Virus record (IMG/VR): IMGVR_UViG_3300044974_000213 | Location: 1-44,964 of that record | Origin: a virus | Strand: one strand, 5' to 3' | Length of the DNA stretch: 44,964 bases | The notes under the pieces: model-generated | Databases searched by the model: none | Seen by the model: the letters and a program-made list of their open reading frames with translations, nothing else | What the model was told of the DNA's origin: nothing | Part shown: positions 1 through 44,964 of the stretch, one piece after another | Position numbering within the stretch: the stretch's first letter is position 1 | How the letters are laid out: every line of letters begins with the position of its first letter | Position numbers and translations under genes: made by a program

Positions 1-355
1 ATGACACATTCATACTAGCTGTAGCAACACCTAGTTTAGAGAAGATTTCAGCAGTACTGGCAAATGTAGATCGTGTATCATCTGCTACTTTCTTTAATTC
101 TGTGTATGCGACTGCAAATTCTTTTGTAGCACCTGTAACTAATTTTATGTTACTTTCTATGGATGTGAATGTAGAATCTACTTGTGTAAGTGCCGCAAGT
201 GTACCACCTATTGACAAGGCTGCAGCTAATTTAGAAAAACCTGCAGTTACTCCACCAACGCTTTTACTAATAGCACTGACTGAATGATTTAAATGTTCCA
301 AATCTCGCTGAGCCTTATCAATCCGTGTTTCGACATCAATAACTATGCCTGACAT
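1..355 (-). CDS. Tape measure protein, N-terminal part (runs off the left edge)
   Basis: The reading frame begins MSGIVIDVETRIDKAQRDLE and stays open to the window edge, giving about 118 residues. The visible part contains an 'ITGATxEF...ELKKVADDTRSTF..TAEIFSKLG' pattern, which is typical of the N-terminal domain of phage tape measure proteins (tape_meas_nterm). These proteins set tail length and sit inside the tail tube. The start is supported by TAAGGAG about 9 nt upstream. It follows the tail chaperone genes, the usual position for a tape measure gene. A terminator-like hairpin lies just upstream and may lower its expression. The length and the rest of the protein are outside the window. 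Confidence 0.85.
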   Translation of the reverse strand, partial: MSGIVIDVETRIDKAQRDLEHLNHSVSAISKSVGGVTAGFSKLAAALSIGGTLAALTQVDSTFTSIESNIKLVTGATKEFAVAYTELKKVADDTRSTFASTAEIFSKLGVATASMNVS

Positions 356-372
356 CTTTGAATACTCCTTAT

Positions 373-408
373 AAAAAACCCCTTAGGAATCATTAGATTC
401 TTCAGGGG
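373..408 (-). terminator. Rho-independent terminator or attenuator before the tape measure gene
   Basis: Read on the minus strand, CCCCT pairs with AGGGG, and an inner GAATC/GATTC stem with a 4-nt loop lies between them. Six T residues follow directly. It sits just after the gp10-like gene and only about 20 nt before the tape measure start, so it probably attenuates expression between highly and weakly expressed tail genes. Confidence 0.75.
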
Positions 409-417
409 TATATTGTC

Positions 418-714
418 TTAATTAGATGATGTTACAATAACACCATTAGGCTTTACTTCCGAAAATGCTAATAAAGTACGTTCAATAAAATGAGTGGGCG
501 CTTGTTTGCTAGAACCCGCATTTAACTCATCAATATGCTCAACGTGATTTACTATCTTTCCATCTTCTAATTGCCATCCATCTCTGGCTTTACCTGTATC
601 AACAGGAGTAGCATCTTTTAAAGCATTAATAAGTTTATCAACTTCTTGTGCTTCTTTTTGTTTGGCTTTCTTTAAAATCTCTTTTGAGAAGTCCATATTT
701 AATTTTACAGACAC
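418..714 (-). CDS. HK97 gp10-like head-tail/tail completion protein
   Basis: A 98-residue protein with a 'DATPVDTGKARDGW' motif and a later 'APTHFIERTL' segment. This is the pattern of the HK97 gp10 family (tail completion or minor tail proteins, P-V-D-T-G-xL-R-xSW). The start is a GTG with GGAGGATAA directly upstream; the TAA there is the stop of the preceding chaperone frame, so the two are translationally coupled. In many siphophages gp10-like proteins are encoded nearer the connectors; here the gene lies between the chaperones and the tape measure. The family call rests on motif resemblance. Confidence 0.6.
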   Translation of the reverse strand: MSVKLNMDFSKEILKKAKQKEAQEVDKLINALKDATPVDTGKARDGWQLEDGKIVNHVEHIDELNAGSSKQAPTHFIERTLLAFSEVKPNGVIVTSSN

Positions 715-1065
715 TTATCCTCCTAATATATTTTCTCCACCACCAGCATTTGAGAGCTTTTGGAAGAAACCAGACTTTTTGAAATTAGTTGAATTAAAGT
801 TACCTTTCTTTTCTTCTTTAACTTTAGGATTGTAAATAGCATCTAATGAAGTAAAAAGCTGCCAAGGTTTTTCTTTGACACCTTGCACTTGAATTAGTTT
901 AGCTGCCCTGTCATCAGCCCGCCACTCTATAGGGCGTTGTTCTAAATAACTAAACCAGCCAAGCATTTCTTCATATGTCATTTCTTCGTATATTTTATAT
1001 ACTGGCATTTTTAAATGAAATGCTAATTCAAATATAGGCAACTCTTCAGCACTTAAGCTGACTTT
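715..1065 (-). CDS. Tail assembly chaperone, T domain (expressed by -1 frameshift from the G frame)
   Basis: This frame encodes a downstream extension of the preceding chaperone gene. It is open across the end of that gene and joins it exactly at a GGGAAAG slippery heptamer. Frameshifting would give a fusion of about 220 residues: the 105 residues up to the slip, seven linker residues (VSLSAEE), then the domain beginning LPIFELAFHLKMPVYKIYEE. An in-frame TTG at 1041 could give 108 residues alone but has no clear ribosome site. The sequence 'MTYEEMLGWFSYLEQRP' is typical of lambda gpT-type domains, which bind the tail tube protein while the G part binds the tape measure protein. Confidence 0.7.
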   Translation of the reverse strand, partial: KVSLSAEELPIFELAFHLKMPVYKIYEEMTYEEMLGWFSYLEQRPIEWRADDRAAKLIQVQGVKEKPWQLFTSLDAIYNPKVKEEKKGNFNSTNFKKSGFFQKLSNAGGGENILGG

Positions 1066-1376
1066 CCCGCGTCTTGACCCTGACCAAGTCCTGAATATTT
1101 CATGATTTCATTTGATAATTTAGATAATTCATCCATAGGGAAATCATCAAAATCAGTATCATCTAAATCTTTACCACCTTCAACAGCATTACGAATAACA
1201 GTTTTAAGTAATTCTAAACCTGCATTTTCATCTTTCTCTGCGTCTTTGGCTTTGTTTTGAATTTCCAAAACTTCAGATACAGTTAGTTTAGAAATCTTAA
1301 CGTCACTTCCTAAGAATTTAACTGTTTTAGTCATGCGTTGACCAATAAGAGCTTTAATACCTTTTGCTTCTGACAT
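1053..1376 (-). CDS. Tail assembly chaperone (lambda gpG-like)
   Basis: About 107 residues starting MSEAKGIKALIGQR. An ATG ten codons further upstream would overlap the previous gene; the chosen ATG has AAGGTAAGTAAC in front and follows the upstream stop directly. The protein is small, acidic and helical (LTVSEVLEIQNKAKDAEKDE), as expected of gpG-like tail chaperones located between the tail tube and tape measure genes. Just before its stop lies the slippery site GGGAAAG, so a fraction of ribosomes should make a longer G-T fusion. Confidence 0.75.
   Translation of the reverse strand: MSEAKGIKALIGQRMTKTVKFLGSDVKISKLTVSEVLEIQNKAKDAEKDENAGLELLKTVIRNAVEGGKDLDDTDFDDFPMDELSKLSNEIMKYSGLGQGQDAGKSA
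1062..1068 (-). other. Programmed -1 ribosomal frameshift site GGGAAAG
   Basis: On the minus strand the zero frame reads GCG GGA AAG TCA GCT TAA, so the heptamer is phased as G GGA AAG. This is the same heptamer used in the lambda G/GT genes. The -1 frame continues GGG AAA GTC AGC TTA and stays open for the whole T domain. The zero-frame stop is two codons after the site. Confidence 0.8.
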
Positions 1377-1377
1377 G

Positions 1378-1593
1378 TTACTTACCTTGATTGATTTTGC
1401 GTTCATCTAGTTGTGCTCGCATTTGATGTAAAATTGAGAGTGTTTCGAAAGCTTCAGATTTTTTATCTGGAGTCAATGTGTCATCTTTCGTTCGTTCGAA
1501 TGTTTTATTAATACTAATATCAATACTTTTAAGCATATGTTTAACAGTAATGCCAACAACATACTCTAAGCTAAATGGTTTATTTTGAGACAT
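1378..1593 (-). CDS. Small hypothetical tail-region protein
   Basis: A 71-residue, charged, probably helical protein starting MSQNKPFSLEYVVGITVKHM. GGATAG lies about 6 nt before the ATG. It sits between the tail tube gene and the G-like chaperone and its stop is two bases from the chaperone start, so they are co-translated. No family is recognised. From its position it may be a tail assembly helper, but that is inference. Confidence 0.6.
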   Translation of the reverse strand: MSQNKPFSLEYVVGITVKHMLKSIDISINKTFERTKDDTLTPDKKSEAFETLSILHQMRAQLDERKINQGK

Positions 1594-1612
1594 ATACTAT
1601 CCATAATAAGAA

Positions 1613-1632
1613 GGAGGGGACGAATCCCCTCC
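1613..1632 (-). terminator. Hairpin after the tail tube gene
   Basis: A perfect 7-bp stem GGAGGGG/CCCCTCC with a 6-nt loop lies 11 nt past the tail tube stop. It is followed on the minus strand by TTCTTATTAT, a weak U-tract. It may act as a partial terminator or as an RNA stabiliser that keeps tail tube mRNA abundant relative to the genes behind it. Confidence 0.55.
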
Positions 1633-1643
1633 AAGTACATCAT

Positions 1644-2342
1644 TTACACAGTGAATGCACCACGAATATCTGATTGTACAGTAATAGTTAATTTTGCTGA
1701 CATAGCGTCTGTCAAGCTTGTTGTTACTTCTAATGCTTCAAATTTACCTAAGAAATAATAAGAAGAATTTTTAACAGCACCTGCAACAGAAGAAGTAATA
1801 CCACCGCCACCAATAGCATCGCCATCAGCGCTAACGATATCAGTAATTGCTTTATAACCTTCTGGTTCTTGAGAAAGTAATGTAAATCTGAATAAATAAA
1901 CGTTACCGTCACCAATTACAATAGGTGAAGAAACACCTGTTGAATAAGAAAGTTTGTTTTCTTTCCATAATTCTGGCACAAAGTTCAAAGTCAATTCCAT
2001 TGTAGGAGAGTCAGCTTGACCTTGGATTTGTTTTGAAGTTTTAGCACCGTATTCAGGAACTTTAACAACGTTTGCTGGAGTACCCATTGCAGGGAATTCT
2101 TTGACGTTAGTAATACGGACAAAACCACCGCTATCTGCAACTGCATTTTCTGTTTGGAATAGACCAGCAGTAGCAATTAATTGTCCAGCAGATGATAAAC
2201 CGCCTGTACCAGTACCCTTTAGTTCGCCTGAACTAATTTCTTTAAGTACAGACACTAAGTTGAAAGAAGTTTGATCGTGTGGTTTACCAACAACAGATAA
2301 ATCAGAGAACATTGCCGCAGCAATAGAATTAATGTGAGCCAT
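1644..2342 (-). CDS. Major tail tube protein
   Basis: A 232-residue protein starting MAHINSIAAAMFSDLSVVGK. It is rich in Gly, Thr and Ser with predicted beta strands, and ends in 'FEALEVTTSLTDAMSAKLTITVQSDIRGAF', resembling the beta-strand end of tail tube proteins. Its size, its position between the tail terminator and the chaperone genes, and the strong hairpin behind it fit the major tail protein that forms the non-contractile tube. No sheath gene is next to it. The call rests on context and composition more than on a signature motif. Confidence 0.65.
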   Translation of the reverse strand: MAHINSIAAAMFSDLSVVGKPHDQTSFNLVSVLKEISSGELKGTGTGGLSSAGQLIATAGLFQTENAVADSGGFVRITNVKEFPAMGTPANVVKVPEYGAKTSKQIQGQADSPTMELTLNFVPELWKENKLSYSTGVSSPIVIGDGNVYLFRFTLLSQEPEGYKAITDIVSADGDAIGGGGITSSVAGAVKNSSYYFLGKFEALEVTTSLTDAMSAKLTITVQSDIRGAFTV

Positions 2343-2359
2343 CTTTTATTCCTTTAAAT

Positions 2360-2770
2360 TTAAGTAGAACTTCCGAAGAAGTTGAAAGAGATTGTATAGG
2401 TACTTTTATGAATCACAGGCAAAGCTTTATCTGCACCTAAATGTGCTAGACTGCTTATGCCGAATTGAGTCATTCCAGAGCCTGTATTTTTAGACTTGTT
2501 AGTTAAATAACTATCTAAAGTATCTGCTATTATTGAGGCACGTCTAGTACCTGAACCTGCAGCTGTAAAAATATCAATTATGAGAATTCCTGCTAATGAG
2601 TATCTATCTATAGGTTTTCCACTAGGTATCACTGATACGCGTATAAATTCGTCATTAGTAGTATTCATCACTACAAAATTTGTCGGGAATGTTTTTATTT
2701 CTTCAGCTTTCCATTCATTAGATGAAAATACTGAATAAACGTCTTTTTCTAAATCAGTATACTTACCCAT
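2360..2770 (-). CDS. Tail terminator/tail completion protein
   Basis: A 136-residue protein starting MGKYTDLEKDVYSVFSSNEW. The layout, an N-terminal helix, a 'FIRVSVIPSGKPIDRYSLAGILIIDIFT' beta core and a C-terminal strand with a 'SISTF'-like end, resembles the lambda gpU/DUF4128 type of tail terminator that caps the tail tube. It lies directly upstream of the tail tube gene and three bases behind the connector gene. The function is assigned from fold-like pattern and gene order. Confidence 0.5.
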   Translation of the reverse strand: MGKYTDLEKDVYSVFSSNEWKAEEIKTFPTNFVVMNTTNDEFIRVSVIPSGKPIDRYSLAGILIIDIFTAAGSGTRRASIIADTLDSYLTNKSKNTGSGMTQFGISSLAHLGADKALPVIHKSTYTISFNFFGSST

Positions 2771-2772
2771 AG

Positions 2773-3117
2773 TTATACCTCATGATAGAGTTCAACAACT
2801 GAGATATGATTGTTTGAAGTAATCACATTACCAAGATGCCATTTATCACTATCTATATACACATGGTCTGTCATTGAAAACGCTCCGACTTCTTTTGTTT
2901 TAAACATAATAGTCATAGTTTTCGCTTCTGAAGTTTTAGACGTTTTTGTAATAATTATTTTTGTCGTTATCGAAGGTATAGTTGTATCGTTAACTTCACC
3001 AGTGCTAAAATCAAACTCAGAATTAGTTGTCTTTGTAAACACTGCATCAATAGCTAAGTCTTTAGCTGCATTAAATGCTTTATTTAATGAATTACCAATT
3101 AATGAATTATATGCCAT
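2773..3117 (-). CDS. Head-tail connector-region protein
   Basis: A 114-residue protein starting MAYNSLIGNSLNKAFNAAKD, with an all-beta middle (SITTKIIITKTSK, TMTIMFKTKEVG). The segment 'VYIDSDKWHLGNVI' resembles the C-terminal strand of head-tail stopper or joining proteins. The ATG shares bases with the stop of the upstream DnaT-like gene, showing tight coupling. It lies in the slot between capsid adaptor and tail terminator where a stopper protein is expected. It has no decisive motif. Confidence 0.45.
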   Translation of the reverse strand: MAYNSLIGNSLNKAFNAAKDLAIDAVFTKTTNSEFDFSTGEVNDTTIPSITTKIIITKTSKTSEAKTMTIMFKTKEVGAFSMTDHVYIDSDKWHLGNVITSNNHISVVELYHEV

Positions 3118-3599
3118 TAATTAGCCCTCCACCATGTTCTCTTACCACTATTCCGGAGTAATGGTTTGATAAGTGTTTTTGCAACCATAGGGATTTTATC
3201 CGCAGGTCTAATAACACTAAGTTTAATGCCACTAAGTTCTAAATCTTTGATTAAGCCTGTGTTGTCTAAAAGTCCATCATTATTTAATAAATGGTAAGCT
3301 AACTCATAAGTAGCTTTAGTGACTCTTATATCAACAACAGTGGAAACTAATGGAACAAGTATACCAAGCTTAGGATCAAAATATTCACCATCTTTACGAG
3401 GATGAGCAAGTGACTGAGTTGAATCTGTAGCTACTCCGATCCAATCCAATTCATCCAACATAAATGTAGCAGTACATAGAGATTGTTCTTTCTGAGTATC
3501 AGAAGCGTCAGTCCATGCCGCTACATCTAGTCTGTTCTCAAAATAAGTATCGGCCTCAGTTACGGTAGCATTTGAATTAACACCTTTAACTAGTGCCAT
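3117..3599 (-). CDS. Head-tail adaptor, DnaT-like family
   Basis: A 160-residue protein starting MALVKGVNSNATVTEADTYF. The pattern 'NSxATVxEADxYFxxRLxxxAW' followed by 'ATxMLDELDWIGxxTDxxQxLAxPR' matches the phage family usually annotated as putative DnaT-like ssDNA-binding protein. That family lies just after the major capsid gene in many phages and is thought to be a head completion or adaptor protein. Its position right after the capsid gene supports the structural role over DNA binding. Confidence 0.75.
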   Translation of the reverse strand: MALVKGVNSNATVTEADTYFENRLDVAAWTDASDTQKEQSLCTATFMLDELDWIGVATDSTQSLAHPRKDGEYFDPKLGILVPLVSTVVDIRVTKATYELAYHLLNNDGLLDNTGLIKDLELSGIKLSVIRPADKIPMVAKTLIKPLLRNSGKRTWWRAN

Positions 3600-3609
3600 A
3601 ACTTACTCC

Positions 3610-4848
3610 TTAAGAATGGAATACAGGTAAGATACCTAATGATAATGCTGAAGCTGTTTTACGTGTCCATGTACCACGTGCGTTAGCAATAGTACCAGTT
3701 GCTGTTAATGCTTTAGAAGTGCCGCTTTCAACAACACCCATGTAATTTGCATCAGATGGGAATTCAGTTTTAGCACCATTCCAATCGTAACCAGCAGGAG
3801 ATAATACATAACCCCAACGATTCCAAATAGAAGTTGTACCGCCACCTTTGTATTTGTTAGCGTCACGGTAAACTTCAACTGAATCAGGAACCATCAACTG
3901 TTCCATTGCAATTGCACCTGGCAATACAATGAATGAGGTTTTCTTATTAGCAGCAAAAGTAGTTGCAGCGCCAACGCCAGCACCAGTACGTAACATTGTT
4001 AATTCAGCAGCGGAAAGCGACTGAGCAGCACGTGTAGTAATTAGACGGAATTTACCATTGAAGATTGTGTTAAAGTTAATGTTACCATCAACAATAGTTG
4101 TTTCATCAACAAAGTTAGCTGAACGGAATGAAGCCATAGTTTCAGGAGATACAACTAAGTACGCCCATTCTGGTTCATAATCTTTAAATGCCATACCAAA
4201 TGCATTTAAGAAACCTTCAGCACGTGAAGCACCTTGATATGCATAGTTAGTAACGGCACCAGGAGCAACACCATTAGCAGTAACGATTTTCTCAGAACCA
4301 AGATCTACGTAGAAGCCATATTTCTTATCTGTAGGGTCGTTAGAGAATGTTTGACCACCAAGACCAGTTGCACCAGAACCTGTGGCGGCACCATTTAATG
4401 CTTCTGAAATAGCAACACCTTTCAATACAGAAAGAATAGCATTGTGTTCGTCTTGAGCGCGAGTTTCACCAAAGTCACGACCAATTTTAGCTAGACCGTC
4501 TTGTTGTGTAACAATTTGTTGCATGTTAACTTTTTCGGCACCGTGTGTACGCACAGTTTTAATATATGTGCTGTAGTCAGTGTCGTAACTGGTTTTGGTA
4601 CCATCTGTAGAATCAGTTAATGACGCAACGTTAATAGTTGGGTTTAACGGTTTCATCCAACGCATTTGGCCAATAAAGGTTTCTGTGCTGGTATCAATTT
4701 GTGGGTTAGAAGAAGTAATTCCTGTACCTGATAATTTTCTAGCATTAGTGTAAGCTTCGTCGCTGTATGCGCCAATAGCTTCTTGTAATACATAATTAGT
4801 AGATAATCCCGATGGCCCATTAGGAAGGCTTAAAGTTGTAGCGCCCAT
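3610..4848 (-). CDS. Major capsid protein
   Basis: A 412-residue protein starting MGATTLSLPNGPSGLSTNYV. It has 'MRWMKPLNPTINVASLTDSTDGTKTSY' near the N-terminus, 'DEHNAILSVLKGV' in the middle and 'WAYLVVSPETMASFRSANFVD', as in capsid proteins of phages with a separate scaffold. It directly follows the scaffold gene and precedes head-tail connectors. Codon and amino-acid use (Ala, Thr, Gly rich) fit a highly expressed shell protein. The two conserved 19-bp motifs upstream of the scaffold gene would drive it. Confidence 0.85.
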   Translation of the reverse strand: MGATTLSLPNGPSGLSTNYVLQEAIGAYSDEAYTNARKLSGTGITSSNPQIDTSTETFIGQMRWMKPLNPTINVASLTDSTDGTKTSYDTDYSTYIKTVRTHGAEKVNMQQIVTQQDGLAKIGRDFGETRAQDEHNAILSVLKGVAISEALNGAATGSGATGLGGQTFSNDPTDKKYGFYVDLGSEKIVTANGVAPGAVTNYAYQGASRAEGFLNAFGMAFKDYEPEWAYLVVSPETMASFRSANFVDETTIVDGNINFNTIFNGKFRLITTRAAQSLSAAELTMLRTGAGVGAATTFAANKKTSFIVLPGAIAMEQLMVPDSVEVYRDANKYKGGGTTSIWNRWGYVLSPAGYDWNGAKTEFPSDANYMGVVESGTSKALTATGTIANARGTWTRKTASALSLGILPVFHS

Positions 4849-4870
4849 TTTTCATTTTTCCTTAAAGTAT

Positions 4871-5509
4871 TTATTTCCTGCGAAGTGATCCTTCAGCAGC
4901 ACGTTTAAGCACTTCATCTTGTGATAACTGGAATAAAGATTTATTCGAAGTATCTTGAGAAGTACTGCTAGAACTTGTCTGACCGGCCCCTGTCGAAACT
5001 TTTGGTTTGAATAAGAAAGAATTGTTATCGTCTTCAGAAAATTGTTTTATAAAGGTTCTTAGATCAGTTCCTGATTTATGCACCCATACTCCATTTTCAT
5101 TTTGTACAAGTTGCGATGCCACATCCATATATGCCATATCCGCAGCTTTATCACTCCTAAACGTATATCCACTAAGAACAGATTTTACTTCTAAATCCCT
5201 AGCGAGTTCTATGTTACGTTTTGTTATCGTTTCCAATTTAGCATTGGCTTCCGCTAACTGAAGTTCATAAACTTCTTTATGTTTTCCTTCTTCTTGAAGT
5301 CTTTTTATTTCAGCTTCTTTCTCTTTTTGTTCATACTCAGCAGCTTTCTTTAACGCATTGTCTCTTTCGCTGTACGCTTTATCGAGTTTTTCTTTGATTG
5401 GTTTAAGAGCTTCTTGGATCCTCGTGTCCATATCATCCACAGGAGAATTGGTAGCAGTAGTATCCGGAGTAATATTATCAGTTTCTTTTTCTTCGACATT
5501 TTCGGTCAT
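4871..5509 (-). CDS. Capsid scaffold protein
   Basis: About 212 residues starting MTENVEEKETDNITPDTTAT. The ATG at 5509 has AAAGGAAAC upstream and is preferred to an ATG 17 codons earlier, which would put a cysteine-rich segment into the leader hairpins. The protein has an acidic disordered N-terminus, a long coiled coil (LKKAAEYEQKEKEAEIKRLQ, then LEKANAKLETI-type heptads) and a Ser/Thr-rich tail ending in KRAAEGSLRRK. This is the usual build of phage scaffolds, and it sits immediately before the capsid gene. Confidence 0.8.
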   Translation of the reverse strand: MTENVEEKETDNITPDTTATNSPVDDMDTRIQEALKPIKEKLDKAYSERDNALKKAAEYEQKEKEAEIKRLQEEGKHKEVYELQLAEANAKLETITKRNIELARDLEVKSVLSGYTFRSDKAADMAYMDVASQLVQNENGVWVHKSGTDLRTFIKQFSEDDNNSFLFKPKVSTGAGQTSSSSTSQDTSNKSLFQLSQDEVLKRAAEGSLRRK

Positions 5510-5522
5510 TTTATGTTTCCTT

Positions 5523-5560
5523 TGAGTACAACTCAGTGTTATAAAGTGAATACAATTCAC
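5523..5560. promoter_or_regulatory. Two 3-nt-loop hairpins in the scaffold/capsid leader
   Basis: TGAGT-ACA-ACTCA (5523-5535) and GTGAAT-ACA-ATTCAC (5546-5560) are perfect inverted repeats with the same central trinucleotide; on the minus strand the loop is TGT. Their cores share the form GARTTGTAYTC and their centres are 24 nt apart. CCTATAGG follows at 5561-5568. The first abuts the scaffold ribosome site (about 5516-5523). They could be a dimer-bound operator, a translational control element or hairpin promoters. The function is unknown. Confidence 0.5.
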
Positions 5561-5587
5561 CCTATAGGATATTTGTTTTTAGTATTT

Positions 5588-5606
5588 AGGGTTAATTTAA
5601 CGGGGT
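5588..5606 (-). promoter_or_regulatory. Conserved 19-bp motif, copy 1 (putative phage RNA polymerase promoter)
   Basis: The plus-strand sequence is AGGGTTAATTTAACGGGGT; the reverse complement faces the scaffold and capsid genes, whose start is about 80 bp away. It contains GTTAA-T-TTAAC, a perfect inverted repeat. Five identical copies occur in the window, all in leaders or at transcription unit borders. The direction and the role as promoter are inferred from position only. Confidence 0.65.
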
Positions 5607-5701
5607 CTATTAATCATTAATATATTTATTTATTATTATTTTATTAAAGAATAAATAAAGGACTAATTAACTAATAGACTCATTAAAGGGGGGACCGCTT
5701 A

Positions 5702-5720
5702 AGGGTTAATTTAACGGGGT
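5702..5720 (-). promoter_or_regulatory. Conserved 19-bp motif, copy 2
   Basis: Identical to copy 1 and 114 bp upstream of it. It overlaps the last codons of the Tad2-like gene: on the minus strand ACCCCGTTAAATTAA encodes T-P-L-N and the stop. It is followed leftward by AAGCGGTCCCCCC, and the corresponding distal copy before terminase is followed by AAGCCGCTCCCCC. The paired arrangement and these G/C blocks suggest a duplicated regulatory module. Confidence 0.65.
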
Positions 5721-5927
5721 CTCTGGAAAGATAATCCAATCATCCGATAATAAATCAGACACTGAGGGAACCCATGTGTTCGTCTTAGTAGGTTGTGTTA
5801 ATATGAAAAATGGCTCAACTGAACCAAAATTTCTAACAATACTGACATACATGTTTTTACCGTTCCAACCTGTACGTGCTAGTTTGTGGTTTGCAATTAT
5901 TAAATCTAATGCGTGACTAAATTTCAT
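5706..5927 (-). CDS. DUF2829 protein, Tad2-like candidate anti-Thoeris protein
   Basis: A 73-residue protein starting MKFSHALDLIIANHKLARTG. It shows the DUF2829 layout: MxFxxAL..., a 'RTGWNGKNMYV' block, a central 'FFIL' strand and 'WVPSVSDLLSDDW' at the C-terminus. Characterised DUF2829 proteins (Tad2) bind and sequester the cyclic ADP-ribose signal of Thoeris defence. The chosen ATG overlaps the upstream stop (ATGA) and has GGAG about 9 nt upstream; a longer form would only add residues unlike the family. The gene sits between virion genes and its end overlaps a conserved 19-bp motif. The domain call is strong; activity is inferred. Confidence 0.8.
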   Translation of the reverse strand: MKFSHALDLIIANHKLARTGWNGKNMYVSIVRNFGSVEPFFILTQPTKTNTWVPSVSDLLSDDWIIFPETPLN

Positions 5928-6058
5928 TTGTGCTTTGCTCCACATACAGTACATGTGAATCCTTTCTTTTGATCAGGATTCATTACTCTCATTCCGTTAC
6001 CATGGAGTTTATCCTGATTAGGGTGTTGACATGTACATCTTTTAATTTCTGCGTTCAT
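5924..6058 (-). CDS. Small zinc-ribbon protein
   Basis: A 44-residue protein starting MNAEIKRCTCQHPNQDKLHG and ending FTCTVCGAKHK. A C-x-C pair near the N-terminus and a C-x2-C pair near the C-terminus form a probable zinc ribbon. It starts three bases after the stop of the giant polymerase gene and ends in an ATGA overlap with the Tad2-like gene, so it is part of the same message. Small ribbons like this are common in phages and of unknown role. Confidence 0.65.
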   Translation of the reverse strand: MNAEIKRCTCQHPNQDKLHGNGMRVMNPDQKKGFTCTVCGAKHK

Positions 6059-6061
6059 ATT

Positions 6062-9000
6062 TCAGCCTATGCCGTAAAAGCCCCAATCATCCTCAAATTT
6101 AGCAGGATCGGGGATATCGCTCATTACATCTTTCTTTGTTAAGATGTCCGCTTCTGTTAATGTTTTACCACCGACAACTGATTTACCAGCAACTGGAATT
6201 AATCCTTTGTCAATAGCTTCTTCTAAATATTGATCATATAATTCTTTTGGAAAACCTCTAGCTAACATTTCATCTAAAGTAACCTTGACAGGGTTCTTAT
6301 CTAGTACGTTAGCATATAGCTTTCTTATACCCTTCCGGGCCTCCAACATATCGGCTGCATTGGCGAAAAACGCATCGTGAATGGTTGACGTGGCAATTGT
6401 ATTGTCTCGTCCCCAGAGATGAAAATTCTTGACCAACGTGGCATCGTTTGAGTGATTCCCGTTAACGGCATAAGCTGTTCGTGCTTTAGTTGCGTCTGCA
6501 ATGTCATTTATTTTACCTTCAGCGTTTACTACTTGTTCCCACCAAGTGGCTTCTGTTTTCTGTTGCACTTGAACTAAATTATTAACCCAATTGCCGTCTT
6601 TGTCTTTATAGACTAAACGTTCTTCAAATGATTGAGTGAAATTCTGCTCAATAATCTTACCATCAAAATTAACCCATGGAACATTAGTCCATGATTTAGG
6701 TAATTTATTAGCATAAAATACTTCAAAGCCTTTAGAAATATTTAATTTTTCTATAGGCTCTAATTTAAATATTTTAAAACCTGTTCTACGATCTTTAGGG
6801 CCTTTTACACCATAAATAAGATCGGCTAATACACCATCTGGCTTCCAGCCGTCAAAACGTTTTAGAAATTTCTCAGACAATGCTTCACCAGCTTTTAAAC
6901 CTAATATCTCACTTACTCTGTCAGGTAATACATAGCCATTTTTACGTGTACCCAAAAGGCCTGTAGCACCTATTGATTTCCATTGCATTGCTGCTTGAGA
7001 AGGTTTGGCTTTAGTTAAATAATCTTCAGCTAATCTGCCAAAGAATTTAGTAAAGTCTTTTAAAATAGGTACTTGTTCGCTTAAATGTTCAGACATCAAC
7101 TTAGCTATAGCTTGAAAGTCTCTTGGTGTAACTACCATGTCATATGAGTGTGTCATCTTTTCAACAAGGTCTTTTGTTGCTGGATCTAAGAAATATAATT
7201 GTTCCATAATCTCGTCACCAGGGTCTAAACCTTTGTTGAAAATATCTTTTACATTTTCTCTTAATTCTTTAAGTTGTGCTGTAGTTTCAGGATCAAACTT
7301 TTCATACCTAGCAGCACGCGCAGATATTTCATTTAACACTTTATCACGATCACTAGCTTTTACAACTAATGTAGGTGCATATGTTTCAGGTTTCTTAGTT
7401 ACATTAGCTAATTCTTCTTGCAATGCTGAATTTAAATCTTTAATTATAACTTCAGGATCAGCAGATGTTGGTGTTAACTCCGCGTCTTCCAAAGCCATTT
7501 CAGCTGCTTGCTTGTTTGTTTTAAGATTATAAACACTAGCCTCATCTTTAATAACAGTGTCTTCACCAAACCTATTAGATTTTAAAATACGTTTTTGAGC
7601 TTCAATTAATTTAAAAGCTCTAGCGTCTTTTGGCACAGATAATGATAATAAATGTTCTTCTAAGAATTCTCCAAGTTCCTCAACGACTTGCATAGCAATA
7701 TATTTCTTTGTATCGCCTTTTGATCGCTGTTCAAACTTAGCTTTATTTTCAGCTATCTTTTCTTTAGAAAATTTCTCACCAGTCTTAGGATCAAATGTTT
7801 TATATGTAGCGCGTTCTTTACGAGCTTCTGTTAATTCAATATCTGAAGTATGTAACCACTTAAAAGTATCTTTTAATTCTGCAGGCGACAACTGACCTTT
7901 CATAGCCTTTGAAATTAACTCACCTTGCGATTTAATAATCTCATCTACTGTACCTACATAATTAGGATCTGTTTTATTATCAACACCTAATACTCTTAAC
8001 AATCCTGCAGAATCTTGACGTTCAGATAATAAACCTTCTGTTACTTTTGTTTCAACAGGTTTTGCAGGTTTCTTTTCCAATACTTTTGCAAGTTTACCTT
8101 CAACATTAAGAATTCCAGTTCTTTCTCCAGCACCATAAAACGTAACCATATTTTGAGCTTTTGCAGCTTTACGTAAATCTTTCTCATTTAAACCTAATCT
8201 TTCATTTAATACTTTAAACCGAGGATCATTGAATGTTGCTGCTGCAATCTCGTCATATAGACGTCTTTTCTGATTTGTAGGTATGACATTAGATAACGAG
8301 GCTAACTGTTTGTTTTTAGTTGTCAAAGCAATAATCTGAGCACCAGATGATGAAGCATCTTGTTCAAGAGCTAAGGCTGTTTTGTATTCATTCATAGAAC
8401 CACCAGCTTTAAGATAATTATCTATCTTAGCAGCTTCCATGGCAAATCTCATAAATTTACCAAGCTCTTCACCTTCAATTAATTGCATCATATCCGACTC
8501 AAGAATAGCACGTAAATCTGCAGGTTTGGCTCTTAACATTTTATTACCAAGATCTACCATATCAGGCCATAATTTATCAGCAATCTTTTGGCGTCCAGTA
8601 AATGACAATGAATTATATCTACCTTCAAATACATCATTTAGACCACCCATAAAGGCGCCTATCTGATCTCTGAAGTTTCTATATCCATCTTCGCCAAGAA
8701 CTTTTTCTACTTCAGTATTTAAGAAAGGTCTAAATGACTCTCCCGATTGCGGACTAATAAGGCCACGATCATAGATCCTAGCCCGATGATCGACAAAAGC
8801 ATGATTACTGAAAGCGTAATCATTATTTCTAAGCCAATCCATAGATTTAAATCGCTCATATGCATCACCACGAGATGAAATATAGTGTTTGTATTCATTT
8901 AAATCATTATACTTTTTAGCGGCACCTCTGTCATCTTCAAAGTATAATAGCTTTTGTGTAAAGTCGTAAAAGTCGTTATCAATTTTATACTTAGATTTAG

Positions 9001-11389
9001 ATGCCCAATTAAGTGCATCTGCCATATTCTTATCAACAAACTCTACAGGAAAATCTGAAAAACTATTTGTTGATGTAATAGGTATTCTAGTATCTTCTAA
9101 ACCGAGGACACCATTATCAATAAAATACGTTTTATAACCCTCGCGAAATAATAACTTATTCTTATCCGTTGTTACACCGACACGAAGGCCGACATCCACT
9201 TTCCGTGTGAGCTGTGAGTATTTTTGTACACGCGGGTCAGTAACACGTATATTATATGATAAGGTGTCATAATAGGGACCAAATAAAGAACCGCTTAATC
9301 TGCTTTTCATTCTTCTTTTTTGAACACCATATGTTTCAACTTCAAAGAATTGTTTTACATTTTTAGCTTCTAAAAGGCTCATGCCTAATTCATACCAGCT
9401 TTTTCTACTACCGTTTAAATTAGCAAGATTATATAAGTCTCTCCCTAAAGCAATAGCAAATTGATCTCTGTCAGGCATATCAGCTAAGCTTAATCTATGA
9501 GCAAACTTTAAATAAAATTGTTGCAATGCAGATTCTGTTAGTCGATCTTTACCATTAGGTAATTTCTTAAGCTTTAACGGAATTTTATAATCAAATACGT
9601 TACGTAATTCTCTTGCAATTTTAGGTGCTACAGTGTCTTCCCAATTATTCTTATCACGAATGTTTTGAATAAAATTATCATGTAAGTCTTGTAATTGAGT
9701 TGGGCCTAACACTGGATCAATATAATTATCTTGTTTGAGTTTCTTCAATACGTTGATATCACTACGTATCTGAGTTTCAATAGCATCAGAAACATTCATT
9801 ACATCAAATTTAATTTGACCTTGTACTACAGCTTTAAAATTATTCCACTGTTCACCATTATTTCTAAATCTAGTAAATAATATACGCAGGTTATCTACCA
9901 CGACTGCCCTTTCATTAGATCCCATTTTCTCACTAAGTAATTCATTAAACTCCTTAATAAATTCCTTATCTTTAGGTTTTAGAACATTACTTTGTTCTGT
10001 CAATCTTAAGTTATTATTTAGTACGGACGGATTGGGTTGATATAGTCTTGTATCTTCGTATCGACCTGTGACAGGATTAAAAATGAGTTGATCTTCTGTT
10101 GGAAGACTATTAAGTACTCTTGCCTTAGCAGATTTCTTAGTATGAATAAGACCACCCCTATAATTAGTGAGTGATAATGTACCGTCTAATTCACCTGATT
10201 GCAGTAAATAATAATCTTTAAGTGTTTGTATAAGCTTAGTGTTGCCAATTAAATCATCAGGTGTCATAATCGGAAGTTGCATAGCATCAAGTTTAGCTTT
10301 AGCATTAGCAAACTTTTTTGTATCATTTGGCAATGTATATGTGGGATCGGTCATCCGTCTTAATTCTTTAATCCCAATAGAATTACCTTCGGGATTAGTA
10401 AACTGATCTAAGGTAAGCTGCCCGCTTTGGAACATACTAACTTTTTTATAATCCCCAAGATGCCTTAATTGTACATCTTGTGGCTGACGCTTTAGCCAAT
10501 CATTGTATGATTCTCTAAGAGGTGTATTACCGTCATAAAAAGCCTTTTGCGCATCAGTTAAGTTCTCAATATTTCTACGTCTTACTTGCGCTACACTCTC
10601 TAAATCTGCTATATCTTTCCATGATTTAAATACAGGAACTGTTGTAGACCTACAATGCCAATGTGCTGGTGGGAGATGTGTTGTATCGCTAATTGGATAA
10701 ATTTCACCATCTCTATGGGCACATAGTGGAGTTGTTCGTGCGTCAAGGACAGCAACGTATTGCCATCCTTGTAACGCTTTTTCATTTGCCTTATAAATAG
10801 CATGATCAGCCTGAGAGGATACAGCTGTAATGGCTGTTATTACCAGACCTTTCGACTGCATGCGAGTTATATTATGTACGTTTCCTGAACGTACTTGTAG
10901 AGCTATTTCATCTACGCTTTTTCCGTCAGCTATACCCTTACGTATAACTGCTTCTAATCTAATTTTTTCGTTCTTGGCAATACCTGACCATCCCTGTTCC
11001 ATTGTACCATTTTCACTTAATGGATTTTTAAGTACAATTTCTTCAGAGATTCTATTTTTAGGTCTTTCAGTACGCCATATTTTACCCATTGCCACTTCAA
11101 CTTTTTGATAAGCATATGAGAGTTGATCTGAGACAAGTGATGAAAGATCTTTTTGAACAGAATTATTAATTGACTTATAAGTCTTTCTTAACTCTTGATC
11201 AACTGCTTCTCTGAATCTTTCAAAACCCCTACCTGATAGTTCAGCATCTTTAATTAATTTATCTAGTCTAACAACATGACCATCAATTACTAAATCAACT
11301 TTACCAGAGACTCTTCTCTCATACAGACGGATCATTGCTGCGCGATCTAGTGTTTTGTCGTATATTTGTGTATTACTATTGACGATCAT
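6062..11389 (-). CDS. Fusion of Mu gpF-like minor head protein and single-subunit (T7/N4-type) RNA polymerase
   Basis: A 1775-residue protein. Residues 1 to about 260 are a Mu gpF-type minor head domain: 'AVLDARTTPLCAHRDG' followed by 'PPAHWHCRSTTVPV' at about 210-255 is the family signature. The rest carries single-subunit RNA polymerase motifs in the right order: 'DHRARIYDRG' near residue 867 (T7 DxRGR), 'QDASSSGAQ' with Asp near 1011 (motif A), R1073-x3-K1077-x7-Y1085-G1086 with exactly the T7 spacing (motif B), and 'TIHDAFFANAADML' with Asp near 1672 (motif C). About 595 residues separate motifs B and C, far more than in T7 polymerase. The gene follows the portal, where a gpF-like protein belongs. 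I infer a capsid-borne polymerase ejected with the DNA, as in N4; that it is cleaved or ejected is not shown by sequence. Confidence 0.88.
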   Translation of the reverse strand: MIVNSNTQIYDKTLDRAAMIRLYERRVSGKVDLVIDGHVVRLDKLIKDAELSGRGFERFREAVDQELRKTYKSINNSVQKDLSSLVSDQLSYAYQKVEVAMGKIWRTERPKNRISEEIVLKNPLSENGTMEQGWSGIAKNEKIRLEAVIRKGIADGKSVDEIALQVRSGNVHNITRMQSKGLVITAITAVSSQADHAIYKANEKALQGWQYVAVLDARTTPLCAHRDGEIYPISDTTHLPPAHWHCRSTTVPVFKSWKDIADLESVAQVRRRNIENLTDAQKAFYDGNTPLRESYNDWLKRQPQDVQLRHLGDYKKVSMFQSGQLTLDQFTNPEGNSIGIKELRRMTDPTYTLPNDTKKFANAKAKLDAMQLPIMTPDDLIGNTKLIQTLKDYYLLQSGELDGTLSLTNYRGGLIHTKKSAKARVLNSLPTEDQLIFNPVTGRYEDTRLYQPNPSVLNNNLRLTEQSNVLKPKDKEFIKEFNELLSEKMGSNERAVVVDNLRILFTRFRNNGEQWNNFKAVVQGQIKFDVMNVSDAIETQIRSDINVLKKLKQDNYIDPVLGPTQLQDLHDNFIQNIRDKNNWEDTVAPKIARELRNVFDYKIPLKLKKLPNGKDRLTESALQQFYLKFAHRLSLADMPDRDQFAIALGRDLYNLANLNGSRKSWYELGMSLLEAKNVKQFFEVETYGVQKRRMKSRLSGSLFGPYYDTLSYNIRVTDPRVQKYSQLTRKVDVGLRVGVTTDKNKLLFREGYKTYFIDNGVLGLEDTRIPITSTNSFSDFPVEFVDKNMADALNWASKSKYKIDNDFYDFTQKLLYFEDDRGAAKKYNDLNEYKHYISSRGDAYERFKSMDWLRNNDYAFSNHAFVDHRARIYDRGLISPQSGESFRPFLNTEVEKVLGEDGYRNFRDQIGAFMGGLNDVFEGRYNSLSFTGRQKIADKLWPDMVDLGNKMLRAKPADLRAILESDMMQLIEGEELGKFMRFAMEAAKIDNYLKAGGSMNEYKTALALEQDASSSGAQIIALTTKNKQLASLSNVIPTNQKRRLYDEIAAATFNDPRFKVLNERLGLNEKDLRKAAKAQNMVTFYGAGERTGILNVEGKLAKVLEKKPAKPVETKVTEGLLSERQDSAGLLRVLGVDNKTDPNYVGTVDEIIKSQGELISKAMKGQLSPAELKDTFKWLHTSDIELTEARKERATYKTFDPKTGEKFSKEKIAENKAKFEQRSKGDTKKYIAMQVVEELGEFLEEHLLSLSVPKDARAFKLIEAQKRILKSNRFGEDTVIKDEASVYNLKTNKQAAEMALEDAELTPTSADPEVIIKDLNSALQEELANVTKKPETYAPTLVVKASDRDKVLNEISARAARYEKFDPETTAQLKELRENVKDIFNKGLDPGDEIMEQLYFLDPATKDLVEKMTHSYDMVVTPRDFQAIAKLMSEHLSEQVPILKDFTKFFGRLAEDYLTKAKPSQAAMQWKSIGATGLLGTRKNGYVLPDRVSEILGLKAGEALSEKFLKRFDGWKPDGVLADLIYGVKGPKDRRTGFKIFKLEPIEKLNISKGFEVFYANKLPKSWTNVPWVNFDGKIIEQNFTQSFEERLVYKDKDGNWVNNLVQVQQKTEATWWEQVVNAEGKINDIADATKARTAYAVNGNHSNDATLVKNFHLWGRDNTIATSTIHDAFFANAADMLEARKGIRKLYANVLDKNPVKVTLDEMLARGFPKELYDQYLEEAIDKGLIPVAGKSVVGGKTLTEADILTKKDVMSDIPDPAKFEDDWGFYGIG

Positions 11390-11398
11390 GTGTCACCA

Positions 11399-12988
11399 TT
11401 ATTCTTTAATTATTTTCGGTTTTACAGCGGCTTCTACTTGCATTGCATACTGATCATTATATTTAGTTGCTGCAGGTATAATTTGAGGGTCTGCGTTTAC
11501 TTCTTGTAATGCGGCTTCATCATCATATTCAGAATCAAGAATATCATTTGCCTTTAGCATCTGCAGCCACACAGTTCTAGGTAATAAACCTGATTGATAC
11601 CATTGAGTGACAAGATTCAACCAATCAGCACCTAAAGGCACTGGATCAAAATCTGCGGATAAATTAAACACAATATCACATGAATCAATTTGCAGGCCAT
11701 ATCTCCAGTTAACCATTAAGCATATTACTTGCTTTAATGTACTAGATATCTTTGTACTCAACACACTTAATTGTGCCGTTTGAGCAGCATTACGAATTTC
11801 TAATGCAATACCTGATTGTTCATTTTCAGTTGTAAGCATTCTAATGCCAAGTTTAGCCATTTCATCAATAGATGCTTCAATAGCTTTTTGCATGTCTTGT
11901 AATGCGTCTGTGGGTGTTTTTAAGACATCTGCTTTATCATCTTGGCGTAATCTTATCCAAGACCCTAATCCAGCGTCTACAATTTCATCAAATTGTTCAT
12001 CAGGCATATCTGACATAATAACAGGCGTATAAGTAGCCGCACCGTATAGTAAATGATTTCGTCTACTAATTTTATTATATAGGCTAATCTCTTTATCTAC
12101 GATAGGCATTAATAATGGCATAATAGGTTCTATATTACCATTAACAGGCCATGCAGGAATATGCTTTAGCGGTTCCCCGTTATTAAGTATATTGTCAAAT
12201 GTTTCTATTAACTCGAAATGGCCTGAAGGTAGTAATTGCTGAGCTTTCTCACCAATACCCCCTATTTTAAGAGTTTGATCGCCATTGTCTTTAGTTGTGC
12301 CCATGAACTTACGAATTTGGTAATTACCTTGTTCGTTTAACTCATGCACCCATACCGTAGGGACTCTCATAGCATGGAATTCATTAATAGTATAATCTTC
12401 TGAGTAACCTTTAACAATTACATATTTTAAAACTGTTTTACCAAATATATCTACAGTTGTTGCCCAATTAACAATTGTTTCAGCTTTTTGCAAAATAGGA
12501 TATGGTTTAATCATATCTCTAGTTTCTTTATCTAAGTTCTCAACATCATTAACGGACGGATAGTCTACAAATACCCATGCACGGGATGTATTAATTTCTT
12601 CCCACAATAGTTCATCAAGAAATGCTACTAGTGTAGAGTCATCACGTCCGATATTATTGATAAGCCAATCTTTAGCTTCTTCAGGAACTTCATCTGGTAA
12701 TGTCAATATAGGAGCTTTTCTTAATAAACCCCCAACAAGCATCTTAGCAAATTGTGCAGTAATGCCTGGTAATTCAGCTTCTGACTTATAAAAGTCATAT
12801 TGAGCTTGGCTCATTGTTGTAGAGAAGGGTATCAGCAAATTGCTAAATCTAATTAGATCAATATACTGATCCAGCTCTTTTACAGTACGTTCCCCATTGC
12901 ATACAGCACGTGCCTTATTCCACGAAGGTTTAAGATACTCATACGCTTGACAAGGATCCGCAACTGTCTTAGTAGGGCCGTATGTCAT
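11399..12988 (-). CDS. Portal protein (DUF4055-like)
   Basis: A 529-residue protein starting MTYGPTKTVADPCQAYEYLK. The N-terminus 'WNKARAVCNGERTVK' followed by 'YDFYKSEAELPGITAQFAKMLVGGLLRKAP' and 'EINTSRAWVFVDYP' is characteristic of the DUF4055 portal-like family. The later 'LGIRMLTTENEQSGIALEIRNAAQTAQL' helix fits the portal stem and crown region. It forms the dodecameric DNA channel at one capsid vertex. The gene lies directly before the gpF-polymerase fusion, the classical portal-gpF order. Confidence 0.85.
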   Translation of the reverse strand: MTYGPTKTVADPCQAYEYLKPSWNKARAVCNGERTVKELDQYIDLIRFSNLLIPFSTTMSQAQYDFYKSEAELPGITAQFAKMLVGGLLRKAPILTLPDEVPEEAKDWLINNIGRDDSTLVAFLDELLWEEINTSRAWVFVDYPSVNDVENLDKETRDMIKPYPILQKAETIVNWATTVDIFGKTVLKYVIVKGYSEDYTINEFHAMRVPTVWVHELNEQGNYQIRKFMGTTKDNGDQTLKIGGIGEKAQQLLPSGHFELIETFDNILNNGEPLKHIPAWPVNGNIEPIMPLLMPIVDKEISLYNKISRRNHLLYGAATYTPVIMSDMPDEQFDEIVDAGLGSWIRLRQDDKADVLKTPTDALQDMQKAIEASIDEMAKLGIRMLTTENEQSGIALEIRNAAQTAQLSVLSTKISSTLKQVICLMVNWRYGLQIDSCDIVFNLSADFDPVPLGADWLNLVTQWYQSGLLPRTVWLQMLKANDILDSEYDDEAALQEVNADPQIIPAATKYNDQYAMQVEAAVKPKIIKE

Positions 12989-12989
12989 A

Positions 12990-13190
12990 CTAAGCCTCTA
13001 ATAGTCTATTAAATTCAACAATAGTGCCTTCAAAATATTCATTTGTCACGCTATTCAAAGCTGTGATTTCTTCTTCAACTTCAGTAGGTGTAATATTCCA
13101 GTTAGATGTAATTTTATTTACAAATTCTTTTGGTTGTACCTTAGCCATAACTTTAGGTGCTACGGTTAATGTTTCTTGCTGATCTGCCAT
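12990..13190 (-). CDS. Small hypothetical protein
   Basis: A 66-residue protein starting MADQQETLTVAPKVMAKVQP, with a charged helical C-terminus (TEVEEEITALNSVTNEYFEG). Its start and stop nearly touch the lysozyme and portal genes, so it is a real member of the operon. No family is recognised. It could be a virion or packaging accessory, but only the position suggests this. Confidence 0.6.
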   Translation of the reverse strand: MADQQETLTVAPKVMAKVQPKEFVNKITSNWNITPTEVEEEITALNSVTNEYFEGTIVEFNRLLEA

Positions 13191-13191
13191 T

Positions 13192-13641
13192 TTATTTTCC
13201 TAAAAATTTAGTTGATTCACGTTTACGTCTATTGGTTAAGCCTGGAACGACTTTACCTTCATCTTTATTCCATCTAAGGAATTGAGCAGCCACTTGATCT
13301 TTAGGTGCCCCTGCATTAAGTAGTTTCAATAATGTAGAACCTTTAAAAGCTGCTACGCCTACATTATAAGTAAACTCTACTAATGCGTCAAATTCGTTTT
13401 GTGTTAACGGTACAGTTACGTTTTTATCAACTGCACTTGTGTATTGCTTAAGGGTAACTTTGAAAAGTTGTAACGCTCGCTCCTTAGTAATGGGAGCGTC
13501 CTTTAATGTGACTCTAGTACCATTCTCATAGAAAGTACTACCAAAGCCAATCGTAGGGACGCCCTCACCATCTGGATACGGTTGCGATCTAAACCCTTCA
13601 GAACCTTTTAAGTCTTCTGCGCCTTTATCGCTAAGTTCCAT
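13192..13641 (-). CDS. Endolysin, GH24 (T4-type) lysozyme
   Basis: A 149-residue protein starting MELSDKGAEDLKGSEGFRSQ. The catalytic layout is E15, D24 and T30, the same E-9-D-6-T spacing as in T4 lysozyme, within 'SEGFRSQPYPDGEGVPTIGFG'. 'LVEFTYNVGVAAFKGSTLLKLLNAG' and 'GLTNRRKRE' are typical of the family. It cleaves peptidoglycan for lysis. No signal peptide or N-terminal transmembrane helix is seen, so it probably needs a holin. Two tiny genes upstream are candidates only by position. Confidence 0.9.
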   Translation of the reverse strand: MELSDKGAEDLKGSEGFRSQPYPDGEGVPTIGFGSTFYENGTRVTLKDAPITKERALQLFKVTLKQYTSAVDKNVTVPLTQNEFDALVEFTYNVGVAAFKGSTLLKLLNAGAPKDQVAAQFLRWNKDEGKVVPGLTNRRKRESTKFLGK

Positions 13642-13643
13642 AA

Positions 13644-13790
13644 TTATACCGCTGCAACAATAACGCCAATAGCAACTTCTTGTACATCAGGATTAGTCAC
13701 AACTTTTTCTGCAACATCTGCTGCTTCGTGTACAGTGTGATTAATAGCTTTTCCTGCATCTTTAAATGCTTTATCTAAACTGTTTGTCAT
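13644..13790 (-). CDS. Small hypothetical protein next to the endolysin
   Basis: A 48-residue protein starting MTNSLDKAFKDAGKAINHTV and ending in a hydrophobic 'VAIGVIVAAV'. The first two thirds are an amphipathic Ala-rich helix. Its ATG overlaps the stop of the upstream 35-residue gene (ATGA) and it ends two bases before the endolysin start, so the three are one translational unit. The C-terminal hydrophobic stretch is short for a membrane span. Function unknown; a lysis accessory is possible. Confidence 0.55.
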   Translation of the reverse strand: MTNSLDKAFKDAGKAINHTVHEAADVAEKVVTNPDVQEVAIGVIVAAV

Positions 13791-13894
13791 AATAGTTCCT
13801 CTACGATTGTTTCAACAACTTCTTCAACCACATCGTCGGGCACTACAAGATCAACGACTTCTTCAATAATATCTTCTAAAATATTCGCGTACAT
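13787..13894 (-). CDS. Very small acidic peptide
   Basis: A 35-residue peptide starting MYANILEDIIEEVVDLVVPD, made almost entirely of Glu, Asp, Val, Ile and Leu in repeating EEVV/DVV patterns. TAGGAG lies about 7 nt before the ATG, a good ribosome site, and its stop overlaps the next start. The regular hydrophobic-acidic alternation suggests an amphipathic helix or strand. No family is recognised. Confidence 0.5.
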   Translation of the reverse strand: MYANILEDIIEEVVDLVVPDDVVEEVVETIVEELL

Positions 13895-13903
13895 TGTAAA
13901 CTC

Positions 13904-14155
13904 CTAGGCTGGTTTGTACATTTCGGTATCTTTAGTGTTAGCGGTATTAGCGCCTACGTTATAACCATATTCAAACGCTTCTGACACTAATTTGTGTAAA
14001 GCATCCTCAAAAGCCATTCTATACTCAGCTTGTTTAGCTATTTTCTCTTCAGGTACAAATGCTACGCTTTCTTTAATAGTCCCTGCCTTTTCAGCAGGAC
14101 TAAATACCGCATCGCATTCTTCTACTGATAATTTAATTGTATGTACTACTTGCAT
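13904..14155 (-). CDS. Small hypothetical protein
   Basis: An 83-residue protein starting MQVVHTIKLSVEECDAVFSP. It is helical and mixed-charge and ends with 'AFEYGYNVGANTANTKDTEMYKPA'. It overlaps the end of the preceding gene by 10 nt. No recognised domain. Located in the cluster between the fibre genes and the endolysin. Confidence 0.55.
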   Translation of the reverse strand: MQVVHTIKLSVEECDAVFSPAEKAGTIKESVAFVPEEKIAKQAEYRMAFEDALHKLVSEAFEYGYNVGANTANTKDTEMYKPA

Positions 14156-14487
14156 TTGTATTCCTTATACGACATCATAAATCGTCTGGTTATCGCTTGG
14201 CCTTCAGCGGTTCTAAAGAAATCTGTGACCTTATCCTGATTTTCAGGTTGCGATATCCATGTTTGTTCTTCTTCCGATAGTGCAGAACCAAGAGCAGCTA
14301 GCATGGGATTCACACTAGCTGCAACATTTTGGTTAAGACTCGTGCTTAGCTTGGACATCTCTTCCTGAAATACTCTTCTCATCTTTTCCTCGACGTCGTC
14401 CACGCTCTTTGAGACCGTAGTTTTTATCGGTTGGATTTGTGATTGCAGTAATCGGATTCGTTCCTCTAATGATTGAGTCAGATCCAT
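14146..14487 (-). CDS. Coiled-coil hypothetical protein
   Basis: A 113-residue protein starting MDLTQSLEERIRLLQSQIQP. Residues 1-55 have a heptad pattern (LEERIRLLQSQI, VDDVEEKMRRVFQEEM), so an oligomerising coiled coil is likely. The second half, 'LSEEEQTWISQPENQDKVTDFFRTAEGQAITRRFM', is a helical C-terminal domain. It is three bases behind the 303-residue internal or structural protein gene. Function unknown. Confidence 0.6.
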   Translation of the reverse strand: MDLTQSLEERIRLLQSQIQPIKTTVSKSVDDVEEKMRRVFQEEMSKLSTSLNQNVAASVNPMLAALGSALSEEEQTWISQPENQDKVTDFFRTAEGQAITRRFMMSYKEYKCK

Positions 14488-14490
14488 AGT

Positions 14491-15402
14491 CTATCCGTTC
14501 ACACGATTGTTGGTCGCTGTTTGGGCGTTTCCCGTTAAGGTGCTTCCAATAGCAATTGTTTGTTGTGTGTTACGTTGTAATTCGCCAACTAAACCGTTCA
14601 ATACACCAATAATGCCTTGCATTTGTTGTTGTTGTTGGTTTTGTAAGTTATTTTGGTTTACTGTTTGGTTAACTTCAACAGTAGACGCTTTAATTGCACC
14701 TTGAGTTGTAGAATTAAACAATTCACCTTGTAATACACCAACTTGGCGTTGTAATTCTAATTCACGAGAATTAGGTAATGTATCTTTAAGGTTAGCAATA
14801 GCCGCAAGAACATCTTTAGTGTTGTTGTCAGCATTAGCTGTAATGATTTGTGTATTGCGTAAACCATCAATAACCGCATCTTTAGCTGCAAGAGCAGTGG
14901 CCGCAAAACCATTTGCTAATTGAGCATTTGTAGACGAAAATTGCTGATTTAAGTTATTATTAGTATTTGCAATAGCTGCTTCAATTGCAGCTGAATGACT
15001 ATCAATACTGTTAATAATATTAGACTGCCCTTGCATTGAAGCAATTTGAGCCTGTAAAACTTGGTTTTGAACAGCTGTACCAGAAGCACTTACTGCTGCT
15101 TGTAGATCGCCTTCTGCTTGCCAAATCTCTTTTTCCACTTTACCGATTTCACGTCTTGCAGAACCGATGTCTTGCATAGCGGTAATACCGTTAACAATAC
15201 CTTGCACTTCAGCGACTGTTGCGCCACGTTCAACCGCTGCCGCTGCTACAGCAGCTCCATCATTATTATTTCCAAACAAACCGCCTCTCCCGCCAAATAA
15301 TGCCGCGCCTAAGATTAATGGTGTAATTGCGCCCATACCCATGTCGTTGTTACCACCAGTTTGTGGCATTGTAAAAATATTTGGTGTTGTCATTTCAGCC
15401 AT
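14491..15402 (-). CDS. Helical, Gln/Asn/Ala-rich putative virion protein
   Basis: A 303-residue protein starting MAEMTTPNIFTMPQTGGNND. A Gly-rich hydrophobic segment 'MGAITPLILGAALFGGRGGLFG' near residues 22-43 is followed by a long Ala- and Gln-rich helical region with many short repeats, including NTNNNLNQQF and QNNLQNQQQQQM. Proteins of this type occur in several phage structural clusters and may be minor virion or ejected proteins. The annotation rests on composition and context. Confidence 0.6.
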   Translation of the reverse strand: MAEMTTPNIFTMPQTGGNNDMGMGAITPLILGAALFGGRGGLFGNNNDGAAVAAAAVERGATVAEVQGIVNGITAMQDIGSARREIGKVEKEIWQAEGDLQAAVSASGTAVQNQVLQAQIASMQGQSNIINSIDSHSAAIEAAIANTNNNLNQQFSSTNAQLANGFAATALAAKDAVIDGLRNTQIITANADNNTKDVLAAIANLKDTLPNSRELELQRQVGVLQGELFNSTTQGAIKASTVEVNQTVNQNNLQNQQQQQMQGIIGVLNGLVGELQRNTQQTIAIGSTLTGNAQTATNNRVNG

Positions 15403-15484
15403 ACTGTACTCCTTAATTAATTAATTAAAAGTTGGTTTCTTTGGCTTTACAAAGTCCTTGCGTAATGCTTCCATTAAAATCCTA

Positions 15485-15508
15485 CTTCAGCTATAAGCTA
15501 AGCTGAAG
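15485..15508 (-). terminator. Hairpin overlapping the stop of the 132-residue gene
   Basis: The perfect 8-bp arms CTTCAGCT and AGCTGAAG are separated by 8 nt, followed on the minus strand by TAGGATTTTAATGG, a short T-run. It could terminate or attenuate transcription between the fibre cluster and the 303-residue gene. The U-tract is weak. Confidence 0.45.
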
Positions 15509-15896
15509 GAGCAGATTGAGCATTAACTTTAACTAAAGCTTCTGCAACTAAAGCATCTAGTTGGTCAGCAGGGATTTGTGCTTTTAGATTAGCTAATATC
15601 TGATTAGCTCTATATAATTCAAAGGTTAAAGTTTTTAAATTCTTTTTGCTATCTTCCAAAAGTTTATAACTACTTAATAAAGAGAATTCAGCTTCTGATA
15701 ATTCTGAACCAATAGGAAAGCTAGTGAGATTATCTTTTAACTCTTGTGGAACAACAATACCATTTAAAGAATTTATAATAGAGTTGCATACAGCTAACTC
15801 ATTTGTATAACGAAGTACTTCTTTTTCTTTATACACTATAGTTTTAGCAAAATCCTCTAAAAAGTTCTGAGGTGTAGCTGATAATAAATTTGTCAT
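15498..15896 (-). CDS. Hypothetical helical protein at the end of the fibre cluster
   Basis: A 132-residue protein starting MTNLLSATPQNFLEDFAKTI. It is almost wholly helical with Leu, Lys and Glu patterns and ends 'VKVNAQSAPSA'. It follows the FnIII/LamG-type fibre gene by 12 nt. A fibre chaperone or oligomerisation partner is possible from its position and helical build, but no family is recognised. Confidence 0.55.
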   Translation of the reverse strand: MTNLLSATPQNFLEDFAKTIVYKEKEVLRYTNELAVCNSIINSLNGIVVPQELKDNLTSFPIGSELSEAEFSLLSSYKLLEDSKKNLKTLTFELYRANQILANLKAQIPADQLDALVAEALVKVNAQSAPSA

Positions 15897-15908
15897 TAAT
15901 ATGTACCT

Positions 15909-17177
15909 TTAATCTAAAGTGAAACCAGTTGTATTTGGTGTAAAGTTTGAAGTATATCTAGCAATACCATCTGTAATTCTGAACTCGTCTATATAGCCTT
16001 GTACCCCATAACTGGTGTTTGTAAAACAGCCTATATAATCTACAGTTACTTGACTAGATACAGTATACTCTGTGCTACTTTTTACACCGTTCATAAAGCA
16101 TCTAACAATACCAGATTGCCGTGTAATAGCTATATGATGCCAAGTATTCTCTGGTATAGTACCAAAACCCCAACTTTTACTTGGGTTCATGTATATACTA
16201 TCTGCATCTGGGTAATACCCAAACCAAGTATCGCTGCTGGCAGCAAAAATCATAAATGCGCTTGGTCTAACAGTTCTATACAGCCAACCTTCTATGGTGA
16301 AATCACCTGATAACCCTACGCTAGGAGAACAGTATAAACCACTTGTACCATTTAAACTTATTGAACTGCCATCTATTTTACTAATTGTAGTAGAGATACT
16401 AGGAGAACCCCTAGTAGATAAAGCAGGCGCACTTACCCCAACAGCAGTATTAGTTAATAACGAATCCCCTTTTAACAGTACCCTTGTTAGATATTTAGTA
16501 AATACTGAATTACTTTGACCAGAATATGCACTGGCACCTGCACTATTGGCAGCTTTAACTGCAAAAGTGTAGGTAAATTCTGGGGCTAATCCTGTGATAG
16601 TTACAGGACTAGTAAGAGACGGACTTGAGACACTACCATTAACAGACTCAACCGCAGTATAGAATATATTTGGGTCTCCGCCATCTGATGTAGATGGTGT
16701 AAAATATACTTTGGCAGACGTACTAGAAAGATACACTGCATTAATTATAACTGGAGCTGACGGAGCAGTTATAGTAGCTGGTATTTGACTTATCGCATTA
16801 CTAGCTGCGCTAGAACCACTTGCAGAATTAGCTTTTACAGTCACAGAATAACTTGTACCTGTAGTTAAGCCTGTAATAGTAATAGGTGAAGAACTACCTG
16901 TAGCAGAAAAACTACCAGCAGTAGCGGTATAATCTATTATAGTTTCCCCATTTAAGTTAGCAGGAGCCTCAAAATAAGCTTTTAAAAGAGTAGTACTTTT
17001 ACCTACTGCAGTCAAAACTGGAGCGTCTGGAGGTTTAATACCTTTTGCCCATAAGTTAGAAAAAATAGCTTGTATTTGTTCTTGTAATGACCATTTTCCG
17101 TTAGCTTTCCCTGTATAGTTAGTACCAGAAGAAACTGTAGCGGCTGAAGATACAATATTACCTTTATATTTAGACAT
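15909..17177 (-). CDS. Virion protein with two fibronectin type III domains and a LamG-like domain
   Basis: A 422-residue protein starting MSKYKGNIVSSAATVSSGTN. Two FnIII repeats span about residues 50-135 and 140-230 (PDAPVLTAVGKST...ITITGLTTGTSYSVTVKANSASGSS and APSAPVIINAVYLSS...VTITGLAPEFTYTFAVKAANSAGAS). A C-terminal LamG/concanavalin-like jelly roll includes 'SGDFTIEGWLYRT', 'TWHHIAITRQSGIVRCFMNG' and 'GYIDEFRITDGIARYT'. Such modules bind carbohydrates or decorate tail tips, so it probably contacts the host surface. Confidence 0.8.
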   Translation of the reverse strand: MSKYKGNIVSSAATVSSGTNYTGKANGKWSLQEQIQAIFSNLWAKGIKPPDAPVLTAVGKSTTLLKAYFEAPANLNGETIIDYTATAGSFSATGSSSPITITGLTTGTSYSVTVKANSASGSSAASNAISQIPATITAPSAPVIINAVYLSSTSAKVYFTPSTSDGGDPNIFYTAVESVNGSVSSPSLTSPVTITGLAPEFTYTFAVKAANSAGASAYSGQSNSVFTKYLTRVLLKGDSLLTNTAVGVSAPALSTRGSPSISTTISKIDGSSISLNGTSGLYCSPSVGLSGDFTIEGWLYRTVRPSAFMIFAASSDTWFGYYPDADSIYMNPSKSWGFGTIPENTWHHIAITRQSGIVRCFMNGVKSSTEYTVSSQVTVDYIGCFTNTSYGVQGYIDEFRITDGIARYTSNFTPNTTGFTLD

Positions 17178-17188
17178 TAAAGCCTACC

Positions 17189-17584
17189 TTATGAAATGTC
17201 TTCATAACTTAAAGTATAGGTGATTTTACTAGCTGTTCCCGAAGTCACAGTAATGGATATACCTTCTTCAAGATAAATAGCAGTAGACTTGTCAAGTACA
17301 TTCAAAGTCGCCCCTGCTGGAATAGCTACTGTAAAAATAATAGGGTAAGCTGTACCGCCACTAGGAGCAGAGCCTTGAGCAACCGCGCCATTAGTATAAA
17401 TAGAAACAGTTGCATTGATAGAATTAGTTCCATCGACATTAGCTGCTAAAATTTGATTTATTTTAAAAACTTTACCGCTTGCCGCTGCATTAGGCAAAAG
17501 AACAACTGCTGTTGTTACCGCTGGGGTAAGATAAGTTGTCTTTGCGTAGATGTTTGCAACATTAACTATATTAGGTGCTGCCAT
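17189..17584 (-). CDS. Small beta-rich tail-tip/fibre protein
   Basis: A 131-residue protein starting MAAPNIVNVANIYAKTTYLT. It has repeated beta-strand patterns with Val, Thr and Gly, ending in 'VTSGTASKITYTLSYEDIS'. It lies between the two fibre-module genes and shares their codon use. It resembles small collar or tip proteins of marine phages, but no signature is decisive. Confidence 0.55.
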   Translation of the reverse strand: MAAPNIVNVANIYAKTTYLTPAVTTAVVLLPNAAASGKVFKINQILAANVDGTNSINATVSIYTNGAVAQGSAPSGGTAYPIIFTVAIPAGATLNVLDKSTAIYLEEGISITVTSGTASKITYTLSYEDIS

Positions 17585-17587
17585 TTG

Positions 17588-17845
17588 TTAACCTCCGAAT
17601 ACTATAGCCATTGCTATGGCTTTGCCTGTTGATACACCGCTTGAACCGCCAGAGATAACAATATCACCAGTTCCTAGTAAAGAAGTGCTGTTAATTGTTT
17701 TAATATTTGTCCCACTAATTAAAGTAGGTTGTGCGTCAAGAGCTGTCAAAGCCGCAATAGCTGTTGTAGCTCCTGTACCTCCGTTAATTATAGGCAATGT
17801 CCCATAATTAGCACCACGGAGAATATCTGATAAATTTTTAGCCAT
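17588..17845 (-). CDS. Short tail fibre module protein
   Basis: An 85-residue protein starting MAKNLSDILRGANYGTLPII. 'NGGTGATTAIAALTALDAQ' followed by 'LISGTNIKTINSTSLLGTGD' is the common repeat of phage tail fibres, and the same module occurs twice in the 589-residue fibre gene and once in the 151-residue one. It is either a small separate fibre part or a remnant of module exchange. It is complete, with its own start. Confidence 0.65.
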   Translation of the reverse strand: MAKNLSDILRGANYGTLPIINGGTGATTAIAALTALDAQPTLISGTNIKTINSTSLLGTGDIVISGGSSGVSTGKAIAMAIVFGG

Positions 17846-17853
17846 GATTTCTC

Positions 17854-18294
17854 CTAGTTAGGTGGTGAAGGAAATGCAACGTTATCAGGAAATCCTGTTT
17901 GAGATGTTATATCTCTAAGTTCTTGTCTATAAGTGGCCCATGCCTCTTTGTCTACAGGCGCATCAGCTACTTGAGTCCAATCGGAAGAAGCTAATAAAGA
18001 ATTTCTTTCATTTCTAACGTCAATTTCCATTGCTTGTATATCTTGCGCTAATTCTTCTGCACTTTTATTTACAATAGCTACGCTATAGACTTTATTATCT
18101 TTTAAATAAGGTTCAGCAGGAATTAGTTTTTGAGTGTACATATCAAGCGGTAACCACTCAATTACTAATTGAATTGAATTTTCCCGCATAAAATCTTCAG
18201 GAATACCTGTTACTGGAAAGGATACATCTGGAAATAGCTCAGTATGTTCCCCTGCTTTTACAAGCGTATTGTTTTTTATAATTGCTATTTTCAT
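17854..18294 (-). CDS. Tail fibre assembly chaperone-like protein
   Basis: About 146 residues starting MKIAIIKNNTLVKAGEHTEL. The ATG overlaps the upstream stop (ATGA) and is preferred to one four codons earlier. The C-terminal motif 'ERNSLLASSDWTQVADAPVDKEAWATYRQELRDIT' is the hallmark of phage tail assembly chaperone proteins (Phage_tail_APC-like), followed by 'FPDNVAFPSPP'. These help fold or attach tail fibres. Its position between two fibre genes agrees. Confidence 0.75.
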   Translation of the reverse strand: MKIAIIKNNTLVKAGEHTELFPDVSFPVTGIPEDFMRENSIQLVIEWLPLDMYTQKLIPAEPYLKDNKVYSVAIVNKSAEELAQDIQAMEIDVRNERNSLLASSDWTQVADAPVDKEAWATYRQELRDITSQTGFPDNVAFPSPPN

Positions 18295-19364
18295 CCTAAT
18301 TCCCAACCTGCTGTAACTGTTTTTGAATAATTGATTGTAGTGAGTGTTCCAATCGTTGCTGTTTCTATATACCTAGTGCCAGTACTTCTAACTGTAGGTG
18401 ATGGAGATGTTAAAGTAGTTCCTGCTACATTTGCCCAAAGAGTTGAAGAATAAAGAGTAGAAGAAGTTTGCCATCGTCCAGTAACTAAAGGTGTTCCGAC
18501 CCAAGTTGAGGGTGTTATTGTAGTAGTAGCACCAGGACTTCCAAGATGGGTTGGGGCAGGGACTGGCTGATTAGTCGGTTTAGGATAACCATCTTTCCAT
18601 TTAGGAAATGCTGCAGTAGGCACTGTAAGAGTCCCACTAGTTGTATATCTAGCTGTTCCTTTAGTTACTCGTATTTCGCCTATTTGTCCTGCAAATGAAG
18701 TTGTACTTGCAGGCGCGTCTACAGCACCAAATGTAAAATAAGAACCAGCATCTGTGAAATTAACTGTCCATGTACTATCAATATTAAGAACTAAAGTACT
18801 ATTCATCCACACTTTAATATTAATACCACTTCTAGTTATAGCAAAATAATTCCAAGCATTAATATTACTACCACTAAATTGTACACTAAACCCGCCAGGA
18901 ACGTATAACTGAAACTTCTGGTTTACATTGGCTACTCTAAGAAGAGATATTTGCGCATTTGCGACAGAATCTCTAACAGTAAATATATATTGAGTATTAG
19001 TTGGAGTAGCTATTGTGTAGCGAAACCAGCCCTCTATTGTAAAATCTGTATTTGAGAGATTATAACCTGCATGAACAGGTGTTCGCATATTTGTAAAAGT
19101 TGAACCACCAGTGCAACTAAGTACTGCAGGTGCCCATGCCATTCCCGTAGTTGGAGTAGCTATCGTACTACTGGCATTACTACCTGCAGTATATGGCTGG
19201 TTTACAGTAGCATACCCCCAATTTGGCATTAGGTAAGGAAAACTACCAATTGTATCTGGGGAAAATAAAAGAGACACTTGTTCAAAATAAGGGTCTCCTC
19301 CATTAGATATTAACCCTGGCACCTTATTGACCGTAGCGCCCATTAGACTAGTTGTCATGCTCAT
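18291..19364 (-). CDS. LamG-like lectin-domain tail protein
   Basis: A 357-residue protein starting MSMTTSLMGATVNKVPGLIS. The centre is a LamG/concanavalin-like domain (about residues 85-240) with 'TDFTIEGWFRYTIATPT', 'NAWNYFAITRSGINIKVWMN' and 'GQIGEIRVTKGTARYTTSG'. The C-terminus is Thr/Ser-rich. This C-terminal-lobe signature is shared with the 422-residue protein, so the phage carries two related lectin modules. The start overlaps the end of the upstream fibre gene. Confidence 0.75.
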   Translation of the reverse strand: MSMTTSLMGATVNKVPGLISNGGDPYFEQVSLLFSPDTIGSFPYLMPNWGYATVNQPYTAGSNASSTIATPTTGMAWAPAVLSCTGGSTFTNMRTPVHAGYNLSNTDFTIEGWFRYTIATPTNTQYIFTVRDSVANAQISLLRVANVNQKFQLYVPGGFSVQFSGSNINAWNYFAITRSGINIKVWMNSTLVLNIDSTWTVNFTDAGSYFTFGAVDAPASTTSFAGQIGEIRVTKGTARYTTSGTLTVPTAAFPKWKDGYPKPTNQPVPAPTHLGSPGATTTITPSTWVGTPLVTGRWQTSSTLYSSTLWANVAGTTLTSPSPTVRSTGTRYIETATIGTLTTINYSKTVTAGWELG

Positions 19365-21130
19365 TTCAAATCCTTACCAACTACAAAACCGTTCCAAACA
19401 TTGTTACTACCTGCTCTGAAGAATACTAATGTATCTCTACCTGCGGCAGTTAATGTAGGGGCTGTACCACCTACCCATTTAATGCCCCACCAAGTAATAG
19501 CAAAGGCACCTCCATTAGTTAAATCTAGCACGAATGAATTGACGTCGAGAACACCACTAGCTGAATTGCTTACGGCAATAGTAGATGCCGCAGTTGGTGT
19601 TATAGAAAAATAATTAGCTTCAGTACAAGAGATAGTAAAAACATTAGACACCCCCGATACGCCAATACCAGTTTCTTTAGTACCTTTTAAAACTGGTGCA
19701 GTATTAAATACTACACTGCCTGTCCCTGTTTCATCATTAATTGCAGCTAATAGGTTAGAACTAGTAGGTGATCCTAAAAATGTAGCAATACCAGTTCCAA
19801 AAGAAGTTATGCCAGTACCGCCATTAGCAACAGGTAATGCAGTTCCTGATAAAGTTACTGCTAAAGTACCACTAGCTGTCACGGGAGAGCCTGTTACAGA
19901 AAGAAAACTTGGAACTGTTAATCCAACTGAAGTTACACCACCGCCTCCACCAGTAATTGTAATATCGCCAGAGCCTAAAAGAGAAGTACCATTAACTGTT
20001 TTAATATTTGTGCCACTTACTAAAGCTGCTTGCTTAGTATTGAAGGTTGTCCAATCAGCGGTTGTTAAAACACCCCTATTAGTTGCACTAGCACTAGGCA
20101 CATTAATTGTAATCACTGGAGTTGATGTGCTTGTGGCTACACTAGATGTTATATCTGTACCTGTATCACCGATTGTTAATGCAGCTACTGAAGTTACACC
20201 ACCAGCAATTGTTAAATCACCTGAGCCTAGTATAGAATTACCATTAACTGTTTTTACATTAGTACCACTAACTAAAGCAGCTTGTTTGCTATTAAAAGTA
20301 CTCCAATCAGCGGCTGTTAAGACACCTCTGGCCGTTGCGCTAGCGCTAGGTACATTAATTGTAATTACTGGAGTCGATGTACTTGTGACTACCGAAGCTG
20401 TAATATCGGTTCCTGTTGTAGTAATAGTTGGTGCCGCAACAGATGTAACTGTGCCAGCAGGATTACTTGCGGCAACTGTTGGTGTTTCTAACAATCTCCA
20501 ATTAGTTGTTGCTTGATTATACACAAAAGAAACAGAAGCACCGCTAATGTCTAAAATTAATGAAGTTGAATCGCCTTCAATAGTACCGCCATTTGGCAAT
20601 ACAGTAAGTTTATTAGCTGTAAAAGTGTTATAAATATCCACAACACCTACAATATCTCCGTCTGTTGGTGTCGATGGCATACTAACTGAAAAAGCTCCAG
20701 CCGTAGTATTACATCTAACTAATTCGTTTTTAGCCGCTGTATATGCAGCAGTCTTAATGCCTGTCGGTAAAAGACCTCCCCCACTAGGACTGCCACTACC
20801 GACAAATGAACTCCAAGTGTAGTCAGCAGCAACAGTTGATTCTGTAGCACTTGTTTTATTAACAGCAATACCGATAAAACTCATTCCTGCTGGGTTATCT
20901 GTCAAACCAGTCCCAATTGCATCAGTAGCGTATTTAACCCATGTGTATAGAGAATTACCGTCATTGACGATTAAAGTCCAAGCAGTAGTGTCTGTGGGCA
21001 ACGCACTTGTAGCGCCTTTTGCAATATATGATGCATTATTATATCTAACTAAATCTAATGCTTTATAGGTTCCAGCCGCCCAATCTCCTTTTGGGACTAC
21101 GGCAACTCTACCTAAATTCGTTGTTGTCAT
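19361..21130 (-). CDS. Large tail fibre protein with tandem repeats
   Basis: A 589-residue protein starting MTTTNLGRVAVVPKGDWAAG. The N-terminal 'GDWAAGTYKALDLVRYNNASYIAKG' is a carbohydrate-binding-module-5/12-like segment seen at fibre N-termini. In the middle two near-identical units of about 90 residues repeat, each ending with 'SGTNxKTVNGxSxLGSGDxTI'. Next comes 'LPVANGGTGITSFGTGI', a collar motif common to phage fibres, and a beta-rich C-terminus. It probably forms trimeric fibres. Confidence 0.75.
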   Translation of the reverse strand: MTTTNLGRVAVVPKGDWAAGTYKALDLVRYNNASYIAKGATSALPTDTTAWTLIVNDGNSLYTWVKYATDAIGTGLTDNPAGMSFIGIAVNKTSATESTVAADYTWSSFVGSGSPSGGGLLPTGIKTAAYTAAKNELVRCNTTAGAFSVSMPSTPTDGDIVGVVDIYNTFTANKLTVLPNGGTIEGDSTSLILDISGASVSFVYNQATTNWRLLETPTVAASNPAGTVTSVAAPTITTTGTDITASVVTSTSTPVITINVPSASATARGVLTAADWSTFNSKQAALVSGTNVKTVNGNSILGSGDLTIAGGVTSVAALTIGDTGTDITSSVATSTSTPVITINVPSASATNRGVLTTADWTTFNTKQAALVSGTNIKTVNGTSLLGSGDITITGGGGGVTSVGLTVPSFLSVTGSPVTASGTLAVTLSGTALPVANGGTGITSFGTGIATFLGSPTSSNLLAAINDETGTGSVVFNTAPVLKGTKETGIGVSGVSNVFTISCTEANYFSITPTAASTIAVSNSASGVLDVNSFVLDLTNGGAFAITWWGIKWVGGTAPTLTAAGRDTLVFFRAGSNNVWNGFVVGKDLK

Positions 21131-21586
21131 TTATGTGTACTCCACAATAAATTCGCCGTTTACTAGCGAAAGTGTAAAAGAAGAAGAATGCTCGACTATT
21201 AGTTCGCTATCGACTATAGAAAATGTTGAAAATGAAGAAGGGGCACCACCGCCACTACCACCACCAACAGCTGTTATAGTACCAGCGCCATCTATTGTAA
21301 TGGTTGTACCATCAACTTTAACACCGCCAAGAATAGAAGTTGTCGCTGCAGGGATTGCTGCAAGTAAGGTGATATCTCCAGCACCAAGGATGGTTGCTCC
21401 ATTAATTGTTTTTATATTTTGTCCAGATGATAACTCTTTTTGTAAAGGGAAACCACCCGGTGTACTGCCATCGTGTACCACAACTGTGCGCTTTGTTGTG
21501 TCTATGGTAGACTCACCTATAAGACCTGTAAATGTTGCATGTTCAGTTGTAGTACCGCGTCTAGATTGAACTGCGACGGTTGTCAT
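21131..21586 (-). CDS. Fibre or tip protein with hyaluronidase/Mtd-like N-terminus
   Basis: A 151-residue protein starting MTTVAVQSRRGTTTEHATFT. 'RRGTTTEHATFTGLIGESTIDTTKRTVVVHDG' matches the N-terminal virion-attachment module found in many fibre proteins ('RRGTxxEWxxxxP.LxxGExGxxTDTxxxkiGDG'). It then carries the shared 'NIKTINGATILGAGDITL' unit. The short C-terminus has a repeated 'SELIVEHSSSFTLSLVNGEFIVEY' pattern. It lies between the large fibre and a tail protein gene. Confidence 0.65.
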   Translation of the reverse strand: MTTVAVQSRRGTTTEHATFTGLIGESTIDTTKRTVVVHDGSTPGGFPLQKELSSGQNIKTINGATILGAGDITLLAAIPAATTSILGGVKVDGTTITIDGAGTITAVGGGSGGGAPSSFSTFSIVDSELIVEHSSSFTLSLVNGEFIVEYT

Positions 21587-22341
21587 AATAGGGTACCATA
21601 GTCAAATGTTTTTGTAGAGGCTTCAGTAATAAAGCCATAATCTCGTGTGCTATCTGGAGTTAAATACACATAACCTAAATCTGTTATAATAGCAAACCCG
21701 CCTGCAACTAATACGTATGTAATTGTATCACTTAAATATGCAATATCTTGAGGTAAAGTACGATCTGCAAATTGACGTTGCATAATGTCATAAGCGATGC
21801 CTTGCGATTTCGAAATAAGGCTTATATCTTTATTGACAAAGTCTGAACTCAGCGCAGTATCTTTTACGTTAGACTGTATATCTCTAAAAGAATTATCAAC
21901 AATCGAATAAGTGCTTAATAGTCTTTTATTTAAATTGAAAGTTGATTTTTCAGATAAAGTACTCGAATCAGAGAAGGGTCTTTGAGTTTGGACTCCAGCT
22001 GCAATATTGTCATAACATGTTATAGTATCTTTAATATTAATCGGAGTAAAATCATACGCATAGGTAATGAGAATTTCTCTACCATTATAACTACTATTAG
22101 TTAATAGATAAGTATTTTGGTATTCACCAGGCAATAATGGTGTCACTGTATCAGTTAAAAGCCAATTCCATGATATATTATTTTTAGGCTTTGAGAAAGG
22201 CTTTATTTTACCGTCAGTAACTATAAGACGCTCTGATTTAAAACCTATGCTAGAATTACTCTCAAGATATTTAAGATTGGCGTCCATCTCATCATTCGTT
22301 AAGGGACTGCCTTTGCCAGCTCTTGTGATGAGTGAAGACAT
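21583..22341 (-). CDS. Hypothetical tail-tip/baseplate protein
   Basis: A 252-residue protein starting MSSLITRAGKGSPLTNDEMD. The opening 'RAGKGSPLTNDEMDANLKYLES' is a common start of marine phage tail fibre proteins. The remaining sequence is mixed beta/helix with no recognised domain. It overlaps the next gene by four bases and lies in the fibre cluster. A role in the adsorption apparatus is likely by context. Confidence 0.6.
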   Translation of the reverse strand: MSSLITRAGKGSPLTNDEMDANLKYLESNSSIGFKSERLIVTDGKIKPFSKPKNNISWNWLLTDTVTPLLPGEYQNTYLLTNSSYNGREILITYAYDFTPINIKDTITCYDNIAAGVQTQRPFSDSSTLSEKSTFNLNKRLLSTYSIVDNSFRDIQSNVKDTALSSDFVNKDISLISKSQGIAYDIMQRQFADRTLPQDIAYLSDTITYVLVAGGFAIITDLGYVYLTPDSTRDYGFITEASTKTFDYGTLL

Positions 22342-22350
22342 AGCTATTCC

Positions 22351-22809
22351 TTAGGCTTGTTGGAGTTTCCAAGTAATAGTCAATGTATCTTCAGGCCCTT
22401 TTGTTATTAATCCAAATGTAGTACGAGCTAGCATTACTCCGCCTGTTAACGCGGAGAATAGACCGGCTTCTTTAATAAGAAGAGTCGTTGCACCTACTCC
22501 GATACTGACTTCGAATTGAACACTATCATTAGCTATTGTAGTCATGGCCAAGACAGGAGTTACAGAAGCGATTCTAGCACCTAACGCGGCTATTAAACCT
22601 GTTTGAGTTACTGCTACAGCTGTTTCGTCACTGCCTACACCAATACTATACGCAACAGTGTCAGATGTTATTGGCAATAATCTATTTACCATAAATAGCT
22701 TGCCTGTATTGACGACAGTATTTGAGACTTTCTTTTCTTTTACATTGCCATTAGAGTCTGTAACAACAAGCTCCACATATCCTTTGGCCTCTAACGAATC
22801 ATTAATCAT
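22351..22809 (-). CDS. Tail-tip protein, paralogue A
   Basis: A 152-residue protein starting MINDSLEAKGYVELVVTDSN. It has the pattern 'GxVxLxxTDxxGNVKxxxxxNxVVNTGxxxxxxRxL' and ends 'MLARTTFGLITKGPEDTLTITWKL'. The neighbouring 151-residue protein shows the same layout and ending, so the two arose by tandem duplication. Proteins of this type occur in fibre or baseplate regions of siphophages and podophages. Function not known. Confidence 0.65.
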   Translation of the reverse strand: MINDSLEAKGYVELVVTDSNGNVKEKKVSNTVVNTGKLFMVNRLLPITSDTVAYSIGVGSDETAVAVTQTGLIAALGARIASVTPVLAMTTIANDSVQFEVSIGVGATTLLIKEAGLFSALTGGVMLARTTFGLITKGPEDTLTITWKLQQA

Positions 22810-22818
22810 TTTTAATCC

Positions 22819-23274
22819 TTAGTAAATTGTAATTTTCCAAACAATCGCTAATACGTCTAGCGGGCCTTTGTTAATAATAGGGAATACTGTTCGAGCAATC
22901 ATTGTACCTTCCGTTTCAGCATTATATAGCGCTGCTTCAGTAATACCACCAGTTGCAACACCAGCTGCAAAAGCACATGTATATTGTACAGAGTCGTTTA
23001 AGACATTAGTTGTCACTTGACTAGCAGCTGTTAGAGCCGCTCTAAGGCCTAATGGGATTTCTAATCCAGTATCAAGCAATGATGCAGCAGTTGTGCCAGT
23101 CCCCAAAGCCATATAGCCAACAGGTGTAATTATATTATTTAAAATTCGTCCAGTAATGTAACTGAGGCCTGTGTTAACAATTAAGTTAGTAGATCCAGAG
23201 TCTTTAACATTACCGAATTCATCTGTAAGCTCAAAGGACACTGTCCCTAAAGCCTTAATTTCTTCAGTTAACAT
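22819..23274 (-). CDS. Tail-tip protein, paralogue B
   Basis: A 151-residue protein starting MLTEEIKALGTVSFELTDEF. It shares 'LTDEFGNVKDSGSTNLIVNTG', 'NDSVQYTCAF' and 'MIARTVFPIINKGPLDVLAIVWKI' with the following paralogue in the same positions, with clear divergence between them. The pair are separated by 9 nt. They may form hetero-oligomeric parts of the tail tip; this is inference. Confidence 0.65.
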   Translation of the reverse strand: MLTEEIKALGTVSFELTDEFGNVKDSGSTNLIVNTGLSYITGRILNNIITPVGYMALGTGTTAASLLDTGLEIPLGLRAALTAASQVTTNVLNDSVQYTCAFAAGVATGGITEAALYNAETEGTMIARTVFPIINKGPLDVLAIVWKITIY

Positions 23275-23276
23275 TT

Positions 23277-24179
23277 TTATCCTTGAATTGTGTAATCGCT
23301 TGCAACATAGTCAAAACTGACATAGTCTTCAGCAAAGTAATTTTGTAGGAATATTTGCAATGTATCCCTAATTTGTTTAGAGTCATCCACTTCAGAGGTG
23401 TTTCCGGAATCACCACCAATAGTTATAATATTGTCAAGTACATATATAGACTCTTGTATATTTTTGTAAATAGTCTTTAGAAATAGATCTACACTATTTT
23501 TAGAATCTGCACGATTAAGTATAGGTTGCATAGAGACATCATCTACACTTCTTTTACCATCGTGACCGCCACGAGAATTACCTGCATAATAATCGATAAA
23601 TTCAATAGCACGAACTTCATCATTAAAGAACTTTACTAATGTTTTAATTAGTTCTTCAGTGACCAGTTCCGATATCATTACAATATCTTCTTTATTGGCG
23701 GTAGGGTTTAAAGTTATTTCTTCACGTTTAAAGAATTCATCAAGTGTTTTAGAAGTAAGCTGTAAAGATATTTCTTCAGGTATTTGGAATTCTTCAAATA
23801 ACTCTCGATTGTATTGCAGTATCTTTACTAATGATTCAGTTGATGATAATTTTTCTGGAAAATATTGAAAGGCACCTACTAACATTGCTGTGTTTTCAGC
23901 TAAGTTAGCTTTATTACCAATAATATCTTTATCAACTAAATCGGCTATACTTTCATTTATAACTTCTGTAGCAGTTATTTCATTAGCGGACACACTAGAT
24001 ACTAATTCTGGAGTAATAACTGTAGAAAGTAATTCTAAAGTAGCATATAAAGCCTCTAAATCTATTGATGATGTATCTGTAACAATATCTGTCACTACAT
24101 CATTAGCAGTTATTTCATTTATTATAGCATCAGTAATTATTTCACTGAATACTAAATCAGTATCTAGTTGTTCACTCAT
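23277..24179 (-). CDS. Hypothetical protein of the tail cluster, helical and acidic
   Basis: A 300-residue protein starting MSEQLDTDLVFSEIITDAII. It is strongly acidic and rich in Ile, Val, Ser and Thr in the first 100 residues (ITANDVVTDIVTDTSSID), then helical. A Gly-rich 'YYAGNSRGGHDGKRSVDD' lies near residue 198. The end 'LQIFLQNYFAEDYVSFDYVASDY' resembles virion proteins that hold fibre parts. It overlaps the upstream gene by 4 nt. No domain recognised. Confidence 0.55.
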   Translation of the reverse strand: MSEQLDTDLVFSEIITDAIINEITANDVVTDIVTDTSSIDLEALYATLELLSTVITPELVSSVSANEITATEVINESIADLVDKDIIGNKANLAENTAMLVGAFQYFPEKLSSTESLVKILQYNRELFEEFQIPEEISLQLTSKTLDEFFKREEITLNPTANKEDIVMISELVTEELIKTLVKFFNDEVRAIEFIDYYAGNSRGGHDGKRSVDDVSMQPILNRADSKNSVDLFLKTIYKNIQESIYVLDNIITIGGDSGNTSEVDDSKQIRDTLQIFLQNYFAEDYVSFDYVASDYTIQG

Positions 24180-24757
24180 GGCACTAGATCCGTTGGACTG
24201 AATTGAATTTCAACTAAGCCACGAACAGGTTTCCATGTACGAGGAAATGTAGCGCTGTTCTCAGTGACTCTTAACTCAAAGAATCCATAAGACGACTTAG
24301 CAACTGTCGGCTGTGTAACCCATGTAGAACCTAATGTACTAGGGAATCTAATGTATATTTTATTTAATTGAGTAGTAATCCACGTAGCATCTAAATCAGG
24401 CGTTAATGCGCTAACACGAATTAAGCCATCATATAATCGATAGTATACGCCATTATATAACACCACATCTTCTCTGTTATAAGCTTGTGCTGCATCCCAT
24501 GTACCACGGTTAGTAGGTACTCTAGTAGCGATTGTTGTTTGTACACCACTAGTTAATGCTGCTGTAGGCAATCCTTTATTATTAGCATTATCTGCTTCAA
24601 TTACTACAGCTTCATATGTATAACCAGCAGTGGCATCATCTAAAAATTTAAGTGTAATAGGAAATTCTAATTGCTCACCCTTGATAAATGACCATAATAC
24701 ACTACCTGTATCTGTAACTAAATCAGTTGTTGGTGCATTAATTTTGCTTCTAGCCAT
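24176..24757 (-). CDS. Tail or neck protein, beta-rich
   Basis: A 193-residue protein starting MARSKINAPTTDLVTDTGSV. It has 'FIKGEQLEFPITLKFLDDATAGYTYEAVVIEADN' and 'WDAAQAYNREDVVLYNGVYYRLYDG', the latter similar to short carbohydrate-binding (CBM5/12-like) motifs in phage fibres, and ends 'TWKPVRGLVEIQFSPTD'. It begins the fibre cluster, eight bases inside the membrane-anchored coiled-coil gene. It probably belongs to the adsorption apparatus. Confidence 0.6.
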   Translation of the reverse strand: MARSKINAPTTDLVTDTGSVLWSFIKGEQLEFPITLKFLDDATAGYTYEAVVIEADNANNKGLPTAALTSGVQTTIATRVPTNRGTWDAAQAYNREDVVLYNGVYYRLYDGLIRVSALTPDLDATWITTQLNKIYIRFPSTLGSTWVTQPTVAKSSYGFFELRVTENSATFPRTWKPVRGLVEIQFSPTDLVP

Positions 24758-25118
24758 TGCCCCTCCAATCTGTCTTATCAGCTTTTCTTTCTAGTTTATC
24801 GAGTATTTGATCTAATTTCTTTCCTAGGCTTTCACCTAGGGTTTTAAGATCTTCTTTACGAGCATATTGCGTAGCCATTTGAGTTTCTAAATCTTCTAAC
24901 TTATCTAACTTTTTAGAGATATCTTGTAGCTGTTGATTAAGTTCGACTTTCTTCACATAATCGTTAGCAATAAGGATTTTAACATCACTAATAGCCTTTG
25001 CAACAGAATCGTTATCTGCCTCTAACTTATTAAACTTAGACATAAGTAGTCCCAATGCGGCTGTGGCAATCGTGCCTCCAGCACTCAATACGACATTTAC
25101 CCAATCTTGTGCTTCCAT
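24750..25118 (-). CDS. Membrane-anchored coiled-coil protein, possible lysis accessory
   Basis: About 122 residues starting MEAQDWVNVVLSAGGTIATA. AAGGATAAT precedes this ATG, which is chosen over an upstream in-frame one inside the terminase gene. A short hydrophobic segment (VLSAGGTIATAALGLLM) is followed by long heptad repeats (LEADNDSVAKAISDVKIL, LQDISKKLDKLEDLE). A membrane anchor plus coiled coil, beside the terminase, resembles small holin-like or spanin-like proteins of other phages. The role is not proven by sequence. Confidence 0.55.
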   Translation of the reverse strand: MEAQDWVNVVLSAGGTIATAALGLLMSKFNKLEADNDSVAKAISDVKILIANDYVKKVELNQQLQDISKKLDKLEDLETQMATQYARKEDLKTLGESLGKKLDQILDKLERKADKTDWRGNG

Positions 25119-25128
25119 TTTATTATCC

Positions 25129-26454
25129 TTAAAAGTTGAAACCACGAGAAACCCGTTTCCCGCCCGTTTGTATTGGATAGAGGTATTCTGTGGCATATCT
25201 AATACCATCAGAAAAATGCTCTATATTTTCGGACTTATCAATAGTCGCGATATCTAAGTTGCGGTCTGTCCATTTTGTTCTTTCAAGAGATAAAATAGTA
25301 CCGGAACATCTAGGATGTACATACAGGTCTATTTTACCTGAAGCTGTTAATAGTTTACGGTTTACAGCGGCTACACTATCAATAATAGGTGGTGCAGCCC
25401 TGTGCGCTCTACATATAATGCCATATGTCTCTAATATACTAAAGTCAGTACGGCCTACTGGAGCTGAAGTCTTTCTAGCACGACCAGAAGGATCTGGATA
25501 TGCATATATCTTATGGCCTTTATATTTTTCTTTAATAGCAATAGCTAGTGATTCTGTATCAGGATGCCCTTGGAACTCATCAATAAATTGCATTTGATGC
25601 CCTCTAAGTGTGAAGACACTAGAACATTGACGCATGACGTTAAAGTCAATACATATATGAACATCTTCACCTTCCATAAGGTCTTCTAATGTAGCGTCAA
25701 CATGTCTCTTACGATCAAAACAGTAGAATACACTGTTGCCTGATTCAGCAAATTGTGCTAAATACTCAGATGCCCATGTTACTGGGTCAATCTTATCTTT
25801 AATCTTTTCTATTTCTTGTTGATCTAAGAATGGCGATTGTAAATAATCATATTGATAAAATCCCCAATCAGGATCTGTTTCATGATATGTAGATAATGTA
25901 TGAAAGAAATTATATCCTTTGGGTGTACTAATAACTAGTGAACGCCCAGGACTTCTAGCACCATAACTTAATGCTCTTTTATTAGACCATCTAGTGGCAA
26001 TAGTAGGCTGTATTACAGACATCCATGCATCTTCAGCACCAAGACCTTTGGTACATGATGATATCTCATCCCATACGACAAAATAAGAACCCTTGCCACG
26101 CATACGTTCTACTGATTCATATGATAATAATCTTAATTCAACATTATTAGCGAACCAAAATCGTCCTAAGTCACGGGACATTTTGATAGCATAGTCTTCC
26201 ATTCCCAAGTCGTACGCTATTAAAGGAAAATAAATATCCTTTACTTGATCATAAGTAGGAGCAATGATGTACACTGTCTTATTAGGCACCTTAGCTGCTA
26301 GTTCGAGTAATTCAAATACAGCTGTAACTGCACATACAGCAGCCATATATGATTTACCCCAACCCCTTGCACAGCACACTACAGCATATCTTAATTTCTG
26401 CTCTACAAATAAATGTTTATATATTTCAGATTGTGCTGGATGAAGGTTAATCAT
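25129..26454 (-). CDS. Terminase large subunit
   Basis: A 441-residue protein starting MINLHPAQSEIYKHLFVEQK. The Walker A-like 'CARGWGKSYMA' is near residues 28-37, Walker B 'YFVVWDEIS' near 125-133, and the C-terminal RNase H-like nuclease starts with 'CIDFNVM' near residue 270. Acidic residues later include 'YAYPDPSG', a typical nuclease site element. It pumps DNA into the procapsid and cuts the concatemer. The order terS, two small membrane genes, terL is unusual but compact. Confidence 0.92.
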   Translation of the reverse strand: MINLHPAQSEIYKHLFVEQKLRYAVVCCARGWGKSYMAAVCAVTAVFELLELAAKVPNKTVYIIAPTYDQVKDIYFPLIAYDLGMEDYAIKMSRDLGRFWFANNVELRLLSYESVERMRGKGSYFVVWDEISSCTKGLGAEDAWMSVIQPTIATRWSNKRALSYGARSPGRSLVISTPKGYNFFHTLSTYHETDPDWGFYQYDYLQSPFLDQQEIEKIKDKIDPVTWASEYLAQFAESGNSVFYCFDRKRHVDATLEDLMEGEDVHICIDFNVMRQCSSVFTLRGHQMQFIDEFQGHPDTESLAIAIKEKYKGHKIYAYPDPSGRARKTSAPVGRTDFSILETYGIICRAHRAAPPIIDSVAAVNRKLLTASGKIDLYVHPRCSGTILSLERTKWTDRNLDIATIDKSENIEHFSDGIRYATEYLYPIQTGGKRVSRGFNF

Positions 26455-26623
26455 ATAGTACTAAGTCAATGAGATCATTTAAAACGCATATACCTAAATA
26501 CACCAATACAACAACAACCCATGTTGATGTCTCTAAAAAGGCATATGATGCAAACATAATTAAATTAGTAAACATTATAATGTAATCCAAATCAATAATA
26601 ATATCGCTACTGCTGTCTGACAT
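26447..26623 (-). CDS. Small membrane protein between the terminase genes
   Basis: A 58-residue protein starting MSDSSSDIIIDLDYIIMFTN. Two hydrophobic segments (YIIMFTNLIMFASYAFL and WVVVVLVYLGICVL) flank a short polar turn, a hairpin-like membrane topology. Its start lies out of frame inside the end of the upstream membrane gene (49 nt overlap), and its end overlaps the terL start by 8 nt (ATGATTAA). It may be a holin or antiholin; the evidence is topology and size only. Confidence 0.6.
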   Translation of the reverse strand: MSDSSSDIIIDLDYIIMFTNLIMFASYAFLETSTWVVVVLVYLGICVLNDLIDLVLYD

Positions 26624-26730
26624 AGTAGGGCCTTAATTGCTAGTTGTTCGTTTTTAGGGATAAAATAAATTGTTAACATCATCAATGCTACTTGTGAGAA
26701 CACAAATAACAGTTGAGCATTTTCACTCAT
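26575..26730 (-). CDS. Small membrane protein after the small terminase
   Basis: A 51-residue protein starting MSENAQLLFVFSQVALMMLT. Two hydrophobic segments (LLFVFSQVALMMLTIYFI and ALLCQTAVAILLLIWITL) are split by 'PKNEQLAIK'. The ATG overlaps the small terminase stop by 8 nt. It fits a class II holin in size and topology. The 49 nt out-of-frame overlap with the next membrane gene indicates a linked pair. Confidence 0.6.
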   Translation of the reverse strand: MSENAQLLFVFSQVALMMLTIYFIPKNEQLAIKALLCQTAVAILLLIWITL

Positions 26731-27157
26731 AATCGTCGTCGTCACTATCATTGTACTCCCCTATAACATGTGTATCACCTTCTTTAGTTAAATTAATAAC
26801 TAATGGGGATCTCATTTTATCTTCTATAATATTAGTCTCTGGAACACGTCCATATTTATAGCGCAACAGTTTATCTGACACAGCTGTCATCTTATCTATT
26901 AGGTTCATATGTGTCTGTTCATTATACCATTTAGTCTTACCTGTAGATGTTAATGGTACTATTTTGTTATCACGCCAGTCATTATAATATTGTAATTGTT
27001 CTTCTAAGAATCTATACTGGTGCACTAATGCTTCAATAGGATCAAACCCTAAATCTTTAAGCTTAGCTACACTCAAACGTCCACCAGCAGTTAAATTACT
27101 CAGACGTTGTATCTTGACACCATCTTCTCTCTTCAGTGGCTTTGTCTGTGTGTCCAT
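26723..27157 (-). CDS. Putative terminase small subunit
   Basis: A 144-residue protein starting MDTQTKPLKREDGVKIQRLS. It is helical with 'YRFLEEQLQYYNDWRDNKI' and a very acidic tail 'NDSDDDDYE'. It is the first gene after the major regulatory region and precedes the large terminase by two tiny genes. The N-terminal 'KLKDLGFDPIEALVHQYR' and 'YNEQTHMNLIDKMTAVSDKLLRYKYGRVPE' resemble DNA-recognition terminase small subunits. The call is by size, build and position. Confidence 0.6.
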   Translation of the reverse strand: MDTQTKPLKREDGVKIQRLSNLTAGGRLSVAKLKDLGFDPIEALVHQYRFLEEQLQYYNDWRDNKIVPLTSTGKTKWYNEQTHMNLIDKMTAVSDKLLRYKYGRVPETNIIEDKMRSPLVINLTKEGDTHVIGEYNDSDDDDYE

Positions 27158-27245
27158 AGTTTACTCACATTTCAGTTTGCATTCAATGAGTTACGTCTCC
27201 GTAGCCCTCTATTTTAAAAATTAACAATTATTTATTATTAATCTT

Positions 27246-27264
27246 AGGGTTAATTTAACGGGGT
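27246..27264 (-). promoter_or_regulatory. Conserved 19-bp motif, copy 3
   Basis: Identical to the other copies. On the minus strand it lies about 90 bp upstream of the terminase small subunit start. After it comes AAGATTAATAATAAATAATTG, an AT-rich stretch. It is the proximal member of the pair that precedes the long structural transcription unit. Confidence 0.65.
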
Positions 27265-27288
27265 TTTCTATATGTCTCAGCGCTCTGC

Positions 27289-27320
27289 CCTTTAGGAAAA
27301 AGTCAGGGATCCCCTAAAGG
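27289..27320. repeat. Inverted repeat CCTTTAGG/CCTAAAGG between the paired motifs
   Basis: Perfect 8-bp arms are separated by 16 nt that include GGGATCCC. There is no T-run on either strand, so it is not a plain terminator. It lies between copies 3 and 4 of the conserved motif and could be a protein-binding site or an RNA leader hairpin. Confidence 0.4.
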
Positions 27321-27401
27321 ATATATTTATTAGATTAATTATTATTGATTAATAACTAAGGATTAACAACTAATGGATTATAATTCAGGGGGAGCGGCTT
27401 T

Positions 27402-27420
27402 AGGGTTAATTTAACGGGGT
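27402..27420 (-). promoter_or_regulatory. Conserved 19-bp motif, copy 4
   Basis: Identical to the others and 156 bp upstream of copy 3. It lies just downstream of the strong terminator that ends the accessory operon, where a new promoter is expected. On the leftward side AAGCCGCTCCCCC follows, similar to the sequence next to copy 2. Confidence 0.65.
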
Positions 27421-27450
27421 TAGTTTAAAGGAATAAGTATAAAACAAAAG

Positions 27451-27497
27451 AAAAAAAAAATAAGGGGCCTCCTACCACCCCGAAGGGCAGTAGGAGG
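27451..27497 (-). terminator. Strong rho-independent terminator ending the accessory operon
   Basis: An 8-bp stem CCTCCTAC/GTAGGAGG has an inner CCC-CGAA-GGG stem, followed on the minus strand by GGCCCCTTA and ten consecutive T residues. It lies 10 nt after the last accessory gene and just before the conserved-motif promoter region. It clearly separates early/middle transcription from structural gene transcription. Confidence 0.85.
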
Positions 27498-27506
27498 GGG
27501 TAGGGA

Positions 27507-27863
27507 TCAGAATATCTCTTTAATTAAATCATGACTTGTTTCTTCGTGTTTATAATATCTCCCATCCTCATAGAACCAAGAACCATTACACGCTTGACCA
27601 AGTCTAGCAGCCCAATAATTACCATAATTATCGTAGTATTTAACAATATACCGATCACCGTCTGCGTTACTATATATGTGATTGATTTCTAGTTTCATAG
27701 GCATCACTAGAGACTCATTAGCAGATGTACATACACCATTCCCAAAATACCAATCAAGCTCTTCATTGAATAAATCAACACCGACAAATTTATCATCTTT
27801 TTCATATATTATATAAACACGATGATTGTCCCCATTTCTATACTCTTTGCCAACTTCAATCAT
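27507..27863 (-). CDS. Short 'GxxYxxxxG' beta-domain protein, two modules
   Basis: A 118-residue protein starting MIEVGKEYRNGDNHRVYIIY. Two copies of a beta module are visible: 'IEVGKEYRNGDNHRVYII' and 'LEINHIYSNADGDRYIVKYY'. Related modules occur in the proteins starting near 28413, 28991, 32232, 32656 and 34137. It is the last gene of the accessory operon, before the terminator. Function unknown; a small beta-barrel of phage accessory type. Confidence 0.6.
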   Translation of the reverse strand: MIEVGKEYRNGDNHRVYIIYEKDDKFVGVDLFNEELDWYFGNGVCTSANESLVMPMKLEINHIYSNADGDRYIVKYYDNYGNYWAARLGQACNGSWFYEDGRYYKHEETSHDLIKEIF

Positions 27864-28057
27864 TATCTTAACCCCATTGCAATTTCAATTTTAGCCAGAT
27901 CTTCTTCAGTTAACAAATAGCTTGACCAAGCATCAAGTTCATCATATGAAATCTTTACAGAGAAATTCTTTCCAGATTTTGAAATACATACTTCTGAGAT
28001 TCTATCAAGGTTAATCAATACATTAGTCCCTTGATCTGTGACTTTTATAAAGTTCAT
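27863..28057 (-). CDS. Short paralogue family protein (INLD type), member 1
   Basis: A 64-residue protein starting MNFIKVTDQGTNVLINLDRI. It shares with the genes starting near 28619, 29384 and 29572 an N-terminal 'FIxVT....xVxINLDxIxxV' strand pattern and a C-terminal helix ('YLLTEEDLAKIEIAMGLR'). The spacing is close to that of short FlbD-like phage proteins. It shares its boundary bases with both neighbours, so the operon is tightly coupled. Function unknown. Confidence 0.6.
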   Translation of the reverse strand: MNFIKVTDQGTNVLINLDRISEVCISKSGKNFSVKISYDELDAWSSYLLTEEDLAKIEIAMGLR

Positions 28058-28413
28058 TTTATTTTCTCCTTTAAAGGGTAGTGACTAGCGCATTCTGCTT
28101 TACCATCTATAGCATAGAGTGCAGTTGTGTGCCCGATGGTGTTAGGGTACATAATACCGATAACAGGATACCTTCCGCTAGGGCTAATACTAGCGATAAA
28201 CACGTGGTTATTCCAGTGATCTAACCATGTATCCCCTGCCTTAAGATCTAGTGGTTGTTCTAAGACTAAATCAACATATCCATGACCTTCTTTACTGTAC
28301 CATTCAAGATCACCACTAAACATGTTCTCGCCTACAAACTGATCGTGTTCTTTAAATAATATCCGAATACGTTGACCATTAAGATTCTTATACTCTTTGT
28401 CTACTTCAAGCAT
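28054..28413 (-). CDS. 'GxxYxxxxG' beta-domain protein, two modules
   Basis: A 119-residue protein starting MLEVDKEYKNLNGQRIRILF. The first module 'VDKEYKNLNGQRIRILF..HDQFVGENMFSGDLEWY' is close to that of the downstream 118-residue protein. The second, 'LKAGDTWLDHWNNHVFIASI...YPVIGIMY...ALYAIDGKA', contains the YPVxG and xDG signatures. It overlaps both neighbours by a few bases. Member of an expanded family of unknown function. Confidence 0.6.
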   Translation of the reverse strand: MLEVDKEYKNLNGQRIRILFKEHDQFVGENMFSGDLEWYSKEGHGYVDLVLEQPLDLKAGDTWLDHWNNHVFIASISPSGRYPVIGIMYPNTIGHTTALYAIDGKAECASHYPLKEKIK

Positions 28414-28619
28414 CTTGTAAGCTCCTTTTTTAATTTAATTGCTTCATCATCATCCACTGTAAATACTTCAAAAGGAGTATTTGGATTATCCTTATGATAA
28501 CAACGTACTTGAATATTGTTGTTATCTAGTATTCTAGTTATAATTGATGAAACACCGTCAAGATTTATATACACTGTAGTATAGACATCTTTACAATTTG
28601 TTGTAAGCGTTATGAACAT
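28401..28619 (-). CDS. Short paralogue family protein (INLD type), member 2
   Basis: About 72 residues starting MFITLTTNCKDVYTTVYINL. The ATG has TGTGGAGAATGAT in front and is preferred over one 11 codons upstream that lies inside the previous gene. 'TTVYINLDGVSSIITRI' and a C-terminal helix 'DDDEAIKLKKELTRCLK' match the other three members. Function unknown. Confidence 0.55.
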   Translation of the reverse strand: MFITLTTNCKDVYTTVYINLDGVSSIITRILDNNNIQVRCYHKDNPNTPFEVFTVDDDEAIKLKKELTRCLK

Positions 28620-28620
28620 A

Positions 28621-28788
28621 TCATTCTCCACAGGTCGCTTCATTTTGTTCAATGAAGTGATTCAGAATCTCTTGAGTGACAACAATAGTTGTCATACCTG
28701 GAATCGGTTGATTTGAGTACACAGCGCTGTCATAGATAACATATGGTGTACCGACTAAACTAATAAAATATAATGCACAGTAACTCAT
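28621..28788 (-). CDS. Small hypothetical protein
   Basis: A 55-residue protein starting MSYCALYFISLVGTPYVIYD. The ATG overlaps the end of the upstream gene by four bases and the stop lies next to the start of member 2 of the INLD family. It has a hydrophobic first half and ends 'QNEATCGE'. The tight coupling to both neighbours makes it likely to be real. Function unknown. Confidence 0.55.
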   Translation of the reverse strand: MSYCALYFISLVGTPYVIYDSAVYSNQPIPGMTTIVVTQEILNHFIEQNEATCGE

Positions 28789-28991
28789 TTCACTTCCTCA
28801 ATCAGGTCATTATCATCAAAATCGCCATTAATAAATTTTCCATCTAATGTAAATGTCGCGGGATCTAATATCCAGTCTTCGTATGTTGCAGCAATAACAG
28901 GATACGTAATATCTTTATCACCGATGTACACGACTTCCCAAATCTGTCCGTCTATGCTTTTGTACTTTTTGCCCACTTCTAATTTTAACAT
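28785..28991 (-). CDS. 'YPVxG-DG' beta-domain protein, one module
   Basis: A 68-residue protein starting MLKLEVGKKYKSIDGQIWEV. It is a clean single module: 'VGKKYKSIDGQIWEVVYIGD..ITYPVIAATY' then 'TFTLDGKFINGDFDDNDLIEEV'. The C-terminal 'DNDLIEEV' end is shared with the 69-residue protein at 32.5 kb (DNDLDLEE) and the 290-residue protein (SYEDLIKEV). It is the best template to define the family. Confidence 0.6.
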   Translation of the reverse strand: MLKLEVGKKYKSIDGQIWEVVYIGDKDITYPVIAATYEDWILDPATFTLDGKFINGDFDDNDLIEEVK

Positions 28992-29184
28992 TGTGTTTCT
29001 CCACTTTTGCTATGAATGTATGAATATGATGTCCACCAAGAATATCTCCAACCCATGCCATGACAATAGGTTTCTTAGAATACATCATATTGTGTTTGTA
29101 CTCAAACTTATCACCATCGATGTCAACGCCCGTGAAGGCGCTGACGTTTGACGATAATATTAAAAATAATATTATTAGAGGCAT
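28918..29184 (-). CDS. Small secreted protein with signal peptide
   Basis: About 88 residues starting MPLIILFLILSSNVSAFTGV. An N-terminal hydrophobic segment of 12 residues ends in 'NVSA', a good signal peptidase I site, followed by 'FTGVDIDGDKFEYKHN', a pattern seen in small exported phage proteins. It overlaps the start of the following gene by 74 nt, a large out-of-frame overlap that lowers confidence. A role outside the cytoplasm, such as superinfection exclusion, is only a guess. Confidence 0.5.
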   Translation of the reverse strand: MPLIILFLILSSNVSAFTGVDIDGDKFEYKHNMMYSKKPIVMAWVGDILGGHHIHTFIAKVEKHNVKIRSGQKVQKHRRTDLGSRVHR

Positions 29185-29384
29185 TCTTCCCACTTCTTGA
29201 ATTGTTCAATTACCTTCATTGAAGTTTCTCTTGAAACAATATACCGTCTAGTGTGTTCATTTGGCCCTTTATACTTTAGCGCAATTATACGCTTATCAAC
29301 AGCAATATTACGAACACTATTAGTATCAACACAAACGAGACTGCCTCTTTTTGTCATAAACTTAATTAACATAATTTGCTCCAT
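29175..29384 (-). CDS. Short paralogue family protein (INLD type), member 3
   Basis: A 69-residue protein starting MEQIMLIKFMTKRGSLVCVD. An alternative start is the MLIKF methionine. 'MLIKFMTKRGSLVCVDTNSVRNI' followed by a strand 'KRIIALKYKG' and a C-terminal helix 'RETSMKVIEQFKKWEECL' match the other members. Overlaps the next upstream gene by 19 nt. Function unknown. Confidence 0.55.
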   Translation of the reverse strand: MEQIMLIKFMTKRGSLVCVDTNSVRNIAVDKRIIALKYKGPNEHTRRYIVSRETSMKVIEQFKKWEECL

Positions 29385-29572
29385 TGGAATCTTAATGCAC
29401 GAGCTATTTCATGCCAAGTTTCATATGTGACAGTGTGGCATTTATTGTGAGTAGGATATGAAACGCCTACATAGTACTTCTTATCATCTGAATAAAGTGC
29501 TACACTCTCTGTTGCATTGAAGTTGATTGTAATTAACTCATCTTCTGTACTCTTAACTATTATAATGTTCAT
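29366..29572 (-). CDS. Short paralogue family protein (INLD type), member 4
   Basis: A 68-residue protein starting MNIIIVKSTEDELITINFNA. It has the shared N-terminal strands ('VKSTEDELITINFNATESVALY'), a middle 'KKYYVGVSYP' strand and the C-terminal helix 'YETWHEIARALRFQW'. It shares its start bases with the end of the HNH-like gene. Function unknown. Confidence 0.55.
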   Translation of the reverse strand: MNIIIVKSTEDELITINFNATESVALYSDDKKYYVGVSYPTHNKCHTVTYETWHEIARALRFQWSKLC

Positions 29573-30030
29573 GCGTCCATCCCAATAAATTTCATACCAA
29601 GTTCACTTCGTTGAGCATTTCTATACTCTAGTGCTTCTGTCAATGTTCTACATCTTTTTGAAATAACTTTACCTTTGTGATTCATAGCCACATCATACAC
29701 AACTCTTTCAGCTGATACTGTTGGTCTAATATTTCTATAAACACTTTTAACGCTTGTGCCATCTTTCAGATATAGATTTTCAATTCTAGTGTTCTGTTTA
29801 TTATTGTCAACATAGCCCAGATAATCCAATTGCGTAAGTTCATCGCCATGATGATATGTCCACACAAGGCGTGCCGCAACATACATCCTATGGTTTACCT
29901 GAATGATTCGATTTCTATCAGGATCGAACCTTACAGCGTTGTGGCTTTGCTTAAATTTTGAATCTCTCCAATATAAGCAACCTGTTATCGCGTCATAATC
30001 GAATAATCTTCTAACTTCTTTTTGATTCAT
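29569..30030 (-). CDS. HNH homing endonuclease-like protein lacking the catalytic His
   Basis: A 153-residue protein starting MNQKEVRRLFDYDAITGCLY. 'LFDYDAITGCLYWRD' followed by 'VNHRMYVAARLVWTYHHGDE' and 'NTRIENLYLKD' is the layout of phage HNH endonucleases. The usual 'xDHxxG' catalytic segment reads 'LDYLGYVDNNKQNTRIENL': the Asp remains but Tyr replaces the expected His. The C-terminal 'YDVAMNHKGKVISKRCRTLTEALEYRN' resembles an AP2-type DNA-binding domain. It may be a domesticated DNA-binding protein. Confidence 0.65.
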   Translation of the reverse strand: MNQKEVRRLFDYDAITGCLYWRDSKFKQSHNAVRFDPDRNRIIQVNHRMYVAARLVWTYHHGDELTQLDYLGYVDNNKQNTRIENLYLKDGTSVKSVYRNIRPTVSAERVVYDVAMNHKGKVISKRCRTLTEALEYRNAQRSELGMKFIGMDA

Positions 30031-30355
30031 TTGAAATACCTTTTAGTAATGTTGAAAATTTTCCGACAGCTGGTAGCTCCCGGTTTGCAATGTATAAGTT
30101 ACAAATCTTTATGTTGAATGAATTTCCATCTTTATACTGCAGTCTTTTATCAGGCCATTCACCATAATATAATCGCCATGCAAGACGCCCCATTGTTGTT
30201 TGCATTCTCCCTTGACGTGAATTAATTAAATATTGTCCACCTCTTTGGCTATTTGCAGTAAAGCCTAAAATCCAACCAAAGATAGACACAACTTTACCTT
30301 CTATAGGATCATATTTGTAATAGCCACTCTCTATCCACTTATCAAATTCTTTCAT
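30011..30355 (-). CDS. Second degenerate HNH-like protein
   Basis: A 114-residue protein starting MKEFDKWIESGYYKYDPIEG. It has 'YYKYDPIEGKVVS', 'GRLAWRLYYGEWPDKRLQYKDGNSFNIKICNLYIANRE'. In active HNH proteins the corresponding segment is IDHxDGNxxNNRxxNLR; here 'LQYKDGNSFNIKICNL' lacks both the Asp and His. It overlaps the downstream HNH-like gene by 20 nt. Two adjacent inactive-looking copies suggest a shared non-nuclease role or decay. Confidence 0.6.
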   Translation of the reverse strand: MKEFDKWIESGYYKYDPIEGKVVSIFGWILGFTANSQRGGQYLINSRQGRMQTTMGRLAWRLYYGEWPDKRLQYKDGNSFNIKICNLYIANRELPAVGKFSTLLKGISNESKRS

Positions 30356-30360
30356 AACTG

Positions 30361-31035
30361 TTAACCATTGTTAATAAAACCTAATACATCACGACCTAAG
30401 ATAATTAAATCGTTTTCACTAATATTGTCTGCTAAAATCAATATTGAGCCATTCTTAATTTCTACTAAGAATTCATAATCATTTCTAGCAAATTTAATTG
30501 TTCTACCTTCCGAACTTATAACACTAAATGCGCCTGATGTTACGTCAGGTTTGAGGCTAATGCCTGATTGAGTGGAAATAATTTCCTTTAAGCGTTTAAA
30601 TGCTTCGTCACTTGCTAAAGATACTTTAACTTCCATCCCATCAATTTTACAAGCAGGATATAAAAGTTTTATTAATTCCAATTCAGCATTAGTAGAGCAT
30701 TTTAATGTTTTATACTCAAGTGTAACAATTGCATTTTTAGGAAAAGTCTGTAAGGCTTTATCTAAAGCCAATCCTAAAAATTCATTGATTAAACCTCTTT
30801 TTCTATATGCAGCGTACGGAATATTTGCATACATTTGAGTCTCTTCTGGTAATTCAAATACTACACGCATTTGAGCTTCCCTTGAAGTATTTAAAAGATC
30901 TTCTTCAGAAACTAGAGACACACCTATTAGCGCTAATTCATTGCATTTTTCAACTAAAGTTTTACCTTCATTACGAGCAATAGTTATAACCTGGTCACGA
31001 ACTTTATGTGTTGTGTATATGGTAATTGTTTTCAT
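30361..31035 (-). CDS. Hypothetical protein, 224 residues
   Basis: It starts MKTITIYTTHKVRDQVITIA, with AAAGGAAAT about 8 nt before the ATG. The first 50 residues ('HKVRDQVITIARNEGKTLVEKCNELALIGVSL') look like a ribbon-helix-helix or short helical domain. The middle has 'AYRKRGLINEFLGLALDKAL' and the C-terminus is beta-rich. It is the first gene after a terminator and begins the operon that runs to 27.5 kb. DNA-binding is possible but not shown. Confidence 0.55.
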   Translation of the reverse strand: MKTITIYTTHKVRDQVITIARNEGKTLVEKCNELALIGVSLVSEEDLLNTSREAQMRVVFELPEETQMYANIPYAAYRKRGLINEFLGLALDKALQTFPKNAIVTLEYKTLKCSTNAELELIKLLYPACKIDGMEVKVSLASDEAFKRLKEIISTQSGISLKPDVTSGAFSVISSEGRTIKFARNDYEFLVEIKNGSILILADNISENDLIILGRDVLGFINNG

Positions 31036-31059
31036 TTGGCATTTCCTTTGAATTTGATT

Positions 31060-31089
31060 AAAAACCCCTCAACCATTAAGGTCAAGGGG
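31060..31089 (-). terminator. Terminator after the 204-residue gene
   Basis: On the minus strand CCCCTTGACC pairs with GGTTGAGGGG (two G-U pairs) around a 5-nt loop, followed by TTTTT. It ends the single-gene unit upstream. Confidence 0.8.
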
Positions 31090-31102
31090 TGTTTGTTAAA
31101 AA

Positions 31103-31717
31103 TTACTTACCAGCTTTTGCTTCACGTTTTAAACGATTAGCTTCACGTTTTGCAGCCAATTCAGCTACAGCTTCTGGGCCTTTAGACTCAGCTTCTGCAT
31201 CTTCTTCAGCACGTTTCTTAGCTTGGTATTCTGCTAAACCAGCAGCAGCTTTGGGTGACACTTCGCGTTTTTCAACGCCAGCGCTATAAGCTTCCAAGAT
31301 AGCAGCAGAGTTACTAACAACATAATCAGCAAGTTCAGGATTACCTGATGCTTGTAAGATTTCTGTTTTAGCGGCTTCTACTTTTTCTTCAGCAGTTAAA
31401 CGTTTTACAGCAGGCCATCTGAACGAATCTAAGACAGCTTTTGCATTGTCAAATAAGAAACCTGAAGTGATTTCCGCAAGTGCTTTTTCCAATTTGTTAT
31501 AATCAGATTTAGTCACACGACGAATAGTACCACTTTCGAAAGCAGATTCAACTGTGTCTTGGTTATCAACTAACCATTCTGCAACGTCTGTTTGATTGCT
31601 TACAGCTGTTAACATAGCTGCTAAAATCAATGGACGTCTAACAAAGTTTAATGCTTCTGCTTTAGTTGCAAATGTTTGACCGTTTACTACGAATGCTTGT
31701 TGGATTTGGACTGACAT
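31103..31717 (-). CDS. Abundant-type hypothetical protein in a single-gene transcription unit
   Basis: A 204-residue protein starting MSVQIQQAFVVNGQTFATKA, with TTAAGGAATTC before the ATG. It is helical, Ala- and Glu-rich, with a Lys/Arg-rich tail 'KREANRLKREAKAGK'. An N-terminal 'FVVNGQTFATKAEALNFVRRP' segment resembles the start of small phage DNA-associated proteins. It has its own upstream 19-bp motif and its own terminator, so it is likely made in large amounts. It could be a DNA-binding or virion-associated protein; no family is recognised. Confidence 0.65.
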   Translation of the reverse strand: MSVQIQQAFVVNGQTFATKAEALNFVRRPLILAAMLTAVSNQTDVAEWLVDNQDTVESAFESGTIRRVTKSDYNKLEKALAEITSGFLFDNAKAVLDSFRWPAVKRLTAEEKVEAAKTEILQASGNPELADYVVSNSAAILEAYSAGVEKREVSPKAAAGLAEYQAKKRAEEDAEAESKGPEAVAELAAKREANRLKREAKAGK

Positions 31718-31840
31718 GATGAATTCCTTAAGATAAATTATTAATTAATATTTATCTGTGCGGTCCCACTTAGTGCGCTTTTGCCCAATGCTCTTACAGT
31801 TCTTAATACGAGATGAGAATCTAACTTCTTATTTGAAATT

Positions 31841-31859
31841 AGGGTTAATTTAACGGGGT
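31841..31859 (-). promoter_or_regulatory. Conserved 19-bp motif, copy 5
   Basis: Identical to the others. It lies about 125 bp upstream of the 204-residue gene and just downstream of the GC-rich tail of the preceding gene. This is the only single copy; the others are paired. It marks the third place where a transcription unit begins. Confidence 0.65.
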
Positions 31860-31864
31860 TGGCA

Positions 31865-32045
31865 CACTCGCATTACACCCAAAACCCGTTAATGGCCTGC
31901 TTTTGCTACGCAGACGGCACGAGGAACCTGTCCCATGCCTGCAGGGATGCCTCAGACGCGGTTGCCAGCTCTGCCCCAGTTTCTGGCCCAAATTTGGGCA
32001 CCCTGATGCCAGCGGGTAGCACGGGCTGTGAGTCACCAACTTCCA
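31865..32045. other. GC-rich island in AT-rich surroundings
   Basis: The stretch is visibly much richer in G and C than its neighbours, with many CCTG, GCC and GGGC words. It covers the C-terminal third of the gene at 31906-32232 and the spacer before conserved motif copy 5. Its sharp borders suggest a recently acquired segment. Confidence 0.6.
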
Positions 32046-32232
32046 CAAGATTGAGGTCATTGTACGGATCATTCTTATTAACTAATCCCTCCATAGTCCA
32101 TGAAGTATGTTCCCAATCACCCTCATCTAAATACAACCCAAGTACAGGATAGCCATAACGCTCTTCAATAATGCCCAAAAGCACAACTTCGCGGCCATCT
32201 TGTGTCTCATATGCTTTATCTAAATCAATCAT
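31906..32232 (-). CDS. 'YPVxG' beta-domain protein with foreign-looking C-terminal tail
   Basis: A 108-residue protein starting MIDLDKAYETQDGREVVLLG. Residues 1-63 form a normal family module: 'KAYETQDGREVVLLGIIEERYGYPVLGLYLDEGDWEHTSWTMEGL', then 'NDPYNDLNLVEV'. Family members normally stop there; here about 40 further residues (VLPAGIRVPKFGPETGAELA and onward) are encoded by GC-rich DNA. The tail looks acquired. Confidence 0.6.
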   Translation of the reverse strand: MIDLDKAYETQDGREVVLLGIIEERYGYPVLGLYLDEGDWEHTSWTMEGLVNKNDPYNDLNLVEVGDSQPVLPAGIRVPKFGPETGAELATASEASLQAWDRFLVPSA

Positions 32233-32450
32233 TTTCTTATTACCCCTTGACTTGGATCACTTAATTCAACAAGCTCATAGATGTGCTTGCCTTCGATTAC
32301 AACACCACCAATGTTTGTTTGGTGGACTTGACGATAGCCTTCGTACTTAATATTAACTACAACTACCGATACAGCTATTGCTATCATCATTCCGATAATA
32401 GCAGATATTAAATCAAATTTGTGTAACATGTTTTTAACCTCTTGGTTCAT
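32229..32450 (-). CDS. Small single-span membrane protein
   Basis: A 73-residue protein starting MNQEVKNMLHKFDLISAIIG. One transmembrane helix (DLISAIIGMMIAIAVSVVVVNI) is followed by a soluble part with 'GGVVIEGKHIYELVELS'. It overlaps both neighbours by four bases. Function unknown. Confidence 0.6.
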   Translation of the reverse strand: MNQEVKNMLHKFDLISAIIGMMIAIAVSVVVVNIKYEGYRQVHQTNIGGVVIEGKHIYELVELSDPSQGVIRK

Positions 32451-32656
32451 CTTTCTTCCAAATCTAAATCATTATCTACAATGCTTTCATCGCATCGCCC
32501 ATCTAACATCCATCTTTCATCAATCCATTCTGCATAATCGGTGTCATAATAACGCCCTAACACTGGATAATCAGTTTTAACTGATGTGATGATTTGATGT
32601 ACTTCCGCCTTGAAGCCACATCGCGTTTTGTACTTCTTTTGAATCTCTATTTTCAT
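32447..32656 (-). CDS. 'YPVxG-DG' beta-domain protein, one module
   Basis: A 69-residue protein starting MKIEIQKKYKTRCGFKAEVH. 'KKYKTRCGFKAEVHQI...TDYPVLGRYYD..YAEWIDERWMLDGR' and the end 'VDNDLDLEER' match the family. Coupled by overlap to the membrane gene behind it. Function unknown. Confidence 0.6.
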   Translation of the reverse strand: MKIEIQKKYKTRCGFKAEVHQIITSVKTDYPVLGRYYDTDYAEWIDERWMLDGRCDESIVDNDLDLEER

Positions 32657-32659
32657 AAA

Positions 32660-32809
32660 TTACCCCGGTGGATTGCATGAGTAGCACATGCAGTTTCTGT
32701 GATAGCCGTGTGGGCCAAGAATTCTATCACCATCTTCTTCCCAGTTTTCTTCTTGAGGTTCTGGATCATAATCCCACTCTTGTTCTTCAGTTAATTTACC
32801 TAATATCAT
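32660..32809 (-). CDS. Small acidic Cys-containing protein
   Basis: A 49-residue protein starting MILGKLTEEQEWDYDPEPQE. The acidic first half is followed by 'GPHGYHRNCMCYSCNPPG', a C-x-C-x2-C cluster with His, a possible metal site. The ATG overlaps the end of the preceding gene. Small, but supported by coupling and by good acidic phage-like composition. Confidence 0.5.
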   Translation of the reverse strand: MILGKLTEEQEWDYDPEPQEENWEEDGDRILGPHGYHRNCMCYSCNPPG

Positions 32810-33134
32810 TTTTAACCCTCTCACAAATTTTACGGAATATAGGCATGTAGATCAGCATCTTAGTGTCTTCAACCTCTCTTACAATTTTCTTAGGAATATT
32901 TATCCAGATATTGCTCAATAAAACTGAATAGCATGTATCCCTTTCAATAACCTTTTCAAATAATACCCAATCATCATAATAATTATGATTGGGCATAAAG
33001 TGCTTCGGTGGTCTTGAGGGCTTATGATACATTTTTGCAAATTCAACACCTTTTAAATTAGGTGTATATTCATAATAATTGTCATAATCTCCATCCATGG
33101 GGTAAAATTCTTCCTCGCCACAGTAATCCAACAT
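32796..33134 (-). CDS. Hypothetical protein, 112 residues
   Basis: It starts MLDYCGEEEFYPMDGDYDNY; its ATG shares a base with the preceding stop (TAATG). Tyr- and acid-rich at the N-terminus, then mixed alpha/beta with 'PNHNYYDDWVLFEKVIERD' and a basic C-terminal helix 'FRKICERVKNDIR'. No family recognised. Confidence 0.55.
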   Translation of the reverse strand: MLDYCGEEEFYPMDGDYDNYYEYTPNLKGVEFAKMYHKPSRPPKHFMPNHNYYDDWVLFEKVIERDTCYSVLLSNIWINIPKKIVREVEDTKMLIYMPIFRKICERVKNDIR

Positions 33135-33262
33135 TATTCATCCTCCTCTTCCCATTCATCATCAAGTTCTTCTTCATCATCGTCGATCCAAGTCTCGTCC
33201 TCATCTTCAGCTGCTACTTTACCCCAATCTACTTCTTCGCCATAATTTTCATATAGATCCAT
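33134..33262 (-). CDS. Very acidic small protein
   Basis: A 42-residue protein starting MDLYENYGEEVDWGKVAAED. About half of its residues are Glu or Asp, including the run DDDEEELDDEWEEEDE. It is tightly joined to both neighbours. Proteins of this kind in phages can mimic DNA and inhibit nucleic-acid-binding host proteins, but that is only a possibility here. Confidence 0.5.
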   Translation of the reverse strand: MDLYENYGEEVDWGKVAAEDEDETWIDDDEEELDDEWEEEDE

Positions 33263-33264
33263 TG

Positions 33265-34137
33265 TTACACCTCTTTAATTAAGTCTTCATAACTATAAGT
33301 ACCACACTTATTGTAACAACCCTTACGTGTATATATACGTAAGGAATCATCATTCGCGCCCATTGCAACAACATGTTCATTATCTCTAATATGTATTATT
33401 TCATACTTATCACCACGCTCGTTAACATACATACTGCCAACTTCTAAACAGAGTCCATTGAATTCCCCCACAAGATTCATTTCTGCGATAGGAAATTGCT
33501 GTCCCTTGAGCAATCCTGTTAATTTAGTTGCAAGCCCTGGTTCAACTCTATACACATGACCTTTGGCACCAATATAGAGCTTCTTATCTTCTGGAGTAAA
33601 GACATCAACTATATCAAAATCAGACTGTTCATTTTCAAATATTTCACCATATTTACTTACACTAAACTTGGAGCCATTAGTTGTACTATATTCATATCTA
33701 TAGAACCCTACGTCACTGGTTGTTTTTGTTATACCAGCCATTTGACCGCTACGTGTTACGTACATGCCACCTACTTTAATTTTAGGCGGTCTCAGCAAAT
33801 CACACTCAGATTTTGTATCAATATACATTTTACCATCTATTGTGTAGTCATAGCCATTATCACCACTAAATACATATCTACCATAATGCTCTATATCTGT
33901 TAATGTTACAGGATTTCCCTCTCGTGTAAAATACTGACGACCCGCTTTAAACTTAAAATTACGCACACGTTCTACTAAATCCCAGTCTGAGTCTTCATAA
34001 TCAAATCTCTTACCATTCTTTGTTACTGTGTAATCAGCATTTGTACCAAATGGATATACAGGACTCTCTGTAGTTTCCATGATTCTAACAACTTTACCGT
34101 GACGTGTTCTATACTTCTTGTTCAGTTTTATTTTCAT
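33265..34137 (-). CDS. Multi-module 'YxTRxG' beta-domain protein
   Basis: A 290-residue protein starting MKIKLNKKYRTRHGKVVRIM. At least four tandem modules are seen: 'LNKKYRTRHGKVVRI', 'AGRQYFTREGNPVTL', 'VGGMYVTRSGQMAGI' and 'VGSMYVNERGDKYEI', with a weaker one near residue 190 (KKLYIGAKGHVYRV). Each ends in an S-x-x-D-L/I pattern ('SDWDLVE', 'SECDLL', 'SDFDIVD', 'SYEDLIKEV'). It is probably a string of small beta domains built by internal duplication. Function unknown. Confidence 0.65.
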   Translation of the reverse strand: MKIKLNKKYRTRHGKVVRIMETTESPVYPFGTNADYTVTKNGKRFDYEDSDWDLVERVRNFKFKAGRQYFTREGNPVTLTDIEHYGRYVFSGDNGYDYTIDGKMYIDTKSECDLLRPPKIKVGGMYVTRSGQMAGITKTTSDVGFYRYEYSTTNGSKFSVSKYGEIFENEQSDFDIVDVFTPEDKKLYIGAKGHVYRVEPGLATKLTGLLKGQQFPIAEMNLVGEFNGLCLEVGSMYVNERGDKYEIIHIRDNEHVVAMGANDDSLRIYTRKGCYNKCGTYSYEDLIKEV

Positions 34138-34249
34138 TTTCGATTTCCTTCTGGATTTTAAATAGATTCTTTAACTGTCTGTTTCTCATCAAAAGCTCTT
34201 GTTCTAGCAACTGAATAGCATGCTTCTTTTCAATTATTAGAATTTCCAC
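34109..34249 (-). CDS. Possible small coiled-coil protein with GTG start
   Basis: 46 residues, read from a GTG (V/M-E-I-L-I-I-E-K-K-H) that lies just behind AAAGGCAG. The sequence is a continuous helix with heptads (IQLLEQELLMRNRQLKNLFK) and fits the gap between the ligase and the multi-module gene, which it overlaps by 29 nt. The tight ribosome-site spacing and the non-ATG start make it uncertain. Confidence 0.4.
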   Translation of the reverse strand: MEILIIEKKHAIQLLEQELLMRNRQLKNLFKIQKEIENENKTEQEV

Positions 34250-34256
34250 CTGCCTT

Positions 34257-35627
34257 TCATAAATGTAAAGTGGCGTCATCATACATACCCTCCTGAATGT
34301 TCAACAAATGTTCTAGAGTATCTGCTTCATCTTTATCGTAGCGTCTCTCAATGAACTTAGGCTCAAATAATGAGTAGTTACCCTTCTCATCGCAAATCAC
34401 CTCTGAGTATGTTACACCTATAATTGCGTATAACCAGTCTCCACTGTTTTTACAAATTTCTGCTGTTAATGCATCTGTCAAATTGCCCACACCAACGCTT
34501 AAATCGCCATCTTCTGTTACACACAATAATGAGCCAAATGTATCTTTATTAGCACCAGTGCCCGGTATAAAATCAATTACTCTTAACTCACACTCAAACT
34601 CTTTCTTAAACTTAACACCACTAGTTGTAGTGCCATCTCTCCATAGCATATCTTGTTTCTTAAGCATACTGCCTTCTTTACCTTGTCTAACAAGCTCTAT
34701 GAAATGCGTTTCTGCTTCTTGAAGATTATTAACAATCCGTGTATCAATTATTCGTGTCCATTTACATGCAATACCTAGATTAACATCAGATAAGTGTAGC
34801 AAATCAAAGTGTAAGTTATTCAATCTAGAGTAATAAGGCTCATCATCTGCCCCGTTAGCAATACCCGACAACTTTACTCGATCCCAAACCATGAATACAG
34901 GTTTTTCTTCTGGCTTAAAGCTGCCGCCTAAATTAACCCTGCGTATGATACCGTTACTAGTCTTACGCTCTAGGATCTCCCCGTTCACTTCTATTAATAA
35001 TTCACCATGATACTGATATCCATCTTTCATATGAGGACTTAATTCAAATATCAGATCATAGTACTCATAGACATTCATTGGCTGGTAATTACGTGATAAC
35101 ATTGAAATATCACCAGCACTCTTGGTGATGTTTACAAACAAGCCATTAGCCTTTTCTTGGGAGAATGCAGGAAATGGAAACTTATCCATCTTAACATTCT
35201 TAGGAAGGCTAAACCGCATATATTTCTTAATAGGTATGAATTCAGATTGCTTTGCCTTGTTAATAGATTTCACATCAAAGCCAGCATCTAAACTTTTATT
35301 AAGAATTTGACAGAATAAAACTTGAGATTTAGATGTTAGTGTTTGCAAGTGAGCGTTAATGTTTGCCTTTGCATGATTACCTGTTAGCCTTCTCTTAGCT
35401 AAGTTATCTAACAAAGTAAATGTAGAATCATTAAACACATCCCGACCATTTTTGAAAAGCTCTTCTACATTTCTAATACCATACATGATGAATGGGTCAT
35501 ATGCATGCCATATAATATCTTCAAACATCTCATCTTCAAGACCATATGCTAACATTATAATCTTTTCATTTTTAGACGGCTGTTGCGCTATTGCTTGTAA
35601 TAAATCGTATACGTCATCACTTGTCAT
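34257..35627 (-). CDS. ATP-dependent DNA ligase
   Basis: A 456-residue protein starting MTSDDVYDLLQAIAQQPSKN. Nucleotidyltransferase motifs are present: motif I 'EKANG' with K159 as the AMP acceptor, motif III-like 'YHGELLI' near 206-212, motif IV 'EGSMLKK' at 318-324 and motif V 'KFKKEFE' near 339-345, then an OB-fold. Motif I normally reads KxDG; here Asn replaces Asp. It seals nicks during replication. Its ATG overlaps the stop of a 21-residue leader peptide. Confidence 0.85.
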   Translation of the reverse strand: MTSDDVYDLLQAIAQQPSKNEKIIMLAYGLEDEMFEDIIWHAYDPFIMYGIRNVEELFKNGRDVFNDSTFTLLDNLAKRRLTGNHAKANINAHLQTLTSKSQVLFCQILNKSLDAGFDVKSINKAKQSEFIPIKKYMRFSLPKNVKMDKFPFPAFSQEKANGLFVNITKSAGDISMLSRNYQPMNVYEYYDLIFELSPHMKDGYQYHGELLIEVNGEILERKTSNGIIRRVNLGGSFKPEEKPVFMVWDRVKLSGIANGADDEPYYSRLNNLHFDLLHLSDVNLGIACKWTRIIDTRIVNNLQEAETHFIELVRQGKEGSMLKKQDMLWRDGTTTSGVKFKKEFECELRVIDFIPGTGANKDTFGSLLCVTEDGDLSVGVGNLTDALTAEICKNSGDWLYAIIGVTYSEVICDEKGNYSLFEPKFIERRYDKDEADTLEHLLNIQEGMYDDATLHL

Positions 35628-35689
35628 TTCTTAATCCTCAATAAGAGTTTAATGATATCCCACGCCAGTTCAGCTAATTGTTTGTACAT
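35624..35689 (-). CDS. Leader peptide coupled to the ligase
   Basis: 21 residues, MYKQLAELAWDIIKLLLRIK and a final K. CGGAGA lies 6 nt before the ATG and the stop overlaps the ligase ATG (ATGA). It is an amphipathic helix with basic C-terminus. It lies just after a terminator, so it could be a short translational leader that ensures ligase translation. Confidence 0.4.
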   Translation of the reverse strand: MYKQLAELAWDIIKLLLRIKK

Positions 35690-35703
35690 AAGATTCTCCG
35701 ATT

Positions 35704-35725
35704 AAAAGGGGAACCGAAGTTCCCC
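35704..35725 (-). terminator. UUCG-tetraloop terminator
   Basis: A perfect 7-bp stem GGGGAAC/GTTCCCC closed by TTCG, followed on the minus strand by TTTTAAT. It lies 7 nt behind the 134-residue gene and before the ligase unit, splitting the replication operon. Confidence 0.85.
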
Positions 35726-35732
35726 AGTAAGA

Positions 35733-36137
35733 TTATTTTAAATAGTTTCTAAACATGCCAGCATTGTCAAACACCATAATATATGTTTCAGCTTTTTCAT
35801 AATACAAGTCAATATATCTATCAAGACCCGGAATATTACTTGTTCGGCCATGTGATTTTAGTTCAGGTCTACGGCCTGGGTAGGGACTTGTAATTACAAC
35901 AATACGGCCATCTTTACATCTAAATCTATCTAAATGATCTGCATAATATTCCCATTTTTGATGTAATATAGCAGCTTGGCGTCCAGTTAAAGGCATATGT
36001 CTTTGCAAATCAAATTCTTTTGCAAATTTATTCATATTGTCACAAAGAAAGAAATCATCACTTCGCGAATTACGATCCCATTTTGTATCTTTAAAAATTT
36101 TAGGATAATCTGTTTTTCTGCTTGGTCCAATTGTCAT
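35733..36137 (-). CDS. Hypothetical protein
   Basis: About 134 residues starting MTIGPSRKTDYPKIFKDTKW; the ATG has TGGA about 8 nt upstream and follows the previous stop. Helical, with 'MPLTGRQAAILHQKWEYYADHLDRF' and 'RIVVITSPYPGRRPEL'. The tail 'YYEKAETYIMVFDNAGMFRNYLK' ends the message before the UUCG terminator. No family recognised. Confidence 0.6.
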   Translation of the reverse strand: MTIGPSRKTDYPKIFKDTKWDRNSRSDDFFLCDNMNKFAKEFDLQRHMPLTGRQAAILHQKWEYYADHLDRFRCKDGRIVVITSPYPGRRPELKSHGRTSNIPGLDRYIDLYYEKAETYIMVFDNAGMFRNYLK

Positions 36138-36139
36138 TA

Positions 36140-36331
36140 CTAATTCCACGCTAAATATTCATTAATACGATAACCAGTAGTTCCCCACTGATATGCTTGA
36201 ACATACTTATACTTACGATACAACGCCCGTAATTGTTTTCTGCGGTCTCTGCTATTACCCCTTAGCACGAAATGACTTGGGCTAAGCGTGACAACTGAGG
36301 CACTCCCCTGCTGCGTTTGATTTGATTCCAT
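36140..36331 (-). CDS. Small basic protein overlapping nrdA end
   Basis: 63 residues starting MESNQTQQGSASVVTLSPSH. CAGGAC lies about 6 nt before the ATG. It overlaps the last 50 nt of nrdA out of frame and then runs on with a basic helical part 'RGNSRDRRKQLRALYRKYKYV'. The overlap and good ribosome site suggest a real coupled gene. Function unknown. Confidence 0.5.
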   Translation of the reverse strand: MESNQTQQGSASVVTLSPSHFVLRGNSRDRRKQLRALYRKYKYVQAYQWGTTGYRINEYLAWN

Positions 36332-37982
36332 TAGTAGTCCTGATATAATATAATGACTTAATTCCTTCATCCTGAAATGCCATTTGATGAATCTGTGAGA
36401 TATAAGCTTCACTCTCATCGGCACTAAAGAAAAGGTTAATAGATTGAGCCTGATCAATATATCTTTGACGAGCAGATGCAAGTCTAATAATTGCTTCAGG
36501 TGAAATTTCAAATGCTGTTTTAAACACAGCCTTTTCTTCATCAGTTAAATAGTCTTCATTCTGAACTGAACCATTATCGTCTACAATACGCTTCATTGCA
36601 GCTGTTACATCTTCACCGTGCGACTTAATGATTTCTCTAAGCTTAGGTGATGATCTAAACATTTTGCCACCAGCAGTGTTTTGTACAAATGCATTCTTGT
36701 AGATTGGTTCAATGCCTTGCGACATACCTCCTGCAAATAATGCCGATGATAAGTTAGGTGCAATAGCTATTAAATGTGTATTACGCATTCCATGACCGCG
36801 ACACCATTCGGGTTCACCCCATTCACGAGCCATCCATCTTGATGCATCTCGCGCTTTGTCATACAAGTGATAGAACATTGATTGACTGAGATTGTGAGCT
36901 TCAAATGAATCAAATGGTAGCATCTTTTCTTGTAAGTAACTGTGGAAGCCTAGCATGCCTAAACCTAATGCTCTAGATTTTTCAGAGAACCTTACAATAC
37001 GCTCCATACCCTTACGCTTCTTACCAATTTCAATTTGATCTTGGTTAACGCAATCTAAGAACACTGTAGCAATGAATACAGCATCTGTCTTACTCCAATC
37101 ATCATAGTATAATGCATTCATAGATGATAATACACATGCAAATGTATATTCTTCTTCTTTATATTTACCACTGAACAATGCTATTTCAGTACATAAGTTT
37201 GAAGCTTTAACTTCTAACCCTTTAGCTGCATACATTGGAGGATTAGCACGATTTACTTTATCGATGAAGAAGAAGTAACCTTTACCAAGTAGTCTAAGCT
37301 TCATTGCACGCTGGTAACGTCTGATAGCATCTGCATCACCGTTGTTAAGACGTTCAATAAACGCATCATTGATAATCCAACCTACATTGGCATCATCAGG
37401 ATGCTTTGTGATATGTGTCACAAGCTCATCAAAGTCAGCATGGTCAATTTCTAAGTAACCTGCCCATGCACCACGTCTTTGTGACCCCTGAGAGATATCT
37501 TGTGCTACCTTTACAAAGCCTTTAAATACAGGCAATACACCAGAAGCACTACCAGCAACACCACTGATAGCGCTACCTCTAGAACGGATATTCCCAAGGT
37601 AGTTAGACGTTCCGTAACCTTGTTGACTAAGTACTGCAACTTCTTTTTGTTTTTCATAAAAGTCATATACTTGATCCTCTATTGAGCCACCTGAACAACT
37701 GACAGGGCATCCGAAACCTGTACCCATATTTGCCATCACAGGCGTACTAGGGATTAACCAACCTTTCCACATGATATCAAAGAACTTCTCTTCCCACATC
37801 TCAGGATCAGGTGTATAGGATGCTGCATGTCTAGCTATTCGTGTGTATATTGATAACAAATCAGGATACTTCTCTGACACGTACTTTTCTTTCAATAATT
37901 GCCAACTGTTTGTGATAATCCAAGGTGGTAATCTACCCTCCGCTTGTAATCGTTTACGTTCTAAACTTAACTCTCTATACAT
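36282..37982 (-). CDS. nrdA: Ribonucleotide reductase class I, large subunit
   Basis: About 566 residues starting MYRELSLERKRLQAEGRLPP; the longer in-frame start would lie well inside nrdB. Catalytic features: 'GCPVSCSGGS' (first redox Cys), 'SNLCTEI' (N-x-C-x-E), 'FACVLSSMN' (second redox Cys), 'SLYYIRT' (tyrosine pair) and the C-terminal 'GECLSCHA' C-x2-C. There is no N-terminal ATP-cone, so the allosteric activity site seems missing. It reduces ribonucleotides to deoxyribonucleotides. It overlaps nrdB by eight bases. Confidence 0.92.
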   Translation of the reverse strand: MYRELSLERKRLQAEGRLPPWIITNSWQLLKEKYVSEKYPDLLSIYTRIARHAASYTPDPEMWEEKFFDIMWKGWLIPSTPVMANMGTGFGCPVSCSGGSIEDQVYDFYEKQKEVAVLSQQGYGTSNYLGNIRSRGSAISGVAGSASGVLPVFKGFVKVAQDISQGSQRRGAWAGYLEIDHADFDELVTHITKHPDDANVGWIINDAFIERLNNGDADAIRRYQRAMKLRLLGKGYFFFIDKVNRANPPMYAAKGLEVKASNLCTEIALFSGKYKEEEYTFACVLSSMNALYYDDWSKTDAVFIATVFLDCVNQDQIEIGKKRKGMERIVRFSEKSRALGLGMLGFHSYLQEKMLPFDSFEAHNLSQSMFYHLYDKARDASRWMAREWGEPEWCRGHGMRNTHLIAIAPNLSSALFAGGMSQGIEPIYKNAFVQNTAGGKMFRSSPKLREIIKSHGEDVTAAMKRIVDDNGSVQNEDYLTDEEKAVFKTAFEISPEAIIRLASARQRYIDQAQSINLFFSADESEAYISQIHQMAFQDEGIKSLYYIRTTNGIKSNAAGECLSCHA

Positions 37983-38973
37983 TTTTTGGTGTCCATGTAA
38001 ATTTGGCTTCTGCCCAATCCCTACGATAATCATTGCCTTGCGCAATGAAAGTGTCATGTAATGTACTTGATTCAATATCTAAATAAAACCAATCAGCAAT
38101 CGGATTATATTTAGGTTCAAAGATAGCTGGATAACCTAATCTCTCTAGACATATATCTAACCTAGATTGTACAAAGTTTTCAAGCATTAATGCATTAATG
38201 CCAGGAATATCTCCTTTATCAAAGATTTTCTTAATGATTTGTTTTTCATGTTCAAACAAAATCCATGCAGTAATCTCTAGTTCATTAGCAAGTCTTTCAT
38301 GTGCTAAGTATTCCTCAGCCTCTATTGCTTCATGATATAGCGTGTTAAACAAATAAGCACCAGCTTGACTATGAATGTTCTCGTCAATAGCGGAGAAATT
38401 AATTCCTGCATTAATATTTTGAAATTTATTTTTGCCATTATTATTAAAGTGCTTTAAGAATGCAAAACTAGAGTAAAGAATAGCGCCTTCAATCATGCTA
38501 AACACACCTACTGATTTTAACTTATCATAGGTTGTTTCTGATTGTGTAGCTACTTTCTCTAACCATTCCATTCTATCTTTAAGAATGGGATCATCTAAGT
38601 ATGCTAAATAAAACTCAGGGTTATCTAACCCTAGCAATTCATTAATTTTATTATAGAATGGTGCATGAATGTTCAGTTCAAACATTGCAAATACTGAAGC
38701 CATTCTTTGAACATCTGGACGTGGAAAATGCTTACATATATAATCACGCCAGTAGTTATTTCCAACATTAACTTCATAGTGTACAAAAAGCAAAAGAACA
38801 CTGACAATTCCGTGGTACTCTGCTGCTGTACAATTTGTTCGTAATTCATGGATATCTTTTTCCACTTCAACTTCATCTGCTGTCCACAATATGGACGTTT
38901 GTTCTTCAGCGAAGTTGATTAACGCTGGATAGTCTGTACCGTAGCATTCTCTTTCTTCAAGAATTTGTGCCAT
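37975..38973 (-). CDS. nrdB: Ribonucleotide reductase class I, small subunit
   Basis: A 332-residue protein starting MAQILEERECYGTDYPALIN. The diiron/radical site elements are visible: 'LWTADEVEVEKD', 'FELNIHAPFYNKIN' with His and Tyr, 'MIEGAILYSSFAF' and 'IDENIHSQAGAYLF'. In the second element Glu and His are three residues apart (E-x3-H) rather than the usual E-x2-H. It makes the radical for NrdA. Directly followed by nrdA. Confidence 0.9.
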   Translation of the reverse strand: MAQILEERECYGTDYPALINFAEEQTSILWTADEVEVEKDIHELRTNCTAAEYHGIVSVLLLFVHYEVNVGNNYWRDYICKHFPRPDVQRMASVFAMFELNIHAPFYNKINELLGLDNPEFYLAYLDDPILKDRMEWLEKVATQSETTYDKLKSVGVFSMIEGAILYSSFAFLKHFNNNGKNKFQNINAGINFSAIDENIHSQAGAYLFNTLYHEAIEAEEYLAHERLANELEITAWILFEHEKQIIKKIFDKGDIPGINALMLENFVQSRLDICLERLGYPAIFEPKYNPIADWFYLDIESSTLHDTFIAQGNDYRRDWAEAKFTWTPKNV

Positions 38974-40590
38974 TTAAATCTCCATAAAATCATCTGGTTG
39001 TAATAGTATTGAAGCTGATAACCTACCTGTTGGATAGTCATAATCAACACCTGGTACGTTTCCTGTTAGACCTGTGAATCTACATTTCAGTACTCTCATC
39101 TTAATATGATTTCTTATTCTATCATCATCATGTGACATGTCACGTGCGAATGCTATGATATCATTTGAAATCTGTTTAATTGAGCCTGAACCCTTAATAT
39201 CATCTAAAGATGGTAATTGACCTTCTTCAAATGATGTCTTACCTGTAGGTGTCTTTCTTAAATGTGATACTAAGCCAATCCATACGGGATATCTTTTACA
39301 TAATCTAAGTAAATCATTCATAGTTTTATCTATGGCTTCATTACCTGTTAATCCATCTACACCTTCTGAAACTAGGATTGTAATGTGATCGATGAATAGA
39401 TATTTACAACCCGATAATGCCATATATTCTAGCTTTTCAAATAGAGTTGAATCTTCCATAGAACCTTGATGATCTAATACCATAATTCTATCATCACCGA
39501 ACACTGCTCTAAAGCCTGATTCTAATTCATCCTCTGTTAACTCTCTATATGAAGGATTGATATTCAACGGAATACCTGAGAGTTTACGTGTAGTCTCAGC
39601 AGGTGATTCTTCTAATGATACAATACCTACCATTGCAGGGGTGGTATCTATAATATGCCACACAATTTCTCTGAGAATAGTTGACTTACCTGAGCCTGTA
39701 CCAGAAGTAAATAGTACAATCTCATTTTCACGCATACCTTTAGTCTTAGTATTTAATGCATCTAAACACATGGGATATGGTACAGATTCAATATCATTGT
39801 AAGCTTTTAAAGCTTCCCATAGTTCATCTCTACCTAAGATACCTACAGGCGTGTATTTAGACGCTTCCCAAATGGCAATTAATAATTGTTGACCGCCTTT
39901 CTCAAGTAACATTTGACTTGGATCTTTAACAGGCAATTTAGCTAATCTTACTTTATCAGCACCTATATATTTAATAGCTTCTGCTTTAGCTTTTTCACCA
40001 GCTTCATCAGTATCAAGGCATAATACTACTGTGTCAAATGATCTTACCCAATCTCTATGCGCTAAGAGTGTCTTAACATTAGATGCTGAGGGGATTGAGA
40101 CTACAGGATAAATTTTCCCATACTTATCTAATGATGCTTGTGCTACTGCCATTGCATCTAACTCACCCTCAGTTACAATCAACCTCTTACCGCCTGTGCC
40201 AAACTTATCCATACCGAATAAAGTTGTTGGTTTACCTATACATGAAAACATCTTAGGTAATTTTCTAACTTTATAAATACCTTCACCGTAAGGATAATAG
40301 TGTGTGTCTATTTCGCCATCTTCATTAAATGCTGATTTAACATCAAAGAATTCCGCTACTTCCTTAGATATCTTTCTATCTTTAAAGCCAGCAGTTCTTA
40401 GTTTTTCTACATCTAGTACAAAAGGTTTCTTAGGTTTTTCCACGTGAGTGAACTCCTTATTTTTGTTAGCGGGAAACCAAGTTTGACAGCTAAAGCATGT
40501 AGCTGTGCCGTTCTCATAGATCTGAAGTGCATCTGAAGAACCGCAATCTGGATTTGGACACGGTTGATTGTGAATTACTATTTTACCCAT
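38974..40590 (-). CDS. DNA primase-helicase (T7 gp4-like)
   Basis: A 538-residue protein starting MGKIVIHNQPCPNPDCGSSD. Zinc finger C11/C16/C32/C35 at the N-terminus, a Toprim domain with 'VTEGELDAMAV' near 138-148 and 'LDTDEAGEKAK', and a DnaB/RecA-type helicase with Walker A 'SGTGSGKST' near 296-304 and 'YLFIDHITILVSEG'. One polypeptide joins primase and helicase as in T7. It unwinds and primes DNA for the family A polymerase encoded upstream. Confidence 0.92.
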   Translation of the reverse strand: MGKIVIHNQPCPNPDCGSSDALQIYENGTATCFSCQTWFPANKNKEFTHVEKPKKPFVLDVEKLRTAGFKDRKISKEVAEFFDVKSAFNEDGEIDTHYYPYGEGIYKVRKLPKMFSCIGKPTTLFGMDKFGTGGKRLIVTEGELDAMAVAQASLDKYGKIYPVVSIPSASNVKTLLAHRDWVRSFDTVVLCLDTDEAGEKAKAEAIKYIGADKVRLAKLPVKDPSQMLLEKGGQQLLIAIWEASKYTPVGILGRDELWEALKAYNDIESVPYPMCLDALNTKTKGMRENEIVLFTSGTGSGKSTILREIVWHIIDTTPAMVGIVSLEESPAETTRKLSGIPLNINPSYRELTEDELESGFRAVFGDDRIMVLDHQGSMEDSTLFEKLEYMALSGCKYLFIDHITILVSEGVDGLTGNEAIDKTMNDLLRLCKRYPVWIGLVSHLRKTPTGKTSFEEGQLPSLDDIKGSGSIKQISNDIIAFARDMSHDDDRIRNHIKMRVLKCRFTGLTGNVPGVDYDYPTGRLSASILLQPDDFMEI

Positions 40591-41098
40591 CTTTTGGCCA
40601 TTGAATTAAACATTCTGGTGACATTTTAGTAATCATAGTTAATCGTACTCTGTGATCGTGTGATACATTTTCTTTGACATCCCATGATACTTTCTCGATT
40701 TGTTTATTATACCACTTGAGTGTTACTGGAGTTTCAACATGACATAATGACCATGTCTCTGCCCAAGCTAAGGAGCCTTTGGTAGTGTATTCATCAAGGA
40801 CAATAAACTTGAACTCTTTCTTCGGTCTGCTAGCGAAATGAGCCGCCAAACTGTTAGAGCTAGATTTATATCTACGCCAATCAGATTCTTGTCCATAAGT
40901 AGCTTTACCATATGATCTGTAATTCTTCTTGCCAAGATAGAATCTATCCAAGACCGTATCATATATAATGTAGATGAATCCCACATATTGTTTATTTCCT
41001 ACGTTCATCTGTCTATTAAAACACCAGTGTCCATTATCAAATTTACTAATATCTGAATTGGACACGGTGTGGTTTATTTTACCTTTAAATTCAGCCAT
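40583..41098 (-). CDS. GIY-YIG endonuclease-like protein
   Basis: A 171-residue protein starting MAEFKGKINHTVSNSDISKF. The central 'GFIYIIYDTVLDRFYLGKKNYR' is a GIY-YIG core, followed by 'ESDWRRYKSSSNSLAAHF', 'EFKFIVLDEYTTKGSLAWAETWSL', with the conserved Glu. Such proteins are common in phage replication clusters, either as homing or as recombination nucleases. It overlaps both neighbours by 8 nt, like an integral operon member rather than an inserted homing gene. Confidence 0.75.
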   Translation of the reverse strand: MAEFKGKINHTVSNSDISKFDNGHWCFNRQMNVGNKQYVGFIYIIYDTVLDRFYLGKKNYRSYGKATYGQESDWRRYKSSSNSLAAHFASRPKKEFKFIVLDEYTTKGSLAWAETWSLCHVETPVTLKWYNKQIEKVSWDVKENVSHDHRVRLTMITKMSPECLIQWPKDG

Positions 41099-41882
41099 CT
41101 CTAATTTCCTGTGCTAATGGCCAGTTATCAAAACAGAAATAATCATCATATGTATTCTGTATGTTGATAAGCTTTGCATTAGCTAATAAATATTCAGGCC
41201 ATTCATCACCATTAGCTTTTATATATTGTTCAATTACTGCCTCTTGGAATTCCTCATCTGTTGTGCAATGTGCTAAAGCTTTTGATGCTTTCACTGGCCC
41301 CATTTTCCAAATGCCAGGTATATTATCCGTGGCATCACCTTTTAATACTTGTTCGTAGAAGTTTCTTTTAGCATCAAGCTCTGAGACTTCTGTAATTGTT
41401 TTATGCTTTATATTATAGTGCTTTCCAGGGATCATTAATAGATCCTTATCTATTGAGCATATAACATAATCTATATTATGAGACCTACATTCATTTGCCC
41501 ATATACGTAATAAATCATCAGCTTCGCGCCCATCTGCAGCTATAGCAATCTCGTGCATTACTGCTAGCTTTCTTACAAATGGTACAAAAAGATTAGGTGG
41601 ACCCGCTGTACGATGCTTCTTATAGTCTACAAATATTTCGTCTCTATAGTTGCCCTCACCCTTAACAGCCATACAATAATCGTCTGCAAATGTCTCCTCC
41701 ATAATCACTTCTAACATACTTTCAAAGTTACGCCATATTGCTTTACGATACTCTGTATCTTCTTCTTTAGTGAATACTTGAGGTATTACGTTACCCTCAT
41801 CATCAAGATATGTGACACCATCAGTACGGTTGTAACAGCAGTTGTGGGCAAGTATATCACCATCAATCAATGCTATCAGCAT
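41091..41882 (-). CDS. 5'-3' exonuclease (T7 gp6/PolI N-domain type)
   Basis: A 263-residue protein starting MLIALIDGDILAHNCCYNRT. 'LIDGDILAH' and 'NYRDEIFVDYKKHRT', 'DGREADDLLRIWA', 'VICSIDKDLLMIPG' supply the acidic metal-binding residues, and 'KGDATDNIPGIWKMGPVKASKAL' is the helix-3-turn-helix DNA-binding motif. It removes RNA primers and helps degrade host DNA. It overlaps the MazG-like gene by 20 nt. Confidence 0.9.
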   Translation of the reverse strand: MLIALIDGDILAHNCCYNRTDGVTYLDDEGNVIPQVFTKEEDTEYRKAIWRNFESMLEVIMEETFADDYCMAVKGEGNYRDEIFVDYKKHRTAGPPNLFVPFVRKLAVMHEIAIAADGREADDLLRIWANECRSHNIDYVICSIDKDLLMIPGKHYNIKHKTITEVSELDAKRNFYEQVLKGDATDNIPGIWKMGPVKASKALAHCTTDEEFQEAVIEQYIKANGDEWPEYLLANAKLINIQNTYDDYFCFDNWPLAQEIRDG

Positions 41883-42171
41883 CTAAAACTCCCATTTCCT
41901 GAGACAATTTCATTCTTAATAATGTGCGATCAATCTTGTCTCTAATGTCAGGTACTCTTTCACAATTCAATCTAATATTACATTCTGATGAAAGAAGTAT
42001 TAAGATAGCTTGTACATCAGAAAGTTCTGATTTAAGCTTTTCTTTGTTAGTCTTTTCATACAGCTCGTATTTATGATCAAGTGTGAATCTTAAACATTTA
42101 GACGCTTCCTGTGCAGCTTCTGATAGTTCTTCCATTAAACATACAAGTAAATATTGCTCTTTATTCATCAT
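41863..42171 (-). CDS. MazG-like nucleotide pyrophosphohydrolase
   Basis: A 102-residue protein starting MMNKEQYLLVCLMEELSEAA. It is all-helical with E15-L-S-E18 and, later, 'LKSELSDVQAIL', the ExxE...ExxD metal-binding arrangement of MazG/dUTPase-like all-alpha NTP pyrophosphatases. It may cleave unwanted dNTPs or alarmone. The size fits a single MazG-like domain. Confidence 0.7.
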   Translation of the reverse strand: MMNKEQYLLVCLMEELSEAAQEASKCLRFTLDHKYELYEKTNKEKLKSELSDVQAILILLSSECNIRLNCERVPDIRDKIDRTLLRMKLSQEMGVLDADSID

Positions 42172-42754
42172 TTTCTCTCATAAATTTAACTATTACAATT
42201 CTGCCGTTTCTTTGATTGATGCCTTCAGATAACCATGGTTGTCGACCGTGATATAGCTTTGCATCATAGATCAACAATGTATTTGCCTTTGCGTTAAAGA
42301 ATTCATCTATTGACCATTGTCCATCATCTTCGTCAAATATATAGTGCTCTTTAGCTTTAGCATAATTGCCATACACAGGGTGACTGAAGAAAGCTGTACC
42401 TGTTATATCACTACTGTCTAAGTAAAAGAGAGCGGCTACAGTTGGTGTTTGGCCAAATATGTCTTGATCCGCATGTACTCTAAATTCTGTGTCATGTTTG
42501 CTAGTATTCAAACGAACAAATGATATGATATCCTTTAAATTCTTTCCTAGTGTTTCATTAATAATTTTGTTAATATTATCATTAATATCTCTAGGCATGT
42601 CAGCATAATAAATAAATGTGCCATTACCCTTAGGCATTCGTTTATAATTTGATGCCCTGCAGTATTGTCTTAATCGCAGAAAATCCTGCATTGATAATAC
42701 ATTATCAATACTAGTGAATCTCGTACCAATCGTTACCGATCTTTCCACTTCCAT
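42161..42754 (-). CDS. 2OG-Fe(II) dioxygenase
   Basis: About 197 residues starting MEVERSVTIGTRFTSIDNVL. The ATG has GGAG about 7 nt upstream and lies inside the end of the polymerase gene; a longer form is possible. 'EFRVHADQDIFG' supplies the H-x-D iron ligands, 'GTAFFSHPVYG' follows, and 'LLIYDAKLYHGRQP' gives the distal His, with 'NGRIVIVKF' as the 2-oxoglutarate-binding Arg. These enzymes hydroxylate proteins, small molecules or DNA bases. The substrate is unknown. Confidence 0.8.
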   Translation of the reverse strand: MEVERSVTIGTRFTSIDNVLSMQDFLRLRQYCRASNYKRMPKGNGTFIYYADMPRDINDNINKIINETLGKNLKDIISFVRLNTSKHDTEFRVHADQDIFGQTPTVAALFYLDSSDITGTAFFSHPVYGNYAKAKEHYIFDEDDGQWSIDEFFNAKANTLLIYDAKLYHGRQPWLSEGINQRNGRIVIVKFMRENDE

Positions 42755-44579
42755 CCATAATCTCCACACCAAATAGTTTAGGGCCGTCTGCAAACGCTTG
42801 TTTACCTATCTCAGCTGCTTGTTCAGCAAACTCTTCAGGCACCATAAAATCAATTTCATCATGCATCATAATCAAGGGTTGGTACGGAATTCCTGCAGAT
42901 TCGAGTCGCTCCATTGCAAGCATACATGCTGCTCCGCACGTAATTTTCTCTGCTGATTGCAGTAGATAGACAAGAAGCTTATGGAAGCTGTCAACATACA
43001 CACGAGTACCAGCCAAGCTAGGGATATAACCATCTCCCTTTTTCTTTGTGTTTCCATATATTTTCTCCAACTTTTCACTTAAGTCTTTAAACCCTGGAAC
43101 AGCTTTAATAAAGCCTGATTTCAATTTTTTACCCTTAACCTCATCATGTGAGCCAAAGATATATGACCAAAGCTTTCCACCACTGGCTCCGAATAAGAAT
43201 GCGTATAGAATTCTCTTAGCATTCGCTCTTGGTACTACATAATTCATCTTTAAATCTTTCTTTAAGATCTCAGTAAGAATATCAGCATTAAATTGATGAA
43301 TATCACCATTAAGTAATGTATCAATAAATGTAGGATCATTCAAATAATGTGCTAAGCCTCTAGCTTGATTACCTGATGAATCACAGCCTACAAGCTTCCA
43401 GCCAGGCTTACATGAGAACAATTCCCGCATTTCTCTACCCCATGGTGAATCTCCTGAAGGTACGTTAACAATAATAGAGTGTCTAGCACGCATACTTGGT
43501 GTACCAATTGTCATACAATCACCATGCAGATTGCCTTGATCATCTACGTTCTTTAACCATGTTGTTAAAATGCCTTGCCTAGCCTTTGCAGTTAAGAAAT
43601 CTTTATAGAGCTTACCATCACCACCTAAGAATTCTAAACTATCTTCTGTAATCTTAGGTGTAGTTTTCGCTTTTCTTCCTGTAATAGGATCAGCTTTATA
43701 ATTCCAATCATTAGGGACCCAACCATGTCTATATAGAAATATCTTTACATCTGTTACCGAGTCCAGACTAAGAGGTTCGACTTGAATACGGCAATACTCA
43801 CCATCGACAATGCGATCATCAGGATCGAACCCACTCCAAGGATCCACATCAAACCACCGAGCAGTATGCGCATCATAACATCCATCCTTTCTATATTTAG
43901 GTTTCTTTACTTCTACAATACCAAGTTTCTTATCTACAGCGACTATCTTTAAGCCAAGTTTTGAATTTAGTGCAGTATACGTCTTATCCATTTCAACTTG
44001 TAATCTGTCATAAAGTATATGTGCTTTATCTAAATCAAATGGCCATCCACCTAAGTTAGCTTCGGCACACCACTTACTTACTGCATGTTCTACTTTAATA
44101 TACTCTTTGACTTTAGGATTCTTTTCAGACACTTCAATCAATTCTTGCTTTAATATCTCTAATACCTTGACATTTAATGAAACGTCGTTATTACAGTATT
44201 CACCCATTTGTTCAGAATATCCAGACCAGTCTTCAAACTCTTGTTTAGGAAACTCTAAATATTCACCCCAACGTTTTAAACCATGCCCATCATTACCAAA
44301 CCTTCTATAATCTAATACTTGTGAAAGAATAAGTGTATCTACAGCTTTTACGCTCTTAGGTAATTCATAGTTGAATAGCTTCTTTAATACAGCTAAGTCA
44401 TATCCAATAATATTATGGCCCATAACTTGTCTAGCATTATTGAATAGTTGTATCCAATTCATATCTCCTTGCAAAAATTGCATTCGCTTATTAGCACTTA
44501 CATCATGAACAACCATGATCCACATTTGTGTTACGTCTTTTAATAATCCATCGGTTTCAATATCGAATACATAATTCAT
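42711..44579 (-). CDS. DNA polymerase family A with 3'-5' exonuclease
   Basis: About 622 residues starting MNYVFDIETDGLLKDVTQMW; GGAAAT precedes this ATG. The exonuclease is complete: D6-x-E8, 'GHNIIGYDLAVL' and 'YCNNDVSLNV'. Polymerase motif A is 'LVGCDSSGNQARGLAHYL' (Asp near 398), motif B 'RANAKRILYAFLFGASG' (Lys near 453) and motif C 'MMHDEIDF' (near 574). In motif B the residue equal to E. coli 762 is Tyr, as in T7, and the next motif Tyr (766 in Pol I) is Phe. It is the replicative polymerase of T7-like systems. Confidence 0.93.
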   Translation of the reverse strand: MNYVFDIETDGLLKDVTQMWIMVVHDVSANKRMQFLQGDMNWIQLFNNARQVMGHNIIGYDLAVLKKLFNYELPKSVKAVDTLILSQVLDYRRFGNDGHGLKRWGEYLEFPKQEFEDWSGYSEQMGEYCNNDVSLNVKVLEILKQELIEVSEKNPKVKEYIKVEHAVSKWCAEANLGGWPFDLDKAHILYDRLQVEMDKTYTALNSKLGLKIVAVDKKLGIVEVKKPKYRKDGCYDAHTARWFDVDPWSGFDPDDRIVDGEYCRIQVEPLSLDSVTDVKIFLYRHGWVPNDWNYKADPITGRKAKTTPKITEDSLEFLGGDGKLYKDFLTAKARQGILTTWLKNVDDQGNLHGDCMTIGTPSMRARHSIIVNVPSGDSPWGREMRELFSCKPGWKLVGCDSSGNQARGLAHYLNDPTFIDTLLNGDIHQFNADILTEILKKDLKMNYVVPRANAKRILYAFLFGASGGKLWSYIFGSHDEVKGKKLKSGFIKAVPGFKDLSEKLEKIYGNTKKKGDGYIPSLAGTRVYVDSFHKLLVYLLQSAEKITCGAACMLAMERLESAGIPYQPLIMMHDEIDFMVPEEFAEQAAEIGKQAFADGPKLFGVEIMDGSGKIGNDWYEIH

Positions 44580-44594
44580 ATATAATTTCCAAAT

Positions 44595-44623
44595 AAAAGG
44601 CACCCCAGTATTAGTGAGGTGCC
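44595..44623 (-). terminator. Terminator before the DNA polymerase gene
   Basis: On the minus strand GGCACCTCA pairs with TGGGGTGCC (one G-U pair) around a 7-nt loop, followed by TTTTATTT. It lies just after the DUF3310 gene and 16 nt before the polymerase start, so polymerase expression depends on read-through or attenuation. Confidence 0.75.
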
Positions 44624-44630
44624 GATTTTG

Positions 44631-44964
44631 TTATAGGATGCTTTCTACTTCTCCAACCTTTATCGGTCTGCCGGCCTTTTTATAGGCGATTAAGTACTTT
44701 AAGTACCATAAAGCTTTTTGGAGTTCTTGTAGAGAATCATCCTTTTGACCATTACGGTCAAGGTATTTTCTTATTTGTAATTCAACTGCTGCTTCGAATT
44801 TCGCTGGATCACGCAAAGTAGGTATTCTACTCATTGTATCTAACCATTGTAATTCATCTACATATCCCTTATAATGCTTAGGGTCTACTGCATTATTTAC
44901 TTCTTCAGGCTTGCGATAATTCATGAGATAATTATCTAAAGCTTCTTCGTCATGGAATACAATT
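44631..44964 (-). CDS. DUF3310 protein (T7 gp1.7-like), 5' end uncertain
   Basis: From MNYRKPEEVNNAVDPKHYKG there are 97 residues: 'VDPKHYKG', then 'AAVELQIRKYLDRNGQKDDSLQELQKALWYLKYLI', the DUF3310 signature seen in T7 gp1.7, a nucleotide kinase. The frame stays open upstream to the window edge (IVFHDEEALDNYL before the ATG), so the true start may lie outside. It begins the visible part of the replication operon. Confidence 0.8.
   Translation of the reverse strand, partial: IVFHDEEALDNYLMNYRKPEEVNNAVDPKHYKGYVDELQWLDTMSRIPTLRDPAKFEAAVELQIRKYLDRNGQKDDSLQELQKALWYLKYLIAYKKAGRPIKVGEVESIL

Follow-up and report, generated by a model that had tools for sequence, protein, structure and literature searches.

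The DNA analysed here (the window) is a virus record of 44,964 bases, and at 5706–5927 its minus strand holds an ORF of 73 codons that begins with an ATG at 5927. The ORF, a PF11195 match and a structural model identify it as a gene of the Tad2 family, hereafter tad2; its 73-aa product, MKFSHALDLIIANHKLARTGWNGKNMYVSIVRNFGSVEPFFILTQPTKTNTWVPSVSDLLSDDWIIFPETPLN, contains a GWNGKNM loop and a C-terminal WVPSVSDLLSDDW element. A preliminary description of this DNA had placed the gene correctly, but its strand is corrected here to minus, a plus-strand reading of 5706–5927 being ruled out by many stop codons.

The start of tad2 overlaps by 4 nt (ATGA) the stop of a minus-strand ORF (5924–6058) for a zinc-ribbon-like protein of 44 aa (CxC...CxxC, no Pfam match). 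The start of that gene lies 3 nt past the stop of a 1775-aa gene (6062–11389, minus strand) in which MuF (PF04233) is fused to a single-subunit RNA polymerase (PF00940 and phrog_414); the fusion is probably the virion RNA polymerase. The portal gene lies upstream (11399–12988; phrog_145, 1.9e-56), and the genes for the head scaffolding protein (4871–5509; phrog_206, 3.5e-09) and the major capsid protein (3610–4848; phrog_247, 2.2e-18) lie downstream, all three on the minus strand. Gene calls and domains bear out the earlier statement that the gene follows the virion polymerase and zinc-ribbon genes. The nearest annotated phages of the record are EBPR siphovirus 1, the Noahvirus DSS3_VP1 and DSS3_PM1, the first two being nearest by MuF-polymerase and capsid; both share the order portal, MuF-polymerase, scaffold and capsid, but between polymerase and scaffold, the position called the slot below, both lack the zinc-ribbon and tad2 genes. 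An HNH gene interrupts the stretch of EBPR siphovirus 1 that is homologous to the MuF-polymerase gene (gp47–gp49).

Membership of the Tad2 family is well supported. The protein scores 64.9 bits (E 1e-17; curated cut-off 25 bits) against PF11195 (Tad2-like, formerly DUF2829), residues 1–66 aligning with profile positions 1–72 of 73, and this is the only match to the profile in the whole record. A single-sequence phmmer search of PDB chains returned Tad2 proteins only (SPO1 Tad2, 3e-9; ModTad2, 4.6e-8; HgmTad2/AcrIIA7, 4e-7), and a profile built on 45 viral relatives finds the same proteins at 6e-28 to 3e-24. All 12 columns that are invariant in the 45-member alignment are kept, as are all 12 that are common to ModTad2, SPO1 Tad2, HgmTad2 and SptTad2; residues of the family-invariant set include R18, W21-N22-G23-K24, W52, S55, D58 and D63-W64. 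The PADLOC library, which covers defence and not anti-defence genes, gave no match for tad2 or the neighbouring candidates.

The AlphaFold2 monomer model, calculated from the 45-relative alignment, has a pLDDT of 92.7 and a pTM of 0.78. Its elements follow in the order helix (3–11), four strands (15–18, 27–31, 40–44, 49–51), helix (56–60) and strand (64–67). Each of the 24 Foldseek hits at E ≤ 0.001 is a Tad2 entry (TM by query 0.73–0.80), so that the structure prediction proposed as a check, now run, agrees with the family assignment made from sequence, as do the PF11195 score and the invariant residues. The best match is ModTad2 without ligand (TM 0.79–0.80, rmsd 2.0–2.1, 70–71 columns).

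The region from the polymerase gene to the scaffold gene was compared across 51 distinct related contigs. Most contigs of the short tad2 type came from a search with the window protein and the others from a motif scan, so the proportions that follow are not frequencies. In 34 of the 51, tad2 is complete or truncated merely where the contig stops, and it occurs there as three allele types: 15 short, 18 whose middle segment has 32 residues, and a single long one (L126, allele C, 84 aa). In two contigs (L087, L114) it is a remnant with the middle deleted, and in 12 the zinc-ribbon gene stands without it. Nine of these 12 are otherwise very close to the window (zinc-ribbon and scaffold proteins 98–100% identical, polymerase C-terminus 93%), while the other three share 71–82% identity with its proteins. 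Three deeper relatives, like the two annotated phages above, have neither gene. No PF11195 match was found anywhere in three tad2-less records of 63–79 kb.

The alleles are exchanged between phage backgrounds at this fixed slot. Between L126 and L186 the DNA of the flanking genes is 87–93% identical, against 70% with 38 gap columns for tad2; in L083 and L088 the relation is reversed, with 81.5% for tad2 and 72–73% for the flanks. L126 and L186 share 83% identity over the first 24 codons of tad2 and 56%, with gaps, over its middle, a break that suggests exchange inside the gene. Homing-type genes (HNH/AP2) also occupy the slot (L016, L110); variability alone is therefore no proof of a defence role, and not all passengers are anti-defence genes.

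This pattern bears on two other readings of the gene. A protein of Tad2 fold might have been taken over for a task in the virion or in transcription, for instance partnering the zinc-ribbon protein or the virion RNA polymerase; tad2 does lie between polymerase and scaffold, and it overlaps the zinc-ribbon gene, which accompanies it in this clade. However, the zinc-ribbon gene is also kept when tad2 is absent, and the 12 relatives that lack tad2 and the two in which it is broken retain the polymerase, zinc-ribbon and capsid genes. Thus tad2 is not needed for the virion, and since its alleles also move between backgrounds we regard such a role as very unlikely. The second reading, that tad2 is itself a decaying or non-functional remnant with a shortened middle, draws on the spacing from WNGK to W52 (27 residues, compared with 43 in L126) and on the true remnants in L087 and L114. 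Yet dN/dS between diverged short alleles is 0.16–0.22, similar to that of the scaffold gene, and tad2 is therefore maintained for its protein by purifying selection; the short form is open in 15 contigs and its fold is predicted with confidence. Short forms are moreover common in the family, being known from many viral contigs (73–75 aa in L026, L029, L032 and L079) and from the Klebsiella jumbo phage N1M2, so the length of the window protein is no anomaly. Decay is the least credible of the explanations considered, and we give it hardly any weight.

The slot can also hold a further gene. At least four relatives (L083, L103, L119, L168) carry an extra gene between the polymerase and zinc-ribbon genes whose product matches PF13876 (111 bits), to which the anti-CBASS sponge Acb4 of SPO1 belongs (PMC11722364); searched against the PDB, its only match is the Acb4 crystal structure 9e4w (E 9e-4). 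Fusions of Tad2 with PF13876 occur in L018 and in gp05 of Alcaligenes phage QDWS595, where a second PF13876 protein, gp06, adjoins it. The gain, loss and exchange of tad2, together with the Acb4-family gene in the slot of relatives, support an accessory anti-defence role. Of the proposal that the gene is a Tad2 anti-Thoeris candidate, the family thus stands, and it is the anti-defence role in general that the slot pattern and the Acb4-family neighbour support. No PF13876 match was found in the window itself, and a PF24729 scan gave no match in the window and none in the controls either. The genes directly flanking 53 other Tad2-family genes encode 102 proteins, among them one PF13876 protein and one Acb2/Tad1; neither kind occurs among 73 more distant proteins, and the counts are too small for a test.

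Some related domain arrangements were seen alongside. The Tad2 and PF13876 domains fused at L018:8001–8723 and at L201:1940–2530 stand in opposite orders. At L027:8001–8477 a Tad2 domain is fused to a domain of crAss001_48 type (PF21825), which is also found C-terminal to PF13876 in QDWS595 gp06.

Characterized Tad2 proteins allow the likely ligand to be narrowed. SPO1 Tad2 (Gp34.65, PDB 8SME/8SMF/8SMG) binds gcADPR; it has the family and fold of the window protein, an identical GWNGKNM loop and the WVPS motif, but is 33% identical and has a longer β2–β3 segment, which is nearly absent here. ModTad2 from a Myroides odoratus prophage (PDB 8V3E/9EIB) inhibits type II Thoeris, and its reported ligand is His-ADPR (PMC13299392; the PDB title concurs). 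It has the closest fold and, like the window protein, contains the GWNGK loop and the TWxPSVSDxLxxDW element, but differs in length (88–89 aa), in a longer β2–β3 segment and in sequence (34% identity over 83 columns). HgmTad2/AcrIIA7 and SptTad2 (PDB 8KBI-8KBK, 8WJD), known in complexes with cADPR and cGG, agree in family, fold and core residues but are only 25–31% identical, contain a long insertion and read WLASQTD where the window protein reads WVPSVSD. Among annotated phages the nearest family member is that of N1M2 (47% identity), which is also of the short form but adjoins tRNA and HNH genes outside the head cluster. The N1M2 protein gp255 (L198:1929–2168), of the Tad2 family, is annotated as ‘methionine--tRNA ligase’, apparently wrongly.

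In Tad2 proteins the gcADPR pocket is described as lined by loop β1–β2, loop β3–β4 and strand β4 of one protomer and by loop β1–β2, loop β4–α3 and helix α3 of another, and the dinucleotide site of some members is an insertion after β2 (review, PMC12043709). All the named elements of the gcADPR pocket are found in the monomer model, in a comparison at the level of structural elements. Between β2 and β3, however, the window protein has only ∼ 8 residues, and the insertion of HgmTad2/SptTad2 type is nearly absent. An ADP-ribose-type ligand is therefore expected over a cyclic dinucleotide; CBASS dinucleotide binding through the insertion site is not expected from sequence and model, and the target is most likely an ADP-ribose signal made by a TIR protein. 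The alignment does not separate gcADPR from His-ADPR, since the TWxPSVSD element is ModTad2-like and the GWNGKNM loop is identical to that of SPO1 Tad2. The known assembly is a homotetramer of V-shaped dimers that involves helix α2 with β2, and helix α1; in SPO1 Tad2, helix α2 is described as belonging to the V-shaped dimer interface (PMC12043709). Helix α2 has no counterpart in our monomer model, and the assembly may therefore differ from that of SPO1 Tad2.

That the protein is instead a Tad2-fold sponge for a nucleotide signal other than that of Thoeris, such as a cyclic oligonucleotide of CBASS, seems to us improbable. The ligands of the family do vary (gcADPR, His-ADPR, cyclic dinucleotides) and an anti-CBASS gene of the Acb4 family sits in the slot of relatives, but the dinucleotide segment after β2 is nearly absent, and 3'3'-cGAMP is not a ligand of SPO1 Tad2 (PMC11722364).

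We thus favour, with reasonable but not full confidence, a compact Tad2-family sponge that is probably made late and would bind an ADP-ribose-derived signal and keep a defence effector inactive. This reading is based on the family, the fold, the core residues, purifying selection and the accessory, exchangeable behaviour of the gene at a fixed slot. The protein would be made together with the products of the portal and MuF-RNA polymerase genes and would hold its signal, the gcADPR of type I or the His-ADPR of type II Thoeris, without degrading it, in inter-protomer pockets of an oligomer; the defence effector would then stay inactive and the phage would be protected. We take it to be a probable counter-defence gene, genuine but ordinary, of an already known family.

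The 3' end of tad2 coincides with a promoter-like motif, a near-invariant 19-nt element with an internal palindrome that reads ACCCCGTTAAATTAACCCT on the transcription strand. Five near-identical copies were located by sequence match in the window, where none is expected, all on the minus strand (5588–5608, 5702–5722, 27246–27266, 27402–27422 and 31841–31861). The copy at 5702–5722 (AGGGTTAATTTAACGGGGTCT) contains the tad2 stop codon, and the copy at 5588–5608 lies upstream of the scaffold and capsid genes. The motif was found in 111 stretches of viral contigs, and in many related contigs it stands upstream of genes, often in pairs ∼ 80–160 nt apart. An ORF with an ATG start follows on the same strand, 27–259 nt downstream, at 72 of the 73 distinct sites. 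Across 42 divergent site clusters conservation falls sharply at the edges of the motif, which are the informative part, the sites having been gathered by exact core. We take the motif to be probably a phage promoter, possibly one for the phage's own MuF-fused polymerase. Between the paired copies lies an AT-rich stretch (5609–5701) that, like its equivalents in L089 and L126, contains imperfect inverted repeats whose sequence varies among relatives and may form a hairpin. A motif scan of genome assemblies was rejected as a route to the host; it returned only three metagenome-assembled gammaproteobacterial contigs, one of them probably phage DNA in a bin.

The preliminary description had noted that the end of tad2 doubles as a copy of the motif. 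The overlap exists, but it is not conserved between alleles: the short allele of the window type has its stop inside the motif, the motif follows directly after the stop in allele B (73 aa in L088), and in L016 it begins 4 nt beyond where it does in allele B, again after the stop. These positions, and the retention of the motif where tad2 is missing, rule out the motif as part of the coding function of Tad2. The C-terminal residues that it partly encodes, including PLN, are disordered in the model (pLDDT ∼ 52). Judged from the aligned alleles, the gene happens to end within a promoter-like element, and the overlap is incidental.

Late expression of tad2 would fit its co-orientation with the portal and polymerase genes and the position of the nearest upstream motif copies at 27.2–27.4 kb. 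The location in the head gene cluster had been described as unusual; the location is right, but it is less odd than implied, since Tad2-family genes occur in other head or packaging clusters. In Klebsiella phage IME346 such a gene lies between, and overlaps, the genes for the terminase large subunit and a DUF1073 (portal-like) protein; in QDWS595 it precedes the terminase genes, and in N4-like Gamaleyavirus its end adjoins the virion RNA polymerase gene convergently. The head-cluster position is therefore not unique. Elsewhere, Tad2-family genes lie among replication genes (Ochrobactrum phage ZX86) or near tRNA genes, and for the 53 relatives no enrichment of head genes beside them could be shown, the neighbours being too diverse.

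The major head protein is the trigger of one Thoeris type (PMC12043709), and this could explain how a sponge that is made late, from a gene next to that for the capsid, would be effective. We speculate, while thinking it rather doubtful, that tad2 lies there because the capsid protein triggers Thoeris, so that antidote and trigger are made together, and that the slot is an exchange site at which alleles and middle segments are swapped to follow changes in the host signal.

The slot amounts to a natural experiment, in which near-identical phages have tad2, lack it or have other alleles of it at one fixed position. Comparing the alleles could show the ADP-ribose signal of each and the Thoeris specificity of a compact form without the dinucleotide site, and the slot points to further counter-defence genes in this uncultured phage group. 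A 589-aa gene elsewhere in the window contains a tandemly duplicated 252-nt unit (19947–20450, 77% identical), and copies related to it occur at 17626 and 21372.
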